A stretch of 64,000 bases of DNA from Spirosoma validum (GTDB lineage: Bacteria; Bacteroidota; Bacteroidia; Cytophagales; Spirosomataceae). The stretch lies in the NCBI RefSeq assembly GCF_014699035.1, contig NZ_JACXAA010000003.1, forward strand, positions 186,001 to 250,000, given 5' to 3'. Both the position numbers and the translations under genes were made by a program. This document shows, piece after piece, positions 1 to 64,000 of the stretch (the first letter of the stretch is position 1; every line of letters begins with the position of its first letter). The notes beneath the pieces were generated by a model that was given only the letters and a program-made list of their open reading frames with translations, searched no databases and was not told where the DNA came from.

Positions 1-214
1 AACCACGTAGCTGCATACCCGTATTGCAACCCACTTCCAGAATACGTGTTTCCGACGACCAACCCGACGCAAAACGGGCGTTCATTTCCGACTTGGTGAG
101 GCCCCAATTTTGTTGGTAGAAGTTGTCCCATTCTTCGCGGTCGCGGGTGTTGCGGTCGGTGTATTGCTGGCCGAATTCACCAGACCAGAAAGTTTCCTGT
201 TCAGTTTGTTTCAT
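1..214 (-). CDS. Pseudaminic acid biosynthesis-associated methylase, 3' end beyond window
   Basis: Only the first 71 codons lie in the window; the gene continues past the left edge. The start ATG (complement of 212-214) gives MKQTEQETFWSGEFGQQYT, the typical N-terminus of the pse-associated methylase family (TIGR03587-like: FWxGEFGxxYxxRN). It is followed by ILEVGCNTG near residues 58-66, the SAM-binding motif I of class I methyltransferases. It lies 12 bases downstream of the TylF-type methyltransferase and is the last visible gene of the pseB-pseC cluster, so a role in nonulosonic acid or glycan modification is inferred. The acceptor cannot be told from the sequence. Confidence 0.8.
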   Translation of the reverse strand, partial: MKQTEQETFWSGEFGQQYTDRNTRDREEWDNFYQQNWGLTKSEMNARFASGWSSETRILEVGCNTGMQLRG

Positions 215-226
215 GAGTGGAGTGGG

Positions 227-892
227 TTAAGATTTTACGATATAACAGGGCGTTACGGCAAATGGCAGTCGTTTCACCACTACGTTCTTGCCTGTCAGAA
301 ATTCTTCAACGGCAGCATTGGCGCCCGGAAATACGTTGGCATAATCGTCCAGCATAATGACGCCACCCGGCACAACCCGATCATACAAATGGTCAAGCAC
401 GGCTTTAGTCGGCTCATAGACATCGACGTCAATATTCAGCAGACTGATACGTAGTTCGGGGTGTTTTTCCAGATAAGCGGGTATCGTCTGACGAACATCG
501 CCCTCTACCAGGTCAACGTTCTGGCCGACACCTTTATGATTCAGTACCGTCGTGAGTTGGTCTACGCTAATACCTTCGTCGCCCGAGTCGCTAATGAATT
601 TCTCCCGCCAGGTTTTGTCTGCTGTAAAATCAGTGTCAGGAAAACGGCCAAACGCGTCAAAACCGATAATCTTTTTCGCCGTCGGATTGCTCATCAACTG
701 CCGGAACGTAGCGAATCGAATCAGTGATGCGCCTTTGAATACGCCACATTCAACGATAGCACCGGGAACGTCAAGCGTCAGTTTATACAGTTCATAATGG
801 GCCATCACTTTAGCCATTCGGTTCACATCCGACGCCCAGTAATAATTATTTTCGTACTCGAACGAACGCGAAAAATCAGGAAGTTGAATCAT
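227..892 (-). CDS. TylF/MycF-type O-methyltransferase
   Basis: A 221-residue class I SAM-dependent methyltransferase of the TylF/macrocin O-methyltransferase family. Visible marks are ECGVFKG (residues 48-54, SAM motif I), IGFDAFGRFPD (about 76-86, acidic residue after strand 2), IDVDVYEPT (154-162, metal-binding aspartates) and MLDDY (180-184). Family members methylate sugar hydroxyls with Mg2+. It has no signal peptide, so it is cytosolic. It sits between the 530-residue unknown gene and the pse-associated methylase, all on the same strand, which suggests it modifies the pse-derived glycan. The substrate is inferred from neighbours only. Confidence 0.8.
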   Translation of the reverse strand: MIQLPDFSRSFEYENNYYWASDVNRMAKVMAHYELYKLTLDVPGAIVECGVFKGASLIRFATFRQLMSNPTAKKIIGFDAFGRFPDTDFTADKTWREKFISDSGDEGISVDQLTTVLNHKGVGQNVDLVEGDVRQTIPAYLEKHPELRISLLNIDVDVYEPTKAVLDHLYDRVVPGGVIMLDDYANVFPGANAAVEEFLTGKNVVVKRLPFAVTPCYIVKS

Positions 893-900
893 TAGGTATC

Positions 901-945
901 GCGGACTTCAGTCCGCACTTAGCTATAAAAATACGGACTGGAGCC
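901..945. repeat. Short intergenic palindrome with the GGACTTCAGTCC motif
   Basis: GCGGACTTCAGTCCGC at 901-916 is a near-perfect hairpin, followed at 933-945 by a degraded partial copy (ACGGACTGGAGCC). The same GGACTTCAGTCC core builds both arms of the long inverted repeat at 59085-59156. It lies between two genes of one operon (starts 892, stop 971), so it is not simply the end of a transcript. Confidence 0.55.
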
Positions 946-970
946 AAACGCGGCCCGCTCCGTGGTATCT

Positions 971-2563
971 TTAAAATAAATGGTCGGCGGCTACGGCACC
1001 GTTTGGATGAAAATCAAAATAATACCCGTTTAGAAATGGGTTGTCGGCACGTGCGGTCAGCCAGCCGCTGGCCTCGCCAAAAAAATGCCGAAGCTCATCA
1101 TCCTCAGCCATCCGTATGGTGTACAAACCGTTGGGTGAAACAACGGCTGTGCGCTCCAGAACTTGAGCATCGGCTTCCCGATAAAACGACAGCGTTACGT
1201 TAGCCAACCGGTCGTATTGCTGCAACGGAGCCGAATTAGTGAGCACAATCTCCGAGTTGCCAACGTTGACAAACGGCGCCCATTTGAACGTACCGGGTTT
1301 ATTCAGACTGTTTGGATTGCCGACCTGGGGGGCAAAACAAACATTGCTTGGCAAGACTGATGCGCGTCCGTGCTGGCCTACGTTCAGGCCAAATTTTAAG
1401 CGCGTCGGAATACGTGTCGCATCAGTCCAGTGAGCAATTAATTGGGCAGTTTTAGCGGCTTCAGTCGAAATGCCTATCTGTTTTGCCAATTCCCCCAGAT
1501 CAATCTGAACGTACTGACTATCAATTGAACGGAATTTATACGCGTCTAACGCTTCACCCAAGAACGTACCGTCAGCATCGAAAAACCGGAACGACAGCGT
1601 AAAATCCGATGGCGAGAAAATGGGATAAACGACCAGTTTTGTAAAAAAGTCGTTGGTCAGATAAAGCGGAATCGATGTCGACGAATCCAGAAACCGCTCA
1701 TCCTGTCGTGGCCAGTATGCTCGCTTATCGTCTACGCCCGAACTGTCGTAATACGAGTGTGTAATACTGACGCTCTGGGCGTTTTGGTCAAGATTACCTA
1801 CTAGAAACCGCGGAAAGAATCCCGAAAAATTATGCCCGAACCGAATCATACCCGGCTCATCGCCTAGAATGCTTTGCAGATCGAGGTAATCTTTTAGATA
1901 CAAAAAAACAGTTTCATAGGGTTTTAGTGAAGGCAACGTAAACGTACCGGACGTAGTGTGGTGTTGCCCATCCACAATTTCATAAGTCACCTTTGGTTCT
2001 TCAGCAGGCAATGGCCCATTGGTAAAACTCAGAAAGGGCGCTAGTCCATCACGACCGTAAATATCGAAACCCGATTCGCTGACCTGATATTCGTTGTTCT
2101 GTTGCAGGTCTTCGATGTCGTTATAAATCCGGCCTACCGTGTGAACAACGCTGCTGGAATTTTCATTGAAATAAACCAGCACAAAAGCCGGATACGGAAA
2201 CACAAGATCCTGCGTCGAGAAAACTTCCAGTTCCAGTGAGCCTGTAAACTCCGAAGGTTCGCCTGCCTCTTGTAACAGCTCTGTATATTCGCTCATCTGT
2301 ACCGACCAGGCTTTAGCCGAATCGATCAGTACATATTTCCGAGAGAGCAACGTACCAGCCGCATTTCGTAGCGTATAGAGCAGGCCTACTTCCCAAATGT
2401 TCCGCTTCAGGAGCCAGTAGCCCATGAAAATGACTTTGCTGGAATACGTATCGGTGTGCATCACCGGGAAAATGGCTGATGAACGTAGTACAGGTTTGCG
2501 GTTGGCGACTAACGTTTCGCCCGCACTCTGGGTAGCCTGAAGATGACTTTGGTAGGAACGCAT
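971..2563 (-). CDS. Unrecognised 530-residue protein in the pse cluster
   Basis: I do not recognise a family. The protein has 530 residues, no signal peptide or membrane segment, and a composition of alternating hydrophobic and polar residues that suggests mostly beta structure. It is rich in aromatic residues and ends in the segment FHPNGAVAADHLF. The start ATG lies 21 bases from pseC's stop codon, so it is probably cotranscribed with pseB and pseC. The position between the sugar-nucleotide genes and two methyltransferases suggests a role in making or attaching the glycan, but this is inference. Codon use resembles the neighbours and there is no sign of a frameshift. Confidence 0.75.
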   Translation of the reverse strand: MRSYQSHLQATQSAGETLVANRKPVLRSSAIFPVMHTDTYSSKVIFMGYWLLKRNIWEVGLLYTLRNAAGTLLSRKYVLIDSAKAWSVQMSEYTELLQEAGEPSEFTGSLELEVFSTQDLVFPYPAFVLVYFNENSSSVVHTVGRIYNDIEDLQQNNEYQVSESGFDIYGRDGLAPFLSFTNGPLPAEEPKVTYEIVDGQHHTTSGTFTLPSLKPYETVFLYLKDYLDLQSILGDEPGMIRFGHNFSGFFPRFLVGNLDQNAQSVSITHSYYDSSGVDDKRAYWPRQDERFLDSSTSIPLYLTNDFFTKLVVYPIFSPSDFTLSFRFFDADGTFLGEALDAYKFRSIDSQYVQIDLGELAKQIGISTEAAKTAQLIAHWTDATRIPTRLKFGLNVGQHGRASVLPSNVCFAPQVGNPNSLNKPGTFKWAPFVNVGNSEIVLTNSAPLQQYDRLANVTLSFYREADAQVLERTAVVSPNGLYTIRMAEDDELRHFFGEASGWLTARADNPFLNGYYFDFHPNGAVAADHLF

Positions 2564-2583
2564 CGTGTTTACGTAGTAAGATT

Positions 2584-3780
2584 CTACCGAACAGATTTAA
2601 GAAACGTCATGACGTTTTCAACAACGTAATCCTGCTCATCGTTCGTCAGCGTTGGGAACAACGGCAGACTCAGGCAGTGCGCATAATAGTTCTCCGCATT
2701 CGGGAAATCGCCCGGCTTCCCGCCCAGCTTTTGGTAATACGGCATCAGATGAACCGGTACGTAATGTACCTGCGCCAGAATATTTTTGGTCCGCAAAAAG
2801 TCATACAACCCTTTGCGGTCGGGCGTCTGCACTACGTATAGATGATACGCATGGCCAACCTCCGTTGGTGGAACGATAATCTGCACCGGAAGACCATTCG
2901 CTGCGGCTTCCGCAAACGCAAAATCATAGCGAGCAGCCAACTCACGACGACGGTCGAGCATCGCATCGGCGCGGCTTAATTGACTTAAGGCCAGCGCTGC
3001 CTGAATATCAGTTAAGCGGTAATTGTAACCCAACTCCGGCATCTCCATGTACCAGCCACCCCGTTCGGGTTCGCCTTCATAGGGCGTTGTGAAATCCGCA
3101 GGTTTGTTGGTAATTCCGTGCGTACGGAGACGTAGCAGGTGTTTGTACAACGACTCGTTGTTCGTGGTAATCATCCCGCCTTCGCCAGCCGCAATGTGTT
3201 TGACTGGATGAAAACTGAAAATCGCCAGATCAGCCAGCGAACCATCGCCACAACGGTGTTCGGGTCCGGTTTCACTGATGAACGTAGCACCCGGCGCATG
3301 GCAGGCGTCTTCAATGATCCACAAACCAAACTCATCGGCCAGTTCCCGAAACGCAACCATATCCACCGGATACCCTGCAAAATCGACCGGAATAATGCCC
3401 GAAAAATAACCTGCCGGATGGCTTTCTAGTAGAGCACGTACTGCTGTAGGGTCGAGCAGGACTGTATCGGGATTTACGTCAGCAAAATAGACGTCACCTC
3501 CGCAATACCGAACGCAATTGGCCGAAGCCGAGAACGTAATGGGTGTCGTAATGACCCGCGTACCCGGACCAACGCCTAATGCCATACAACATAGATGCAG
3601 GGCAGCCGTCCCATTCGATACGGCAACGGCATATTCCGAACCGATATACGTAGCAAATGCCTGTTCAAGCTCGCCAATTTTCGGACCTTGTGTCAAATAA
3701 GGTGATCGTAGTACGTCGTTTACGGCGGCAATATCCTCGTCTGTAATATGCTGACGACCGTATGGAATGGGTTGATGCAT
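2584..3780 (-). CDS. pseC: UDP-4-amino-4,6-dideoxy-N-acetyl-beta-L-altrosamine transaminase
   Basis: A 398-residue aminotransferase of the DegT/DnrJ/EryC1 family. The N-terminus IPYGRQHITDEDIAAV and the length fit PseC. PLP-binding features are SNGTAALHL (55-63), EDACHAPGA (157-165) and SFHPVKHIAAGEGG with the Schiff-base lysine K194. PseC adds the 4-amino group from glutamate to the keto sugar made by PseB, the second step to CMP-pseudaminic acid. It is the second gene after pseB, with a 103-base gap filled by a large inverted repeat. The nearest alternative would be a generic QdtB/PglE-type sugar aminotransferase, but the adjacent pseB supports PseC. Confidence 0.9.
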   Translation of the reverse strand: MHQPIPYGRQHITDEDIAAVNDVLRSPYLTQGPKIGELEQAFATYIGSEYAVAVSNGTAALHLCCMALGVGPGTRVITTPITFSASANCVRYCGGDVYFADVNPDTVLLDPTAVRALLESHPAGYFSGIIPVDFAGYPVDMVAFRELADEFGLWIIEDACHAPGATFISETGPEHRCGDGSLADLAIFSFHPVKHIAAGEGGMITTNNESLYKHLLRLRTHGITNKPADFTTPYEGEPERGGWYMEMPELGYNYRLTDIQAALALSQLSRADAMLDRRRELAARYDFAFAEAAANGLPVQIIVPPTEVGHAYHLYVVQTPDRKGLYDFLRTKNILAQVHYVPVHLMPYYQKLGGKPGDFPNAENYYAHCLSLPLFPTLTNDEQDYVVENVMTFLKSVR

Positions 3781-3785
3781 AGTAT

Positions 3786-3887
3786 GTAGAACGGGTCTTT
3801 AGCCCGTTCAGCCGCTGAAGGCGGCTAAAATAATGAATCGGAAATTAGCCGCTTTCTGCGGCTGAACGGGCCAAAGACCCGTTCTAC
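3786..3887. repeat. Large nested inverted repeat between pseB and pseC
   Basis: Two 43-base arms (3786-3828 and 3845-3887) match as reverse complements at about 40 of 43 positions. Each arm folds by itself into two smaller hairpins: AACGGG...CCCGTT around TCTTTAG, and AGCCGC...GCGGCT around a five-base loop. The right arm overlaps the pseB stop codon. Because it lies inside an operon it may process or partly terminate the mRNA, or it may be a dispersed genomic repeat. Confidence 0.85.
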
Positions 3888-4900
3888 ACTTGAAATGTTG
3901 GGTCAACGTGTTCCCGGATTTGCTCCCGTAACTGTTCAACGTTAAGCCAGTCTGTATTCGTGCCGGAGTTGTATTTGAAGCCCATCTCAGCCCGTTTGCC
4001 ATTGAACGCTTTTAAATAATCGTCTACATTCCACGAAGGTGTGGAGGGCGTAATAACGTAGTACCGATCCGTTTCTACCGTGTTTAGCGAGTCGGTTTCA
4101 GTAATCATTTCCTCATGAAGTTTTTCGCCCGGTCGAATGCCCACAATACGTTGTTCAGCGTTAGGCGCAATGGCTTCCGCTACGTCAGTAATGCGGTAGG
4201 AGGGGATTTTCGGAACAAAAATCTCGCCACCCCAGGCGTGTTCCAGCGCGTAAAGCACCATTTCGACCCCTTCTTCCAGCGAAATATTGAAGCGGGTCAT
4301 ATCGGGATGGGTAATGGGCAGTATGCCATCTTTCCGCTTATCGAGGAAAAACGGTACGACTGATCCGCGTGAGCCGATTACATTACCGTAACGTACCACC
4401 GAAAACCGCAGATCGCGGCTGCCGCGCATGTTGTTGGCGGCCACAAACAGTTTATCAGAGCAAAGTTTGGTGGCTCCGTACAGATTAATGGGTGCGGCTG
4501 CTTTATCGGTCGACAGGGCTACGACGCGCTTCACGCCATTGTCGAGGGCGGCATTAATTACGTTTTCGGCCCCGAACACGTTGGTTTTAATGCACTCCAT
4601 CGGGTTGTATTCAGCCGCCGGAACCTGCTTCAGCGCAGCCGCGTGGATAATAATGTCTACGCCTTCGCAAGCGCGCTTGAGTCGTTCGGCATCGCGCACG
4701 TCGCCAATGAAAAACCGGATGGATTTGTATTTCGATTGCGGGTAATACTGGGCCATCTCGAACTGTTTCAGTTCATCGCGGGAGTAGATGACTAAGCGTT
4801 TTAAGTCTGGATAGCGCTGGTACACCATCTCGACAAATTTCTTGCCGAAGGAGCCGGTACCGCCCGTAATCAGAATGGATTTATTAGTAAGATCAAGCAT
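3884..4900 (-). CDS. pseB: UDP-N-acetylglucosamine 4,6-dehydratase (inverting)
   Basis: A 338-residue short-chain dehydrogenase/reductase. ITGGTGSFGKKF (11-22) is the NADP-binding glycine motif with the wording typical of PseB/FlaA1. STDKAAAPINLYGATK (130-145) contains D132, K133 and Y141, which match the catalytic residues described for Helicobacter FlaA1. PseB removes water from UDP-GlcNAc and inverts C5, giving the 4-keto-L-arabino-hexose used by PseC. Length is normal for the family. It is the first gene of the leftward cluster; a TAACTTTG element (complement of 4990-4997) upstream could be its -7 box, although no TTG lies at the right distance. Confidence 0.93.
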   Translation of the reverse strand: MLDLTNKSILITGGTGSFGKKFVEMVYQRYPDLKRLVIYSRDELKQFEMAQYYPQSKYKSIRFFIGDVRDAERLKRACEGVDIIIHAAALKQVPAAEYNPMECIKTNVFGAENVINAALDNGVKRVVALSTDKAAAPINLYGATKLCSDKLFVAANNMRGSRDLRFSVVRYGNVIGSRGSVVPFFLDKRKDGILPITHPDMTRFNISLEEGVEMVLYALEHAWGGEIFVPKIPSYRITDVAEAIAPNAEQRIVGIRPGEKLHEEMITETDSLNTVETDRYYVITPSTPSWNVDDYLKAFNGKRAEMGFKYNSGTNTDWLNVEQLREQIREHVDPTFQV

Positions 4901-5255
4901 GAATCAAGCAAATACAATGGAGCCAGTCAATTGGCGATTTCCAGATTGCTCTAGTTGGTTAGAAAAAGACCATCGTCCAATTGGGTTGGCAAAGTTAGCC
5001 TATCTGAATCGCATGAAAAATAATTGGTTATGAATAAGCGGCCAGGCAACGTCGACTTTAGGGAGTTAGTTAGCTGAAAGTCATCGAAAAGCCAAAAAAT
5101 AAAGCCAGACGACCTAAGTCACCTGGCTTTTGGGTTTCGCTCTTGATCTGTATTTTATCACTAAACTATTTTCTCTTGAGCGAAAGACAACGATATAACG
5201 CAGTAGCCTATCAGATTGTTTTCTGTTTGGGGGAAATTTGTGATTTTTTTGTGAT
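4901..5255. other. Intergenic region between pseB and the upstream operon
   Basis: This 355-base stretch holds a leftward terminator at 5092-5131 and a possible weak leftward -7 box at 4990-4997. I see no credible gene: the short open frames here lack family resemblance and overlap the hairpin. Confidence 0.6.
5092..5131 (-). terminator. Rho-independent terminator after the MptE-like gene
   Basis: AAAGCCAG (5101-5108) pairs with CTGGCTTT (5123-5130), with GAC/GTC extending the stem inside. Read leftwards the stem is followed by TTTATTTTTT, so it ends transcription coming from the gene whose stop is at 5256. Confidence 0.75.
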
Positions 5256-6179
5256 TTAGTTTGACGGATCGCCTGCTGCCTGACTAAGTGGTTGGTTAAT
5301 AACAACTCGCTCCAGAGCATCGATATAACTTTTGCTACTGGCATTCAACACCCGAACCTTGCGGTAATCAGCATAGTCACGCAGAACTTCATAGCCCTTG
5401 AATACTTTGTGCAGCGATAAAAATTGGCTGGCCATTGAAAAAGTTTTGGTGCGGTGAGCATCGCTATAAACGGGCATATACGCTACATCTTTGGCTTTGT
5501 CATAGAAATGGATCTGCTTGATCTCTAGCTGATTCGTATCACTGATCCGTATCTGTTCGTGCCAGGACGTATCAGCACCAAACAGGAAAATCTCGTCGAA
5601 TTTCCGGTTAACCATCAGAAAGAGAGCCGCAACGATAACGGTCTGCGCCTGAAGCATGCCCAGATTAGTGTCATACAACCAGTACCGAAACCATTGAAAA
5701 CCCTGAATGACGGTCGGGTTAAAATAAATCAGTTTAATGCGTGGATTCCCTTTTTCGATTTGCTGAATAAAATACGATCCCTTCGCCAAATTTGGAATGT
5801 ATAAGCACATAGGCCAGTCGACCTGCGTGATCAGTGCTTTTAAGATTTGGTGCAGATCCTCACGGCCAGTAGTCGCGTCATGAAATGTAAATGCGTTGGG
5901 ATCGGCAATAATGTAGTTGGCCGGACGTAGTCGGGTAAAATACTCTGTGATGGCAAAACCATTGACGACGATCAGTTCGGTTTCCAGTAAAAAATCGAGG
6001 TGATTAGCGAGCGAATCATTTAATGATGGACCATTGCCAAGCACTGAACAGCGCGCGTTTTGACGTTCGGGCAATTGAACTCCCCACCGTGACCGGAGCA
6101 GCACTTTCGCAAAGGATAAGATTGATGTTAACAGGTTGGAAACGAAAGCCGCAACCGAATTAAAAACCGTTTCAAGCAT
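5256..6179 (-). CDS. MptE/DUF115-like protein, possible glycan enzyme
   Basis: A 307-residue protein. After a hydrophobic amphipathic N-terminus (about 1-30) comes VLGNGPSLNDSL (46-57), the GxGPSL signature of the MptE/DUF115 superfamily. Then follow VVNGFAITEYF and RPANYIIADPNAF (roughly 71-97), matching the usual spacing in that family. DUF115 proteins include the archaeal pterin diphosphokinase MptE and the Maf proteins tied to adding nonulosonic acids to flagellin. Cell-envelope clusters often carry such genes. Here the pse genes lie just downstream, so a transferase role for pseudaminic acid is an attractive inference, but neither catalysis nor substrate can be read from the sequence. 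Confidence 0.6.
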   Translation of the reverse strand: MLETVFNSVAAFVSNLLTSILSFAKVLLRSRWGVQLPERQNARCSVLGNGPSLNDSLANHLDFLLETELIVVNGFAITEYFTRLRPANYIIADPNAFTFHDATTGREDLHQILKALITQVDWPMCLYIPNLAKGSYFIQQIEKGNPRIKLIYFNPTVIQGFQWFRYWLYDTNLGMLQAQTVIVAALFLMVNRKFDEIFLFGADTSWHEQIRISDTNQLEIKQIHFYDKAKDVAYMPVYSDAHRTKTFSMASQFLSLHKVFKGYEVLRDYADYRKVRVLNASSKSYIDALERVVINQPLSQAAGDPSN

Positions 6180-6244
6180 TATAATCGACCGAAAAAAAAG
6201 TCATTTTATCCGGTAAAATTAGCCAATAATGAAAGGTTTCAATA

Positions 6245-7195
6245 TCAGAAATGCTTTTCAAAAACAAACTTTGGCGACTCCTGTGCGCCAAGATTCCGTT
6301 TAAAGCGCATTAAGCTATGTTTGGGTTGATTGTTCTCGTCAAGTGACGTCCCTAAATCCAGTAGTCGTATTCCCTGCTGCTGACAGTACGTGTATAATCC
6401 ATACGTTAGCATAACCATCGGGCTGAACGTTCGATAATTGGAATGGGAAGCGGGCAGAAACGAATACAAAATATCCTCACGTACACGTACTGCTACACTT
6501 AAAGCAGCCAGTCTTGGACCATCGTTGACCATAAAAACCAGAAATTGGTTGGGAAATGTCTGTAGCAAATTAGCCAATTTATCAGGGCAAATGGTGAGTT
6601 CGTATCCTTGTTGCTGTCGAGTTTCCTGTAAGAAATTCACTATGTTGGCTACGTTTGGCGATGACCAGTATTGAAAGTTAAGACCGGCTTCAGCACATTT
6701 GCGTAGACGCCGACGTTCGGCTGGTATGAGATTGTCAGTAAAAATTTCAGTAGTTACTGGCAGATAGAATGTCTGGTTCGTTTCAACTACCTGAAAACCA
6801 AGGGTCGATAGTTTTGCCAATAACTGTTTCATTTGCTGGGGCGCATAGCAATATGGATAATTGACAACGCGTAACGTAGTGGCAAAAACGGATTGAGCGG
6901 CTTCGATTATCGTCTGTAGAAAGGTATCCAGGACAGATTCGGGTAAATTTTCGGCAAATTCAATCGAGCCAAACGGAGCCGCTTTGGGGCTTACTGCTAC
7001 GTTATTATCCAGGAAAAAAGCACAGCGCGCTTCGGCTTGTTGGCTACGTTGGTTTACGGCTGTGAGTAGATAAAACGGTTGCGTAGACTGTTGCTGGAGA
7101 TGTTCAGTTTCGTTAAAGAAAAAACCGGGTTGGCAGAAGTTGGGAATATCGGAAGGTTTTGGATTACACTGGCAGATAATTTGGTAACCAGTCAT
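6245..7195 (-). CDS. GNAT/FemAB-like acyltransferase
   Basis: A 316-residue protein of the acyl-CoA N-acyltransferase fold, nearest to the FemAB/BioF2-like group. The segment ERRRLRKCAEAGL near 160-172 and the C-terminal LLDLGTSLD...HSLMRFKRNLGA are typical of these enzymes, in which a conserved Lys/Arg-rich strand precedes the last helix. No signal peptide is visible. It begins 15 bases after the Ppx/GppA-like gene and lies 65 bases before the MptE-like gene, forming a three-gene leftward operon. The group transfers acyl or aminoacyl units to amino sugars or peptides; the substrate here is unknown. Confidence 0.65.
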   Translation of the reverse strand: MTGYQIICQCNPKPSDIPNFCQPGFFFNETEHLQQQSTQPFYLLTAVNQRSQQAEARCAFFLDNNVAVSPKAAPFGSIEFAENLPESVLDTFLQTIIEAAQSVFATTLRVVNYPYCYAPQQMKQLLAKLSTLGFQVVETNQTFYLPVTTEIFTDNLIPAERRRLRKCAEAGLNFQYWSSPNVANIVNFLQETRQQQGYELTICPDKLANLLQTFPNQFLVFMVNDGPRLAALSVAVRVREDILYSFLPASHSNYRTFSPMVMLTYGLYTYCQQQGIRLLDLGTSLDENNQPKHSLMRFKRNLGAQESPKFVFEKHF

Positions 7196-7210
7196 GCACA
7201 GATAAATTTC

Positions 7211-8098
7211 TTAGAAATTTGGTTTACAGCGTTTTAGCTGGCCATAAACTAACTGAATAATGCCGTCTTTCAGGCCCAGGTCGGGTACGACGATTTTGTC
7301 GGCTCCAGCCCATTTCATAACGGCAATGTAAATTCCGGCAGCGGGCACGATCACATCGGCCCGGTCGGCGTTCAGGCGAAGTTTGTTAATCCGATCCTCC
7401 AGACTAAAACCGGAAATAAAACTCTGCATCCGTTCGATTTCGGCAAGCGTCGTTTCTGTATCCGATATTTTTGACGCTAGATTGAACAGTTTGCTGATGT
7501 TGCCACCTGTGCCTACAGCCGTGATTTCCTGCGACGTATCAATGTTATCCTCGACCCAGTCTTCCATTTTTCGCCAGGCGCCTTTCGTTTCTTTGCCTTC
7601 CAGCAAACGTACCGAACCAATCTTGAACGACTTGGAATTGATCTTCTGACGATTGACGTACACGTTCAACTCTGTACTACCACCGCCCACATCAATGTGC
7701 AGATACTGCCGGTCGTCCAGCGCCTGTACTACTACGTTGTTGATGAGTTCGGCTTCTTTCTGACCGTCAATGATGTGAATCTTGATTCCTGTCGTAGCTT
7801 CAATACGTTTGGCAATCTCATGCCCGTTGTCGGATTCGCGCATAGCCGACGTAGCACAGGCCATGTATCCTTCTACCTCATGTAACTCCATCAGCAGCTT
7901 ATAAGCCTGCATCAGTTTCGTGGTGCGGACCTCGCTTTCTGGCGTTAATGCGCCAAAATTAAACACATCATGACCCAGACGTAGTGGAAACCGAACGTAC
8001 TCGACACGTTTAAAGCTAACAATACTGTCGTTGTGCAGGACGGTGGAGATTTGCAGTCGAGCTGCGTTAGAACCGATATCAATAGCTGCTAATTTCAT
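7211..8098 (-). CDS. Ppx/GppA-family phosphatase
   Basis: A 295-residue member of the exopolyphosphatase/guanosine pentaphosphatase family, in the short single-domain form. Motifs: AAIDIGSNAARLQI (4-17, phosphate 1), CATSAMRES (81-89), DVGGGSTEL (136-144, phosphate 2 loop) and AVGTGGNISKL about residue 195. The family hydrolyses polyphosphate or pppGpp in an actin-like ATPase fold. It lacks the C-terminal HD domain of E. coli Ppx. It is the first gene of the operon with the GNAT-like and MptE-like genes and is divergent from the carbamoyltransferase gene. Confidence 0.88.
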   Translation of the reverse strand: MKLAAIDIGSNAARLQISTVLHNDSIVSFKRVEYVRFPLRLGHDVFNFGALTPESEVRTTKLMQAYKLLMELHEVEGYMACATSAMRESDNGHEIAKRIEATTGIKIHIIDGQKEAELINNVVVQALDDRQYLHIDVGGGSTELNVYVNRQKINSKSFKIGSVRLLEGKETKGAWRKMEDWVEDNIDTSQEITAVGTGGNISKLFNLASKISDTETTLAEIERMQSFISGFSLEDRINKLRLNADRADVIVPAAGIYIAVMKWAGADKIVVPDLGLKDGIIQLVYGQLKRCKPNF

Positions 8099-8174
8099 TT
8101 GTCAATGAGTGATTAAATGAATGAGGGATTGGGTGAGTAGCTAAGGCAACCCTTATTCGCTCATTAAAATCGGC

Positions 8175-8182
8175 CAAAGATA
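8175..8182 (-). promoter_or_regulatory. Candidate -7 box for the Ppx/GppA operon
   Basis: The complement reads TATCTTTG, matching the Bacteroidota TAnnTTTG element, 77 bases before the start codon. The -33 position (8202-8204) is not an exact TTG, so the call is moderate. Confidence 0.4.
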
Positions 8183-8283
8183 GTCTATTTTAATGTTGTG
8201 CGAACCAGGCACGCAGATGCCCATTATTTGACCAGAAACTAAGTCCGTGTGGGTGCCGTGCTACGTTTGCCAGAAAAATCCCT

Positions 8284-8291
8284 TACTTTTG
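8284..8291 (+). promoter_or_regulatory. Candidate -7 box for the carbamoyltransferase operon
   Basis: TACTTTTG matches the Bacteroidota TAnnTTTG element, 25 bases before the ATG at 8317. A TTTG at 8266-8269 lies nearer than the usual 19 bases, so only the -7 part is supported. Confidence 0.4.
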
Positions 8292-8316
8292 ACCCTGTTT
8301 TTCAGTCTACCATTCC

Positions 8317-10179
8317 ATGACCATATTAGGTATTTCTGCTTTTTACCACGATTCGGCAGCTGCATTGATTGAAGACGGCCGGATTATTGCCGCTGCTCAG
8401 GAAGAGCGGTTTACCCGTAAAAAGCATGATCCGGGGTTTCCTACAGAAGCGATCAAGTACTGTCTTCAGTATAGCGGTGCCGATATTAATAAATTAGATG
8501 CCATTGTTTTCTACGATAAGCCCATGCTCAAATTTGAGCGGCTTCTGGAAACCTACTATGCATTTGCCCCTAAAGGAATTCGGTCATTTTTGATGTCGAT
8601 TCCGGTTTGGCTGAAAGAAAAGTTGTTTCTGAAACGGCTGATCCGGGAAGAGTTAGAGAAAATAGGATACAAATCGGCTAGTAAAGTCAAATTACTTTTT
8701 CCTGAACACCATCTCTCTCATGGGGCCAGTGCCTTTTATCCGTCTCCATTCGAGCGGGCGGCTATTCTGACCATCGATGGCGTGGGCGAATGGGCTACAG
8801 CGTCGATTGGTTTAGGGGAAGGCAAAAATATTTCGATTCTGAAAGAGATGCGGTTTCCGCACTCGCTCGGTCTTCTGTATTCTGCGTTTACGTATTTTCT
8901 GGGTTTCCGGGTTAACTCGGGTGAATATAAGCTAATGGGCTTAGCGCCCTACGGTGATCCGTTTTCACCGGATATAGACCGGTATATCAAAATCATTAAA
9001 GATAAACTAGTCGATCTGCGGCCCGATGGGTCGATCTGGTTGAATCAGGAATATTTTGATTACGCTACCGGCCTGAAAATGGTGGATGAAGGCAAATGGG
9101 CCGATCTGTTTGGCTTCCCAAAGCGCCAGCCCGACGATGAACTAAAAGATTATCACTGCAATCTGGGGCTGGCCATTCAGCAACTGACCGAAGAGGTCGT
9201 GCTCAACATGGGGCGCGAAGCCAAACGACTGACTAATGCCGATGCGATCGTTATGGCGGGTGGGGTAGCCCTCAACTGCGTATCGAATGGTAAGCTTCAG
9301 GCGGCTGGCATTTTCAAAGACATCTTTATTCAACCCGCTGCGGGTGATGCGGGTGGTGCATTGGGCGCAGCCCTGGCAGCCTACCACATTTATTTTGGCA
9401 AAGAGCGAGACGTAACGACCGAACGCGATGCCATGCGCGGCTCTTATTTAGGGCCAACGTTCTCTGATCTGGATGTGGAGCTGATGGCCTTGAAATACAA
9501 AGCTGTTGCCAAGCATTACGACGATTTCGATGAATTAAGTCGGGATGCCGCTAAATTACTCTCCGAAGGAAACGTAGTGGGTTGGGTGCAGGGCCGGATG
9601 GAGTTCGGGCCAAGAGCCCTGGGTGGACGTAGCATTCTGGGCGACCCTCGTAATGCTGAGATGCAGAAAAAGTTAAACCTGAAAATCAAATACCGCGAGT
9701 CGTTCCGTCCGTTTGCGCCCTCGGTGCTGGCCGAAGACTGCGCGGAGTATTTCGATTACGATGGTATTTCGCCCTACATGCTGCTTGTGCATCCGGTCGC
9801 TGAAAAACGACGGACGCCCGTGCCTGCCGATTACGCCAGCTTTCCGTTACGCGAGAAACTTTACTACCAACGCTCTGATCTGCCGTCGATTACGCACATT
9901 GACTACTCCGCCCGGATTCAGACTGTCCATAAAGACACGAATCCACGGTATTATCAGTTAATTGACTCATTCAAGAAACTGACGGGCTACGGCGTGATTG
10001 TGAACACCAGTTTCAACGTGCGGGGGGAACCCATCGTTTCGACGCCAGATGACGCTTACCGGTGTTTCATGCGTACCGAAATGGATTATTTAGCAGTTGG
10101 GAATTTCCTGTTCGACAAGCGGCAACAGCCAGAATGGCAGGACACGGACAACTGGAAAGAAGAATTTGTTTTAGACTAA
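8317..10179 (+). CDS. NodU/CmcH-family carbamoyltransferase (SxtI-like)
   Basis: A 620-residue two-domain enzyme. The N-terminal Kae1-like/actin-fold domain starts with ILGISAFYHDSAAAL and carries HHLSHGASAF (131-140) with metal-binding histidines. The C-terminal domain has the family signature GRMEFGPRALGGRS (426-439). These enzymes make carbamoyl-adenylate from carbamoyl phosphate and ATP and pass the carbamoyl group to a hydroxyl of a sugar or natural product (NodU, TobZ, saxitoxin SxtI). It is the first of four closely spaced genes that match the sxtI/J/K companions. The acceptor is unknown; a surface glycan is plausible because glycan genes lie to the left. Confidence 0.9.
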   Translation: MTILGISAFYHDSAAALIEDGRIIAAAQEERFTRKKHDPGFPTEAIKYCLQYSGADINKLDAIVFYDKPMLKFERLLETYYAFAPKGIRSFLMSIPVWLKEKLFLKRLIREELEKIGYKSASKVKLLFPEHHLSHGASAFYPSPFERAAILTIDGVGEWATASIGLGEGKNISILKEMRFPHSLGLLYSAFTYFLGFRVNSGEYKLMGLAPYGDPFSPDIDRYIKIIKDKLVDLRPDGSIWLNQEYFDYATGLKMVDEGKWADLFGFPKRQPDDELKDYHCNLGLAIQQLTEEVVLNMGREAKRLTNADAIVMAGGVALNCVSNGKLQAAGIFKDIFIQPAAGDAGGALGAALAAYHIYFGKERDVTTERDAMRGSYLGPTFSDLDVELMALKYKAVAKHYDDFDELSRDAAKLLSEGNVVGWVQGRMEFGPRALGGRSILGDPRNAEMQKKLNLKIKYRESFRPFAPSVLAEDCAEYFDYDGISPYMLLVHPVAEKRRTPVPADYASFPLREKLYYQRSDLPSITHIDYSARIQTVHKDTNPRYYQLIDSFKKLTGYGVIVNTSFNVRGEPIVSTPDDAYRCFMRTEMDYLAVGNFLFDKRQQPEWQDTDNWKEEFVLD

Positions 10180-10209
10180 CCAAACGCGCTCACCGAACAA
10201 TTTGTCCTG

Positions 10210-11361
10210 ATGGGTTCAAAACTTGTATCCAGTGTTATTCGCTTACTGTTTTTAGGTTTCTTAGCCTTTCTATTTTACTACGGCGATCATTTTCAGGTGC
10301 GTCTCGATTATCCACATCGGGGTGTTTTTGATAATATTTTCGTTAGGCTAGGTAAAATCAGCGTTATTCTACTCCTGCTGATTGAGTTACTGCGCATTTA
10401 TTACTATGGCATCGTGAAAAACGATAAAATGCCAAAACCCCTGAGTAATCTGGCTACGTTATTTGTCCCAATCGTATTATTATTTGCGGCTCTGGAAATA
10501 GGGTTTATGTTCATTGCGCAAAGCCAGGAGGGTGGCCTAACGCTGGCCTCTCACATCTGGTTTGAACGCTACTGGCCACCGATGACAGGCGACTACCGGG
10601 ATACTCCCAAAACTGATACGTTGGGGAAAAAGAGAGTATTGGTCGTAGGGGATTCATTCACGGCAGGGCACGGTCTCAAATCGCCCAATGATCGTTTTGG
10701 TAACGTATTGGGTGAAAAATTGGGCGATAAACAATACGTTACGTATAATCTGGGGATATCGGGCTCCGATACACGGGATGAATACAAACGGCTGGCGAAA
10801 TTCGGAGTAAAGCCCGATGTGCTGGTCCTGCAATACTTTCCAAACGACATTGAAAAAGTGGCTCACGATCATGGGCTAGTCCCATCGGGGTTCACGCCTT
10901 ATTCCGACGTACCGCGGGCTTTCCAATCGTTATTTATTAAGTCGTACTTATTTAATTATTTGTATTGGCAGTTCCCTCACGGTAATTTTGCTCCGTTTGA
11001 TAATTATGCTCGCACGGCCTACGGTACGCCAGCCATTATCAACGACCATTTAAGCGACCTCAATCAGTTTGTTGAGTACGCAAAAGCGAATAATTCCCGG
11101 CTTTACGTTGTGTTGTTTCCGTTTGTTCATGACATCAAACGATCAGCGGAGTACACAAAGCCCGTCGTTGATTTCTTTCAGAAAAACAACGTACCGGTTC
11201 TGGAAGTCGGTAAGCTGATTGGCGATATAGACATAAAAGATCGGGTGGTAGGCCGTAATGACGGACACGCCAGCCCGCTGGTAAATCAGCGTGTTGGTGA
11301 AGCTTTGTTTAAACTGGTGCAGTCAAATCCAGGTGTTGCTCAATCGTCCTCAGTTAATTAG
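10210..11361 (+). CDS. Membrane-anchored SGNH/GDSL-like hydrolase
   Basis: A 383-residue protein with three hydrophobic segments near 9-24, 49-63 and 81-103, then a soluble SGNH domain. Block I is VLVVGDSFTAG (143-153, nucleophile S149), block II lies near NLGISGSD (180-187), block III near YFPNDIEKV (N212) and block V is DGHAS with D351 and H353. Thus the catalytic Ser-Asp-His set seems complete. SGNH domains act as esterases or O-acetyl transferases on glycans. It lies 30 bases after the carbamoyltransferase gene and 19 before the DUF5989 gene, so joint action on a carbamoylated product is likely. Confidence 0.8.
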   Translation: MGSKLVSSVIRLLFLGFLAFLFYYGDHFQVRLDYPHRGVFDNIFVRLGKISVILLLLIELLRIYYYGIVKNDKMPKPLSNLATLFVPIVLLFAALEIGFMFIAQSQEGGLTLASHIWFERYWPPMTGDYRDTPKTDTLGKKRVLVVGDSFTAGHGLKSPNDRFGNVLGEKLGDKQYVTYNLGISGSDTRDEYKRLAKFGVKPDVLVLQYFPNDIEKVAHDHGLVPSGFTPYSDVPRAFQSLFIKSYLFNYLYWQFPHGNFAPFDNYARTAYGTPAIINDHLSDLNQFVEYAKANNSRLYVVLFPFVHDIKRSAEYTKPVVDFFQKNNVPVLEVGKLIGDIDIKDRVVGRNDGHASPLVNQRVGEALFKLVQSNPGVAQSSSVN

Positions 11362-11380
11362 TTTTAAACATAACGAACGA

Positions 11381-11530
11381 ATGGAATTCTTACAGGATAT
11401 TTTCAAATTTCTGAAACAACGCAAAAAGTGGTGGTTGGCCCCAATGATTATTTTATTGTTACTCATTGGCGTTCTGATTGTTATCGGTGGTGGATCGGCC
11501 GTTGCTCCGTTCATTTACACGTTGTTCTAA
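11381..11530 (+). CDS. DUF5989 single-pass mini-protein (SxtK-like)
   Basis: A 49-residue protein. I start it at ATG 11381 (MEFLQDIFKFLKQRKKWWLA), since the longer reading runs into the upstream gene. A basic RKKWW patch precedes one transmembrane helix (about 21-37) and a glycine-rich end, GGGSAVAPFIYTLF. This layout is that of DUF5989 and of the small SxtK-type proteins beside carbamoyltransferases. Function is unknown; the repeated linkage to NodU-like carbamoyltransferases and SxtJ suggests a membrane partner of that system. It ends three bases before the SxtJ-like gene. Confidence 0.8.
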   Translation: MEFLQDIFKFLKQRKKWWLAPMIILLLLIGVLIVIGGGSAVAPFIYTLF

Positions 11531-11533
11531 GGT

Positions 11534-11896
11534 ATGGATGTTATCGAGAAAGTAAAAGCCCAGTTGGTTATCGTGACTGGCCTGGTTGTCTTGTATTTTG
11601 TGTTTAAGTCGCCCTGGTGGCTGTACGGTGCCGCTGCTGTTGGGATATTGAGTATAGCCATTCCTGCTGCGGGTGACCTGATCGTAAAAGCCTGGTTCAA
11701 GCTGGCGGAGATACTGGGGAATATCAACGGCAAGATTATTCTGTCGGTCATGTTCTTTGTGTTTTTATGGCCCATTGCTATGCTGTATCGCCTGACGGCG
11801 AAGAATCCGCTGGCCATAAAGCGTACCAATGATTCGTCATTTTACACGGAACGAAATCATCTTTATAACAAAGAGGACCTGGAACAAACCTGGTAG
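11534..11896 (+). CDS. SxtJ-family membrane protein
   Basis: A 120-residue protein with hydrophobic helices near 11-25, 29-47 and 66-84. The segment FVFLWPIAMLYRL followed by a polar tail with SFYTERNHLYNKEDLEQTW is characteristic of the SxtJ family found next to SxtI-type carbamoyltransferases. No enzymatic motif is visible. It is the last gene of the four-gene operon. Its role is not known in the family; a scaffold or membrane anchor for the carbamoyltransferase is my inference. Confidence 0.8.
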   Translation: MDVIEKVKAQLVIVTGLVVLYFVFKSPWWLYGAAAVGILSIAIPAAGDLIVKAWFKLAEILGNINGKIILSVMFFVFLWPIAMLYRLTAKNPLAIKRTNDSSFYTERNHLYNKEDLEQTW

Positions 11897-11944
11897 CCTA
11901 GCTACCATAGAGTAGAAATTGAATTATTTTGGGCACATCACTTG

Positions 11945-11974
11945 TTGGTGTGCCTTATTTTTTGTTTACTTTTG
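11945..11974 (+). promoter_or_regulatory. Consensus Bacteroidota promoter for metH
   Basis: TTG (11945-11947), exactly 19 bases, then TACTTTTG (11967-11974) matches the TTG-N19-TAnnTTTG promoter. Transcription would begin near 11980, directly at the 5' edge of the riboswitch, which makes the call strong. Confidence 0.8.
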
Positions 11975-11981
11975 TTTCGAG

Positions 11982-12086
11982 CTTATCCAGAAAGACGGAG
12001 GGAAAGGACCCGAAGATGTCTTGGCAACCAACCAATTCGAGGGAATGGTGCCAATTTCCGCCCGGTCGATAACCGGGATAGATAAG
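11982..12086 (+). ncRNA. SAM-I (S-box) riboswitch
   Basis: The stretch opens with CTTATC and closes with GATAAG (helix P1). In between lie the S-box core AGACGGAGGGAAAGGACCCG, then TTGGCAACC, GGTGCCAAT and a P4 hairpin CCCGGTCGATAACCGGG. These match the SAM-I consensus in order and spacing. It senses S-adenosylmethionine and lies 113 bases before metH, a classical target. A second GATAAG at 12117-12122 could compete for the 5' strand of P1. T-rich runs follow at about 12131-12147, but I see no canonical terminator stem, so the output could be transcriptional or translational. Confidence 0.92.
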
Positions 12087-12198
12087 TTAGCCATCGTTGC
12101 TACCTATCTCTCTTTCGATAAGCCCTCTTTGTTTTTTGGACTTTTTTAAGCGTGCTGGTTGTTGTTAATGTCAGCAACTATGCTTTGCACTACTGGCT

Positions 12199-15100
12199 TT
12201 GAAAACTATATACGAACATCTCCGCGAACGTATCCTCGTCCTTGATGGGGCGATGGGGTCCATGATTCAACAGTATAACCTCACCGAAGCCGATTATCGG
12301 GGTGAACGGTTTCAGGACTGGCCCCACGATCTGAAGGGGAATAATGATCTGCTGTCGCTAACGAAACCGGAAGTCATTCAGGAAATACACCGCCAGTATC
12401 TGGAAGCGGGAGCCGATATTATTGAAACCAATACGTTCAGTGGTACGACCATTGCCATGGCCGATTACCGGATGGAGGGACTGGCTTATGAGCTTAATTA
12501 CGAATCGGCTCGAATTGCCAAAGAAATAACGGATGAGTTTACACGTCAGAATCCGGATAAGCCGCGTTTTGTGGCTGGGGCTATGGGCCCAACAAACCGT
12601 ACGGCTTCGCTATCCCCTGATGTCAATAACCCAGCGTACCGGGCCGTTACGTTCGATGATCTGGTTGAAGCGTATTATGAGCAAGTGAGCGGACTGGTCG
12701 AAGGTGGGGCTGACTTGTTACTGGTCGAGACTATTTTCGATACGCTCAATGCGAAGGCGGCTATGTTCGCCATTGACAAATATTTCAATCTAAATCCGCA
12801 GCAAACGGTACGTCCCATCATGATTTCCGGGACGATTACGGATGCCAGCGGTCGGACACTATCCGGGCAAACGACCGAAGCGTTTCTGTATTCAGTATCG
12901 CACTTACCGTTGCTAAGCGTGGGGCTGAACTGTGCGCTCGGTGCTGAACCGATGCGGCCGTATATCCAGACACTTGCTAAGGAATCGCCCTTCTTTACGT
13001 CGGCATACCCAAACGCAGGTTTGCCAAATGAATTTGGTGAGTACGATGAAACGCCGGATATGATGGCGTTGCAAATTGAGGATTTCATTAAAAGCAGCTT
13101 CGTTAATATCGTTGGCGGTTGCTGCGGGTCTACACCCGATCACATCCGGGCTATTGCGAAGGTGGCGGCTAAGTACCCGCCCCGGCAGTTGCCTGATCCT
13201 GAACCGTATCAGAAGCTGAGCGGTCTGGAACCTCTGAAAATTACGGAGCAAACGAACTTCCTGAACGTTGGCGAACGCACGAACGTAACGGGTTCGAAGA
13301 AATTTGCCCGACTGGTCAAGGAAGGCAATTACGATGAAGCACTAAGCATTGCCCGCGGGCAGGTCGAAGGTGGTGCACAAGTGATTGACATCAACATGGA
13401 TGAAGGGATGCTGGATTCCGTGGAGGCTATGACCACCTTCCTGAACCTGATCGCTTCGGAACCTGATATTGCCCGCGTACCGATCATGGTCGATTCGTCG
13501 AAATGGGAGGTAATCGAGGCCGGTCTGAAGTGCGTGCAGGGCAAAGCCATTGTGAACTCGATCTCGCTCAAAGAAGGCGAAGAAGCGTTCATCGAACGGG
13601 CTAAACTGGTGAAGCGTTACGGGGCAGCTGCGGTCGTGATGGCGTTTGATGAAACCGGCCAGGCTGACTCCTACGAACGACGTATTGAAATCTGTGAACG
13701 AGCGTACCGAATACTGGTCGATAAAGTTCAGTTTGCGCCCCAGGACATTATTTTCGACCCAAACATCCTGACTGTTGCGACGGGAATCGAAGAGCACAAC
13801 AACTATGCTGTTGACTTCATTAACGCTACGCGCTGGATTAAAGAAAACCTGCCACTGGCGAAAGTAAGCGGGGGCGTATCGAATATATCATTCAGCTTTC
13901 GGGGGAATGATGTCGTTCGGGAAGCCATGCACTCGGCCTTTCTGTACCACGCCATTCGCGCTGGCATGGATATGGGTATCGTAAACGCCGGGCAACTGGA
14001 AGTGTACGACAACATTCCGAAAGAGCTGCTTGAGCGTTGCGAAGACGTATTACTCAACCGTCGGGATGATTCGACAGAGCGATTAGTTGAGTTTGCAGAA
14101 ACGGTGAAAGCCAAAGGCAAAGTATTTGTTCAGGATGAAAGCTGGCGGCTCGAACCCGTTCGTGAACGGCTTAAATATGCGCTTGTCAAGGGTATCACGG
14201 ATTATATTGATCAGGACGTAGAGGAAATTCGCCAGCAAGTTGAACGGCCCCTGCACGTGATCGAAGGTCCGTTGATGGATGGCATGAACGTAGTCGGTGA
14301 CCTATTTGGCGAGGGTAAAATGTTCCTGCCCCAGGTCGTGAAGTCAGCGCGGGTAATGAAAAAAGCAGTTGCTTATCTGACGCCGTTTATTGAAGCGGAA
14401 AAGTCAGGGGGCGGCTCGTCAAACGCAGGAAAAATTCTGCTGGCTACGGTCAAAGGCGACGTTCACGACATTGGCAAAAACATTGTTGGAGTCGTTCTGG
14501 GCTGTAATAATTACGAGATTATTGACCTTGGGGTAATGGTACCGACTCAGAAGATTCTGGACGCAGCGCGTGAACACCAGGTGGATATTATTGGTCTAAG
14601 CGGTCTGATTACCCCCTCGCTCGATGAAATGGTTGGCGTAGCGAAAGAAATGGAGCGGCAGGGCTTTACGTTGCCGCTACTGATCGGTGGCGCCACTACG
14701 TCGCGGATGCACACCGCCGTTAAGATCGATCCTCATTATTCAGGGCCCGTTATTCACGTACTGGATGCCAGTCGCAGCGTGCCCGTTGCCGGACGACTTG
14801 TGAGCGATACGGAAGGGACAAAAGCAGAGATTTTTCGTGAAATCAAGGCTGAATACGTTAAAATGCGGGATGACCACGCCCGACGTCGGCAGGAAAAAGC
14901 CAGTCTGACAATTGATAAAGCCCGCGAGAATCGTACGAAAATTGACTGGAGCCAGTTTGAGCCAACCAAGCCGACATTTCTGGGTAATCGCTATTTTGAG
15001 GATTATGACATTGCTGAATTAGCAAAATACATTGACTGGACGCCATTTTTCCAGACGTGGCAACTGAGCGGTAAATACCCCGCCATTTTCGAGGATGCCG

Positions 15101-15984
15101 TTGTTGGTAAGGAAGCTAAACTGTTGTTCGATGATGCGAATCGGCTTCTGAAGGAAATCATTGACGGAAAACTGTTGAAAGCAAAAGCCGTCGTTGGATT
15201 TTTCCCCGCTAATTCAGCCGATGACGACGTATTGCTTCATGATTTTGACGAGCAGACGCGCGATATTCCCTGCGAACGGCATGGTTCTCATCGACATATT
15301 GAATATAAAATCAGTCGTGCAGAGTCGAAGGCTTCCGTTAGTCCGGCTGGTGAGTTGATTTACGATACCAAGACGGTGTTGCATTTCCTGCGTCAGCAAA
15401 ACCAGAAAGCGCCGGGTCTGCCTAACTTCTGTCTGTCGGATTTTATAGCTCCGCTCGAAAGCGGACGGGAAGACTACATCGGTGGCTTTGCCGTAACGGC
15501 CGGTATCGGTATTGAAGCGTTGCTGGATAAATACGAACGCGACCACGACGATTACAACAGCATTATGGTAAAAGCCCTTGCCGATCGCTTAGCCGAAGCG
15601 TTTGCTGAACGAATGCACGAACGCGTTCGCAAGGAATTCTGGCCGTATGCTACGGGGGAAGTGTTGAGTAACGAACAGCTTATCAAGGAAGATTATCAGG
15701 GTATTCGGCCAGCACCCGGTTATCCTGCCTGCCCTGACCATACCGAAAAAGGTACCTTGTTTGAGCTATTAGATGCTGGCAAAACGGGAATTGAACTAAC
15801 GGAAAGCTACGCTATGTATCCCGCATCGTCGGTTAGCGGGTTCTACTTCTCACATCCTGAGTCGAGATACTTTGCCGTTGGTAAAATCAATAAGGATCAG
15901 GTCACTGATTATGCGCAACGAAAAAATATGCCTCTTGAGGAAATTGAGCGATGGCTGGCTCCGGTGCTGAGTTACGATGCGTAA
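12199..15984 (+). CDS. metH: Cobalamin-dependent methionine synthase
   Basis: A 1261-residue MetH (E. coli: 1227), cytosolic, methylating homocysteine from methyltetrahydrofolate through cobalamin. Domains in order: homocysteine-binding (about 5-330; zinc cysteines C245, C308 and C309 in GLNCALG and GGCCGS), pterin-binding (about 350-615), B12 cap (about 640-740), B12-binding (DVHDIGKN with the cobalt-ligating H756) and the SAM-dependent reactivation domain (about 930-1240). The start is TTG at 12199: it is the only fitting start after an in-frame stop at 12166, and it aligns with the family N-terminus [11 protein letters not shown]. It is controlled by the SAM riboswitch upstream, so high SAM should lower expression. 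Confidence 0.96.
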
Positions 15985-16000
15985 TTTATTGAGAAGACAT

Positions 16001-16044
16001 AAAAAAATCCCCCGTGACAGGCCATATCACGGGGGATTTTTTTT
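16001..16044 (+). terminator. Rho-independent terminator after metH
   Basis: TCCCCCGTGA (16008-16017) pairs perfectly with TCACGGGGGA (16027-16036), preceded by seven A and followed by eight T. It is strong and symmetrical, so it could work in both directions. Confidence 0.93.
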
Positions 16045-16130
16045 ATGCTGGATTGAACGCCGAATCCAAAGTTTAAAAATTTATAGCATAGATTCGCATT
16101 CATTGCGTCTCTCTTTTTTACTATCAACTT

Positions 16131-17738
16131 ATGTCAATTAACAAGTGGCTGATTATTGGCTTGGTGTATTGTGTTGTTACGTTGATCAACATCAATAAAG
16201 CCTATCACATCGATGATACGTTCCATTTAGAAGCGGCCAACTGGATCAGACAGCACCCGTTACGTCCCATGTCGGGATTTATTAACTGGGACGAAAACAA
16301 GGAGCCGATGTACATGGCGAATCAGCCACCTTTATATTTTTATTGGGTAGCAATTGTGAGTAGTTTATTCGGAACGGGCGAACTAATTCTACACTTTTTT
16401 CAATCAATTTTTACGCTTCTAGCATTAGTCGCTTTTTTCAAAATAACTGAACTTTTAAACCTGAAAAAAGGGCTATTATTAACATCGCTTTTGGCGTTTT
16501 GCCCTGCGTTTTTAATCAATCAGAATTTGATGGTGGATATTCCACTCTTGTGTTTTGACTTATGGTTTCTTTACTACCTACTTCAACAGGACGTTCCATC
16601 TGAATCGGGCCGTTACTGGAAAGCCAGCCTTATTTTAGGTTTCAGTTTACTGATCAAATACACGAATATTCCTTTATTGGTTGTTCTGTTGATTACGCTG
16701 CTCTGGCGCAGGCAATATCGCCTTTTATACGTAGTACTTATTCCTGCTGCTATTTTAGGCCTTTGGTCGTTATGGAACTACGTTGAATTCTCATCAATTC
16801 ATATTGTTAACAGACCACAAAATCAGAAAACACTGGCCTTATTTACTAAAAATTTACTTGATTTTATTACGTGTCTGGGGGCTATTTCTCCATTTTCACT
16901 AGCTTTTTTTGCGGGTTATTTATCCCGGTATAAACTCAGTACGTTACTAATTCCTGTTGTCGCTTTATCATTTATTGTCTTAACGATTGCCACGGTTAAA
17001 GATCGGATATTCATTTTAACATCGAATGATATTTTATCCACAGTTTTTTTAATAAATGGTCTACTAACTATAGTATTCGTAGTCGGCAGTGTCTGGCAGA
17101 ACAGTTTTGTTCGTAATACGTCAATTGATTCGGTAGATGTAATACTGATTATCTGGATAGCTGCGGTGAGTGGATTTGTTATTCTATTCGCTCCGTTTAT
17201 TGCCAGTCGCCACGTTCTATTAATCATTCCACCCGTACTATTATTGGGAGGCCGTTGGGTCGATACAATTTCTGCAACGAATGCTGTGCAAACGGTTTTG
17301 GCTACGGCTTCTATTACAATAATCCTCGCCGTATCTGATTGGCGATTTGCGGATTTTTATCGTCAAAAGGCGAAAGAAGCCGCAAGTATAGTACCCCGTC
17401 AACATCGTATCTGGACCGCTGGGCATTGGGGTTGGCAATGGTACGCTCAACAGAACGGGTTTAAAGAAGTGCAGGCCGATTCAATGCAATTCCGGACGGG
17501 CGACTATTTAGTGCAACCCCAGGGAATCGACAGCCAGCGAATTCCTGACGGTGTTCGTCTTCAACAGGTCAATTATCTAACCTCTCCTTTCAGTTGGCTG
17601 ACCTTTATTTCGACCAGTTACTACAACTGTTTTTACGGTCGTGGAGCGGCCTGGGCTTATTCCCGGTTTCCGATCGATACGGTCAAAATATACAGAGTTG
17701 CCGTAGTGCCCATTAAACAGAGCCCGGCAGTAGAGTAG
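16131..17738 (+). CDS. Family 39-like membrane glycosyltransferase
   Basis: A 535-residue polytopic membrane protein with roughly ten or more hydrophobic helices. The first periplasmic loop contains HIDDTFHLEAANWI and later NQPPLYFYW, the arrangement of GT-C enzymes of the ArnT/PMT (GT39) group, where an acidic residue in the first loop is catalytic. Such enzymes move a sugar from a polyprenyl-phosphate carrier to lipid A, protein or glycan on the outer face of the inner membrane. It stands alone between the metH terminator and an FG-GAP gene 43 bases downstream. Donor and acceptor are unknown. Confidence 0.72.
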   Translation: MSINKWLIIGLVYCVVTLININKAYHIDDTFHLEAANWIRQHPLRPMSGFINWDENKEPMYMANQPPLYFYWVAIVSSLFGTGELILHFFQSIFTLLALVAFFKITELLNLKKGLLLTSLLAFCPAFLINQNLMVDIPLLCFDLWFLYYLLQQDVPSESGRYWKASLILGFSLLIKYTNIPLLVVLLITLLWRRQYRLLYVVLIPAAILGLWSLWNYVEFSSIHIVNRPQNQKTLALFTKNLLDFITCLGAISPFSLAFFAGYLSRYKLSTLLIPVVALSFIVLTIATVKDRIFILTSNDILSTVFLINGLLTIVFVVGSVWQNSFVRNTSIDSVDVILIIWIAAVSGFVILFAPFIASRHVLLIIPPVLLLGGRWVDTISATNAVQTVLATASITIILAVSDWRFADFYRQKAKEAASIVPRQHRIWTAGHWGWQWYAQQNGFKEVQADSMQFRTGDYLVQPQGIDSQRIPDGVRLQQVNYLTSPFSWLTFISTSYYNCFYGRGAAWAYSRFPIDTVKIYRVAVVPIKQSPAVE

Positions 17739-17781
17739 GCCATACAGAAACGAGACTTATGGTGTAAAAACACCTGCATAT

Positions 17782-18921
17782 ATGGTCCGTGTCATAAGTA
17801 GTCTATTCGTCGTTCTTCTACTGGTTGGTCTGACTGCTCCTGAACCCACGCTTCAATTCAAACGCTATTTTGTCGCTGCTGAGAGCTACGAATCAGTCGG
17901 TGTATTCGACGTAGACAAAAATGATACGCTCGATATTGTGTCGGGCGATTTCTGGTACGAAGGGCCTGACTTCCGGCGTCGGCATCTGATTGGTAATGAG
18001 CCGCGTAAGGATCAATATTTTGACGATTTTTCGACTATTCCCATGGACGTCAATGCCGACGGCCGTATGGATTTCGTAACCGGTGGCTGGTTTGACCAAA
18101 CGCTACGTTGGGTGGAGAATCCAGGCAATGGCAAAGCCATGTGGCCATTGCATGAAATTGGGAAGGTCGGTAATGTCGAGACTACGCGCGCCTGGGATAT
18201 CGACGGCGACGGCAAACTCGAAATTGTACCGAACAATCCCGGACATCCTCTGAAGTACATCAAGCTGGTCAGTCCAGGTGAATTTAAAACGATTACGGTA
18301 GCCCCAAAGCAGGGGCATGGCCTTGGCTTTGGCGATGTAAATGGAGATGGTCGGGGCGATTTGATCATCAGTGATGGCTGGCTCGAGGCTCCTCAGGATC
18401 GTACGTCCGGTTCCTGGACACTCCACGCTGAGTTTGCTCTCGGAACGGCGAGTGTTCCCGTTATCGTCACCGACGTTAATGGCGATAAACGTAACGATCT
18501 GATCGTAGGGCAGGGGCATGGCTATGGATTACACTGGTATGAACAAACGCAGGATGGCAGTGGCAAACGCAACTGGACGAAGCATCTGATTGACGATAAA
18601 AACTCGCAATACCACTGTCTTGAGTGGACCGATATTACCGGCGATGGTCGTCCGGATCTGATTACGGGCAAGCGGTACCGCGCCCACAACGATGGCGATG
18701 CTGGTGCTTATGACCCGGTAGGTCTATATTATTTCACCTGGGATACGTCGAAAAAACAATTTGTGAAGCACGATATATCCTACGGTCCAGCTGGCGTTGG
18801 AAAAGGTACGGGCATTTACTTTGCCATCGCTGATTTGCACAAGACAGGTCGTAAAGACATTGTCGTGGCTGGTAAGGACGGTTTGTTTGTCTTTTACAAT
18901 GTCGGAAATCTGAAAAAATAA
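17782..18921 (+). CDS. Exported FG-GAP/VCBS-repeat beta-propeller protein
   Basis: A 379-residue protein with an N-terminal signal peptide (hydrophobic core about 5-18). It holds at least five calcium-loop-like repeats: DVNADGRMDF, DIDGDGKLEI, DVNGDGRGDL, DVNGDKRNDL and DITGDGRPDL, the FG-GAP/VCBS pattern that builds a seven-bladed propeller. No catalytic motif stands out. Related exported proteins in Bacteroidota serve as binding or lectin-like domains. The gap from the glycosyltransferase gene is 43 bases, so they may be cotranscribed, but no functional link is known. Confidence 0.78.
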   Translation: MVRVISSLFVVLLLVGLTAPEPTLQFKRYFVAAESYESVGVFDVDKNDTLDIVSGDFWYEGPDFRRRHLIGNEPRKDQYFDDFSTIPMDVNADGRMDFVTGGWFDQTLRWVENPGNGKAMWPLHEIGKVGNVETTRAWDIDGDGKLEIVPNNPGHPLKYIKLVSPGEFKTITVAPKQGHGLGFGDVNGDGRGDLIISDGWLEAPQDRTSGSWTLHAEFALGTASVPVIVTDVNGDKRNDLIVGQGHGYGLHWYEQTQDGSGKRNWTKHLIDDKNSQYHCLEWTDITGDGRPDLITGKRYRAHNDGDAGAYDPVGLYYFTWDTSKKQFVKHDISYGPAGVGKGTGIYFAIADLHKTGRKDIVVAGKDGLFVFYNVGNLKK

Positions 18922-19001
18922 TAGTCTTTTAACCTATCTATATAGTAGTTTTCTTGTAATTTTATCATTCGTACAATTTCTCTTCCGTAACTTATCTATT
19001 T

Positions 19002-19406
19002 ATGCAACGTGCTCAATTAAAGGAGTTTTATGGCTATGGCCTCATCTTACTTGTACTGATAAGCGTTCAGATTTATTCCGTCTATGTGGCTTATACCACT
19101 GACCTATCGCTGACCTGGCAGCATTATTTGGGCTTTGGCGCTACTACGTTGGCAGGCATACTTTGGGCGTTTCGCAAACCCCAATACTTGTTTTATGCGC
19201 TCGGTTTGACCTTGATTCTGGGCTACGAGAATCTGCTGGGTTTTACACCAACGCTTGATTTTACCTCGACACGCTACTACGTCAACAGCATTGCTTTTCC
19301 GATATCGTATCAGGATTTTTCGATGTATATGCTGCTCATCTGGGCTTACGTAGCGCATAGCCGTCTGCGAACGATGATGCAGTCACTATTTGTAAAAAAC
19401 CTTTAA
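19002..19406 (+). CDS. Small polytopic membrane protein of unknown function
   Basis: A 134-residue protein with four likely transmembrane helices (about 11-30, 42-57, 64-79 and 105-120) and a short basic C-terminus. I recognise no family. It starts at an ATG 80 bases after the FG-GAP gene, and codon use resembles its neighbours. Nothing in the sequence points to a substrate. Confidence 0.55.
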   Translation: MQRAQLKEFYGYGLILLVLISVQIYSVYVAYTTDLSLTWQHYLGFGATTLAGILWAFRKPQYLFYALGLTLILGYENLLGFTPTLDFTSTRYYVNSIAFPISYQDFSMYMLLIWAYVAHSRLRTMMQSLFVKNL

Positions 19407-19618
19407 GAACAGCACATTTACAGCAGGCTTGTTGACCACGTAGTATTTCTGTCCTAAAACAATGCGTCGTTTGGCTCATAAAGGCTGTTATCTTTTATTA
19501 CGTTGACTGTACAACCAATGTTGACCGCTTACGTAATGAATTGAATTGAAAATGTAAGTATGCGTATCTTCAATTCTGTATGAGTCGGTCAGGTCAATCA
19601 TAAGTTCGACTTACATGA

Positions 19619-22018
19619 ATGATGAGGAAAGCCAGCGGTTATCATCAAGTAGCCTTAAAGATTATCCTGGTATTGCTTGTTTTGCGAACTATATCCGCGC
19701 AGGCCGATCATATCATTGGCGGAGATGTAAGCATGCGCGCTATTGGAACAACACCCGGTCTGTTCCGCTTGCAGCTAAACCAGTATTGGGATGCTACAAA
19801 AACCAGTACTGCTAACCAGGATCGCTCGGTAAGATTGCTGATCTATCGCAAACAGAATCCAATACTCGTTGATAGCGTTACGTTGCTTTTACGGGAAACA
19901 CTACCCCTTACATTTGATAACGCGGCTTGTGCAAAGCTACGTCAGCTAAGCTTTGTGCAAGCATTATATTATGATACGCACCAATTTGATTCCAGGCAGT
20001 TCACCGATCCGGGGGGGTACTATATTGTGTGGGAAAGGTGCTGCCGGAACAGTGCGCTGACGAACGTAGATGCAGCTGCAACGGCCGGGGTAGCCATGAC
20101 ATTTTATCTGGAATTTCCTCCCATGATTAAAAATGGGACAAACTTCAAAAACTCGGCCCCTGATTTCCGCTTACCTAATGGCAGTTACATTTGTATCGAT
20201 AAGCCATTCACGTTTAACGCCGATGCCACCGACGCTGATGGTGACCAACTGCGCTATTCTCTGGTAACACCCCTGAATGGATACACCAGTCGTTCAAACC
20301 CAGTCAGCACAAACCTCGCTCCCCAGACTAATTACCCTGCTGTTATGTGGGCACCAGGGTATAGCCTTACCAACATTATTCCGGGAAATCCAGCACTAAC
20401 AATTAATCAGGGTACTGGGCAACTAAGCGTCCGCGCTTCTCAGGAGGGTTTATTTTTGTTTACGGTGCAATGCGAAGAATTCCGGAATGGCGTACGTATC
20501 GGTGTGGTCCGGCGTGATTTTCAACTGCCTGTCGTTGACTGTTCGAAAAATACCCCACCTCCTGCTGTTGTTGTAGCTAACGGGAAAGTAGCGACTGAAT
20601 TGACCTTGTGCAAAAGCCAGCCGTTAATACTCAGTGTTGAAAAGAATTCGATATGGGCCTATCAATGGCAGAAAGACGGAACAAACCTGCGTGGTTCAAC
20701 GGCTGATACGCTACAAGTTAGTGAGTCCGGGGTATACACGGTCATTAAAAGTCAAGCGAGTGTATGTGCCAATGACACCATATCGCAGGCGATAAAGGTG
20801 ACACTGCTGGAAACCCGATCTGTCAGTCTCTCACTAACCGCAAAGCCTTACTGTACAGGTGATACTGTCACTATACAAGCAGAAGGGACCCCCGACACTC
20901 AGTTTCGATGGCGCAGGAATGGAACTGAACTAGTAGGGGAGCGGTGGTCTTCAATACGTACTACGCAATCGGGTTCATACAGCGTATTTATAACTTCCGC
21001 GTCATCCGTTTGCAATGGGCAGGATAGTGTTAATGTAGTCATTAATACTCTACCAGCTGTTCGGCTTAACGCATCGGCGCTGGTATTTTGTCCAGGTGCA
21101 ACCGTTCAACTAATTGCCAACAGTAATCAGAGCGGTTCCCGATACGTCTGGCAAACAAATAACGCCAGATTAACGGACACGACCAGCCGCATCGACGCAA
21201 AGCAGGCAGGAACGTATCAGGTAACTGTAGCAGCACCATCGGGTTGTACAGCTATATCCGACAAATTAACCCTTACCCAGTACAGTACGCCTGCTGTACA
21301 ACTGGATTCCATTGCGCCAGTATGTGGTACGGGCGGCCCCATTGTGCCACTCAGTGGACAACCGGCGGGCGGCACCTTCTCGGGGGACGGGGTGCAGGGT
21401 AATCAGTTCAATCCGGTAACGGCAGGGGTGGGTCAGCACAAACTAATCTATACCATCATCTCGGATAAGGGATGCCAGGTTACCCAAAGCCGTTCTGTTA
21501 CTGTGTCATCTGGACCGACAATAACTGGGCAGACTACTTACGGTATCATGAAAGGCAACAGCGTGCAGCTAATTACCCAGACTAACGAGCCTGTTCGTCA
21601 GTATTTCTGGGAACCGCCTGCATCGCTGTCACAAACCAATGTGGCTAGCCCAGTGGCTACGCCAACAGTGACAACCAGTTATCAGCTAACTGCCGTTGGT
21701 CAGATAGGGTGTCCATCAACATTTACTACGGTGGTCGAAGTAACGGAACCACTCTACATTCCATCGGCATTTTCGCCGAACGCCGATGGCGTAAACGATT
21801 CATGGGTGATCCCGAATATCAGTGCTTTTCCCAAATGCGAAGTGTCGATTTTTAACCGCTGGGGCGAACTGGTATTTTATTCAAGGGGCTATTCGCAACC
21901 CTGGGATGGCACCTATCAGCAGACTTTCGCTCCGATGGGCAGTTATACGTATCAGATTCAAACGGGAGCTGTTGCTCAACCTTTCACGTATCGGGGCCAG
22001 CTGAGTGTTATTCGGTAA
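19619..22018 (+). CDS. T9SS-secreted adhesin-like protein with CHU_C domain
   Basis: A 799-residue secreted protein with a signal peptide (hydrophobic about 12-27, cleavage near AQA-D). After an N-terminal region with GGDVSMRA and paired cysteines come several Ig/PKD-like units (about 310-700) with repeated VxxxGxYxV strands. The last about 90 residues are the gliding-motility-associated CHU_C domain: PSAFSPNADGVNDSW, then FNRWGELVF and WDGTY...GSYTY. This domain is a type B sorting signal for the type IX secretion system, so the protein should cross the outer membrane and stay on the surface or be released. The ligand is unknown. Confidence 0.85.
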   Translation: MMRKASGYHQVALKIILVLLVLRTISAQADHIIGGDVSMRAIGTTPGLFRLQLNQYWDATKTSTANQDRSVRLLIYRKQNPILVDSVTLLLRETLPLTFDNAACAKLRQLSFVQALYYDTHQFDSRQFTDPGGYYIVWERCCRNSALTNVDAAATAGVAMTFYLEFPPMIKNGTNFKNSAPDFRLPNGSYICIDKPFTFNADATDADGDQLRYSLVTPLNGYTSRSNPVSTNLAPQTNYPAVMWAPGYSLTNIIPGNPALTINQGTGQLSVRASQEGLFLFTVQCEEFRNGVRIGVVRRDFQLPVVDCSKNTPPPAVVVANGKVATELTLCKSQPLILSVEKNSIWAYQWQKDGTNLRGSTADTLQVSESGVYTVIKSQASVCANDTISQAIKVTLLETRSVSLSLTAKPYCTGDTVTIQAEGTPDTQFRWRRNGTELVGERWSSIRTTQSGSYSVFITSASSVCNGQDSVNVVINTLPAVRLNASALVFCPGATVQLIANSNQSGSRYVWQTNNARLTDTTSRIDAKQAGTYQVTVAAPSGCTAISDKLTLTQYSTPAVQLDSIAPVCGTGGPIVPLSGQPAGGTFSGDGVQGNQFNPVTAGVGQHKLIYTIISDKGCQVTQSRSVTVSSGPTITGQTTYGIMKGNSVQLITQTNEPVRQYFWEPPASLSQTNVASPVATPTVTTSYQLTAVGQIGCPSTFTTVVEVTEPLYIPSAFSPNADGVNDSWVIPNISAFPKCEVSIFNRWGELVFYSRGYSQPWDGTYQQTFAPMGSYTYQIQTGAVAQPFTYRGQLSVIR

Positions 22019-22077
22019 ACGAATGACGTCATGGTACCAACTGGTTCTTCAATCATAACGTCGTTCGTTTATGAGCC

Positions 22078-23607
22078 TCATTGTCGCCAGTACGGCATCT
22101 CGGCTGAGCTAAATAGCAGTTTACGGGTGATTCCTCCCTGTACCTGCCGATTGATTTCGACCGAGTAAACAGATCGCGTTTCAGTGCCTGTATTGTCGGT
22201 ATTCGTAAAAATGATTTGCGCACCGTTCGGCGAAAAGCGAGGTTCTAAATCATTCGTACCCGATGGTTTATTCTGGTTGTTCGAATTCTGGGAGGTCTGG
22301 TAAGACGACAAGTTGACCAGGCGATTTGTTGTCAGATCGAGCAGGTAGATCCGGGCATCGAGCTGGCGACCCTGCTCGTTCATAAAGCCACTTGAGTCTG
22401 CGGAAAAAGTCAGCTGTCGGCCATCGACCGAGAAAACAGGATTTCCAACCCGGTTCGTTTTCTGGCTGTAGACTATTTTGTAGTCGGACCCATCGGCCTG
22501 CGAGGTTGCCAGTTCATTATCGTAGATGCTGGTGCCTGTGGTGCGGGTAACGATTCGATTTCCTTGGGGCGTCCAGTCGCAACCGGCAAACACGCGTCCG
22601 GAGGGAGCCTGAGATACGACCCGCAGGCCTGTTCCGTCAGTGCGCACAGTAAATAGCCGATCATTGTTCGGGTACAATAAGTAAGTGCCATCCGGTGACC
22701 AGCTAAACGACAAGTCGGTCGGGTAGAGCCCGGCGATCGGAACTGTCGTGACCTGTCGCTTGTTGCTGCCATCCGAATTCATCACGAACAAATGCAGATC
22801 AGTATTGACGTTGGAGATATAAGCGATCTGCTGTTTGTTCGGGCTGACGATCGGACGCCAGTTACTGCCTTCGCTCGTAAACTGGGCTGCATTACCTGTG
22901 GCGTTCGACGCAAATATTTGATACCGTCCGTTTATTCTTCGGGCGAACAGGTAGCTGTAGTCAGGATAAGCCCCCGTAGCAAACGACCAGATAGACCCAT
23001 TCACGGTATTCACACCGTCTTTCACGATCACCTGCCATAAATAGGTTGTGTTGTATTCCAGATTCGATACAACCAGCGTATCAACTTTCAGTCCCGTATA
23101 CGATGAAGTAGGCGTAGAGACGCCGGACTTGTACAGCAATACATCATACGTTAAACTATCGCGGTTGGGGTCTGTCGCTTTCCATTTAAGCGTCAGCGTC
23201 GTCGATTGCGTAGAGCTGTTGAGACCTGGTGAAACAAGAGTGGGTGCCGTAGGAGGACGATTCTGTGATTTATCGTCGCTGAGCTGAATCGTGATCAGAG
23301 GAGACGCATCCGCCGTAGCCGAAACTGTGGCGACCTGTGTTACGTAGCCTGTTTTAGAAGCTTGGAGGGTGTAACTCCCCACCAGTACGCTGTCGAACCG
23401 AAAGTTACCGGACGAATCCGTACTGACGACCCGGCTGGTGGGCGAAAGGGTGACCTGTGCATTTCGGGCAGGCTGTTGATTGGCATTATAGACCACCCGA
23501 CCCCGCACGTTGGTGTATTGAACAGGGTCTACGTATATGTCTTCATTACAACCCCAAAGGACCAGCAGTCCAACAAAAAACAGGGATAGATAGTGTAGCG
23601 ATTTCAT
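22078..23607 (-). CDS. TolB-like propeller lipoprotein linked to csgG
   Basis: I start at the ATG whose first base is 23607, giving MKSLHYLSLFFVGLLVLWGC, a lipoprotein signal with a cysteine at residue 20; an upstream start would bury it. The 509-residue protein has a carboxypeptidase-regulatory-like domain (about 30-105), an Fn3-like domain (about 115-205) and a C-terminal six-bladed TolB/PD40-type propeller with repeats such as FSWSPDGTYLLY, WTPQGNRIV and FSPNGAQIIF. It follows csgG by 34 bases on the same strand, so it is probably an accessory of the curli system at the outer membrane, but no known curli protein has this layout. Confidence 0.7.
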   Translation of the reverse strand: MKSLHYLSLFFVGLLVLWGCNEDIYVDPVQYTNVRGRVVYNANQQPARNAQVTLSPTSRVVSTDSSGNFRFDSVLVGSYTLQASKTGYVTQVATVSATADASPLITIQLSDDKSQNRPPTAPTLVSPGLNSSTQSTTLTLKWKATDPNRDSLTYDVLLYKSGVSTPTSSYTGLKVDTLVVSNLEYNTTYLWQVIVKDGVNTVNGSIWSFATGAYPDYSYLFARRINGRYQIFASNATGNAAQFTSEGSNWRPIVSPNKQQIAYISNVNTDLHLFVMNSDGSNKRQVTTVPIAGLYPTDLSFSWSPDGTYLLYPNNDRLFTVRTDGTGLRVVSQAPSGRVFAGCDWTPQGNRIVTRTTGTSIYDNELATSQADGSDYKIVYSQKTNRVGNPVFSVDGRQLTFSADSSGFMNEQGRQLDARIYLLDLTTNRLVNLSSYQTSQNSNNQNKPSGTNDLEPRFSPNGAQIIFTNTDNTGTETRSVYSVEINRQVQGGITRKLLFSSAEMPYWRQ

Positions 23608-23641
23608 TGGAATCATGACTTTATGAGCTTGATGCAAACGA

Positions 23642-25072
23642 TTATTTTTTGGGAGCGGCCACGGGCTTAGTGACTACGGGGCGGTTTTTGGCTGGGAAAC
23701 GACCGACATGGATGACCAGGCCAAACGTACCGCGCAAATAATAATCGTTGCGGGTGCCAGCTACTCTACCGTCTAAAGCATCGGTAAAAGGCTGGTTGTA
23801 CGACAGGGTAGACCGAAAACCGATCACTTTACTGGCTGAGAACTGAATGCCTGCCCCTGCCTGTGCCTGTAGATAGCTGGCCCCCTGCAAATCGAGCGCT
23901 GAAGAGCCTGCGCGTGATACAACCCCCGCACCGGCGTAGAGTAGGGGAGTCCAACGCTGATAAGGCATCATTCGAAAAATCAGGTTTCCTTCAAGGGAGG
24001 TGATGTTGGCAGAAAAAGCACCTTCACTGGCCAGTGTTCCGGTAGCGGCATTGAGCTGAATCCCAACAACAGGCGTAATGTGAAAATCCAGCGACGCTCC
24101 ATAAGCACCCTTGTATGTACGGCGGGCATAATCGCCATAATAGCGCATGATACCCGTGTAAGCAGAAAGCGTCAGGAAGGGGGGAGCTACTTCCGGGCGC
24201 ACGCCAAATACATCGGTTTCGCTCATGACGGCTTTGTCTTTGTCATAAGCGTCAATCACAGTTTTCATGGCGCCCATCGATTTATCGGCTGCTGACCAGA
24301 GACCGTCTTTGGTGCCTTCGATGATGAGTCCTTCAACAGCTTTCTCGATGGCTTCCGTAACCGCCATCTGGCCCGGCTCGGTCGTCGTGAATCCGGTCTC
24401 GGTTTCGAGTAGCCGTTTGAAACTGACGTACCGAAAAAGGGTAGCGTTAACTGTTTGTGACAGGATGGTCTTGGAGGTGTATATCGTTTTCAGAATCTTA
24501 CCCGACTTAGTCGATACGGCTCGCAGGTAAACAGTCACCCGGTCCTGACGGTACTGCGTGGCTGCGCCAGCTCCGAAATACTGCAGACCAGCGCCCCCCG
24601 TAATAACGTTCGCATCGTATGATACGACCCCACCCTCAAGGATAATCCCGGCGAAGAGCAGCGGAGGAAGGTTTTCGCCCTCTTTAAACTGGGCTACGCT
24701 CGAGCGAACGATTTTCCGTTCGTTGAGCAGATTACTGATGTTCTCCCGTTCAATGGCCACGAACCAGCCGCTTTCTTCGAGGGCTTTCAGCAAAATATTC
24801 GTAGTACCCTGGGTTACGGCTGTGGAGAAAGTTGATCCAGATTCGATCTGTTTGTATTGACCTGTGAGGTCACGAAACTTATAGACAGCAGCTACGATTT
24901 TTTCCTTGACAGGGGGTAGCTGGTGCAGGGTTGTCGTGCTTGGTGTTTCTTCACCCAGACGGGCCCGACGAGCTTTTGTTGGCTGATGAAAATAAGCCGT
25001 ACAGCCCGATAACAATCCAATTAAGCTGCTCAGGATAAGTGCCTGAACCGCTCTGGCCAGATAGCTTTGCAT
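23642..25072 (-). CDS. csgG: CsgG curli secretion channel with C-terminal beta-barrel-like extension
   Basis: The start at 25072 gives MQSYLARAVQALILSSLIGLLSGC, a lipoprotein signal; a longer reading would overlap csgF and hide it. The 476-residue protein begins with a CsgG domain (about 25-270): VAAVYKFRDLTGQYK, STAVTQGTTNILLKALEES, FVAIERENISNLLNERKI and the constriction/hairpin region GGVVSYDANVITGGAG. E. coli CsgG has 277 residues and forms a nonameric outer-membrane pore. Here about 180 more residues follow (about 285-465), with alternating strands typical of a small outer-membrane beta-barrel: GASLDFHITPVVGIQL, TPLLYAGAGVVS, YLQAQAGAGIQF. Neighbours csgF and csgE support the call. Confidence 0.9.
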   Translation of the reverse strand: MQSYLARAVQALILSSLIGLLSGCTAYFHQPTKARRARLGEETPSTTTLHQLPPVKEKIVAAVYKFRDLTGQYKQIESGSTFSTAVTQGTTNILLKALEESGWFVAIERENISNLLNERKIVRSSVAQFKEGENLPPLLFAGIILEGGVVSYDANVITGGAGLQYFGAGAATQYRQDRVTVYLRAVSTKSGKILKTIYTSKTILSQTVNATLFRYVSFKRLLETETGFTTTEPGQMAVTEAIEKAVEGLIIEGTKDGLWSAADKSMGAMKTVIDAYDKDKAVMSETDVFGVRPEVAPPFLTLSAYTGIMRYYGDYARRTYKGAYGASLDFHITPVVGIQLNAATGTLASEGAFSANITSLEGNLIFRMMPYQRWTPLLYAGAGVVSRAGSSALDLQGASYLQAQAGAGIQFSASKVIGFRSTLSYNQPFTDALDGRVAGTRNDYYLRGTFGLVIHVGRFPAKNRPVVTKPVAAPKK

Positions 25073-25136
25073 GGTATGGTAAAAAGAGGCAAGTGGCCGG
25101 ATAAAGCCACGTAGCAAAGGAGTAAAAGGAAGTAGA

Positions 25137-25559
25137 TCAGAAGTAAGGAATGGTAACGGACGTTTCTCCTCCTTTTCCATCAACAATCCGAACGATTACG
25201 CCTGCTGCATCATTGGAAATATCGACCTGAAAATCACCGAATTTGTACGTGCCGGGCTGTAGGGTTGTTTCGCCAAACTGCTTGTTTATCAAACTGCTTG
25301 TGATTCGACTAAGTAGCTGGCTCTGAAGGCTCTGAGCAAAATTATTCAGCGTATTATTGCTGGATGAGGACGAAGTCGTCGTTCGTCTGGTTGACGGATC
25401 AACGTTTCGGTCCTGCGCCTGCGCCTGGCTAAGCATCCAGGAATAATTAAATGTGTTACCCCCGAAATTAGGATTGTTCGGGTGGTAGACAAACGCCTGA
25501 GCCAGTGCGCAGACCGGCACACTAATCAGGAGAAGAAAAGAAAGGACAAGTTGTTTCAT
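25137..25559 (-). CDS. csgF: Curli assembly protein CsgF
   Basis: A 140-residue exported protein. A signal peptide ends near CALAQAF, and the mature part starts FVYHPNNPNFGGNTFNY, the CsgF N-terminal segment that plugs into the CsgG pore in E. coli. A serine-rich linker (about 62-70) and a short strand-rich C-terminal domain ending VTIPYF follow. CsgF couples secretion to nucleation at the cell surface. It lies between csgE (30 bases upstream) and csgG (64 bases downstream). Confidence 0.93.
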   Translation of the reverse strand: MKQLVLSFLLLISVPVCALAQAFVYHPNNPNFGGNTFNYSWMLSQAQAQDRNVDPSTRRTTTSSSSSNNTLNNFAQSLQSQLLSRITSSLINKQFGETTLQPGTYKFGDFQVDISNDAAGVIVRIVDGKGGETSVTIPYF

Positions 25560-25589
25560 GGTTGAAAAAGAATATTGATGACGTCTGCA

Positions 25590-26111
25590 TCAGAACATGC
25601 CGCTGCCACGCTGATCTTCACTTTCAAGTGAGCGTTGCACTTCCTGATAATTCAATACATATTGATTGATTGTTTCAGCCGCATTATTGGCATACAGTTC
25701 AAGAATTTCCTGTCGTATCTGAACGTAGTTTTGCCAGATCAGCTGGTCGTTCAATGACACAGATATGATGCTGGTGCCAACGCCGAACGCGGGTAGTTCG
25801 TCGATAGTAACGATGAACGCATTGAGATCCAACTCAAGGTTTGGCGTTATTTTCTGAGCTGTATCAGCGGCTGCAACTGGTCCGACAGCCTTGGGTAATT
25901 CGGCATAATGCCTGAAGAACGCTTCGTAAAAATCACGACCAATTTTCGATCGGGTATTATCCAGCAATAAGGTTTCTGTTCCTTCTTCAGTGATCACAGC
26001 CTCATTCATGGTCTCCTCGATGAGCTTCCCATCAAGCTCAGGGTCCTGGGCGTAGCAAACAGACGTAAAGCTTAGTAAAAAACTGAAAAAAATGTAGCGT
26101 AACGAATGCAT
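25590..26111 (-). CDS. csgE: Curli assembly chaperone CsgE
   Basis: A 173-residue protein with a signal peptide (about 1-21, ending CYAQ). The mature part has the CsgE pattern: a leader, EGTETLLLDNTRSKIGRDFYEAFF, ITPNLELDLNAFIVTIDELPAFGVGTSIISVSLND and a long C-terminal helix. CsgE forms the periplasmic cap of CsgG and brings curlins to it. It is longer than the E. coli protein (129 residues). It begins two bases after the stop of the CsgB-like gene, so translation is probably coupled. Confidence 0.9.
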   Translation of the reverse strand: MHSLRYIFFSFLLSFTSVCYAQDPELDGKLIEETMNEAVITEEGTETLLLDNTRSKIGRDFYEAFFRHYAELPKAVGPVAAADTAQKITPNLELDLNAFIVTIDELPAFGVGTSIISVSLNDQLIWQNYVQIRQEILELYANNAAETINQYVLNYQEVQRSLESEDQRGSGMF

Positions 26112-26113
26112 GA

Positions 26114-26707
26114 TTAATTGCCAATAACTTTTCCCTGCTGTATGGTAATGGATGCTCCCCCCGTCTGTTCGATGTGCAGATTCGGAATACCACTCCCCTG
26201 AAACAGGTTTGTATTGTCGAGGGTCAGTGAGTTGTTCCCGTATCCCTGTTTTACTTCAAGGCGTTCGTTATTTTTCTGGAGGCCCTGCATCTGAATCCGA
26301 TCGCCCCCATCCTGCGCTAATACGTACTGATTGTTACTGCCGTTCAGCCCGAATGAGATCGAATTTCCGGTACCTGTCTGGTTAAGAAGCACGCTGTTAT
26401 TGACTCCGGTCAAGGTTGCATCTACAAAATTCAGGCCTGTATACTGATTGACCTCTAGTCGATTTTGCGCACCAGACAAGACCGACAGCATCGCCGTATT
26501 GGCGCCACCTTCCTGCCGGGTGACAACTTCATTTTGCGAAGAGGCCGCAGGAAGACTGGCCGTACTCAAGCGTAGTGTAGCTTGTGTCTGGGTCGGAATT
26601 GTCGGTAAATTCCAGTAGGCATCCAGCGTACCACCTGTTACCAGATTGGTCTGAGCTTCAGCAAATAAACTAAAAAAGCAGAAGACAACTAGAAGGTGGC
26701 GGCTCAT
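26114..26707 (-). CDS. CsgB-like minor curlin
   Basis: A 197-residue exported protein (signal peptide about 1-18). It contains imperfect curlin-like strands such as NSVLLNQTGTGNSISF, NNQYVLAQDG, NERLEVKQGYGNNSL and the terminal IEQTGGASITIQQGKVIGN. The repeats are more divergent than in the four curlins upstream. In E. coli the divergent curlin CsgB nucleates the fibre and stays attached through CsgF, and by position (directly before csgEFG) this gene is the best candidate for that job. I leave the symbol empty because the nucleator role is not proven by sequence. Confidence 0.72.
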   Translation of the reverse strand: MSRHLLVVFCFFSLFAEAQTNLVTGGTLDAYWNLPTIPTQTQATLRLSTASLPAASSQNEVVTRQEGGANTAMLSVLSGAQNRLEVNQYTGLNFVDATLTGVNNSVLLNQTGTGNSISFGLNGSNNQYVLAQDGGDRIQMQGLQKNNERLEVKQGYGNNSLTLDNTNLFQGSGIPNLHIEQTGGASITIQQGKVIGN

Positions 26708-26839
26708 AACGATGAGGCATATTTTTTAGACTATAAAGATAATAAATATTAGAAATCATAAGAAAAAAATAGAACGATCGAATGAAATAATCTTCCGGTA
26801 AGAACTACGCTTATTTATTGATTACGGTATAAACAACTA

Positions 26840-26887
26840 TTTTCCATGACCAGTTGTCCGAGTTCAGACTAAGCGGGTCATGGAAAA
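26840..26887 (-). terminator. Hairpin between curlin gene and csgB-like gene
   Basis: TTTTCCATGACC (26840-26851) pairs with GGTCATGGAAAA (26876-26887) over a 24-base loop, downstream of the 131-residue curlin gene. It may partly terminate transcription and lower csgEFG relative to the curlins. Confidence 0.55.
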
Positions 26888-26919
26888 ACTAACAAGTCAG
26901 TTTATTTAGCTAATTCGTT

Positions 26920-27315
26920 CTACTCTTTCGGCTTTTTTCGATCCACCTTCTTTTTCCGATCAGTTACGTTGCCGCTGGATTGATAGACACTGATGGAGTT
27001 GCCATCTTTTGTCTGATTGATGATCGTTTCGCCTTCGCCTGACTGAGTCGCGTTGACTGAATTCTGGGAATCGGTCGTGTTGGTATCGGCATTTCCCTGA
27101 TTGATGGTAGCGACATTGCCCGAGCCTGACTGAACGACCGATACGTGGTTTGAAGGACGAGCACTTGCCTGATTGATAACCGACGTATTGCTGGCCCCCT
27201 GCTGAATAACAGAAACTTCATGAGGGCCGCCTTGTTGATTGATTACAACTGAATTTTGTGCTAGAGCCGTTGTGCCGCTCAATGCAGCTAGGCCGAGAAA
27301 GATAATACGTTTCAT
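26920..27315 (-). CDS. Curlin-repeat protein with basic tail
   Basis: A 131-residue exported protein. After the signal peptide (ending TALAQNS) come about four curlin repeats of the form NxVxVxQxGxxN, for example NSVVINQQGGPHEVSVIQ and NHVSVVQSGSGNVATINQ. The protein then ends with a strikingly basic segment, TDRKKKVDRKKPKE, unlike normal curlins. A TACTTTTG box in its upstream region may give it its own promoter. It could be a major subunit, a nucleator or a terminator of the fibre; the tail might bind acidic surface glycan. Confidence 0.82.
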   Translation of the reverse strand: MKRIIFLGLAALSGTTALAQNSVVINQQGGPHEVSVIQQGASNTSVINQASARPSNHVSVVQSGSGNVATINQGNADTNTTDSQNSVNATQSGEGETIINQTKDGNSISVYQSSGNVTDRKKKVDRKKPKE

Positions 27316-27344
27316 GATTATTGTTTGTTGTTATGGTTAAAAAG

Positions 27345-27352
27345 CAAAAGTA
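27345..27352 (-). promoter_or_regulatory. Candidate -7 box for the 131-residue curlin gene
   Basis: The complement reads TACTTTTG, matching TAnnTTTG, 29 bases before the start codon at 27315. No TTG lies 19 bases upstream, so the promoter would be weak or activator dependent. Confidence 0.4.
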
Positions 27353-27356
27353 TGCT

Positions 27357-28979
27357 TTAATTACTCGACTGGTTGATCATCAGCATGTTACCAGACCCAG
27401 CCTGGATTACATGCGCTGCGTTCCCGGTTCCGGTCTGACTAATATACAACTTATTATCGGACCCTATCTGTCGGGCCATTGTATCCGCATTCAGTCCGGC
27501 AACAATATTTCCATTTCCTGATTGGTTGATCATGGCCATGTTATTCGCGCCGATCTGCTGATTCCGGCTGATGTTGTTCAGCTTCTCCTGTATGACCGAT
27601 GTGATATTCCCGCTCGACAAACCGTCTTCATAAGACCCCTGGAATACTTCCGCCAGATTATTACCATTCCCTCCGCCGAAACTGTTCTGATTCTGCACAA
27701 TGCTGGTCTGACTGGCTGTGCTCCGGGTCTGACGGATCAGTGCTGTATTTGCCGAGCCCGCCGGATACTGATCGACGTAAGCGTTGCTGTTGCTGACCGA
27801 TAGCGTCTGATAAATCTGGGCATTATGTCCATCACCAGACTGCCCAATACGGGCTATGTTATCGTGACTATTGATGCTTTGGTCAATAACCGCTGTGCCG
27901 TTGTTGACGGGTATCCAGCCATTTGGGTATTGCCCTGTCGGGCCGTCGCCCCCCATGTTGATCGTTGCCGTATTGTTATTGGAGCTTTGAAGCTGGCTAA
28001 TTCGGGTTTCTTTATTGTTATTTCCGTATTGATTTAAATACGCTTTGTTATTAGAGCTGAAATAGTTTTGTAAGATGCTGGTAATTAAATTGTTGTTACC
28101 CTGCTGATATAGAGTAGCCGTGTTGCCAACCGCGCTTCCGCCACTGGTACTTTGCTGTTCGATCGTTCCTTTGTTGTTGTTTCCATGTTGCGTGAGAGTC
28201 GCTTTATTTTCTGATGATGTGTAGCTCTGTTCGATCTTAGCCTGAGAGTTAGTGCCCTGTTGACTGATGGTGGCTGTGTTGTAGGAACTGGAACTACGCT
28301 GCCAAATCTCAGCAGTGTTACCATGGCTGGACTGGTCGATCTGAGCATCATTGAAAAAGCTTTGTTTTTCTTGAGCAATGGCCGCTCTATTATCCGAAAC
28401 GGCATTGTTCAAAGAGCCCTGTCGGATCTGTGCGTTGTTGCCTTCCGCTTCTTTGCTTTGGCTGATGCTTGTCTCCCTGTTGCCGGTACCGTATTGATCT
28501 ATAGAACCGTAATTGCCACTGCTGTAAATCTGCTGATCGATTACAGAAGCATTACCCGCGCCCTGTTGGAAAATAGTGCCGTAGTTTCCTGTTCCTACTA
28601 TGCCTAAACCCGGCGACGTACTGCGAAAAGTCGTTCCTCCGCTGTTGCTCGCCTGATTGATAGCGGCCGAGTTAGCTAGAGATGCTAAAGGGCCGCCCCC
28701 TTTCTGGACAATAGTTGCTTGATTATAAGCCGACCCATAATCCTGAAGAACGTTGGCAATCTGATAGCTACCCGATTGGTCTGTCTGCATCTGATTGTTT
28801 TTGTTACGTATATTATTGGGGTTACTGCCCTGCGTAACTGTAGATATTAGATTCGCACCAGACTGACTTTGATGGCTGGTCTGGTTAGTACCAACCTGAT
28901 TAAGCGTAGCGGTATTCTGCGCATAACTCTCGGCCACAAAAACCAACAAGGCGAAAGCAGTAAGAACCTTTTTTTTCAT
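27357..28979 (-). CDS. Large curlin-repeat protein, 540 residues
   Basis: A signal peptide (ending ESYAQ) precedes some 500 residues made of about 20 or more curlin repeats, each two strands with the pattern NxAxIxQxGxxN, for example NTATLYQQGNNN and NKATLTQHGNNN. E. coli CsgA has five repeats. The product should be exported through CsgG and fold as a very long beta-solenoid amyloid subunit. Some repeats are broken by inserts (GGDGPTGQYPNGWIPVN). The end shares a module (GLxxD, QIGxxNxLxISQ) with the 253-residue curlin. Asn, Gln, Ser and Gly dominate. Confidence 0.88.
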   Translation of the reverse strand: MKKKVLTAFALLVFVAESYAQNTATLNQVGTNQTSHQSQSGANLISTVTQGSNPNNIRNKNNQMQTDQSGSYQIANVLQDYGSAYNQATIVQKGGGPLASLANSAAINQASNSGGTTFRSTSPGLGIVGTGNYGTIFQQGAGNASVIDQQIYSSGNYGSIDQYGTGNRETSISQSKEAEGNNAQIRQGSLNNAVSDNRAAIAQEKQSFFNDAQIDQSSHGNTAEIWQRSSSSYNTATISQQGTNSQAKIEQSYTSSENKATLTQHGNNNKGTIEQQSTSGGSAVGNTATLYQQGNNNLITSILQNYFSSNNKAYLNQYGNNNKETRISQLQSSNNNTATINMGGDGPTGQYPNGWIPVNNGTAVIDQSINSHDNIARIGQSGDGHNAQIYQTLSVSNSNAYVDQYPAGSANTALIRQTRSTASQTSIVQNQNSFGGGNGNNLAEVFQGSYEDGLSSGNITSVIQEKLNNISRNQQIGANNMAMINQSGNGNIVAGLNADTMARQIGSDNKLYISQTGTGNAAHVIQAGSGNMLMINQSSN

Positions 28980-29056
28980 GATAGGGAGACTATAAACTAA
29001 ATATAAAGGCCGCTAAATCCTTCAGACTGCTTACTGACACTGTTTCGATTTGTTGC

Positions 29057-29281
29057 TTAAATGACTTGGTGAGAATCCTGTTGAAAGGCGCCGTTTTGTG
29101 TGGTCGTGCTTTTATGCTCTGTGCCAGACTGGTCTATAGTAGCTTGTTTCGACTGGCCAATCTGCGAGCTTGATGAGTTGTTATTGTTCCCATTTTGATT
29201 CAAAGTCGCGTTGTTATTTTGAGCGAAACTGCTTGTAGCAACAGCAATCGCTGCTATACCGGTGAGGATTATACGTTTCAT
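29057..29281 (-). CDS. Mini-curlin, 74 residues
   Basis: A signal peptide (MKRIILTGIAAIAVATSSFAQ) is followed by only about 53 residues with two to three curlin strands: NNATLNQNGNNN, SKQATIDQSGTEH and STTTQNGAFQQ. This is too short for a stable solenoid by itself. It may be a capping, nucleating or inhibitory subunit, or a decayed copy; the reading frame is intact with a normal start. It lies 77 bases upstream of the 540-residue curlin gene. Confidence 0.75.
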   Translation of the reverse strand: MKRIILTGIAAIAVATSSFAQNNNATLNQNGNNNNSSSSQIGQSKQATIDQSGTEHKSTTTQNGAFQQDSHQVI

Positions 29282-29410
29282 GGCAAAGTTTGGAGAAAGC
29301 AGCGATCTGCTGCAAAAGGAGAGGATAAGGAACCAAACGCTGTACCCAGGAAGAGCAGTAAGTTAAACCAAAGCCTTTAGCTACGTTTACGCTGACCAGG
29401 GGGCCAGTTA

Positions 29411-29447
29411 CTTTAAAAGAGTACCCGTAAAGAGTACCCTTTTAAAG
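29411..29447 (-). terminator. Hairpin after the 253-residue curlin gene
   Basis: CTTTAAAAGAGTAC (29411-29424) pairs with GTACCCTTTTAAAG (29434-29447), 14 base pairs with one G-T wobble. It lies 30 bases downstream of the first curlin stop codon. No long T run follows leftwards, so it may stabilise the mRNA end or attenuate rather than fully terminate. Confidence 0.55.
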
Positions 29448-29476
29448 CGAATTATAGCAAAAGCAAGTATTTCTAA

Positions 29477-30238
29477 TTAGGGAGCAACACTGCCTTGTGT
29501 GATTTTGCCGACGTTACCCGTACCATTCTGACCTACCGAAGCCGTGTTAAAATTACTGTTCTGGCTAATCATGAGGCTGTTAGACGTGCCGATCTGAGTA
29601 GCGATGTCGCCACTCAACCCTTTGATTACGTTGTTGTTGCCAATTTGAGAGAGGTCAGCAGTATTCAGAACGCCTGTCTGCCCAAGCTTAGCTGTATTCA
29701 AATTGCCTTTCTGCGTAATGGTAGCCGTGTTCCCATCGCCAGTAGTCGCATCACCCTGCTTAATATATGCTACGTTTTTTTCACCGGTTTGAGTAAATGT
29801 AGCATACGTGCCTCCCTGACCGCTAACGTTATCGGCCTGGTCGAGTGTTGCTTCGTTGCTCGTACCGTTTTGGGTGAAGTTAGCCGTAGCCGCCGACCCG
29901 CTGTAGCTCGCCTGCTCAGACGTGATCTTGTTTGACGTTCCCGTTTGAGTCGAGTAAGCGTACGAACTTCCCTGTAATTTCTGAGTAAAGCTGGCCGAGT
30001 TCGTTGTTCCGGACTGCGTAGACTGCAGGTAATTACCAGATCCTATCTGGCTAGAGGTCAGGATATTACTACCCGCTCCAGACGAACCGTTGTTTTGTGT
30101 AACTAAGGCCTGGTTTTGGCCAGCTTGTTTTATTGTTGCTTGTTGGCTATTTCCAGATTGATCGAGCGTAGCTTGGTTTTGAGCAAAAGTAGTGCTGATT
30201 GCACAAGCGATAGCGAGGGAAAGAAATACTTTTTTCAT
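29477..30238 (-). CDS. Curlin-repeat protein, 253 residues
   Basis: A signal peptide (ending STTFAQNQ) is followed by about ten curlin repeats such as NQATLDQSGNSQQATIKQAG, NEATLDQADN, NTATITQKGNLNTAKLGQTG and NTADLSQIGNNN. The repeats are regular, so this is a good candidate for the main fibre subunit (CsgA-like). It ends with the same GLxxD...QIGxxNxLxISQ module as the 540-residue protein. It is the first gene after the consensus promoter at 30903-30932 and is followed by a hairpin, which would favour high expression over the later genes. Confidence 0.88.
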   Translation of the reverse strand: MKKVFLSLAIACAISTTFAQNQATLDQSGNSQQATIKQAGQNQALVTQNNGSSGAGSNILTSSQIGSGNYLQSTQSGTTNSASFTQKLQGSSYAYSTQTGTSNKITSEQASYSGSAATANFTQNGTSNEATLDQADNVSGQGGTYATFTQTGEKNVAYIKQGDATTGDGNTATITQKGNLNTAKLGQTGVLNTADLSQIGNNNVIKGLSGDIATQIGTSNSLMISQNSNFNTASVGQNGTGNVGKITQGSVAP

Positions 30239-30523
30239 GATTTGTAAAAGGAGTAAATAAAAATGGTTAAAATGAAAAAGATGATTTTTGGGCGGTTATC
30301 CGCCACACCGTAGGGATACTTCACTCAGCAACCTGATTGTTGACCAATCAATCCGGGTACTTTAATTGTCGTCCGTTCCATGTAGTCCTTTGGTAAGGGT
30401 TCAGGCTTGATCATTCCGTAAGTAATTCTCCCTGTTTGGGCTGATTGATACGTAGTGATCGTCGTTGGGAAACCATGTCGGCATCCGCATGCTCATCTTA
30501 CTTTCTATATAATTTGATAACGA

Positions 30524-30550
30524 AAGTTCTATTTTGTAAATAAGTTCTAT
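30524..30550. promoter_or_regulatory. Direct repeats AAGTTCTAT, possible operator
   Basis: AAGTTCTAT occurs at 30524-30532 and again at 30542-30550, 18 bases apart, with a TTTTGTA following each within a few bases. Spaced direct repeats of this kind suit a dimeric regulator such as a LytTR or response regulator. No regulator gene is nearby; the call is inference. Confidence 0.35.
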
Positions 30551-30902
30551 AGATTTTGTATGATGTAGTTGTAATTGACTAGTCAAAACCAGTATATCAC
30601 ATGGGTTCTCGAACAGGTAGGCGTGTGATTACTTAGGGAGTATTATATCCCATTGAACCGCTCAGGCCAAAAAATAAATCAGGAAACAAATTGATGAAAC
30701 GATGATTCTACGATCAGAGAGATACGAGAATGGAGTAAGGCAAGCGCCAGGCTTTGTACCTATAAAGCAAATGATTGCAGTCAGAAGTTGTCAAGGAAAG
30801 TTTCATAAAAAAAGAGGATGTATAAGCCAAGTCAATTGTAACTTATCTGTATTAATACTGAGTAATGCAGATTTGATAAACTGATTTAGCTTTTGGTTAT
30901 GT

Positions 30903-30932
30903 CAAAGGTATACAGCCTTTTTTGAAAAACAA
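30903..30932 (-). promoter_or_regulatory. Consensus leftward promoter upstream of curlins
   Basis: On the minus strand TTG (30932-30930), exactly 19 bases, and TACCTTTG (30910-30903) match TTG-N19-TAnnTTTG in full. Transcription would start near 30896 and run towards the curlin gene whose start is at 30238, giving a leader of about 650 bases. Confidence 0.65.
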
Positions 30933-31258
30933 TTGTTATATTGAATCTAGGTATTTTCATAAAATTATAGACATGCCTGCTTTTGCTGAATAGTCTACAC
31001 CATTTTTTTATTATATGAAGAATAACCATTTCTATAACTTACTGACTTTCAAGTCAGATAATCATTTAGTCAATGTTCATCTATGTATACTATAATAAGA
31101 TAATAAATTAGTTATTAGTGTACTCGTACCAGGCTATGTAGGTAAAATCTAGTGACCAAATTTACTAAACGGTACTACTTTTATAAATTAATGCATACTG
31201 TTTTCAAACAAAATGAAAAGATATCTGTATGTATAAGGGAAGTGATAATTTGTTAATT

Positions 31259-31306
31259 AAAACTACTTTTATTGTTAAAAAATAACTTAACAATAAAAGT
31301 AGTTTT
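31259..31306. repeat. Perfect 20-base inverted repeat
   Basis: Arms at 31259-31278 and 31287-31306 are exact reverse complements around an 8-base loop, beginning AAAACTACTTTTATTG. The stem starts with A and ends with T, like a bidirectional terminator, but no gene ends next to it. Confidence 0.85.
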
Positions 31307-31585
31307 CTAATTTAAATAACAATAGACAAAAAATGGTGCCAATCATATGCTACTATTAGTATTAGTTTTAGGGAAATTTTGTTTGAATTTTACACTTACG
31401 GAGCCAGTTGTTTTTATCAGAAATAGATATGAGTTTGCCTGAGATTTAAATCTGTTCAGTAGCAAATGTTTCTTACATTATATGAATAAGCGAAAGCCGT
31501 TTGTTTATAGACCACGATCGGCACTTGACGAAAAAATCAGCCTAACACAGAGCAGACAATCTGTATGGTGTTGGATTAAGAAAAT

Positions 31586-31640
31586 AGCGTCCAAACGAAA
31601 AGCAGATCATACTGGACAATCTGCTTTTCGTTTGGACGCT
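31586..31640 (-). terminator. Perfect 22-base inverted repeat after the RraA-like gene
   Basis: Arms at 31586-31607 and 31619-31640 are exact reverse complements (AGCGTCCAAACGAAAAGCAG...) around an 11-base loop. It lies 59 bases downstream of the leftward RraA-like gene and may end its transcript, although no T run follows. Confidence 0.6.
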
Positions 31641-31698
31641 GGACGCTTACCAACAGCACTGATCAATGTAAATAACTGTATTAAAGATACTGTGGTAT

Positions 31699-32631
31699 TT
31701 ACCAGGTTCGTTTGCTCATTACTTTGTCCAGTTCGGGGCGGGTCATCGTGCCCAATTCTGGATGCTGCCCCAGCCATTTAAGAAATTCCGTTTTGATTTC
31801 GTCGGTCCACTGGCTGTCGATCTGTCCGGTTGTATACCGTCCTGACTTGACTGTTTCGAAGCCAAACTGATCTTTGCGGGTAACAAACTCACAGGTCGTA
31901 ACTACCTGTTCGGCCATATGCGCCGGAACAAAAAGCACGCCCTCCCGTTGCGCAATCACCAAATCGCCTGGCAATACCATCGTGCCGCCAATACGTATCG
32001 GCGAATTCAAGCCCATTAATACCATTTCTTCCAGAAAAGACGGGTGAAAATCGCGGACGAAGGCATTGAATCCTTTAATGTTCTGCAACTCCTGTAAATC
32101 TCTGGCGGCTCCGTTGAAAATGACGCCATTGCCGGTTTTGCTAAAAATAGCATTCCCTAACGTAGCGCCGACGAGCGTTCCGCCACCGATTTTACCAAAG
32201 CCGTCTGCTACGTAGACATCGCCCCTGGTAAGCACTTCGATGGGCCAGGTATTGGTGTTCCCCTTCCTACCTTGTTTGCTTATGCCACGCTCTTTGATGT
32301 TTTTTTCAACGTCGGGTCGACTGGGCATGAACATAGCCGTAACGGCTCGACCTGCAACCACTACGTCGTTGTGAATGACTTTCCAGTTGCCTTCAAACTG
32401 ATTGGTGTAGCCTTCGTTTTTTAAAACCGTCCAGGCGTCGTCAATGCCGATATTCCTGGCCCGTTCAATTAGCGCATCCGGAATTTTAGGACGCCCATCC
32501 GGAAAGCGCTCGCCTTTCCACTCGGAGGTTAAAAACGTCAATTCATCTTTCGGCATTGTTTGAGCGAACGTAGCACCTTTGACGAAAAAAATGGTAATGA
32601 GAGAAACTAAGAGAGCAATTCTGGACTTCAT
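31699..32631 (-). CDS. Exported RraA-family protein, copy 1
   Basis: A 310-residue protein with a Sec signal peptide (MKSRIALLVSLITIFFVKG, cleavage near TFAQ). The core matches the RraA/HMG-CHA aldolase fold: GDVYVADGFGKIGGGTLVGATLGNAI, then NGVIFNGAARDLQEL with the Arg-Asp pair that binds substrate and Mg2+ in aldolase members, and later GDLVIAQREGVLFVPAHMAEQVV. Family members cleave 4-hydroxy-4-methyl-2-oxoglutarate-type acids or, as RraA, inhibit RNase E. An exported location rules out the RNase E role. It is about half identical by eye to the next gene and lies beside an enolase-type enzyme, so a sugar-acid aldolase is likely. Confidence 0.78.
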   Translation of the reverse strand: MKSRIALLVSLITIFFVKGATFAQTMPKDELTFLTSEWKGERFPDGRPKIPDALIERARNIGIDDAWTVLKNEGYTNQFEGNWKVIHNDVVVAGRAVTAMFMPSRPDVEKNIKERGISKQGRKGNTNTWPIEVLTRGDVYVADGFGKIGGGTLVGATLGNAIFSKTGNGVIFNGAARDLQELQNIKGFNAFVRDFHPSFLEEMVLMGLNSPIRIGGTMVLPGDLVIAQREGVLFVPAHMAEQVVTTCEFVTRKDQFGFETVKSGRYTTGQIDSQWTDEIKTEFLKWLGQHPELGTMTRPELDKVMSKRTW

Positions 32632-32750
32632 CGATCGGATAAATTAAGTAGAGGGTAACCAGTAAATACGAAACACAGAGCCACAAAGATCATAAAGGAA
32701 TGGTTCGTATTTTGTGTTCTCCGTAACTCTGTGCTGAAAATCGGATGCTA
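32632..32750. repeat. Imperfect inverted repeat between the two RraA-like genes
   Basis: AATACGAAACACAGAGCCAC (from 32667) and CTCTGTG with GTATTTTGTGTT (32708-32735) form a ragged inverted repeat rich in the phrase CACAGAG. Like the repeats at 37092, 38651 and 63241 it sits directly before a minus-strand gene inside an operon. Confidence 0.4.
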
Positions 32751-33683
32751 CTAATGACCTTTTGCTAAGTAGGCTTCTAAATCTTTTTGGGTGATCGCTA
32801 ATTTCTTGGGGTATTTGGCAACCCAGGCCCGGAACTCATTCTTGATTTTGTCTGACCAATCGCCGTGGATCTCGCCCGATGGGTATTTGCTTTGCTGAAG
32901 AAGCACGCGTTCAAACTCGTCACGTAACCCCGTCATCTCCGAAGCGGATACCAGTCCTTCAACCAGATGGGCCGGAATGAACACGACACCATATTCGTTC
33001 GCAAATACGATATCGCCGGGCAGCACCGTAACATCACCGACACGGATTGGCGCGTTGATGGAGGTAGGGGTCATGTCTTTGATGTATGACGGATCATGGC
33101 CTTTTACCCATGCATTGAAGCCTTTCGTGTCTTTCAACTCCTGCATATCCCGAATCGACCCATAAAAGATGACGCCCTTTCCCGTTTTGCCGTAAATCGC
33201 ATTCCCTAAACTCGAACCAATCAACGTACCGTCTTTAATTTTTCCATACCCGTCTGCTACGTAGACATCGCCTTTGGTTAAAATATCAATCGGCCAGATG
33301 TTAATACCGCCTTTCTGCGAACGACCTTCGGCTTTACCCTGGGCCCTTACCAGACTGTCGAGATCGGGGCGAGTAGGCATAAATTGCGCCGTCACGACGC
33401 GGCCGGTCATGGTTTCGCCGGGCTTAAGAATGACCCAGTTCTTCTCGACCTGATTCCGGTAGCCTTTGTTACCCAGATAGCCCCAGATTTGCTCCAGTGT
33501 GCAATTCTGTAATCGTTCCAGTACTAAATCCGATACTTTCGGACGGCCATCGGGTGTCCGTTCACCTTTCCAGTTGGCCGTTAAGGCGGTTACGTGTTCG
33601 GGCGATGAGCCTACCCGTTGGGCCTGGGCGAAAAGGCTGCCCGAAAGAGTGAGTGTTAGTACAAATAAAGTTCTTTTTATCAT
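32751..33683 (-). CDS. Exported RraA-family protein, copy 2
   Basis: A 310-residue paralogue of the next gene downstream with its own signal peptide (MIKRTLFVLTLTLSGSLFAQAQ). It keeps the same blocks: GDVYVADGYGKIKDGTLIGSSLGNAI, KGVIFYGSIRDMQELK (Arg-Asp pair) and GDIVFANEYGVVFIPAHLVE. Both extend beyond the usual 160-230 residue RraA core, with about 60 extra N-terminal residues containing the shared phrase WKGERxPDGRPKxxD. It is divergent from the enolase-superfamily gene at 33856, which shares the 172-base intergenic space and perhaps its regulation. Confidence 0.78.
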   Translation of the reverse strand: MIKRTLFVLTLTLSGSLFAQAQRVGSSPEHVTALTANWKGERTPDGRPKVSDLVLERLQNCTLEQIWGYLGNKGYRNQVEKNWVILKPGETMTGRVVTAQFMPTRPDLDSLVRAQGKAEGRSQKGGINIWPIDILTKGDVYVADGYGKIKDGTLIGSSLGNAIYGKTGKGVIFYGSIRDMQELKDTKGFNAWVKGHDPSYIKDMTPTSINAPIRVGDVTVLPGDIVFANEYGVVFIPAHLVEGLVSASEMTGLRDEFERVLLQQSKYPSGEIHGDWSDKIKNEFRAWVAKYPKKLAITQKDLEAYLAKGH

Positions 33684-33855
33684 CGCTTTTTGGGGTCAAC
33701 GAAACGAAGTTCAGTGGCTATTGAGATGGTAGAAACAGGGCTATACTGCGTTAAAAGAAACGTGGTTTACACCCACAAAAGACGGCTGGATAAGTAAAAT
33801 ACTGCCACTCGCTTATTTTATAGAGGAATAGCCAAAAAACAGACGACCTTTTGCC

Positions 33856-35307
33856 ATGAAAAACTTTTTATCACGCTTAACCCCACCACCATCGGCCTCC
33901 GGCGACGCGCCCAACCGCCGGGATTTCATACGTAACGCGGGCTTAGGTGGTCTTTCGCTGGGGCTGATGTTCGACAAAATGCCCGGACGATTCGCTGCTG
34001 AGCAGGAAATGGAATTTATCACCCAAAAGGTAAACCGCTTTGCCAAACCGTCGGAATTGAAAATTACGGATATGCGGGTGGCTGTCTTGCAAGGTGTACC
34101 CTTTAGCAGCCCGATTATTCGGATTGATACAAACCAGGGACTTGTTGGCTGGGGCGAGGTTCGCGATGGTGCCAGCGCCAATTACGCGCTGATGCTGAAA
34201 AGCCGGATTCTTGGCAAGAACCCCTGTAATGTAGAGCAGATATTTAAGCAGATCAAGCAATTTGGCGGACAAAGTCGTGCCGCTGGGGGCGTTTGTGGTG
34301 TTGAGATGGCTCTTTGGGATCTGGCTGGTAAAGCCTATAACGTACCGGCTTATCAACTCCTCGGGGGTAAGTACCGTGATTTTATCCGACTCTATGCCGA
34401 CACGCCTGAAGCAGATACCTATGAGGGGTTCGCCCAGAATATGAAGAAGCGTAGAGATCAGGGCTATACGTTTCTGAAGATGGATTTCGGTATTGGTATG
34501 CTGGCCGACCAGCCTGGTTTGTTGGTAAACGCCAATAACTGGAGCGTAAAACGGCAATGGAGTGATAATGAGCCTGGTAAACTTGGTAACTATGCCAACA
34601 CAAAACATCCGTTTACGCGTATTCAGGTTACCAAAAAAGGACTGGATAAATTGGTGGAACACGTGGGTAAAGTGCGCGACATTGTAGGCTACGATATGCC
34701 TTTGGCCGCTGACCACTTCGGCCACTTTGACGTAAACACCGCTATTCAGATTGGTAAAGCGATGGAACCGTTCCGACTGGCGTGGCTCGAAGATCTTGTT
34801 CCCTGGTTCTATACCGATCAGTGGAAGCAAATTACGGACGCTATCGATACGCCAACGCTGACCGGCGAAGATATTTACCTGAAAGAAGGGTTTATCAAGC
34901 TGATCGATGCAAAAGCGATTGATATGATTCACCCCGATCTGGCATCGTCGGGTGGTTTGCTTGAGACCAAGAAGATTGGTGATTATGCCGAAGAAAAAGG
35001 GATTCCAATGGCCATGCACTTTGCCGGTTCGCCAATTTCGATGATGGCCAATGTTCATTGCGCAGCTGCTACCGAAAATTTCGTAGCGCTTGAGCACCAC
35101 GGCGTCGACGTTGTTGGCTGGGAAGATCTGATTACGGGTATGAAACCGATTACGGAGAAAGGTTTTGTTAAGGTTCCCGATAAGCCCGGCCTCGGTGTTG
35201 AACTGAATGAAGAAGTGGCTAAGAAATTCCTCAAAAAAGGAGCAACCTGGTTTGCGCCAACTGATACGTGGAATACAAAAGATTCGGCGGATCGGGAGTG
35301 GAGCTAG
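33856..35307 (+). CDS. Tat-exported mandelate racemase/enolase-superfamily enzyme
   Basis: A 483-residue protein. The N-terminus NRRDFIRNAGLGGLSLGL is a twin-arginine signal. The enolase-superfamily barrel follows: FLKMD (206-210, K208), Mg2+ ligands D286 (AADHFGHFD), E312 (WLEDL) and E338 (TGED), then HPDLASSGG and AMHFAGSP with H388. The family removes water from or epimerises acid sugars after proton abstraction. The spacing resembles acid-sugar dehydratases of the galactonate/gluconate type. Beside two exported RraA-like aldolases it could supply a keto-deoxy acid for cleavage. The gene ends at a strong bidirectional terminator. Confidence 0.83.
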   Translation: MKNFLSRLTPPPSASGDAPNRRDFIRNAGLGGLSLGLMFDKMPGRFAAEQEMEFITQKVNRFAKPSELKITDMRVAVLQGVPFSSPIIRIDTNQGLVGWGEVRDGASANYALMLKSRILGKNPCNVEQIFKQIKQFGGQSRAAGGVCGVEMALWDLAGKAYNVPAYQLLGGKYRDFIRLYADTPEADTYEGFAQNMKKRRDQGYTFLKMDFGIGMLADQPGLLVNANNWSVKRQWSDNEPGKLGNYANTKHPFTRIQVTKKGLDKLVEHVGKVRDIVGYDMPLAADHFGHFDVNTAIQIGKAMEPFRLAWLEDLVPWFYTDQWKQITDAIDTPTLTGEDIYLKEGFIKLIDAKAIDMIHPDLASSGGLLETKKIGDYAEEKGIPMAMHFAGSPISMMANVHCAAATENFVALEHHGVDVVGWEDLITGMKPITEKGFVKVPDKPGLGVELNEEVAKKFLKKGATWFAPTDTWNTKDSADREWS

Positions 35308-35323
35308 AACGTTGGTAATTTGC

Positions 35324-35367
35324 AAAAGCAATCAGGGAGCTGCATGTGCAGCTCCCTGATTGCTTTT
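35324..35367. terminator. Bidirectional terminator
   Basis: Two 21-base arms (35324-35344 and 35347-35367) are exact reverse complements, AAAAGCAATCAGGGAG... to ...TGATTGCTTTT. It lies between the converging enolase and epimerase genes and carries A/T ends on both sides. Confidence 0.92.
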
Positions 35368-35373
35368 TAAGGC

Positions 35374-36285
35374 TTATTTCAACAGATCTTCCAGCGCGTT
35401 CGTCAGGTCGCTGAACTTGTAATTAAATGACGTTTCTTCAGCGATACGCTTATTCAGTACGTAGTTGCCGCCAGTAACCACAATCGCCATTTCGCCGTAA
35501 AGCAGTTTAATCGCAAACGTTGGGATGTTGGGCAATAGCATCGGGCGATGTAATACGTTGGCAATGGTACGTGTCATGGTTTCATTTGTGACGGGATTGG
35601 GAGCTACGGCATTATAGACCCCTTGCCAGGTGTCGTCGGTTAGCGCGGTGCTGAACAATCGACAAAGATCATCAAGGTGTATCCACGAAATGTACTGCTG
35701 ACCTGATCCAATCGGTGCGCCCGCGCCTAATCGAACGGGTTGGGCTAATTTAGGTAAGGCACCTCCATCGGTCATCAGCACGACGCCGATCCGAAACTTT
35801 ACGGTACGTATGCCCAAGGCGGCTATCCGATCTTCTGAGCGTTCCCAGGCCCGTACGACTTGCGCCAGAAAATCAGTGCCTGCAACGGTCGTTTCGGTGA
35901 GCGGGCGGTCGTCGGTGTCGCCACCGTAATAGCCGATGGCCGATGCGCCAATGAAGGCTTTTACCTTATTGGGGTGTTCTTTTAGTGCTTTTGCCAGCAA
36001 TTCAGTTGATTGCAGCCGACTGCCAAGAATTTCATCTTTTCGCGTGTCAGTCCACCGGGAATCGGCAATACCTTCCCCCGCCAGGTGAATAATATAATCG
36101 GCCGTAGTAATAGCTTTCGGGTCAATAGCTCCCTTCTTTATATCCCACTGATACACCGTTACATCGGGTATCTGTTTGTCGGATCTACTAAGCAGTGAAA
36201 TCTGGAATCCCTGTTGACGAAGTACCTGGGTAAGTCGGCGACCGATTGAACCGGTGCCGCCTGTGATTAAAACGGTTTGACTCAT
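35374..36285 (-). CDS. TIGR01777-family NAD-dependent epimerase
   Basis: A 303-residue extended SDR. VLITGGTGSIGRRL (4-17) is the nucleotide-binding motif, followed by DYIIHLAGEGIAD near 62-74 and the family pattern IGASAIGYYGG (about 108-120). The C-terminal part holds PMLLPNIPTFAIKLLYGEMA, typical of the TIGR01777 group (YfcH/SulA-related). Length is normal. The family is annotated as epimerase by fold; the substrate is not known. It stands alone, convergent with the enolase-type gene. Confidence 0.85.
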   Translation of the reverse strand: MSQTVLITGGTGSIGRRLTQVLRQQGFQISLLSRSDKQIPDVTVYQWDIKKGAIDPKAITTADYIIHLAGEGIADSRWTDTRKDEILGSRLQSTELLAKALKEHPNKVKAFIGASAIGYYGGDTDDRPLTETTVAGTDFLAQVVRAWERSEDRIAALGIRTVKFRIGVVLMTDGGALPKLAQPVRLGAGAPIGSGQQYISWIHLDDLCRLFSTALTDDTWQGVYNAVAPNPVTNETMTRTIANVLHRPMLLPNIPTFAIKLLYGEMAIVVTGGNYVLNKRIAEETSFNYKFSDLTNALEDLLK

Positions 36286-36525
36286 AATTACATAGGGCGG
36301 GTATGTAAACGAATAACCGAGGCAGGGGGGATAGGGTTTTAGTTAAATTCTAAACTTCATATAATCAGATTAGTAGCCGCCAGACAGGTCGTTTAGTTTT
36401 GATTAAGCTTCATAAGCTATTGACAGAATGGTTCGCTTAAGCAACAGGACGTAGCTGACCTGTGCAATGACTTACTGTCGCTGCGTTCCTGACGATTCGT
36501 TTTTCTGGCTGTATTATCAAAAAAG

Positions 36526-37083
36526 TCAGGCTAGATCCCACTCTTTAGGTAAGCTCATCTGGCGGGCATAGTGCGCTGGAGCCGCATAATTAACCCAGCT
36601 AAGAAGTTTATTAATCTCGTCGGCAAATTCGATATGATAATCCGGATCGAGTTTAGCGACTTTTTTTAAAACCTGCTCGGTACGTTTGGCAACGTATTCG
36701 GCGGCCTTGTCGGTGCGTGAATTGTATTTTTGGAGTAGGTGAGCGTTCCGTTCATAGAATGTATTGAGCATGTAGAGCATTAACTCAACTTCACCGTATT
36801 TATCTTTCGTAACCTTCAGATGGCGGCTGATATAACCACTAACGGTCCGCATGTCCATCATGAGCCAGCCTGCCGAATCGGCGTGGAGGTTTGCCGTACG
36901 ATCGATAAATTCCCGAATCATAGTACGTCTTTCGTCAACGGTTTTTCCCTGCTCTACCAGCTCGAACTGAAGTCGTTCGGTCAGCACGGCGTCTTTCGTA
37001 ATCAGCCGTAGTAATAATTTATCTTTTTCCGTGCCCGGCATCCGGACAATGGCTTTTTTGAGATCAGGATCAAGCGCAGGCAT
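36526..37083 (-). CDS. Unrecognised 185-residue helical protein
   Basis: I recognise no family. The protein is cytosolic (no signal or membrane segment), highly charged and predicted by eye to be mostly helical, with EYVAKRTEQVLKKVAKLDPD and many Lys, Glu and Arg. Related hypothetical proteins are likely in Cytophagales. It lies downstream of rimK on the same strand, separated by a 28-base inverted repeat, so it may be the last gene of the holB-rimB-rimK series. The 240-base stretch upstream of its far side (36286-36525) holds nothing I can name. Confidence 0.6.
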   Translation of the reverse strand: MPALDPDLKKAIVRMPGTEKDKLLLRLITKDAVLTERLQFELVEQGKTVDERRTMIREFIDRTANLHADSAGWLMMDMRTVSGYISRHLKVTKDKYGEVELMLYMLNTFYERNAHLLQKYNSRTDKAAEYVAKRTEQVLKKVAKLDPDYHIEFADEINKLLSWVNYAAPAHYARQMSLPKEWDLA

Positions 37084-37091
37084 CTTTAATG

Positions 37092-37177
37092 AAGAATGTA
37101 GAATGAATAGTGAAGAATATGATAGCGAGTACGGATTGACAAAAGTATTTATTCTTCACTATTCATTATACATTCTT
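37092..37177. repeat. 28-base inverted repeat built from AATGAATAGTGAAG phrases
   Basis: Arms 37092-37119 and 37150-37177 match as reverse complements at 27 of 28 positions around a 30-base loop. The wording (GAAGAATGTAGAATGAATAG) closely resembles the repeat at 63241-63320. It lies between rimK and the 185-residue gene. Confidence 0.8.
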
Positions 37178-37184
37178 TACTGTG

Positions 37185-38093
37185 CTAAACGCCCACCATG
37201 TCGCCTTCGTCGGCGCGGATTTTATCTTCGATGTAGGCGATGATTTCGGAGGCAATGTCAATACCAGTAGCCGTTTCAATGCCTTCCAATCCCGGAGATG
37301 AGTTGACTTCCAGCACCAACGGACCTCGTTCGGACGGAAGCATATCGACACCCGCCACTTTCAGGCCAAGCGCACGGGCCGCTTCGATCGCGGTTTGTTC
37401 TTCATCGGGGGTAAGCTGAATCATCATGGCATTCCCACCCCGATGGATGTTGGATCGAAATTCACCTTCGAGCCCCTGCCGTCTCATGGCACCGATCACG
37501 CGCCCACCGACCACAAATGCCCGAATGTCTGATCCTTTCGCTTCGGCCACAAATTCCTGCACCAGTACGTTTTTTTTCAGCCCGTAAAACGCTTCGATGG
37601 TCGATTTGGCTGTTTGTATCGTTTCTGCAAGCACAACACCGATGCCCTGGGTACCTTCCAGCAGTTTAATAACAACGGGTGGCCCGCCGACTAGCTTGAT
37701 AAGCTGCGTTACGTCGCCATTTCTAGGATGGTTGGCAAAGATCGTTTTGGGTAAACCGACGCCTGCTTTTGAGAGTACCTGCAAACTGCGTAGTTTATTT
37801 CGTGACCGGGTTATGGCTTGTGATTTCGCAGTTGTGAAAACTTTCATCATCTCAAACTGTCGGACTACGGCGCAGCCATAATCGGTCACCGAAGCGCCGA
37901 TACGGGGAACAATCGCATCCAGGTTGTCCAGCTCCTGCCCTTCATACAGAACAGAAGGCTTGCCCCCTTCAATCATGACCTGGCAGTTCAGATGATTGAC
38001 CACAAGCCCTTCATGGCCGCGCTTTGTGACAGCTTCGAGAAGGCGTTGGGTCGAATATAAATTCGGTTTAGCCGATAAAATGGCAATACGCAT
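37185..38093 (-). CDS. rimK: RimK-type alpha-L-glutamate ligase (ribosomal protein S6 modification)
   Basis: I start at the ATG with first base 38093 ([18 protein letters not shown]), the usual RimK N-terminus; 302 residues. The ATP-grasp enzyme adds glutamates to the C-terminus of ribosomal protein S6. Visible motifs: [22 protein letters not shown] (ATP-binding lysine and glycine loop), [21 protein letters not shown] and [26 protein letters not shown] (metal-binding Asp/Glu/Asn). It follows the retropepsin-like rimB gene, the pairing known from Pseudomonas rimABK, where RimB and RimK act together. Confidence 0.9.
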
Positions 38094-38138
38094 TGGAGTA
38101 GTTCGTGGATAGTCGTCGGTCAATAGCATCCCTGGTGA

Positions 38139-38621
38139 TTACTTTTTTTTGCTATCGACTGACAACTGTTGACTAGTGACTTTCTCTTGATAGGATAGGT
38201 TCTTTTGCGATACGTCTACGATAAAGCGGTTACGCAGGAGTTTACGGCCAAGTAATACAGGATTTTTTAGTTGATCACGGTCGGCAAGGGTGAACTCGGC
38301 CCGAATCGTGCGCCCAAACAAAACAATTCGCGTTGTAATCACATAGCGTAGTTCGGCCACACCGAACGAGTTGCGGATCATGCGCTGGCTGAACTTGTCG
38401 CTATAAAACTGTCGGGCGGGCTCGCCGGTTTTGTCGATTAGCCAAAAACTTAATTTCTTTCGCAAACCAGTTCGCTTTACCTGAACATCTTTGCAGTGAA
38501 GCGCTGACGTATAAGCACCCGTATCCACCTTAGCCTGCACGTCGAACAGTTCCAGATCCGGAAAATCAACCAGATCCGTCATGCCGATGATCTGCTTAGG
38601 CTTTGAGGAGAGGAAGTTCAT
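38139..38621 (-). CDS. rimB: Retropepsin-like protease family RimB
   Basis: A 160-residue cytosolic protein of the family once called ATP-dependent zinc protease (PF05618). KVDTGAYTSALHC (31-43) holds the aspartic-protease DTG motif (33-35), and VLLGRKLLRNRFIVDV follows near the end as the second conserved block. In Pseudomonas the homologue RimB binds RimK and affects its turnover or activity. The ATG is followed by rimK 45 bases after the stop codon. The assignment to RimB rests on family and neighbour; the C-terminal tail (QQLSVDSKKK) is variable. Confidence 0.8.
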   Translation of the reverse strand: MNFLSSKPKQIIGMTDLVDFPDLELFDVQAKVDTGAYTSALHCKDVQVKRTGLRKKLSFWLIDKTGEPARQFYSDKFSQRMIRNSFGVAELRYVITTRIVLFGRTIRAEFTLADRDQLKNPVLLGRKLLRNRFIVDVSQKNLSYQEKVTSQQLSVDSKKK

Positions 38622-38650
38622 AAAGGAATTGTAATGTTATAGAGCCATCT

Positions 38651-38712
38651 AGTTGTAAAGTCATAGTATGAGTAGATAAGGCGGAACGTTAAAACTCTAC
38701 GACTTTATAACT
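38651..38712. repeat. Imperfect inverted repeat between holB and rimB
   Basis: AGTTGTAAAGTCATAG (38651-38666) and CTACGACTTTATAACT (38697-38712) are reverse complements with two mismatches; shorter GTTATAGAG/CTCTAC phrases extend it. Like the repeats at 37092 and 63241 it precedes a minus-strand gene within an operon. Confidence 0.6.
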
Positions 38713-38721
38713 GTATCGGTG

Positions 38722-39840
38722 CTACGTTCGTATTAATCGACTGAACGTGAGTGACATATCGAGCATAATCATTTTGGCCCGGGCGTTACGTTCGAGGTGA
38801 TAAGCGGCTTCATTGAGGTCGGTGACAATCCGTTCGATATGGTGAATGGTTAAGACTTTAACAAAGTTTTTGACGAACGCCATTTCTTCATCGGGCAAGC
38901 GTAATAACTCACCGGCGCCCTGCTGCCACAGAAATAAATCGCGGTACATGCGGATGCTATAATCAAGCAAACCCTTCTGCTTTTCCTTACTGAAACCGTC
39001 GAACTGATCGGCCTGCCGGACCAGCGTAAGTAAATCCTGCCGATAGCAAGTCCGCATCCAGTCCGCGAACCAGGTATGCTGTTCCGATAGATTCGTACTC
39101 TGATCGCTTAGCTGGAGAGCCTCAGCCAGATTGCCATCGGCCAGATACGCGTTACGTCGGGCGGTGGTTTCGTCGAGATTCAGATGCTGTCGCAGGTACG
39201 TAGCGACTTCTTCATCCGTAAACGCACTCACGGCAATACGTTGCGTTCGCGACAAAATCGTGATGAGCAGCTTATCGGGCTGGCTTGTCACTAACAGAAA
39301 AAGAGTCTGAGCAGGGGGCTCTTCCAGCACTTTCAGCAGTGCATTGGCCGACGCTACGTTCATCAGTTCGGGCAGCCAGATCAGCATGATTTTGTAGGCT
39401 CCTTCGTACGCTTTCAGCGAGAGTTTCTGCAAAATATTTCGGGCCTCTTCCGCCGAAATGTTTCCCTGCTTATTATCGGCTCCTACGGTTTCAAGCCAAT
39501 CGGGTAAAGTTCGATACGGCTGCTCAAGCAGAAACTTCCGCCAGTCGGTCAGGTATGCTTCCGAGGTCTTTCCCTTCGCCAGATTCGCCACTGGGAAAAC
39601 CATGTGCAGATCGGGATGGACGAGTTTCCGGGTCTTTATACAGGACGCACACCGCCCACATGAATCCGTTGCTTGCTTGTCTTCGCAGTTGACGTATTGA
39701 GCCAGCGCCAGCGCCAGCGTCAGATTAGCGCTCCCGGCCGGACCGTCAAACAACAGTGCGTGAGCCAGGTGATTGCTTTGCACCGCCCGTAACAGTAACT
39801 GCTTGGTTTCATCCTGACCAATGATTTCAGAAAATTGCAT
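38722..39840 (-). CDS. holB: DNA polymerase III subunit delta'
   Basis: A 372-residue clamp-loader subunit. The N-terminus FSEIIGQDETKQLLLRAVQSNHLAHALLF is the family opening. A degenerate P-loop (GPAGSANL, 34-41) lacks the Lys needed for ATP, as in delta'. Four cysteines (C52, C61, C64, C67) form the zinc site, and NALLKVLEEPPAQTLFLLVTSQP is the sensor-1 region with the SRC-like SRTQRI. It loads the sliding clamp with DnaX and HolA. It lies between the GlmU-like gene and rimB; the whole group runs leftwards. Confidence 0.92.
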   Translation of the reverse strand: MQFSEIIGQDETKQLLLRAVQSNHLAHALLFDGPAGSANLTLALALAQYVNCEDKQATDSCGRCASCIKTRKLVHPDLHMVFPVANLAKGKTSEAYLTDWRKFLLEQPYRTLPDWLETVGADNKQGNISAEEARNILQKLSLKAYEGAYKIMLIWLPELMNVASANALLKVLEEPPAQTLFLLVTSQPDKLLITILSRTQRIAVSAFTDEEVATYLRQHLNLDETTARRNAYLADGNLAEALQLSDQSTNLSEQHTWFADWMRTCYRQDLLTLVRQADQFDGFSKEKQKGLLDYSIRMYRDLFLWQQGAGELLRLPDEEMAFVKNFVKVLTIHHIERIVTDLNEAAYHLERNARAKMIMLDMSLTFSRLIRT

Positions 39841-39853
39841 AAGCTAATGTATA

Positions 39854-39903
39854 CCAGCACGGCTACTATACCGGGTTTAAATCCGGTGCAGTAGCCGTAC
39901 TGG
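39854..39903. repeat. Nested inverted repeat before holB
   Basis: CCAGCACGGCTACT and AGTAGCCGTACTGG (39854-39867, 39890-39903) pair with one mismatch, and the centre forms its own hairpin ACCGG...CCGGT. It begins next to the stop codon of the GlmU-like gene. Same nested type as 3786-3887. Confidence 0.75.
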
Positions 39904-41121
39904 CTAAAAATTGAACGACGACGTAGTATCTATAGGTCGGGAGCGTTCGAGAGAGAAGATTTCTCTCAATATGTCTTCCTCCTGCTTATCAAACTCTTTG
40001 TTACGTCGCTTAAACGCTTCTGCCGCTACCTGAAGTGCCTTCTCAAGTCGATACGTTGTAAAACCGTCAATGGCCCCGCCCCACGAAAAGGAGGAAATAT
40101 GCTTCGGCTGAAAATTACTTCCGAATACGTTGGCGCTTACACCCACTACAGTGCCGGTATTGAACATGGTACTAATCCCTACTTTCGTAAAATCACCCAT
40201 CATCAGGCCACAGAAAATACGACCTGTATCTTCCAGTTGACCCGTCGCATAGGAGTGGAGTTTAACGTTGCTGTAATCGTTCTTAAGATTCGAATTATTG
40301 GCATTCGCGCCCAGATTACACCATTCACCGATGACCGAATTACCTAGAAAACCATCGTGCCCTTTGTTGCTGTAGCCAAAGAAAACAGAATTTCCCACTT
40401 CGCCCCCAACTTTACAAAAAGGACCAATCGTTGTGTTGTTTCGCATTTTTCCGCCCCAGTTCACGGTCGATCCTTCGCCCAGCGAAAAAGGGCCAATCAT
40501 GATGGTGCCTTCACTAATGGTAGCGTCCCGACCGATATAAATAGGCCCACCTTCGGCGTTCAGCGTAGCTGCCCGAATGGTAGCGCCTTCTTCAACAAAG
40601 ATGTTTTCGGGCGCGTAACAGCGTGTGAAGGGGTCCGTGATGGGTTGTGATGTTCGCCCAGCGGTTATTCGGGCGAAGTCAGCGCGAATCTGGTCGCCGT
40701 TGTGGACGAAAATATCCCATGGATTATAAATGATCGTCAACGGTTCAGCGAATGTCTGAAAGTCATATTCTTCGCTGACGGTCGGGGGGGCTGCTAACGG
40801 ATGATCTGTCCGCACAGCCAGCACTAACCCACCGGATGTAATGAGTCCGCTACCCACAGCGACTGCCGAAAGCGCTTCCTGCAAGGCAGGCGTTGGGCAA
40901 ACCGCGCCGTTGACATACCAGTTGTCGGTAGTCGCTACTTGCGGAAATTTTGCCTGTAAATAATGTATTGTCAGAAAAGAAGGCGTCAGTTTCAGGAAAT
41001 CGGCCCATTTCTCGGCCAGTGTTTGAATGCCGATGCGGATGCCTGCCACGGGTCGCGTGAAGGTAAAAGGCAGCAGCGCTGTTCGAATGCCTGGATCGTC
41101 GAATAAAATCAGGTTTGCCAT
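39904..41121 (-). CDS. GlmU-like nucleotidyltransferase/left-handed beta-helix protein
   Basis: The start at 41121 (MANLILFDDPGIRTALLPFT) is the family N-terminus; 405 residues. The N-terminal half resembles the pyrophosphorylase fold but lacks a clear GxGTR loop, and the C-terminal half has hexapeptide repeats of a left-handed beta-helix (GEGSTVNWGGKMRNNTTIGPF, VGNSVFFGYSNKGHDGFLGNSVIGEWCNLGANANNSN). Bacteroidota proteins of this type are annotated GlmU family or putative sugar nucleotidyltransferase. They likely act on sugar phosphates for the cell envelope. Lack of a standard signature keeps the reaction open. Confidence 0.78.
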   Translation of the reverse strand: MANLILFDDPGIRTALLPFTFTRPVAGIRIGIQTLAEKWADFLKLTPSFLTIHYLQAKFPQVATTDNWYVNGAVCPTPALQEALSAVAVGSGLITSGGLVLAVRTDHPLAAPPTVSEEYDFQTFAEPLTIIYNPWDIFVHNGDQIRADFARITAGRTSQPITDPFTRCYAPENIFVEEGATIRAATLNAEGGPIYIGRDATISEGTIMIGPFSLGEGSTVNWGGKMRNNTTIGPFCKVGGEVGNSVFFGYSNKGHDGFLGNSVIGEWCNLGANANNSNLKNDYSNVKLHSYATGQLEDTGRIFCGLMMGDFTKVGISTMFNTGTVVGVSANVFGSNFQPKHISSFSWGGAIDGFTTYRLEKALQVAAEAFKRRNKEFDKQEEDILREIFSLERSRPIDTTSSFNF

Positions 41122-41205
41122 GGCTTGCGTCAATGAAATCAGTGGGCAAATATCAACTCTTAATCTGGAAAAAAGCACGTAGCAAGCTGTACTTTTACTA
41201 AACTT

Positions 41206-42270
41206 ATGACTGCCTTATCCACAGACGCCAGTATCCGACGCATTGCCCGATTGCAGGATAAAACGGGGTTATTTCCCTCGGTACGCAGCAATTCGATGAT
41301 TGGGTATCGGCGGGCGGATACAAACGTGTTCTTTACCGCCAGTACAGTATTTACGCTAAAAAATCTCCAACCAGACGTATCGTCAGAAAGCCAGGCGCTG
41401 ATTGATGCCATTCAGCAGAGAGCTGTAAAGGCTTATCCGATTTTCCAGAATAAAGATGGGCTGAATACGTATAATTTCTGGCCTACGCGCCCATCGCGTC
41501 ACTTTTCGAATGGCTATATCTTCCATCGGTTCGAGCACTTTCGGATTCCCGATGATATTGACGACACGGCTATGGTTTACCTCACTACGGAACCGTCGCG
41601 TACCGATCAACTTTGGTTGAAGGATAAGCTGGCGCAGCATGCCAATGGAAGTCAGCCGCAACGAATACGAAATACTTACGACGAGTATCGTCAGTTACAG
41701 GCATACTCAACTTGGTTTGGTAAAAATATGGGAGTCGATTTCGATGCCTGTGCACTCAGCAATATGTTGTACTGCATCTATCAGTACAATCTGCCTCGAA
41801 ATCAGCATGATACCGATTCGCTAACGTATTTACGCTCCATTGTTGAGTCCAGGCGCTACGTTACGGAACCCTTCCGATGCGCTCCGCATTACGCCCGAAC
41901 TTCACTGATCATCTACCATTTGACGCGCTTGATGGCCGCTTTCGCTATTCCTGAACTGGAACCCCTTCGCCCGCAATTGATCAGGGACACGTACCAGGAA
42001 TTGGCCAAAGTCAAAAACCGCGTTGAGCAGATGATTCTGGCAACGTCCTTAATACGTCTTGGCGAAGCGGTTGCTACGTCTGTGAATACGGAGGGTATTG
42101 AACGTGATATCAGTACGTTCAATTTTTTCATTGCGGGGCTGCTGACTGCTTACGAACAGCCGTTACTACGTCGCTTTGCCGACCGCTCAATTGTACAGAT
42201 GCGCTGGCACTGCGAAGCCCATAGCTGGGCACTGATAGCAGAATATACTTCGTTAATGGCGTACAAATAA
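41206..42270 (+). CDS. Unrecognised 354-residue protein with class II terpene cyclase-like DxDD motif
   Basis: No close family recognised. The protein is soluble and mostly helical. Residues 116-123 read DDIDDTAM. The DIDD part fits the catalytic DxDD of class II terpene cyclases, and DIDDTAM matches copalyl diphosphate synthases almost word for word. Just before lie GLNTYNFWPTRP and FRIPDD; later come FDACALSNMLY and YARTSLIIYHLTRLM. At 354 residues it is shorter than bacterial copalyl synthases (about 500) and would hold one alpha/alpha barrel at most. It is divergent from the GlmU-like gene and stands apart from isoprenoid genes. The motif may also arise in other toroid proteins. Confidence 0.5.
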   Translation: MTALSTDASIRRIARLQDKTGLFPSVRSNSMIGYRRADTNVFFTASTVFTLKNLQPDVSSESQALIDAIQQRAVKAYPIFQNKDGLNTYNFWPTRPSRHFSNGYIFHRFEHFRIPDDIDDTAMVYLTTEPSRTDQLWLKDKLAQHANGSQPQRIRNTYDEYRQLQAYSTWFGKNMGVDFDACALSNMLYCIYQYNLPRNQHDTDSLTYLRSIVESRRYVTEPFRCAPHYARTSLIIYHLTRLMAAFAIPELEPLRPQLIRDTYQELAKVKNRVEQMILATSLIRLGEAVATSVNTEGIERDISTFNFFIAGLLTAYEQPLLRRFADRSIVQMRWHCEAHSWALIAEYTSLMAYK

Positions 42271-42274
42271 CTCA

Positions 42275-43039
42275 TTATAAGCTCATTCCTCCATCCACAA
42301 AAATTGTTTGGCCCGTAATGTAACGGCCAGCATCGGAGCTGAGGAGAACGGCCATTGCGGCAATATCGTCCGGTTGGCCGGCGGAGCCGTTGGGGATCGT
42401 CATACGCTTGCCAATTTCTTCGGAGATCGGTGGGGTGGGTTCCTCGATGCGGGGGGTGTCGATAACGCCGGGCGACAGGTTATTGACCGTTACGCCCGTT
42501 GCGGCAAGCTGTAGTGCCAGATTCCGTACGGTGTTGGCAATGGCCGCTTTCGTACCCGCATAGACGATCATGGCTGGATGCGGTTTCTCTTCCTGTACGC
42601 TCCCGATGGTCAGAATTCGTCCCCAGCCGCGCTCGATCATACTGGGGGAAAATTGCTGCATCATCAGCAGTGTCGATTTCCAGTTGGCGTTCACCTGCTG
42701 GTCAAACTGATCGGGGGTTGTTTCATCCCATTCCTCAGGTAATTGAACGGATGCGTTAGCCACCAGAATATCGATTGGACCAAACGGTTTTGTGGCCTGG
42801 TCAAATAACTGATCAATAGCACCAGGTTCCGACAGTTCGACGCCGATAACCGCACTTTTGCCACCCTGCTGCCGAATCTGATCCGCTACTTTCTGGGCCT
42901 CTTCGTCACCCTTTCGGTTATGAACGATTACGTTAGCGCCAAATTCGGCTAAAGCCAGTGCAATGGCCTGTCCAATCCCCTGGCTCGAACCTGTCACGAG
43001 TGCATTTTTACCGGTTAAATTGAATAAGTCTTTAATCAT
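42275..43039 (-). CDS. Short-chain dehydrogenase/reductase
   Basis: A 254-residue classical SDR. TGSSQGIGQAIALAL (17-31) binds the cofactor, NASVQ (about 94-98) is the strand-4 motif, and the catalytic set appears as S near IGSVQEEKP, then YAGTK (Tyr and Lys about four residues apart). The C-terminal SPGVIDTPRIEE and ITGQTIFVDGGMSL are typical of FabG-like or glucose dehydrogenase-like reductases. The substrate is not clear. It is convergent with the DxDD gene and leaves only four bases between them. Confidence 0.86.
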   Translation of the reverse strand: MIKDLFNLTGKNALVTGSSQGIGQAIALALAEFGANVIVHNRKGDEEAQKVADQIRQQGGKSAVIGVELSEPGAIDQLFDQATKPFGPIDILVANASVQLPEEWDETTPDQFDQQVNANWKSTLLMMQQFSPSMIERGWGRILTIGSVQEEKPHPAMIVYAGTKAAIANTVRNLALQLAATGVTVNNLSPGVIDTPRIEEPTPPISEEIGKRMTIPNGSAGQPDDIAAMAVLLSSDAGRYITGQTIFVDGGMSL

Positions 43040-43146
43040 ATAGAGTACGTTTCATGCCCAGTCTTTCAGTACCGTTTGGTGAAAGAGTTTGATCATTGAA
43101 ACATAGTGTAGTTAGAAAAATCCCAAAAACTTATCGAACGAAACGC

Positions 43147-44070
43147 TTAATACGTCTTGGTCATATCGGCCGGAATCGCCAGAACAAAATCGGCCAGGTT
43201 TTGATTTTCGCGTTCTGGCTTGTCAGGATCGGGTGTTTCGACGGACGATAGGGTGACAATCTTCAAGTCAGGACGTTGTTTCCGCAGATACCAGACAATG
43301 CCCTCGAAGTTTTTTGAATGATAATCGCCGTTGAAATGAAGCATGGTCTGACCCGGCTTCAGATTTTGCAGGATAAAATGGGCCATCGTGGCATCTTTAA
43401 TGGCCTGAGCACGGGCAAAATTAGCGGTCATGTCGGTAGTTGCGCCCTGTGGATTTGCCGCTGATGAGCTCGAGCTGCCACCATGCGCGGATTCGGACAT
43501 CATCTTCATCATACCCTCATAACCCGGCAATGTCAGATCGACGGTTAATGGAAGTGGAGCCATTTGGCGCTTCCCCTCAGCCGATATGGTATCAAGAGAG
43601 GCCAACCCCTGGCGCGACACCTGACGGGCGTAGCGACGTGGTACGTTGGTGGCTATAAATGGAATGTGCTGTTCGCGGGCAAAATCGGCAATGGGTTTAT
43701 AATCGGTATCATAATTTTGCCAAAGCCGGGCCTGCTGAGCTAATTCCTTACCGGTGGTACGTCCCTGTACGTAATCACTTAAGGCCGTTTGATTATCGGC
43801 TTCAAACATTTCCGCTCCCAGCACCAGGTTGCCTTTTTTCTCTGACTGAAGATCCTTCGTCAACTGCAATTCCAACCAGTGGCAAATTGGGTTGTTATGT
43901 AGCTCACCAAATAACACAACGTCAGCGTCGGCAGCCTGACGCAACAGTTTTATGTACGTAGTAGCTTTTAATTTAGGGGTGTATAACCGGTACGCGGGTT
44001 TGTCGGGGCCGTCCAGTCGGGTTCGGAAGGCAAAAGCGGTTAGACAGAGTAGCAAGAGGGCAATGCGCAT
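43147..44070 (-). CDS. ChaN-family (haem-binding/iron-related) protein
   Basis: A 307-residue exported protein (hydrophobic N-terminus MRIALLLLCLTAFAF). The ChaN/DUF399 pattern is clear: ADVVLFGELHNNPICHWLELQLTKDL near 47-72, LGAEMFEADNQTAL, then IPFIATNVPRRYARQVSRQGL and FNGDYHSKNFEGIVWYLR. In Campylobacter, ChaN binds haem as a lipoprotein; a classical lipobox is not evident here. A Ser-rich insert (GGSSSSSAANPQGATT) is a variable loop. It is divergent from the histidine kinase gene. Confidence 0.85.
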   Translation of the reverse strand: MRIALLLLCLTAFAFRTRLDGPDKPAYRLYTPKLKATTYIKLLRQAADADVVLFGELHNNPICHWLELQLTKDLQSEKKGNLVLGAEMFEADNQTALSDYVQGRTTGKELAQQARLWQNYDTDYKPIADFAREQHIPFIATNVPRRYARQVSRQGLASLDTISAEGKRQMAPLPLTVDLTLPGYEGMMKMMSESAHGGSSSSSAANPQGATTDMTANFARAQAIKDATMAHFILQNLKPGQTMLHFNGDYHSKNFEGIVWYLRKQRPDLKIVTLSSVETPDPDKPERENQNLADFVLAIPADMTKTY

Positions 44071-44222
44071 GCGATGGGCGGAGATTTTAAAGGTTGTAAG
44101 TCAGCAATAAAGCAGCAATAATCTGCAAAATGAGGAGAATATAGCGGATCAGATTCGTTCTGTAACCAATTGCGTGTATATTTAGTTGGTTGTCTGGCAG
44201 AAGCCGGTCTTTTCCTATAAAC

Positions 44223-45632
44223 ATGAATTTAGTAGAAAACCTCCGTTTATTTCCGGCTTTTGAAGCTGTTCCCGACGAACAGCTTCAGTGGTTTATTGAC
44301 CGCGCTGAAGAGGTAACGTTTCCCCGTGAGACGGTTATCCACAAAGCGAATGAGCCGGTCGATTATTTGATTCTGCTTCTGGACGGTCGTATTCGAATTG
44401 ATGTCGGCGCCAACGGGGCTGGCGATGAAATCATCTACGAGACTCAGTCCATTCTGGGGATGCTACCCTTTTCGCGGATGAAGAAGTTCCCGAGCCGTCT
44501 GATTGCGGAGAAACAAGCTCACGTTCTCCAACTGCATCGCGATCATCTGCGGGACTTGATCCATACGTGCTACGAACTGACCGAAGCCTTTGTGCACCAG
44601 ATGACGACCCGCGTTCGTGACTTTACAAAAATGACGCAACAGACCGAAAAAATGGCTTCGCTGGGACGATTGTCGGCGGGTCTTGCGCATGAGCTGAACA
44701 ATCCAGTGGCGGCCGTAGTACGTTCTGTCGATACGCTCAAATCACATCTGCGTGCTACGCCGGAAGCCTTTAAAACGGTCATGAGCCTCGACCTGACTGA
44801 TGAGCAGGTCGATTCGGTACGGACGGTATTTTTCGGGAAAGTCGATCAGCAATTAGCGGCTGATGTCAAAAAGCCGTTGACGTTGCTGGAACGTAGCAGT
44901 CGGGAAGATGACTTAACCGATTGGCTCGATGATCACGGAATTGATGACAGTTTGGATCTTGCCGGGCCATTAGTGGAGTTTGGGGTCTCGGTTGATGATC
45001 TGGACTGGCTTCTGGAAAAAATTGGTGATGAGAATCTGGTAGGCGTCGTAAACTGGATCGTCAATAATTTAGTGACAGAAAAACTGGTGCTTGATATTGG
45101 CGAAGCGTCCAAGCGAATCGCCATGCTGGTTAATTCCATCAAAAACTACACGCACATGGATCGGGGCGGGGGTAAAGAAGTCGTTCAGCTCGGCGAGGGT
45201 ATCCGCAATACGTTAACGCTGCTGGAACACAAAGTCAAAAGCAAGCACATTGAATTAAACGTACTGATTCCCGATGGGCTGCCCACTGTTTGTGGATGGC
45301 CCGGCGAACTAAACCAGGTCTGGACCAACCTTATCGACAATGCTATTGATGCCATGCCCGACGGCGGAAAATTAGAAATCAGCAGCCAGCCCGACCGCCA
45401 GGCCGAAGGATTGGAGTTTGTGCTGACGAAAGTGATTGACAATGGTCCGGGTATTCCGGCTGATATTCAGGATAAAATTTTCGAGCCGTTTTTCACGACA
45501 AAACCCATTGGAAAAGGTACGGGTCTTGGACTCGACATTGTCCAGGGCGTTATAAAACACCATAACGGTTCCATTAAAGTTAACTCAAAACCCGGCCGTA
45601 CTGAGTTCAGTATATGCCTTCCAGTTCAATGA
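44223..45632 (+). CDS. Histidine kinase with cNMP-binding domain
   Basis: I start at ATG 44223 (MNLVENLRLFPAFEAVPDEQ); 469 residues. A Crp-like cyclic nucleotide-binding domain (about 5-120) is followed by a HisKA-type dimerisation helix with LAHELNNP (H156 as phospho-acceptor), an inserted segment, and a HATPase_c domain with N box NLIDNAIDAMP, G1 DNGPGIP and G2 GKGTGLGLDIV. No transmembrane helix is present, so it is cytosolic. The gene lies 85 bases before the REC-oxidoreductase fusion and is probably its cognate kinase. Ligand of the N-terminal domain is unknown. Confidence 0.88.
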   Translation: MNLVENLRLFPAFEAVPDEQLQWFIDRAEEVTFPRETVIHKANEPVDYLILLLDGRIRIDVGANGAGDEIIYETQSILGMLPFSRMKKFPSRLIAEKQAHVLQLHRDHLRDLIHTCYELTEAFVHQMTTRVRDFTKMTQQTEKMASLGRLSAGLAHELNNPVAAVVRSVDTLKSHLRATPEAFKTVMSLDLTDEQVDSVRTVFFGKVDQQLAADVKKPLTLLERSSREDDLTDWLDDHGIDDSLDLAGPLVEFGVSVDDLDWLLEKIGDENLVGVVNWIVNNLVTEKLVLDIGEASKRIAMLVNSIKNYTHMDRGGGKEVVQLGEGIRNTLTLLEHKVKSKHIELNVLIPDGLPTVCGWPGELNQVWTNLIDNAIDAMPDGGKLEISSQPDRQAEGLEFVLTKVIDNGPGIPADIQDKIFEPFFTTKPIGKGTGLGLDIVQGVIKHHNGSIKVNSKPGRTEFSICLPVQ

Positions 45633-45717
45633 TGAATGATAAACGATGAATAGGTCTATGGCCTGTCATTTAGCATTCACAATTCATAATCGCACCGGCG
45701 ACCCGGTCATCATTCAA

Positions 45718-47379
45718 ATGAAGCTTCCTATCATTTTCTCCATCGACGACGATCAACAGGTATTGCAGGCAATCCAGCAGGATTTGCGAAAACAGTACCG
45801 GAAAAAATACCGTATTCTTGCCACCAGTTCGGCCCGGGAAGCGCTCGATACGTTGCCGGAATTAAAGAAGAAGGGTGAAGAAGTGGCACTGTTCCTCTCC
45901 GATCAGCGGATGCCCGACATGACCGGGGTCGAATTTCTGACAGAGGCTCGCAAGCTATTCCCGAATGCCAAACGGGCTTTGCTGACGGCTTATTCGGACA
46001 TTGATGCGGCCGTACGGGCCATCAATCAAGTGCAGCTCGATTATTACATTGCCAAACCCTGGGACCCCCCCGAAGAAAAATTGTATCCGGTTCTCGATGA
46101 TTTACTGGACGACTGGCAATCGGATTTTCGACCTGGTCATGAGGGCTTAAAATTAATCGGCTACCAGTTTTCGCCCCGTTCACATGAACTAAAGGATTTC
46201 ATGGCGGGTAATTTATTTCCGTATCGCTGGCTTGATATTGAAAGCGACCCTAAGGCTCAGGAACTACTCGACCTGCACGATGTCAGCACTAAAGATTTGC
46301 CTGCCGTTGTGCTTGAAGATGGCTCAATATTGACTCAGCCGACTATTAGTGATCTGGGAGAAAAACTAGGGCTGAAGCCTAAAGCGTCGCAGAGTTTATA
46401 TGATCTGGCCATTATAGGCGCAGGTCCTGCCGGATTGGCTGCTGCGGTTTATGGGGGTTCTGAAGGGTTGAAAACGGTTATGATTGACAAACGGGCACCG
46501 GGCGGACAGGCGGGTACGAGTTCCCGAATCGAAAATTACCTTGGCTTTCCGAATGGCTTGAGCGGGGCCGATTTAACTCGTAGAGCGATTACGCAGGCAC
46601 AACGCTTTGGTGTGGAGTTCCTGGCCCCGCAGGAGGTGATGTCGATTAAATCGCAGGGGCAATACAAGCACATCAGTATGGTCGATGGGAGTGAAGTGGT
46701 AGCCCGCGCGATCATACTCAGCACAGGCGTAGCATACCACAAACTGGAGAACGAAAGTTTAGAGAAATTTACCGGGGCTGGGGTGTATTACGGAGCCGCC
46801 ACAACCGAAGCGTATGCCTTCAAAGGAAAGCCGGTGTACATTGTCGGCGGTGGAAATTCAGCGGGTCAGGGCGCCATGTATCTATCCAGAACAGCATCAG
46901 AGGTATTTATTTGTGTACGACGTCCTGACCTGACCGAAACGATGTCACAATATCTGATCGATCAGATTGCGAATACGCCAAACATCACGGTGTTGGGCTG
47001 TACAGAGATTGTTGAAGCTTTGGGAAACGAACGGCTGGAATGTCTGGTGCTGGAAAATATGGATTCAAAAGAGCGAAAAACCGTACCGGCCGCCGGGTTG
47101 TTTGTCTTTATTGGTACGAAACCCCTCACTGACTGGATCGAGATGGACATCATAAAAGACCCGAAAGGCTTTATCGCTACGGGTCGGGATCTGGCTAAAT
47201 ATGCAGACTTCAAAAAGGTCTGGCGATACGATCGGGAGCCCTTTGCCCTCGAAACCTGTAGTGCCGGTATTTTTGCCGCTGGCGACGTTCGGGCTGGCGC
47301 CATGAACCGCGTAGCGTCAGCGGTAGGAGAGGGGGCTATGGCCGTGAGTTTTGTTCATAAATACCTGGCAGAAAGCTAA
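45718..47379 (+). CDS. Response regulator fused to thioredoxin-reductase-like oxidoreductase
   Basis: The start ATG at 45718 gives MKLPIIFSIDDDQ, the receiver beginning; 553 residues. The REC domain (1-125) holds the acidic cluster D10-D12 and phospho-acceptor D62 (SDQRMPD). A linker (about 130-225) follows with a thioredoxin-like look (LPAVVLEDGSILTQP). The FAD/NAD-binding part begins at GAGPAG (234-239) and ends GIFAAGDVRAGAMNR. The place of the thioredoxin reductase CxxC is AATT (360-363, GAATTEAYAF), so classical thioredoxin reduction is not possible. It lies between the kinase gene and a UBP zinc-finger gene. Confidence 0.9.
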   Translation: MKLPIIFSIDDDQQVLQAIQQDLRKQYRKKYRILATSSAREALDTLPELKKKGEEVALFLSDQRMPDMTGVEFLTEARKLFPNAKRALLTAYSDIDAAVRAINQVQLDYYIAKPWDPPEEKLYPVLDDLLDDWQSDFRPGHEGLKLIGYQFSPRSHELKDFMAGNLFPYRWLDIESDPKAQELLDLHDVSTKDLPAVVLEDGSILTQPTISDLGEKLGLKPKASQSLYDLAIIGAGPAGLAAAVYGGSEGLKTVMIDKRAPGGQAGTSSRIENYLGFPNGLSGADLTRRAITQAQRFGVEFLAPQEVMSIKSQGQYKHISMVDGSEVVARAIILSTGVAYHKLENESLEKFTGAGVYYGAATTEAYAFKGKPVYIVGGGNSAGQGAMYLSRTASEVFICVRRPDLTETMSQYLIDQIANTPNITVLGCTEIVEALGNERLECLVLENMDSKERKTVPAAGLFVFIGTKPLTDWIEMDIIKDPKGFIATGRDLAKYADFKKVWRYDREPFALETCSAGIFAAGDVRAGAMNRVASAVGEGAMAVSFVHKYLAES

Positions 47380-47428
47380 CGTAGCGCGGGCTCCCACTCG
47401 CGTTACGTTAGCCAGGCCACATACTACT

Positions 47429-47701
47429 ATGCTTAAACGAACCATCTGCGAACACCTCACTAACTTAAACGAACTACGTACTGCCAGGGAACATATCTGC
47501 GAAGAATGTGTCAAAACCGGCGATTCCTGGGTTCATTTGCGTACCTGCCAGACCTGTGGTGTCACGCTCTGTTGCGACGATTCGCCCAATAAACACGCAA
47601 TGAAGCATTTTCACGCCAGCGGTCATCCCGTTATTGCCTCTGCCGAACCAGGTGAGCGATGGCTATGGTGTTACGTTGATGAACAAATGGCTTCGTACTA
47701 A
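47429..47701 (+). CDS. UBP-type zinc-finger protein
   Basis: I start at ATG 47429 (MLKRTICEHLTNLNEL); 90 residues. Cysteines and histidines follow the ZnF-UBP order: CEHL, ICEECVKTG, LRTCQTCGVTLCCDDS, then HAMKHFHASGHPVIAS and WLWCYVDE. This domain binds the ubiquitin C-terminus in eukaryotes; bacteria lack ubiquitin, so here it may bind another peptide end. It lies 49 bases after the REC-oxidoreductase gene, an order I have also seen described for this domain set in other bacteria. Cytosolic; function unknown. Confidence 0.85.
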   Translation: MLKRTICEHLTNLNELRTAREHICEECVKTGDSWVHLRTCQTCGVTLCCDDSPNKHAMKHFHASGHPVIASAEPGERWLWCYVDEQMASY

Positions 47702-47806
47702 ACAAGAAGCAAGCTGTCAGTACGCGCTTTTTATGTGAATATAAGCACGTACCGACAGCTTGCCGAATTCCACCGTTGAATAAACGCCTACTCAGTCGAT
47801 TGTCTG

Positions 47807-48439
47807 TTAACGGGATGATCGCCCGAATGTGTAACCCGCTTTTAGACTAAAGTATGAATTCTGACCTACTAACATTTTCCGGGCAACTGTATTTGTGATA
47901 CTCGTATTACTGACCAGATTATAGGCACCTTCCAGCGTGATAGGACCAAGTGCCAACCCCACGCGACCTAAACCGCCTATCTTGGCTGTAGCAGGTAGAG
48001 GGTATTCGTAGAAACTGTTCATGGTATCGTAAAAGGTCTGATCACTCTTAGCCGTATAATATGCGCCTGCGCCTACCCCAATATATGGTTGTACAGTTGA
48101 ACTAGTACCAATCCGATACGTTAGCGTCAGCACACCTGATAGAATCGATTGTGACTGGCTCTGATAGAGCAATACTTCATCGAGTATTTCGGGACGTTTG
48201 ATAAACGCCTGTTCGAAGCGCAGACCAATATCCAGATTGCTGCCTAAACCGAATTGGGGTTCGATGCTGTAAACCAAACCACCCTTGGGTTGATCGCTGC
48301 TGCTGAATTTAGATGCCTTCTGAAATTTGGCAAACCCAGCCGCAACGTTGAGTTTAAATCCACTTTGAGCTTGGAGGTTGGTGCTGGTTACTAAACAACC
48401 CGCAACCATCATGGGGAGAATTAATAGGGAGATTTTCAT
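47807..48439 (-). CDS. Outer-membrane beta-barrel protein
   Basis: A 210-residue exported protein (signal peptide ending TNLQAQSG). The mature part has eight or so amphipathic strands ending in aromatic residues, such as GLVYSIEPQFGLGSNLDIGLRF, VQPYIGVGAGAYY, and the C-terminal YFSLKAGYTFGRSSR. This fits small OmpA/OmpW-like barrels of Bacteroidota. No ligand motif is visible. It is convergent with the UBP zinc-finger gene. Confidence 0.75.
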   Translation of the reverse strand: MKISLLILPMMVAGCLVTSTNLQAQSGFKLNVAAGFAKFQKASKFSSSDQPKGGLVYSIEPQFGLGSNLDIGLRFEQAFIKRPEILDEVLLYQSQSQSILSGVLTLTYRIGTSSTVQPYIGVGAGAYYTAKSDQTFYDTMNSFYEYPLPATAKIGGLGRVGLALGPITLEGAYNLVSNTSITNTVARKMLVGQNSYFSLKAGYTFGRSSR

Positions 48440-48651
48440 AGAATATTTGAGGAGTAAAAAACTGCGGCAAGCTACCCAAACACCCTATGCTGCTGGTGCG
48501 ATTTTTTTAAGGAAAAAGTGTGACCAGTTTTAACGGGTCTAAATTAACTACCTTTTTAAGCAAAAATATACGTCTTGCTGTAGACTAATTGTTTCTAAAG
48601 CTCATTGATATTCCAAAAGACAGTCTTTGTCGTTTTATCCGTTAACATAAA

Positions 48652-48688
48652 ACAAACAAGCTCAACCAGAAAGGTTGAGCTTGTTTGT
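48652..48688 (-). terminator. Terminator after susD
   Basis: ACAAACAAGCTCAACC (48652-48667) pairs perfectly with GGTTGAGCTTGTTTGT (48673-48688) around a five-base loop. It lies 27 bases beyond the susD stop codon and ends the susCD operon. Confidence 0.85.
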
Positions 48689-48714
48689 GTAGAACAGGAA
48701 GTAAATCGGTCAGC

Positions 48715-50256
48715 TTATTTGTCCCAGAATACGCGCGTATCTAAGTCATCAGCGCCTTGGCGACTAACGGCTGCATTGTAGTTATCGGCGTTAACTGATT
48801 TTTCGCTCAACGGATACGTTAGCCGGCGAATAAACGTACCAGCTATCGTCTTGCCGGGATACGGATTGGGCGTTAGGGTCGGGAAGCCACTTCGCCGAAA
48901 ATTGGCAAACGCTTCGGGTCCGTTCAGGAAAGAAGCCACCCAGTACTGGGTATTGATCTGTTCCAGCGCTTTGGTTGCGTCGAATGGATTCGCCGTCAGA
49001 TAAGCCGTGATGTCGGTGGCTGCAATAGTAGCAGAGGCATCGTATTCCTTCATCTGGTTCATATGAGCCGTAACACCGTTCGTGTAGAAAGTGGCTGCGC
49101 TACCCGTTGTCCAACCGCGTTGGGCCGCTTCGGCCAGGAGTAGTTGCGTTTGTGCATACGTAATGTAATGCTGTGGTGCGTCTACCTTCGCGACGGTACG
49201 TCGGTTAAGCTGCGAATATTTCCAGCCACCCGAGCCTACGTTACCCGGATAACCTGGTGCCGTGCTAACGTTACCGTTGTCGTAACCAATTGGAAACCCG
49301 ATCTGATTGGCTGGCGTATTATCTTCCGTTGTTCCGCTGGGGTCTTTTGATGGCTCAGCATATTTGGTCGCGATGGGTTTCAGGCGTGGGTCATTCGTTT
49401 GTTTCAGGTAATTGACAAACGGCTGGGCCAGGTAAAAATTAGCTTTCTCTGTACCATTCCACAGATTACTCGTTGGGCTGGGAAAGATGCTGGTGTACTG
49501 AATTTTGACGTTATCGTCGTTGGATTGCATCACTCCTCCGGCAACGGCTTTCTGAACAAACGACTGGGCTTTGGCGGCATCGACTTTCGAGAGTCGCATC
49601 GCTACACGTAGCATCAGCGAGTAACCTAGTTTTTTCCACTGAGCGATATTTCCTTTAAAGTACAGATCACCCGTTTCAACCCGTTTACTGGCATCCAGTG
49701 CTGCGGTGGCCTGATCGAGTTCGTTCAGCAGATCGTTATAAATATCCTGCTGGTTATCGTACTTAGGCAAATAGGTAGACTGCGTATACGCCTGCCCGGC
49801 CTGTGAGTAGGGAACATCGCCATAGGAATCAACCAGCACCTGAAAAACGTAGACTTTCCAGATCCGGGCCATATTGTATAGGTTGCTACGGTTGGCATCC
49901 GATTTGGTCTGGTTCATTACGTCGGCCAGCAGCTTTATCGGCCCGTTATTGCCATTTCCCGTTCCGCTGTAGAAGAAATTCCAATTGACCATTGTGTTGG
50001 TGCGGTTGTCCTGATTATAATTCCCGCCGTTATTTACACCCCCAAAAGGCGTGTAAATCTGCTGAACAATGGCCTCTTCATACATAATTGTCTGAGCAGA
50101 AAATGTCGTAGTGTACTGCGCATTGGAGAACAGATAAATTGGGTCAATATTCGTTGACTGTACTGGATTTCGATTCACCTCCTCAAATCCTTTATCGCAC
50201 CCGCTCAGGCTGGTTAGCAAAAGAGCACCTGCCAGGATATAATGTATTTTTTTCAT
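48715..50256 (-). CDS. SusD/RagB-family outer-membrane lipoprotein
   Basis: A 513-residue surface lipoprotein. The signal LLTSLSGC places the lipidated cysteine near residue 20. The N-terminal FEEVNRNPVQSTNIDPIYLFSNAQY and the later GDVPYSQAG, TGDLYFKGNIAQWKKLGYSLMLRVAMRLSKVD are typical of the SusD-like_2 type with TPR helices. SusD proteins cap the SusC transporter and bind the nutrient. It follows susC by 27 bases. No glycosidase, peptidase or regulator is adjacent, so the nutrient cannot be predicted. Confidence 0.9.
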   Translation of the reverse strand: MKKIHYILAGALLLTSLSGCDKGFEEVNRNPVQSTNIDPIYLFSNAQYTTTFSAQTIMYEEAIVQQIYTPFGGVNNGGNYNQDNRTNTMVNWNFFYSGTGNGNNGPIKLLADVMNQTKSDANRSNLYNMARIWKVYVFQVLVDSYGDVPYSQAGQAYTQSTYLPKYDNQQDIYNDLLNELDQATAALDASKRVETGDLYFKGNIAQWKKLGYSLMLRVAMRLSKVDAAKAQSFVQKAVAGGVMQSNDDNVKIQYTSIFPSPTSNLWNGTEKANFYLAQPFVNYLKQTNDPRLKPIATKYAEPSKDPSGTTEDNTPANQIGFPIGYDNGNVSTAPGYPGNVGSGGWKYSQLNRRTVAKVDAPQHYITYAQTQLLLAEAAQRGWTTGSAATFYTNGVTAHMNQMKEYDASATIAATDITAYLTANPFDATKALEQINTQYWVASFLNGPEAFANFRRSGFPTLTPNPYPGKTIAGTFIRRLTYPLSEKSVNADNYNAAVSRQGADDLDTRVFWDK

Positions 50257-50283
50257 GACTAAATAGCTGTAGATGGGTTGTCC

Positions 50284-53200
50284 TTAGAATTTCAGATTTA
50301 CGTTAACGCCATAGCTGCGCGTTGTTGGCAGCGAGTGGGTTTCAATGCCCTGAATGTTATCGGAGGCACCCGCCAACGCTTCGGGATCAAGATTGTCTAC
50401 GTATTTTTTGATTAGCAGTACGTTATTGCAAATGGCTGAAACGTTCAAGCCTTTGATAAACGACTTATTAACAAACCGCGAGAGGTCGTAACCAATCGAT
50501 AAGGCCCGCCAGCGCACAAAACTGGCGTTGTAAACAAATCGCTCGGTATTGTTGGTACTGCGGTAGCTGGAGTAAAAATCTTCGGCTTCAACCCGGGTCG
50601 TGTTAGGTGTATACTCTGTACCTCCCGATGCGTTCTTCACTTCGTTTACGCCATCAAACAGGACACCCCCTTCCCGGCCAACTAACGATTCCTGCGACAA
50701 ACCATGCCGGAGGAAGTTCAGATTCGAGTTGGAAAGCAGCTTATGACCGGCTTTAAAGTCAATTTGCGCGAAGACGCGGAAACCCTTGTACGTAAAGGTG
50801 TTTAACCAACCACCCGTGTATTTTGGGATTGCCGTGCCAAAGGTGGTAATATCGCCAGCCACGGGTTTGCCAGCCGCGGTAATGATACGTCCCTGTGGAT
50901 CACGCTTGTAGGCAATACCCCGCAACGAAGCCATTGGTAAACCGACTTCATGCCAGACTTCGCCAAAGAAATCGCCCTGACCGACTTTAAGCCGTTGCTG
51001 ACCATTGGCTAGTTCGAGTACTTTGCTTTCGTTGTACGTTACGTTGAAAGTCGTCTCCCAGGTAAGATTGTTATTTTTAACAGGCACCAGCGTTAACAGC
51101 ATTTCAACACCCTGGTTACGTAAGCGACCCACGTTTACTTTGGTTTTGTCGTAGCCTGAAGCCGTCGAAATATCAACATTCAGGATTTCGTCTACTGTGT
51201 TTTTCTGATAGACAGCCAGGTCCAGATTGATACGACTGTTCAGCGCTCGTAATTCGAGACCAACTTCGGCTTCTTTGATTTTAAGCGGACGCAGGTTGGC
51301 GTTCGGACTGGTATTGGTTGTGATGAACCCCAACCCCTGACCCTGCAACGTATTGGCATTTAGTCCGTAGAACAGCGCATTTTGGTAAGGATCGGTGTCG
51401 CCCCCGACCACGGCATAGGCTGCTCTAACTTTAGCGTAGTTCAACCAGGTCGGGCGGGTTTTAAGCGCGTCACTTAATACCAAACTTCCGCTAACAGAGG
51501 GGTAGAGGTAACTGGATTGAGCGAGTGTCGAAAACCAGTCGTTCCGGGCTGTTACGTTGACAAACAGAAAATTCTTGAACGAGAATTCAGAGGCTCCATA
51601 TAACGAATTAACCTGTTTGCGGCTATAAGCGTACTGCGGGTCCTTAGCCTGACCATTCTGAATCGTGTATAGACCCCGGATATAGAAGTTTGTGGCTGAT
51701 GCATTGTTGTTCGTATAGATCTGCTGCAACTGATTGCCACCCAGCGTTAGGTCGATTCCAAAATTACCGAACGTACGGTTAGCACCCAGCAGGAAGTCCA
51801 GATTCCGTTCCCGGAACGTAATCACTTCCTGATAATAGTAGCCATTGAAACCCGTTGCAGCTGCTGATAAAGAGCGAGTGCCGGTAGGTCTGTTGAAATC
51901 ATACGGTCGCGTGTAATAATCCTGCCCGATACGGCCCTGAACATACAACCAGTCATTGAACTGATACCGTAGCGAGGCATTGCCAAACAGTCGATCACGA
52001 CGTACGTTTTCCGCGCGGTCATAGGCTACCCAATACGGATTGTTCCGATTCGTAAACCGTGATGTTGCTAGTTCATTACCATTGGCATCGTAGCGATTAT
52101 CCCGCAACGTATACATATCGACTGTTGTGGCCGTGGTATAGACCGTCGTATTCGCGTTCAGATCCTGCAACCCAATCTGGGGTGGATTGTGGTTATACTC
52201 ATTAGAGTAGTTGGCGTTTACCTGGGCTGAAAACTTAGGGGTGAAATTGTAATTCAGACCAACATTGAAAATTTTCTTGTGGAAATCAGAGTTCGGAATT
52301 ATAGCGTTGGCGTCCGTATTCGAAAACGAGATCCGAAACCCACCCTTGTCACTGCCACCCGACAGCGCTACCGTGTTCGTGAACGTACTGCCTGTGCGAT
52401 AGAACTTCTTGATCCGGTCGCGACTGGCTTCGTAAGGACGCATAACTCCGTCGAACTGGTACGTTGGTTTGCCATCGATTCGCTCCCCGAAACTGAAAAC
52501 CCCCGAACTCTGGGCCTCGCCAACCGTTGTAGGGCGTTTGCCGAATTCACCCTGTCCGTATTCGTACTGGAAATCGGTGTAATCCAGCGCCTGATCGGCC
52601 GTGAAATTCGAGTTCACTTCGACACCAATGCCTGCGTTCCGACGACCGGTTTTGGTCGTAATGACGATAGCGCCATCCTTTGCCCGGAAGCCGTAAAGGG
52701 CAGCCGCTGTCGATCCTTTCAAAACGGTCATAGTTTCAATATCGTCCTGGTTAACACTCTGTAAGCCATCGCCCCCATCCGCAGCTGATCCGCTCCGGTT
52801 TGCTGTGCCATCTGTATCGCCCTGCCGACTCGAGAAATTAGAGTTATTGATGGGAACGCCATTTACGATAATAAGCGGAGAATTATCGCCTTTAAACGAC
52901 GATTGCCCCCGAATCCGAATTTTGGCCGTGCCTCCTGGGCCACCCGTTGGTGCTGTAACGTTTACGCCCGCTATTTTGCCCTGCAAACTGTTGCCCAGGT
53001 TAGTTGTCCGGTTAACCGTAATCTGCTCTGTATTGACAGTTGCTGTAGCATAGCCCAGCTTTTTCGATTCCTTTTTGATTCCCAGAGCCGTAACGACAAT
53101 TTCGTTAAGGTTCTGAGCCGACTCCTGGAGTGTAACCGTTATTTGTGTCTGGTTTCCCAGAGTAACGTCCTGACCACTAAAGCCAATGGCACTAATAACC

Positions 53201-53433
53201 AGTACTGCGTTGGCCGGGGCGGCAATGGCGAAATTACCTTCTGCATCGGTTGTGGTACCACTCGTTGAGTTACGTAGCAGAACGGTTGCTCCCGGAATGG
53301 CTTTCTGGTCGGCGCCAGAAATGACCTTACCCGTGACCCGACGGTCCTGAGCTTGAGCAACCTGTGTAATCAGGAAAGCAATCCAGAGCAATACGCTACA
53401 GATGCTGACCTTCGTTTGTACAGCGTGTTTCAT
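50284..53433 (-). CDS. SusC/RagA-family TonB-dependent transporter
   Basis: A 1049-residue outer-membrane protein. After a signal peptide (about 1-29) comes a carboxypeptidase-regulatory-like domain (about 32-108: VTGKVISGADQKAIPGATV), a TonB box region, the plug with LNEIVVTALGIKKESKKLGYA, GVNVTAPTGGPGGTAKIRIRG and VLKGSTAAALYGFRAKDGAI, and a 22-stranded barrel ending VNVNLKF. SusC imports glycans or peptides with energy from TonB. It leads the leftward susCD operon; the 424 bases upstream (53434-53857) separate it from the PhyH gene. Confidence 0.94.
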   Translation of the reverse strand: MKHAVQTKVSICSVLLWIAFLITQVAQAQDRRVTGKVISGADQKAIPGATVLLRNSTSGTTTDAEGNFAIAAPANAVLVISAIGFSGQDVTLGNQTQITVTLQESAQNLNEIVVTALGIKKESKKLGYATATVNTEQITVNRTTNLGNSLQGKIAGVNVTAPTGGPGGTAKIRIRGQSSFKGDNSPLIIVNGVPINNSNFSSRQGDTDGTANRSGSAADGGDGLQSVNQDDIETMTVLKGSTAAALYGFRAKDGAIVITTKTGRRNAGIGVEVNSNFTADQALDYTDFQYEYGQGEFGKRPTTVGEAQSSGVFSFGERIDGKPTYQFDGVMRPYEASRDRIKKFYRTGSTFTNTVALSGGSDKGGFRISFSNTDANAIIPNSDFHKKIFNVGLNYNFTPKFSAQVNANYSNEYNHNPPQIGLQDLNANTTVYTTATTVDMYTLRDNRYDANGNELATSRFTNRNNPYWVAYDRAENVRRDRLFGNASLRYQFNDWLYVQGRIGQDYYTRPYDFNRPTGTRSLSAAATGFNGYYYQEVITFRERNLDFLLGANRTFGNFGIDLTLGGNQLQQIYTNNNASATNFYIRGLYTIQNGQAKDPQYAYSRKQVNSLYGASEFSFKNFLFVNVTARNDWFSTLAQSSYLYPSVSGSLVLSDALKTRPTWLNYAKVRAAYAVVGGDTDPYQNALFYGLNANTLQGQGLGFITTNTSPNANLRPLKIKEAEVGLELRALNSRINLDLAVYQKNTVDEILNVDISTASGYDKTKVNVGRLRNQGVEMLLTLVPVKNNNLTWETTFNVTYNESKVLELANGQQRLKVGQGDFFGEVWHEVGLPMASLRGIAYKRDPQGRIITAAGKPVAGDITTFGTAIPKYTGGWLNTFTYKGFRVFAQIDFKAGHKLLSNSNLNFLRHGLSQESLVGREGGVLFDGVNEVKNASGGTEYTPNTTRVEAEDFYSSYRSTNNTERFVYNASFVRWRALSIGYDLSRFVNKSFIKGLNVSAICNNVLLIKKYVDNLDPEALAGASDNIQGIETHSLPTTRSYGVNVNLKF

Positions 53434-53857
53434 GAAGGATAGAAAATTGAGTTATTAATCGAATAAGACAAAATGTTCTGCTTTAATTGAAAAAATACAA
53501 AAGCCCGAAATTAAGCGTATCTACTACTTTTTGCACAAACGCATGAAAAAATTTGGAAAAGTGAAACTCACTAATCACCTTTGCCTATCAATCTAAAAGA
53601 GTATATCATTTCATCTTATTCTTCGTATGAAATCTGATCAACAACCAGCAATTTTTGAGCATCGAAATGCTTACGTTGTCTCCTTCGTCATGCCTACGAT
53701 GATGAATAGATGTTGTTGAATTTGCTTCCAGAATAAGTTATTAGCCTAGTTCTTTCTGAATCCACTTGTCAGGCAAACACCATGTTTGCTTTTTTATAAA
53801 AAAAAATACTATACTTAATCTGTATAGTAAATGTATTAAACCTTAATTCTTACGTCA
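53434..53857. other. Intergenic region between susC and phyH-like gene
   Basis: This 424-base divergent stretch holds the palindrome at 53807-53829 near the right end. I see no gene and no consensus promoter for susC; both flanking genes must be read from here. Confidence 0.5.
53807..53829. promoter_or_regulatory. Palindromic operator candidate before the PhyH gene
   Basis: TACTATAC, seven bases, GTATAGTA forms a perfect 8-base inverted repeat, ending 28 bases before the ATG at 53858. Such a palindrome suits a dimeric helix-turn-helix regulator. No regulator gene is adjacent. Confidence 0.55.
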
Positions 53858-54676
53858 ATGGTACTTACTAAAAATCCGGTTGCCGTTCAATCTTCTTTCG
53901 CGTTAACAGCTGAGCAAACGGCTTTCTTTGATAAAAACGGCTTCCTCCACATCAAAAACTTTGTTGATCGCGACGTAGTAAAACTTTTTCTGCGGGAACT
54001 GCAGCGTGTCGAAGCCAATTGGATTGCCGAAAAAGTCGATAAGATCAACGGTATACCCATCAAATTTGGGCGTGATGAAAATGGCCAGTTGATTGTGCAA
54101 CGCTTCGCTTTTGCCTCCCTGTTCAGCCCGGCGCTGCATGAGTTTTTGCAGGATGAGCGGCTCAAAGCGCTGACTCCACTATTGCAACCTTATAACGGAC
54201 GTATCGGCGAAGAAGAAAAGGACGGTTTAGTTGTGAACCACTACGTCCGCACACCAGAGAGTAATTTTTCCCGTATGGGCTGGCACACCGATAGCCCGCG
54301 CGATTTGTTCCTGGGACAACGTATCCGGCCCATGCTCAACGTGGGTTTGCATCTGGACGATTGCCCAATGACTAATGGTGGATTACGAGTCTTGCCCGGC
54401 ACGCATAAGCAAAATACACTGCTAACGCTCTTCCGTAAACGTCAATTTATTGATCACCGACCCGATCCCCGCGAAGTCGGGTTCGACATCGAAGCGGGCG
54501 ACCTGACCATTCACAACGGTAGTTTGTGGCACCGGGTCGAACAGTCGCCGAATCTGGGTGCTGAAAGTCGTCGTCGGGTGATGTATATCCCGCTTGTTAC
54601 GGGCGAATATCAGCCTAAGAACGCAGCCAGTAAAACGCCATTTTATCATCGATTAGGCGCTAAAATTCTTCGATAA
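53858..54676 (+). CDS. Phytanoyl-CoA dioxygenase (PhyH)-family protein
   Basis: A 272-residue Fe(II)/2-oxoglutarate oxygenase. The HxD pair is H143/D145 (GWHTDSPRD) and the distal histidine H225 (LWHRVEQSPN); R-rich SRRRVMYIPL beyond it may bind 2-oxoglutarate. The N-terminus AFFDKNGFLHIKNFVD is the common PhyH opening. The substrate is not defined by sequence; family members hydroxylate lipids, amino acids or small metabolites. It is followed after 83 bases by a fatty acid hydroxylase-like gene, so lipid modification is likely. Confidence 0.88.
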   Translation: MVLTKNPVAVQSSFALTAEQTAFFDKNGFLHIKNFVDRDVVKLFLRELQRVEANWIAEKVDKINGIPIKFGRDENGQLIVQRFAFASLFSPALHEFLQDERLKALTPLLQPYNGRIGEEEKDGLVVNHYVRTPESNFSRMGWHTDSPRDLFLGQRIRPMLNVGLHLDDCPMTNGGLRVLPGTHKQNTLLTLFRKRQFIDHRPDPREVGFDIEAGDLTIHNGSLWHRVEQSPNLGAESRRRVMYIPLVTGEYQPKNAASKTPFYHRLGAKILR

Positions 54677-54759
54677 TGTATGCTTTACAGCTAACCGTCT
54701 GAGGGTAAACGTATTCAGCCATGAGACGTAATACCTTGCGCTTCTATACTAATTAACTC

Positions 54760-56010
54760 ATGCATTTCAACTGGCTTGCTTTCGCGGTTCCGCTGTTTCT
54801 GTTCTTTATGGGACTGGAATATCTTGTGGCGAAATGGCAGAAGAAAAATTACTTTCATTTCAATAATTCCGTCGCGAATCTCAATGTCGGCATTGCGGAA
54901 CGATTGCTGGACAGTTTTACGGTTGGTATTTTCTATTTCGTCTATAAGTATCTGCATGAGCACTACGCTCTGTTCGAGATTCCAGCGAATGCCTGGGGAT
55001 GGATTGGGTTGTTGATCGCGACGGATTTTGTCTGGTATTGGTATCATCGGCTGGCGCATGAAATTAACGTATTCTGGGCAGTACATGTCGTTCACCACCA
55101 GAGCGAAGATTTTAACTACACCGTATCGGCACGTATCACGGTCTTTCAAGCTGCCGTACGGACGGGATTTTGGGCAATTCTACCGGTTATCGGTTTTCCG
55201 GCCGAAATGATCACCACGATTCTTCTCGTACATGGCTTATACCCATTCTTTATCCATACCCGAACCATTGGCAAATTAGGCTGGCTCGAATACATCCTGG
55301 TTACGCCCTCGCATCACCGGGTTCATCACGCCAGCAATCCGCAGTATCTGGATAAGAACTATGGCGACATGTTTATCATCTGGGACAAACTGTTTGGTAC
55401 GTTCGCCGAAGAGAACGAAGAACCTGTATACGGATTGACGAAGCCACTCGACAGTCACAGCTTTTTGTGGCAACATTTTCATGGCCTGCTTGAAGTGTTG
55501 GTCGCAGCGGGTAGAGCAACGGGCTGGTCGGCGAAACTAGCCATATTGTTTGGAAAACCCGATGCCGTCGATCCAACTATTCGGCAGGAACTGGAAAGCC
55601 GGTTTTTATCGGCCAGCGCCATTGAACGCTCCGCTGCTCACTATAAGAGCCGACGCTTTCGGGGATACGTTGCCGGGCAATTAGCCGCTACGCTAGTGAT
55701 CCTGTTCACACTTCTGTTGTTTGATCAATACGTACCAACTTATCTTCAGTTCTTAACGGCTCTGTTCATATTGCTTACCCTGATCAACTGTGGGGCCTTA
55801 CTCGAGCAACGGCAGTGGGTGCTTTATCTGGAAATTGGTCGGGTAGGGGTGCTTTGGTTGGCTATATATGGTTTATTGGGCGATCCTATACTGATCATAC
55901 TGGGCTACATCGGAGCACTATCACTTTGGGCATATTTCTCGCTTCTGCAGAAACGCTATTTTCAATTGGTTTACGGATTGGGACTACGTTCCGTCGATAA
56001 AAATTTATAG
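54760..56010 (+). CDS. Sterol desaturase/fatty acid hydroxylase-family membrane protein
   Basis: A 416-residue integral membrane protein with about seven or eight hydrophobic helices. The di-iron histidine motifs appear as HRLAHE, HVVHHQSEDFN and HRVHHASNPQ (about 95-205), the HX3-4H/HX2HH pattern of the fatty acid hydroxylase superfamily. It inserts oxygen into lipids such as carotenoids, sphingolipids or sterols. The C-terminal half beyond about 250 is an extra membrane region. It lies between the PhyH gene and the redoxin gene in one rightward series. Confidence 0.85.
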   Translation: MHFNWLAFAVPLFLFFMGLEYLVAKWQKKNYFHFNNSVANLNVGIAERLLDSFTVGIFYFVYKYLHEHYALFEIPANAWGWIGLLIATDFVWYWYHRLAHEINVFWAVHVVHHQSEDFNYTVSARITVFQAAVRTGFWAILPVIGFPAEMITTILLVHGLYPFFIHTRTIGKLGWLEYILVTPSHHRVHHASNPQYLDKNYGDMFIIWDKLFGTFAEENEEPVYGLTKPLDSHSFLWQHFHGLLEVLVAAGRATGWSAKLAILFGKPDAVDPTIRQELESRFLSASAIERSAAHYKSRRFRGYVAGQLAATLVILFTLLLFDQYVPTYLQFLTALFILLTLINCGALLEQRQWVLYLEIGRVGVLWLAIYGLLGDPILIILGYIGALSLWAYFSLLQKRYFQLVYGLGLRSVDKNL

Positions 56011-56022
56011 ACAACAATAAAC

Positions 56023-56649
56023 ATGACACTTGAATTTGAAAATGAACTAGGCGACATTCGAGCCGTTAGCAGTACGCTGGACCGCACCCGAACAGAACGG
56101 ATACGACCGTTGGTAACGGGCGATCCGGCCCCTTTTTTTAGCCTTGCCGGAGCGCCCAATAATTGGCGGGCCTCGGTTTTCGCCCAGAATGGATCTGAGC
56201 GCACTACGTCGGTACTGGATCTGGTCAGCGTCCGGCCTTTAGTCGTTAGTTTTTATTGCCCATGCTGGGGCCGTTATGCCCTGCCTTACCTAAACTCGCT
56301 GGTTCAATTACATCAGAATCTGTTGCTGGCAGGCGCTGATTTGGTGGTTTTCTCAAATGAGTCGCCTAAAACGCTGGAACGGCAGGTAAAGGGTCTGGAT
56401 TTCCGGGTGGCCTACGCTGCAGAGTCAACCGTTGCGCAACGGTTTGGCGTATATAGCGAAGATGATCCTGTTTGGGAACGGGTATCAGGTATTTCTGAGG
56501 AGGCTTTTACGCCGGCACTTTACGTAATCGGTCTGGATCGCCGGATTGCCTACCATTTCTTGGATGAAAATTTTGATCGTCCGCTCGATCAGGATGCTAT
56601 TTTCGATGTTGTTCGTGACCTTAACATTGCTCATTATGAAACGCGCTAA
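56023..56649 (+). CDS. Redoxin/peroxiredoxin-like protein
   Basis: A 208-residue cytosolic protein with the thioredoxin fold of the AhpC/TSA-redoxin group. GDPAPFFSLAG (about 30-40) opens the domain, and VVSFYCPCWGRYALPYLNSL (about 72-92) carries a CPC in place of the usual PxxxTxxC, with NESPKTLERQ and FGVYSEDDP following. It may reduce peroxides or act as a disulfide protein. The gene starts 13 bases after the hydroxylase gene and its last 14 bases overlap the DUF1684 gene. Confidence 0.75.
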   Translation: MTLEFENELGDIRAVSSTLDRTRTERIRPLVTGDPAPFFSLAGAPNNWRASVFAQNGSERTTSVLDLVSVRPLVVSFYCPCWGRYALPYLNSLVQLHQNLLLAGADLVVFSNESPKTLERQVKGLDFRVAYAAESTVAQRFGVYSEDDPVWERVSGISEEAFTPALYVIGLDRRIAYHFLDENFDRPLDQDAIFDVVRDLNIAHYETR

Positions 56650-57568
56650 ACGATCTCCGAAGGCATTGAATCCGTACTCAAGCTGTTTTTTCGGCTTATG
56701 GCTACTGACCATGATATCGATTGTAGGCTTTCGACAAATCGCCGACAGTCCAGCCTACAAAGCACAGATTGAGGAATGGCATCAAAAGCGCGTAAACTCA
56801 CTTAAAAGCGAAAACGGCTGGCTGAATCTGGCGGGTTTATTCTGGCTAAAGGAAGGTAAAAATTCGTTGGGACGGGGTTCCGATTTCGACGTACCGTTTC
56901 CTGCAGCTAATGCTTCGACTGAGCTGGGCGTGCTTGAGCTAAATAACGGTGAAGTTCGTTTTGAGCCGAAGTTTGGCGCTGACGTATCGGTCGATGGAAA
57001 GTCCGTAACGGAACCGTTAGTCGTTTTCTCGGCTGACAATAAGCCAGCGGTTTTGGCTAATGGATCATTGCGGTGGGTAACTATTAAACGGGGTGACAAA
57101 TACGGCATCCGGCTACGCGATCTGGACAGTCCGTTGCTGAAAGAATTTCATTCGATCGACCGCTTTCCCGTTGACGAAAGCTGGCGGATCAAAGCGAAAC
57201 TGGAAAAACCCAGTACGCCCAAAATCATTCCGATCATAAACGTATTGGGCCAGGTGACGCAGACGCCATTAGTGGGTACACTTGTTTTTGAGAAAGGCGG
57301 GAAAACGTATCGTTTGGATGCGGTTGGTGAAGAGGAAAAGCTATTCATTCTGTTCGGTGATCCTACCAATGCCCACAATACGTATGGCGCTGGTCGATTT
57401 CTGTACGCTGACAAAGCCGATTCAGAGGGCGTAACGACGCTCGATTTTAATCAGGCGATTAACCCGCCCTGCGCTTTCACTACGTATGCCACCTGTCCAT
57501 TACCGCCGAAGCAAAACAAACTAACGCTTGCCGTTACAGCCGGAGAGAAACGTTACGGTGATCATTAA
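56636..57568 (+). CDS. DUF1684-family exported protein
   Basis: I start at ATG 56636 (MKRAKRSPKALNPYSSC), overlapping the previous gene by 14 bases; 310 residues. A hydrophobic segment near 14-34 serves as signal or anchor. The DUF1684 pattern follows: AQIEEWHQKRVNSLKSENGWLNLAGLFWLKEG, GADVSVDG, and the conserved end NPPCAFTTYATCPLPPKQNKLTLAVTAGEK. The function of the family is not known. Coupled translation with the redoxin is likely. Confidence 0.88.
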   Translation: MKRAKRSPKALNPYSSCFFGLWLLTMISIVGFRQIADSPAYKAQIEEWHQKRVNSLKSENGWLNLAGLFWLKEGKNSLGRGSDFDVPFPAANASTELGVLELNNGEVRFEPKFGADVSVDGKSVTEPLVVFSADNKPAVLANGSLRWVTIKRGDKYGIRLRDLDSPLLKEFHSIDRFPVDESWRIKAKLEKPSTPKIIPIINVLGQVTQTPLVGTLVFEKGGKTYRLDAVGEEEKLFILFGDPTNAHNTYGAGRFLYADKADSEGVTTLDFNQAINPPCAFTTYATCPLPPKQNKLTLAVTAGEKRYGDH

Positions 57569-57585
57569 GACGAGGGAAGTTTCTC

Positions 57586-57864
57586 ATGCAGAGCGAACGA
57601 AATCATGACGGAGCGGCTTCTTTTCAGCGTTTATCCTATCAGGAACAGTTAAATCTTGTCTGGCAGCGTGGCGTACTGCTCGAAGCCCGGCGACTGCCGG
57701 GCTTTTGGCTGCATCTGTATGCAGTCAATTCTTTTTTTGTAGAAACCTGGGTCTGCCAGCGTCGGTATGACGTTACGTTAGTACGTTTACTAGGCGATAC
57801 GAATGAACTGGAACCGTATCTTGATAAAATTTTACTGGGTAACGTACTGCCAGATTACTTATAA
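57586..57864 (+). CDS. Small protein of unknown function, 92 residues
   Basis: No family recognised. The 92-residue protein has no signal or membrane segment; it includes RRLPGFWLHLYAVNSFFVETWVCQRRYDVTLVRLLGDTNELEPYLDKI. The aromatic-rich centre hints at a compact fold. It begins 17 bases after the DUF1684 gene and precedes the aminotransferase gene by 44 bases, so it belongs to the rightward series. Confidence 0.65.
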   Translation: MQSERNHDGAASFQRLSYQEQLNLVWQRGVLLEARRLPGFWLHLYAVNSFFVETWVCQRRYDVTLVRLLGDTNELEPYLDKILLGNVLPDYL

Positions 57865-57908
57865 GCTATTCTTTTGCGCCGGTTGTAACCCGACGAATTC
57901 AGATCATA

Positions 57909-59081
57909 ATGCATAAAATAATACCTACTTTATCAACAACAGGCCTTTCGTCAAAGCTCCCCAACGTTGGCACGACCATTTTCACGGTTATGTCGAAACT
58001 GGCTACCGAGACGGGAGCGATTAATCTGTCGCAGGGATTTCCGGGTTTTGATTGTTCGCCCGAATTAGTGTCGCTGGTTGAGTACTATTTACGGAATGGG
58101 TTTAACCAGTACGCGCCGATGACGGGTGTTCCTGCATTGCGCGAATCGCTGGCGCAGAAAACATTTGAGCAGTATAACGTAGCGTATGATCCAGACACAG
58201 AAGTAACCGTTACGTCGGGTGCGACCGAAGCCATTTTCGCGGCTCTTACAGCGGTGATCCGTCCCGGTGATGAGGTACTCGTCTTTGAACCAGCCTACGA
58301 TAGCTACGTACCTGCTATCGAATTGAACGGCGGAGTTCCCATTTACGTAACGCTGACACCACCGGATTACGCCATCGACTGGCAACGGGTTGCCGAAAAA
58401 ATTACCGATAAGACCCGGTTAGTTCTGGTCAATACACCCCATAATCCCACGGGGCACGTCTGGACACGTAACGACCTGAATCAACTGGCCGACCTCATCC
58501 GCGACCGCGATATCTGGATTGTCAGCGATGAGGTTTATGAGCACATCCTGTTCGATGGACGGGTTCACCATTCGCTGATGACCCATCCCGAATTGCAGGA
58601 GCGGACGTTCGTCGTGGGATCATTCGGGAAAACCTTTCACGTCACTGGCTGGAAAATCGGCTACTGCCTGGCCCCAATGGAACTGACAACCGAATTTCGG
58701 AAGATTCACCAGTATTTAACCTTTAGTACCGTTACACCGATTCAGTACGCTCTGGCCGATTACCTGAAACAACCGGATCACTATCGGAAACTGCCCGATT
58801 TCTACCAGCGTAAGCGCGATTTGTTTCTGGACGGTCTGCGCGGCTCCCGCTTTACGTTCACGCCCGCCGAAGGCAGTTTCTTCCAGACGGTTTCCTATGC
58901 CGCCATCACCGACGAGCCGGACTATGATCTGGCAATACGTCTGACCAAAGAAATTGGCGTAGCATCCATTCCGGTTTCAGTGTTTTACAATCGAAAAAAC
59001 GACTACCAGATCCTTCGTTTCTGCTTTGCCAAAGACGACGCCATTTTGCAGGAAGCTGCCGAGCGGCTGAGTCGATTATAA
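57909..59081 (+). CDS. Methionine aminotransferase (class I/II, PLP)
   Basis: A 390-residue fold-type I aminotransferase, cytosolic. KLPNVGTTIFTVMSKLATETGAINLSQGFPGF is the family opening, followed by GATEAIFAALTAVIRPGDEV, NTPHNPTGHVW, DEVYEHILFDG and the PLP lysine in SFGKTFHVTGWKIGY. This set is closest to E. coli YbdL and the kynurenine aminotransferase group, which transaminate methionine. It may serve methionine salvage, fitting metH elsewhere in the window only loosely. Ends at a large inverted repeat. Confidence 0.85.
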   Translation: MHKIIPTLSTTGLSSKLPNVGTTIFTVMSKLATETGAINLSQGFPGFDCSPELVSLVEYYLRNGFNQYAPMTGVPALRESLAQKTFEQYNVAYDPDTEVTVTSGATEAIFAALTAVIRPGDEVLVFEPAYDSYVPAIELNGGVPIYVTLTPPDYAIDWQRVAEKITDKTRLVLVNTPHNPTGHVWTRNDLNQLADLIRDRDIWIVSDEVYEHILFDGRVHHSLMTHPELQERTFVVGSFGKTFHVTGWKIGYCLAPMELTTEFRKIHQYLTFSTVTPIQYALADYLKQPDHYRKLPDFYQRKRDLFLDGLRGSRFTFTPAEGSFFQTVSYAAITDEPDYDLAIRLTKEIGVASIPVSVFYNRKNDYQILRFCFAKDDAILQEAAERLSRL

Positions 59082-59084
59082 GTT

Positions 59085-59156
59085 GCACTGGTACCACGGA
59101 CTTCAGTCCGTTTTTGAGTGAGTCTAAAAACGGACTGAAGTCCGTGGTACCAGTGC
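59085..59156. terminator. 31-base perfect inverted repeat after the aminotransferase gene
   Basis: Arms 59085-59115 and 59126-59156 are exact reverse complements around a 10-base loop. Each arm contains GGACTTCAGTCC, a hairpin in itself, and the arms carry T and A runs at the loop side. It starts four bases after the aminotransferase stop codon and shares its core with 901-916. Confidence 0.85.
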
Positions 59157-59266
59157 GGCCGACCGTTGTACCTTATCATTTGCTGTTTATCGAACCTAAT
59201 ACAGCCTACTTTACGTTTTCTAGATAGATTCGTTTAGTTTTCGTTGCTCCCCGCTTTTAATACCTT

Positions 59267-60505
59267 ATGCAGCCGACCATAGATCATACGCTTGATATTC
59301 AAAAAATTCGCCAGGACTTTCCGATACTCGATCAGGAAGTCAACGGACGACCACTGGTGTATCTCGATAATGCCGCTACCAACCAGAAACCGATTCCGGT
59401 TATTAACGCTCTGACTCGTTATTACGAAGGTTATAATGCGAATATTCACCGGGGAATTCACCATCTGGCTGAGCAGGCTACGGCCGCTTTTGAAGCATCA
59501 CGACGGGCCGTTCAGGAGTTTCTGAATGCGAAGCACTGGCAGGAAATAATCTTTACGTACGGCACGACGGATGGCATTAACCTAGTTGCTCAGACTTACG
59601 GTCGTCGGTTTCTGAAAGAAGGCGATGAGATCATTATTTCAACGATGGAGCACCATTCTAACATCGTTCCCTGGCAGATGCTTTGCGAAGAAAAAGGATG
59701 CGTGCTGAAGGTTATCCCGGTAGATGACAACGGCGAACTGATTCTGGAGGAGTACGAAAAGCTCTTGTCTGAACGTACCAAGCTGGTATCGTGCGTACAC
59801 GTATCGAATTCGCTGGGCACGATCAATCCGGTCAAAACCATTATCGATAAAGCCCACGAAGTTGGTGCTGTTGTGCTGATCGATGGCGCACAGGCCAGCT
59901 CACACCTTGACATCGATGTACAAGCGCTTGATGCTGACTTCTACGTACTGTCGGCGCACAAACTCTACGGCCCGACGGGTATGGGAGTTTTATACGGCAA
60001 GAAAGAAATCCTGGATGCTATGCCGCCATATCGGGGTGGGGGCGAGATGATCAAAGAAGTGACGTTTGCTAAAACGACGTACAACGACTTGCCCTATAAA
60101 TTTGAAGCTGGCACGCCTAATATTGCCGACGTCGTAGCCGTTAAAACCGCGCTGGAATATATGGCTGGTTTGGGTAAGGAAAATATTGCTGCCCATGAAG
60201 ACGACTTGCTTCAATACGCTACGGAACAGCTTAATGAACTCGACGGACTACGTATCATTGGGCAGGCCAAGCATAAAATTGGGGTCATTTCATTTGTGCT
60301 TGATGGTATTCATCACCAGGATACGGGTGTCATTCTGGATCAGCAGGGCATTGCCGTTCGGACGGGACACCACTGCACCATGCCATTGATGCAACGCTTT
60401 GGTATTGCCGGAACTACGCGGGCATCGTTTGCGGTTTATAACACCAGAGATGAAATTGACCGACTCGTACAAGGTCTGCGCCGGGTTCAGAAAATGATGT
60501 TGTAA
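59267..60505 (+). CDS. sufS: SufS cysteine desulfurase
   Basis: A 412-residue group II desulfurase, cytosolic. The N-terminus IRQDFPILDQEVNGRPLVYLDNAATNQKP is typical. The PLP lysine is K232 in SAHKLYGPTG, and the catalytic cysteine is C370 in RTGHHCTMP. HHSNIVPW and TEFD-like DGAQASSH complete the PLP site. SufS takes sulfur from cysteine for iron-sulfur clusters and hands it to SufE. The sufE gene follows after an inserted toxin-antitoxin pair. The remainder of suf (BCD) is not in the window. Confidence 0.95.
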   Translation: MQPTIDHTLDIQKIRQDFPILDQEVNGRPLVYLDNAATNQKPIPVINALTRYYEGYNANIHRGIHHLAEQATAAFEASRRAVQEFLNAKHWQEIIFTYGTTDGINLVAQTYGRRFLKEGDEIIISTMEHHSNIVPWQMLCEEKGCVLKVIPVDDNGELILEEYEKLLSERTKLVSCVHVSNSLGTINPVKTIIDKAHEVGAVVLIDGAQASSHLDIDVQALDADFYVLSAHKLYGPTGMGVLYGKKEILDAMPPYRGGGEMIKEVTFAKTTYNDLPYKFEAGTPNIADVVAVKTALEYMAGLGKENIAAHEDDLLQYATEQLNELDGLRIIGQAKHKIGVISFVLDGIHHQDTGVILDQQGIAVRTGHHCTMPLMQRFGIAGTTRASFAVYNTRDEIDRLVQGLRRVQKMML

Positions 60506-60532
60506 TAAACGTGTAAACTGTTAGTTAGTCCT

Positions 60533-60724
60533 ATGATTAGTACTGCTGCTATTGTTGAATCTTTCCGCCAGTTACCGGAAAAAATATCGCTTGACGAAGC
60601 GGTTGAACGGCTCATCATTCTTGATCGCTATGGACGTGCCATGGAAGAAATTGGCCAGGAAAAGGGCCATAAAAATGAAGATGTCATGCGTGAAATGAAA
60701 GAATGGATTCAGGCAAGCCGATAA
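60533..60724 (+). CDS. Antitoxin of a ParE-type module
   Basis: A 63-residue helical protein (MISTAAIVESFRQLPEKISL), with a charged second half (EKGHKNEDVMREMKEWIQASR) that would wrap the toxin. The size, composition and overlap with the next gene are typical of antitoxins for ParE/RelE toxins. The stop codon overlaps the toxin start by 22 bases, so translation is coupled. The same start-up phrase occurs in many Bacteroidota antitoxins. It lies 27 bases after sufS. Confidence 0.75.
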   Translation: MISTAAIVESFRQLPEKISLDEAVERLIILDRYGRAMEEIGQEKGHKNEDVMREMKEWIQASR

Positions 60725-60999
60725 TTTGGAAAGACGAAGCAAAAGAGGACTTGTGGGATGTTTTGCATTACCTCTCACGATCATCGTCGGTTTATGTTGA
60801 TAATTGGTCGAATGAATTGACGAAAAAGCTTGGTTTACTTGAATCATTCCCGGAAATGGGGCGTAAAGTCCCAGAGAAAGAACTGACTCATCTTCGGGAG
60901 TTATTGATTGGGAATTATCGTTTGCTGTACATATATCTCCAAGATACAATAACCATAATAGCTATACGGCATCAGTCCAGCCAGTTAGGTAAACTTTGA
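60703..60999 (+). CDS. ParE/RelE-family toxin
   Basis: A 98-residue protein of the ParE/RelE plasmid-stabilisation fold: IIWKDEAKEDLWDVLHYLSRSS (strand-helix), LLESFPEMGRKVPEKELTHLRELLIGNYRLLYIYL and TITIIAIRHQSSQLGKL. The ExGR-like GRKVPE and the NYRLLY strand are characteristic. ParE blocks DNA gyrase; RelE cuts mRNA. The target here is not known. It ends two bases before the sufE start codon. Confidence 0.85.
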   Translation: MDSGKPIIWKDEAKEDLWDVLHYLSRSSSVYVDNWSNELTKKLGLLESFPEMGRKVPEKELTHLRELLIGNYRLLYIYLQDTITIIAIRHQSSQLGKL

Positions 61000-61001
61000 A
61001 T

Positions 61002-61430
61002 ATGACTATTAATGAAAAACAGGACGAGATCATCGAAGAGTTTGACTTGTTCGATGATCAACTCGACAAGACGCAATACATCATTGATTTAGGTAAAAAA
61101 TTGCCACCTATGCCTGAAGCCCAGAAAACCGATGAAAATCGAATTATGGGGTGTCAGTCGAAAGTATGGGTCGATGCTGAACTAAAAGACGATAGACTGT
61201 ATTTTTATGGGGATAGCGAACCAACTGCTCAAATCTCGAAGGGGTTGGTTAGTTTGCTGATCCGGGTTTTATCGGGCGAAAAACCTGAAGATATTGCCAG
61301 AGCAGATCTCTATTTTATTCCGAGAGTAGGTATGGGAAACCTGATTACGTCGTTGCGGGCCGGTGGGCTGGCCTCGATGATCGAACGGATGAAAGCTTTC
61401 GGTCGTGCATACACCGAAAAAACTGTTTAA
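61002..61430 (+). CDS. sufE: SufE sulfur acceptor
   Basis: I take the ATG at 61002 (MTINEKQDEIIEEFDLFDDQ) two bases after the toxin stop; 142 residues. The sulfur-accepting cysteine is C51 in IMGCQSKVWV, and the LINDLG-like QYIIDLGKKLPPMP is the family N-terminal motif. SufE accepts persulfide from SufS. Normal length. The region IPRVGMGNLITSLRAGGLASM near 105-128 fits the family. Confidence 0.93.
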   Translation: MTINEKQDEIIEEFDLFDDQLDKTQYIIDLGKKLPPMPEAQKTDENRIMGCQSKVWVDAELKDDRLYFYGDSEPTAQISKGLVSLLIRVLSGEKPEDIARADLYFIPRVGMGNLITSLRAGGLASMIERMKAFGRAYTEKTV

Positions 61431-61440
61431 TAGTTGTGTC

Positions 61441-61752
61441 ATGACAGACGAAGAACTGAAAGAACAAGTTGTACTGGCGCTCAAAGGCGTATATGATCCC
61501 GAAATTCCGGTTGATGTATACGAACTAGGCCTGATCTACGACATCAAGATATTTCCGGTGAATAATGTGTACATTCTAATGACACTGACTTCACCGTCCT
61601 GCCCGTCGGCAGGTTCTATTCCGGCTGAGATCGAAGAGAAGGTGCGGGCTATTGAGGGTGTAAACGACGTAAGCGTTGAATTAACCTTCGATCCACCCTA
61701 CTCAACCGAACTTATGTCGGAAGTTGCTAAATTAGAACTGGGATTTATGTGA
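61441..61752 (+). CDS. SufT/DUF59 (MIP18-family) iron-sulfur assembly protein
   Basis: I start at ATG 61441 (MTDEELKEQVVLALKGVYDPEIPVD); 103 residues. The DUF59 pattern is clear: YDPEIPVDVYELGLIYDIKI, then MTLTSPSCPSAGSIPAEI with its cysteine and VELTFDPPYSTELMSEVAKLELGFM. Bacterial members such as SufT help mature iron-sulfur proteins. It lies 10 bases after sufE and belongs to the suf operon. Confidence 0.9.
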   Translation: MTDEELKEQVVLALKGVYDPEIPVDVYELGLIYDIKIFPVNNVYILMTLTSPSCPSAGSIPAEIEEKVRAIEGVNDVSVELTFDPPYSTELMSEVAKLELGFM

Positions 61753-61851
61753 TCGGTAATTTTTGAATTGCGATTGATGATTTCAATCTTAGTTCAAACT
61801 TCGTCATCTCCCCAAAATCGTAAATCATACTTTCAAAATCATACAGTACTT

Positions 61852-62283
61852 ATGTATCCTCCTCATTTGCTTATCCCAATGCGGGAAGACCTGACCAGCG
61901 TCGGGTTTGAAGAATTGACCACTGCCGATGACGTAGTGAACACTATGGAAAACGCCGAAGGTACCATGCTCGTTGTGGTAAATTCGGTATGCGGTTGTGC
62001 CGCTGGTGCGGCTCGTCCGGGTGTCAAAGCCGCTTTAGCAGCTAGCCCTGTGAAGCCTGATAAAATGGTGACCGTATTTGCGGGTGGTGATCTGGAAGCT
62101 GTGGCTAAGATGCGGGAATACCTGCTACCTTATCCTCCTTCGTCGCCTGCAATTGGCATTTTCAAGGATGGTGATCTGGTTCATTTCATCGAGCGGCACC
62201 ACATCGAAGGCCGGTCGGCACAGATGATTGCTCAGCATCTCGAAATGGCGTTGGAAGAGTTCTGTACGCCCGCGAACGCGTAA
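61852..62283 (+). CDS. BrxA/BrxB-family bacilliredoxin
   Basis: I start at ATG 61852 (MYPPHLLIPMREDLTSVGFEEL); 143 residues. The thioredoxin-like domain has the CGC active site (C47-G48-C49 in NSVCGCAAGAARPG), as in Bacillus YphP/YqiW, which reduce bacillithiol-protein disulfides. Longer upstream starts lack the family opening. It is the last gene of the rightward suf series, followed by a convergent terminator-like repeat. Bacillithiol is made by some Bacteroidota, which fits. Confidence 0.9.
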   Translation: MYPPHLLIPMREDLTSVGFEELTTADDVVNTMENAEGTMLVVVNSVCGCAAGAARPGVKAALAASPVKPDKMVTVFAGGDLEAVAKMREYLLPYPPSSPAIGIFKDGDLVHFIERHHIEGRSAQMIAQHLEMALEEFCTPANA

Positions 62284-62295
62284 CAATCGTAGTAT

Positions 62296-62354
62296 CGAAG
62301 CTCCGGCTTCGGGAGTGTAAGAGAAGCCTCTTCACTCCCGAAGCCGGAGCTTCG
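62296..62354. terminator. Convergent nested inverted repeat
   Basis: CGAAGCTCCGGCTTCGGGAG... (62296-62317) pairs perfectly with its 22-base complement at 62333-62354; the loop contains a second small hairpin AAGAG/CTCTT. Each arm also has an inner hairpin GAAGC-TCCG-GCTTC. It lies between the bacilliredoxin gene and eboC, which run towards each other. Confidence 0.85.
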
Positions 62355-62357
62355 GCG

Positions 62358-63233
62358 TTACGTTACGGCAAATACCTTTGCCAGTAACCGGGATAGTGGC
62401 AACAGGCAGCAAACCAGTAGTGCCAGCGGAAATGACGCAAATGCGGCTACCCAGGCGGCATTCATGACGATCAGTGATAGTACGCCCGCTTTTACGGCCA
62501 GACCGATATTTCGGCCAATTGGCTCTTTCACGGCTCGCCAGAGTGGCGGAAAAATAAAATACCCGAATATTAATAAGAAGGGCAAGGCGGTACCTAACTG
62601 TTGCTGCCGTTGCGCTAGTGCCGCTACACAGCCAATAACGAGTGCGTAGAGCAAGCCAGCGGCACGTAACGTTGTGGTATTACCGCCGTGCACTTCGCCC
62701 CGGCTAATCATGGTGATGGCCGCAATGTAGATAATCGGTACGATGCCAACCCAAACCCACGGCAGTACCTGGTCGGGCAGAATGCTAACTCCCAGTAGCA
62801 AATTCAGCCCTCGGCACAAACCCATGTTAACGGGCCCCAGCCAGTTGTGATGCTTGCCGAATCGATCATAGACAAGCGAGGATACAGCAATACCGATGGC
62901 CAGAAAGCCTGCTGTTTGATTCACCATAAACGACGTACCAATTCCCAGAATCAGCAGGAGCGTTCCCAGCAACGTAGCAACGCTTTTACTAACGACACCG
63001 CTCGGTATAGGTCGCTCGGGCCGCTCGACGGCGTCTAACTCAGCGTCGAAAACGTCGTTGAACACGACTCCCCCGCCGTACAGACAGACGGTTGCCAAAC
63101 TGAGCCAGCCGACCGGCGCAGGCGCTGGATTCGGAATTACAAAATACCCTGCAATAGCCATGCCGGCCAACACATCCGCAATCGCCGTGACGAGATTGGC
63201 CGGACGAGTGAGGGAAAGAAGCGCTTTAAACAT
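62358..63233 (-). CDS. eboC: EboC UbiA-like prenyltransferase
   Basis: A 291-residue UbiA-superfamily membrane protein with eight or nine helices. NDVFDAELDAVERPERPIPSG (about 59-79) holds the first Asp-rich motif NDxxDxxxD, and a second region with SLVYDRFGKHHNWLGP follows. UbiA enzymes move isoprenoid chains onto aromatic or polar acceptors. Immediately upstream lies a TatD-like gene of the EboB type, which identifies this as the eboC member of the ebo cluster rather than a quinone pathway enzyme. The other ebo genes would lie beyond the right edge. Donor and acceptor are not known in the family. Confidence 0.85.
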   Translation of the reverse strand: MFKALLSLTRPANLVTAIADVLAGMAIAGYFVIPNPAPAPVGWLSLATVCLYGGGVVFNDVFDAELDAVERPERPIPSGVVSKSVATLLGTLLLILGIGTSFMVNQTAGFLAIGIAVSSLVYDRFGKHHNWLGPVNMGLCRGLNLLLGVSILPDQVLPWVWVGIVPIIYIAAITMISRGEVHGGNTTTLRAAGLLYALVIGCVAALAQRQQQLGTALPFLLIFGYFIFPPLWRAVKEPIGRNIGLAVKAGVLSLIVMNAAWVAAFASFPLALLVCCLLPLSRLLAKVFAVT

Positions 63234-63240
63234 AGTGAAG

Positions 63241-63320
63241 AATGAAGAGTGTAGAGTGAAGAATAAAGAGCAAAGAATGATTATGCGTCAGCTTTTATTC
63301 TACACTCTACACTCTTCATT
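63241..63320. repeat. 27-base inverted repeat between eboB and eboC
   Basis: Arms 63241-63267 and 63294-63320 match at 26 of 27 positions as reverse complements; wording GAAGAGTGTAGAGTGAAG resembles the repeat at 37092-37177. It overlaps the eboB stop codon (63316-63318) and lies in the 5' leader of eboC. Confidence 0.8.
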
Positions 63321-64000
63321 TAATGATCGTTGATTCTTTATCTACTCTTGGCGCCTGACCACCGCGCAGAACGGAACTGCCATTAAACCGTTGACTCTGG
63401 TCGATGCCCATGGGTTGCGTAAGTTCGTCGAGGCTAAGCTGCCCGCTTTGAGCGAAAGCCGTAACGGCATTCGTAAACGTAACGAGCCGGATCGCTTCAT
63501 CCGAAATGCCGCGTTGCTTCATTAAAGCTGCTGTTTTCGGTACAGCCAGGGGGTCGCTGATACCCCAGTCGGCTGCGGAGTTGATCATGATCCGTTCGGG
63601 ACCGTACTGTTTAACTACCTCAACCATACGTTCATTACCCATTTTGGTAAACGGATAAATCGTGAAGCCCGCCCAGAAACCGCGGTCCAGCACTTCACGA
63701 ACCGTTTCCTCATTGTTATGATCAACGATGACCATGCCCGGCTCCAGCCCATGCTCCAGCGCAATATCCATACTACGGCTGGTTCCCTGTTTTTTGTCGC
63801 GGTGGGGCGTGTGGATCTGCACAGGTAGATTGGCCTCCTTCGCCAGTTCCAGCTGAGCCCGGTAATACTTGTCTTCAGCGGCCGTCTGATCATCAAAACC
63901 TATTTCGCCGACGCCAACTACCCCTTCTTTATAGATGAACAAGGGAAGAATTTCCATAACCTGTTCGGCCAGTTCTTCCTGATTGGCTTCTTTGGAATTC
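63316..64000 (-). CDS. eboB: EboB, TatD-family metal-dependent hydrolase, 5' end beyond window
   Basis: The frame is open to the right edge, so the N-terminus is missing; 228 codons remain. The window edge carries NSKEANQEELAEQVMEILPLF. VGVGEIGFDDQTAAEDKYYRAQLELAKEANLPVQIHTPHRDKKQG and VIVDHNNEE hold the metal-binding Glu and His residues of the TatD amidohydrolase barrel, and INSAADWGISDPLAVPKTA matches the EboB variant. EboB is of unknown substrate but is always tied to eboC in the ebo cluster. The gene ends 83 bases before eboC begins. Confidence 0.85.
   Translation of the reverse strand, partial: NSKEANQEELAEQVMEILPLFIYKEGVVGVGEIGFDDQTAAEDKYYRAQLELAKEANLPVQIHTPHRDKKQGTSRSMDIALEHGLEPGMVIVDHNNEETVREVLDRGFWAGFTIYPFTKMGNERMVEVVKQYGPERIMINSAADWGISDPLAVPKTAALMKQRGISDEAIRLVTFTNAVTAFAQSGQLSLDELTQPMGIDQSQRFNGSSVLRGGQAPRVDKESTIIK

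What the first reader, a model, noticed from the sequence alone, without database searches (positions are those of the whole stretch)
23642..25072. CsgG fused to a C-terminal outer-membrane barrel-like domain
E. coli CsgG ends near residue 277. Here about 180 residues more follow, with alternating strands and glycine-aromatic patterns of an eight-stranded barrel. The CsgG C-terminus should face the periplasm, so the position of nine such domains around a nonameric pore is a puzzle. They might form a second ring, anchor the pore or gate it.
Basis: partly seen in the sequence, partly recalled or inferred. Interest (0 to 1): 0.75.

Follow-up and report, generated by a model that had tools for sequence, protein, structure and literature searches.

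The report
Curli pore carrying fused membrane barrel
The protein that exports curli fibres in this bacterium carries an extra, small membrane-barrel domain that E. coli's version lacks, so its nine-part pore may be ringed by nine small anchors in the outer membrane.

Summary
Window 23642-25072 encodes a 476-aa CsgG in an intact curli operon. Its core aligns with E. coli CsgG, gap-free through both pore hairpins. E. coli CsgG stops where this protein has about 190 further residues. These hold a ~165-residue domain related to small outer-membrane barrels: OMP_b-brl matches 49 of 59 rows at E up to 1, and profile alignment to PorG, the T9SS barrel, scores 101.6 against at most 21.8 in controls. 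In a draw of 395 Bacteroidota genomes, all 41 with a strong CsgF have core and barrel in one frame; 0 of 11 curli-type CsgG frames from green-sulfur-type genomes do. So it is no frame artefact, and a soluble sandwich is unlikely. Best reading: each subunit is a lipoprotein pore subunit plus a BAM-type barrel with both termini in the periplasm; a nonamer would be a 36-stranded pore with nine satellite barrels, which fit geometrically. I found no description in nine paper searches. New variant of a known kind.

The parts
23642..25072 (-). csgG with fused C-terminal barrel, 476 aa plus stop
   Evidence: PF03783 E 2.2e-60; same architecture in 41 of 41 strong-CsgF genomes
25001..25072 (-). lipoprotein signal peptide ending in LSGC; Cys24 (invariant in the 59 rows of A1, whose starts were chosen to include a lipobox-like Cys) is the predicted lipidated residue
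24290..24916 (-). CsgG core (residues 53-261); both transmembrane hairpins (positions recalled from the E. coli structure) align gap-free with E. coli CsgG
24194..24277 (-). linker (residues 266-293): first part matches the last helix of E. coli CsgG, then a conserved TDxYG stretch
23696..24193 (-). OmpX/PorG-type barrel domain (residues 294-459); strands by inference: 299-312, 321-332, 336-347, 357-369, 375-386, 398-411, 416-429, 443-456
   Evidence: strand limits are my reading of the profile
23738..23782 (-). loop between strands 7 and 8 (residues 431-445) with the D-x-x-D-G...G...ND-x-Y motif (G439, D443 invariant; D431, D434 nearly so)
   Evidence: a like motif in PorG rows
23645..23695 (-). 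Pro/Lys-rich C-terminal tail (residues 460-476), variable in the family
25137..25559 (-). csgF
   Evidence: PF10614 E 6.9e-43
25590..26111 (-). csgE
   Evidence: PF10627 E 3.6e-11
26114..30238 (-). four curlin-repeat genes (26114-26707, 26920-27315, 27357-28979, 29477-30238)
   Evidence: PF07012 in all four, weakest 21.9 bits against a cut-off of 20.7
22078..23637 (-). downstream lipoprotein-like gene (carboxypeptidase-regulatory-like domain plus PD40 propeller), probably the next gene of the operon
   Evidence: homologue directly downstream of csgG in 9 of 18 loci examined

Best explanation
This is the curli export pore subunit CsgG with an extra, probably eight-stranded, outer-membrane barrel at its C-terminus. 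Shown by sequence: CsgG core with lipobox and both pore hairpins, intact curli operon, and a C-terminal domain homologous to the T9SS barrel PorG and other small barrels. Inferred: the lipid and the four pore strands assemble the nonameric 36-stranded channel as in E. coli; a linker of about 30 residues leads from the periplasmic domain to the barrel, which is folded into the outer membrane by BAM with both termini in the periplasm and its four longer loops outside. Nine such barrels would stand as a ring of satellites around the pore. Their most likely job is to anchor and brace the pore in the membrane (a protein collar), which would also make this CsgG a BAM client, unlike the E. coli protein.
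For: PF03783 E 2.2e-60 and PDB CsgG E 1.8e-55 over residues 10-265; hairpins gap-free. OMP_b-brl in 49 of 59 extension rows at E up to 1, best 7.1e-10; NCBIfam PorG in 35 of 59 full-length rows at E up to 0.1, best 1.8e-11; PDB profile hits OprF 1.2e-4, Ail/OmpX 0.002-0.006, OmpA 0.011. hhalign to 22 PorG rows: probability 98.5, score 101.6 over 137 columns; controls: reversed 21.8, best of 60 column shuffles 18.8, CsgG core 21.6; ten distant rows alone 55.9. In the own genome the best non-self hit of the barrel profile is PorG, E 3.9e-6 (PorG place). F. johnsoniae PorG is described as a predicted 8-stranded protein with a periplasmic C-tail (PMC12635249, passages). The larger insertions fall in the strand 3/4 and 5/6 loops. 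41 of 41 strong-CsgF genomes have core and barrel in one frame; a barrel profile built from 32 same-family rows finds all 41 at full-sequence E 1.5e-10 or better. E. coli CsgG assembly does not need BamA: title of Dunstan 2015, seen only in a reference list.
Against: No structure prediction was possible, so strand number, insertion and ring are not tested. The window's own domain is a weak match alone: OMP_b-brl E 0.027, below the curated cut-off, and no PorG match at E up to 0.1. The lipobox Cys is kept in 59 of 59 rows, so anchoring may be redundant. E. coli and green-sulfur-type genomes do without the barrel. Where the E. coli C-terminus lies relative to the membrane I know only from memory.
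Confidence: 0.6

Rival explanations
1. The barrel is chiefly an assembly device: it hands each CsgG subunit to BAM, so that pores are inserted at BAM sites, and has no structural role afterwards.
For: Barrels of this kind are BAM clients in general (recalled); BAM depletion lowers many outer-membrane proteins in F. johnsoniae (PMC12611786, passages); E. coli CsgG is reported as BamA-independent (title only).
Against: The loop between strands 7 and 8 carries invariant residues (G439, D443), more than an assembly tag needs; but PorG has a like motif, so it may be structural.
Confidence: 0.2
2. The barrel docks the curli pore onto the T9SS or gliding machinery, as PorG does.
For: PorG is the nearest relative found; 41 of 41 barrel-CsgG genomes carry SprA, and no family-f18 genome (the barrel-less curli genomes) is among the 303 SprA-positive ones.
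Against: PorG is tied to PorK/GldK through Cys in its C-tail (PMC12635249, passages); only 13 of 59 CsgG extensions hold any Cys and none is conserved. SprA is in 303 of 395 genomes drawn and f18 is one clade, so the co-occurrence carries little information.
Confidence: 0.08
3. The extension is a soluble beta-sandwich or lipocalin-like barrel in the periplasm, for example gating the vestibule with CsgE.
For: Soluble fatty-acid-binding proteins appear in the profile search, but only at E 0.6 or worse.
Against: The best hits in PDB, Pfam and NCBIfam are membrane barrels; alternating hydrophobicity is very strong; the last strand looks like a barrel end strand (G at 451 in 57 of 59, hydrophobic or aromatic at both +3 and +5 in 51 of 59).
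Confidence: 0.06
4. The extra strands join the pore wall and widen the 36-stranded barrel.
For: None found; only the strand number would allow it.
Against: Both pore hairpins align gap-free with E. coli; the domain is homologous to closed self-contained barrels.
Confidence: 0.02
5. The fusion is a sequencing or annotation artefact.
For: None found.
Against: 41 of 41 genomes in one frame; named plasmid copies in Spirosoma, Hymenobacter and Salinibacter cover 89-94% of the protein.
Confidence: 0.01

Closest known systems
CsgG of E. coli (PDB 4UV3, 3X2R, 6L7A, 6LQH; type VIII secretion)
   Same: Same core, both transmembrane hairpins, lipobox and csgE/csgF neighbours
   Different: E. coli CsgG stops at 277 aa with no barrel; the constriction loop differs: the Tyr51 position is Ser or Thr in 46 of 59 rows, with a one-residue insertion; the Phe56 position is Phe, Trp or Tyr in all 59 (residue roles recalled)
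PorG (NF052316), type IX secretion barrel
   Same: Homologous barrel with a like D-x-x-D-G...ND-x-Y loop
   Different: PorG is a separate protein tied to PorK/GldK by a Cys in its tail (PMC12635249, passages); here the barrel is fused to a pore subunit, without a conserved Cys
OMP_b-brl PF13505, OmpX, OprF, OmpA N-domain
   Same: Small barrel profile
   Different: Normally free-standing or fused to a peptidoglycan-binding domain (recalled), not to an oligomeric secretion pore
CsgG of green sulfur bacteria (family f18; FMO protein in 9 of 10 f18 genomes tested)
   Same: Loci with curlin-repeat or CsgF-like genes, the same core and the linker helix
   Different: A short charged tail in place of the barrel in 11 of 11 frames

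Membership tests
CsgG (PF03783, curli pore) | Score above the curated Pfam cut-off | tested here: met
   204 bits against 20.8
CsgG (PF03783, curli pore) | Lipobox Cys | tested here: met
   Cys24, invariant in the 59 rows of A1 (starts chosen to include a lipobox-like Cys)
CsgG (PF03783, curli pore) | Two transmembrane hairpins | tested here: met
   Gap-free alignment with E. coli CsgG over both (positions recalled)
CsgG (PF03783, curli pore) | csgE, csgF and curlin genes alongside | tested here: met
CsgG (PF03783, curli pore) | NCBIfam equivalog cut-off for CsgG (PRK15184) | tested here: not met
   204.9 bits against 505: same family, not that equivalog group
CsgG (PF03783, curli pore) | Nonameric 36-stranded pore | not testable with these tools
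   Structure prediction off
PorG (NF052316) | Curated cut-off of 130 bits | tested here: not met
   35 of 59 rows match at E up to 0.1, best 1.8e-11; the window protein itself does not. The best PorG of each of 39 genomes reach 5.6e-41 to 6.4e-61. A relative, not a member
PorG (NF052316) | Cys in the periplasmic C-tail | tested here: not met
   13 of 59 extensions hold any Cys, none conserved
OMP_b-brl (PF13505) | Profile match above the cut-off | tested here: inconclusive
   Window domain 15.1 bits against 28.7; 49 of 59 rows match at E up to 1, best 7.1e-10
OMP_b-brl (PF13505) | Inserted in the outer membrane | not testable with these tools
   Needs an experiment

The most novel reading that the evidence does not exclude
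Bacteroidota curli pores are compound outer-membrane machines: a 36-stranded channel encircled by nine BAM-built PorG-type barrels (36 + 72 strands), whose outer loops form a surface collar that positions CsgF and the growing fibre. One barrel module would then serve two secretion systems of the phylum: tied by disulfide to the T9SS ring, and by gene fusion to the curli ring.
Probability: 0.4. Interest if true: 0.85.

Novelty: new variant of a known kind. Interest (0 to 1): 0.6.

Why it matters
CsgG is a structural textbook case and a widely used nanopore scaffold (recalled). If most Bacteroidota curli systems build it with a fused barrel, the E. coli structure is not the general design, and a pore reported as BamA-independent in E. 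coli (title only) may be a BAM client elsewhere. It also links curli export to the T9SS barrel PorG. A large nanopore survey removed residues beyond the reference ends before prediction (PMC13397529, passage), a procedure that would remove this domain.

Tried and rejected
Fifteen short PF03783 frames of family f18 (open frames 244-338 aa) looked like barrel-less orthologues; they are distant (phmmer 3e-6 to 1e-3 against the window core), and no csgE, csgF or curlin hit at E 0.01 lay in the 15 loci fetched, some of which are short. I first guessed that f18 was Prevotella-like (that guess stands in the notebook); kinship outside the class and the FMO test point to green sulfur bacteria. T9SS co-occurrence was tested and is uninformative. 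The tree of cores does not settle whether the green sulfur form lost the barrel or never had it: long forms need 2 changes and are one side of a branch in 22% of 200 bootstrap trees. A separate barrel gene near the short csgG was sought in the 11 loci, several with short flanks: one hit (E 5.2e-8) about 4 kb away in one locus, L126. Rows dropped: 9 of 67 frames from A1 (the window's own duplicate, near copies or truncated ends); 8 of 30 PorG loci from A3 because the script took a wrong frame or a late start. In one search two more weak CsgF hits (G439, G234, E 5e-4, in 594- and 1451-aa frames) were set aside as chance. One search printed 'no csgG' for all 15 loci because its filter was too strict; one search showed the hits. 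In one search the last comparison (near rows alone) crashed and was not repeated.

Full report
What is there. The finding's coordinates enclose one complete gene on the minus strand. The 476-aa product begins with a lipoprotein signal (LSGC, Cys24), followed by the CsgG domain at residues 53-261 (PF03783, E 2.2e-60). Upstream on the same strand lie csgF (E 6.9e-43), csgE (E 3.6e-11) and four genes with curlin repeats. The genome is a Spirosoma relative: Spirosoma fluviale is among the closest named loci, 79% identical.

The core is ordinary CsgG. The best PDB match is E. coli CsgG (E 1.8e-55 over residues 10-265). Both membrane hairpins (positions recalled) align without a gap; the last E. coli helix aligns to about residue 278, and 7 more E. 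coli residues follow. One difference lies in the constriction: the position of E. coli Tyr51 is Ser or Thr in 46 of 59 rows, there is a one-residue insertion, and the aromatic at position 56 is kept (Phe 29, Trp 26, Tyr 4).

The extension is a barrel domain. In the window protein alone the evidence is weak: no Pfam hit above a cut-off, OMP_b-brl at E 0.027 when the domain is scanned by itself, and no PorG match at E up to 0.1. The relatives carry the case. Of 59 extension rows, 49 match OMP_b-brl at E up to 1 (best 7.1e-10), and 35 of the 59 full-length rows match the T9SS PorG model at E up to 0.1 (best 1.8e-11). A profile of the extension finds OprF (1.2e-4), Ail and OmpX (0.002-0.006) and OmpA (0.011) in the PDB; the first hits that are not membrane barrels come at 0.13 and 0.28, and soluble fatty-acid-binding proteins at 0.6 or worse. 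Profile-profile alignment with 22 PorG sequences gives probability 98.5 and score 101.6 over 137 columns. Controls: reversed alignment 21.8, best of 60 column shuffles 18.8, CsgG core against PorG 21.6; ten distant rows alone give 55.9. In the own genome PorG is the best non-self hit (E 3.9e-6). The domain alternates hydrophobic and polar residues far beyond chance (0.924 against 0.550 +- 0.069, 0 of 2000 shuffles). I read eight strands from that profile, with three short turns (332-336, 370-374, 411-416) and four longer loops; the larger insertions inside the domain (5, 4 and 12 columns) fall in the loops after strands 3 and 5. A motif D-x-x-D-G...G...ND-x-Y between strands 7 and 8 has a like counterpart in PorG. 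F. johnsoniae PorG is described as a predicted 8-stranded outer-membrane protein with a periplasmic C-tail (PMC12635249, passages seen).

How general it is. In 395 Bacteroidota genomes, 50 have a CsgF match. 41 of these are strong (E 2e-29 or better), and all 41 carry core and barrel in one open frame. That profile contains many of these rows; a profile of 32 same-family rows only also finds all 41, at full-sequence E 1.5e-10 or better. Seven weaker CsgF hits are in family f18, which is green sulfur bacteria by its FMO protein (9 of 10 f18 genomes tested, 0 of 7 others; that FMO marks them is recalled); two further weak hits look like chance. The 11 curli-type f18 csgG frames examined (10 genomes) lack the barrel, keep the linker helix and end in a short charged tail. 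Within the window's family, 150 genomes gave 37 strong CsgG places, all with open frames of 455-550 aa. Among 48 plasmid records with a match, 7 cover at least 80% of the protein, and they are Spirosoma, Hymenobacter and Salinibacter. In the other 33 of the 40 listed rows, all Proteobacteria, the match ends at residue 318 or earlier; 8 records were not listed, and the end of a match is not proof of the end of a protein.

How it probably works. A barrel with an even number of strands that starts in the periplasm also ends there, so a C-terminal barrel on CsgG is topologically simple. That makes a satellite ring possible, not shown. Because the lipidation Cys is kept in all 59 rows, simple tethering looks redundant; bracing of the ring, BAM-guided assembly or a surface collar remain. 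I rank bracing first. A T9SS role is unlikely: the Cys by which PorG is tied to its ring has no conserved counterpart, and SprA is in 303 of 395 genomes, with no f18 genome among the positives, so its presence in 41 of 41 barrel-CsgG genomes says little.

Novelty. Nine paper searches were made. The exact pairing of CsgG, Bacteroidetes, curli and C-terminal extension gives no paper. CsgG with PorG returns one paper, which has CsgG only in a reference title. Broad searches list only part of their hits (20 of 1,062, 15 of 546), and PMC5445135, listed with one mention of CsgG, was not opened. The 2012 curli survey reports Bacteroidetes curli systems; it never uses 'C-terminal', and says that the size of CsgG is unaffected by the size of CsgA (PMC3521004, passages). 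NanoporeDB collected 3,608 CsgG proteins but removed residues beyond the reference ends before prediction; its supplementary figures on trimming I could not see, so the domain may be visible there (PMC13397529, passages). Annotators call the plasmid copies 'CsgG/HfaB family protein'. Subscription journals, preprints and supplements were out of reach, so earlier notice remains possible.

Limits. No structure prediction or fold search was available. Strand limits, insertion, stoichiometry and function are inferred. The order of gain and loss is open.

Noticed in passing
window 22078-23637 (minus): A lipoprotein-like protein with a carboxypeptidase-regulatory-like domain and a PD40 propeller follows csgG directly. 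Of 18 loci examined, a full-length homologue is directly downstream in 9 (7 Spirosoma/Siphonobacter/Fibrella-type, L139, L140), a shorter relative (frames of 221-260 aa) lies in 6 more (L132-L137), none was found in L138, and L064 and L068 end too early. A possible unnamed curli component of Bacteroidota.
   Followed up: partly
P0001 residues 70-83 (window 24824-24865, minus): The pore constriction loop differs from E. coli: the Tyr51 position is replaced and one residue inserted, while an aromatic is kept at position 56.
   Followed up: partly
L121-L131: Green-sulfur-type genomes carry curli loci with very divergent CsgF (E 2e-6 to 4e-4 where found) and a barrel-less CsgG with a charged tail.
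   Followed up: partly
L101-L115: The same family has CsgG-like frames (open frames 244-338 aa) with no csgE, csgF or curlin hit in the fetched stretch; function unknown.
   Followed up: no
G000:C11:756352-756885 (L002): A second, divergent CsgG-family domain (E 2.6e-18) in a 601-aa frame; similar long frames occur in several relatives.
   Followed up: no
G000:C33:735232-735828: Beside porG lies a PorG-like gene (330-aa frame, E 1.4e-27), also adjacent in many relatives.
   Followed up: no
window 19619-22018 (plus): 799-aa protein with Ig-like domains and a CHU_C T9SS sorting domain, on the opposite strand to the curli operon.
   Followed up: no
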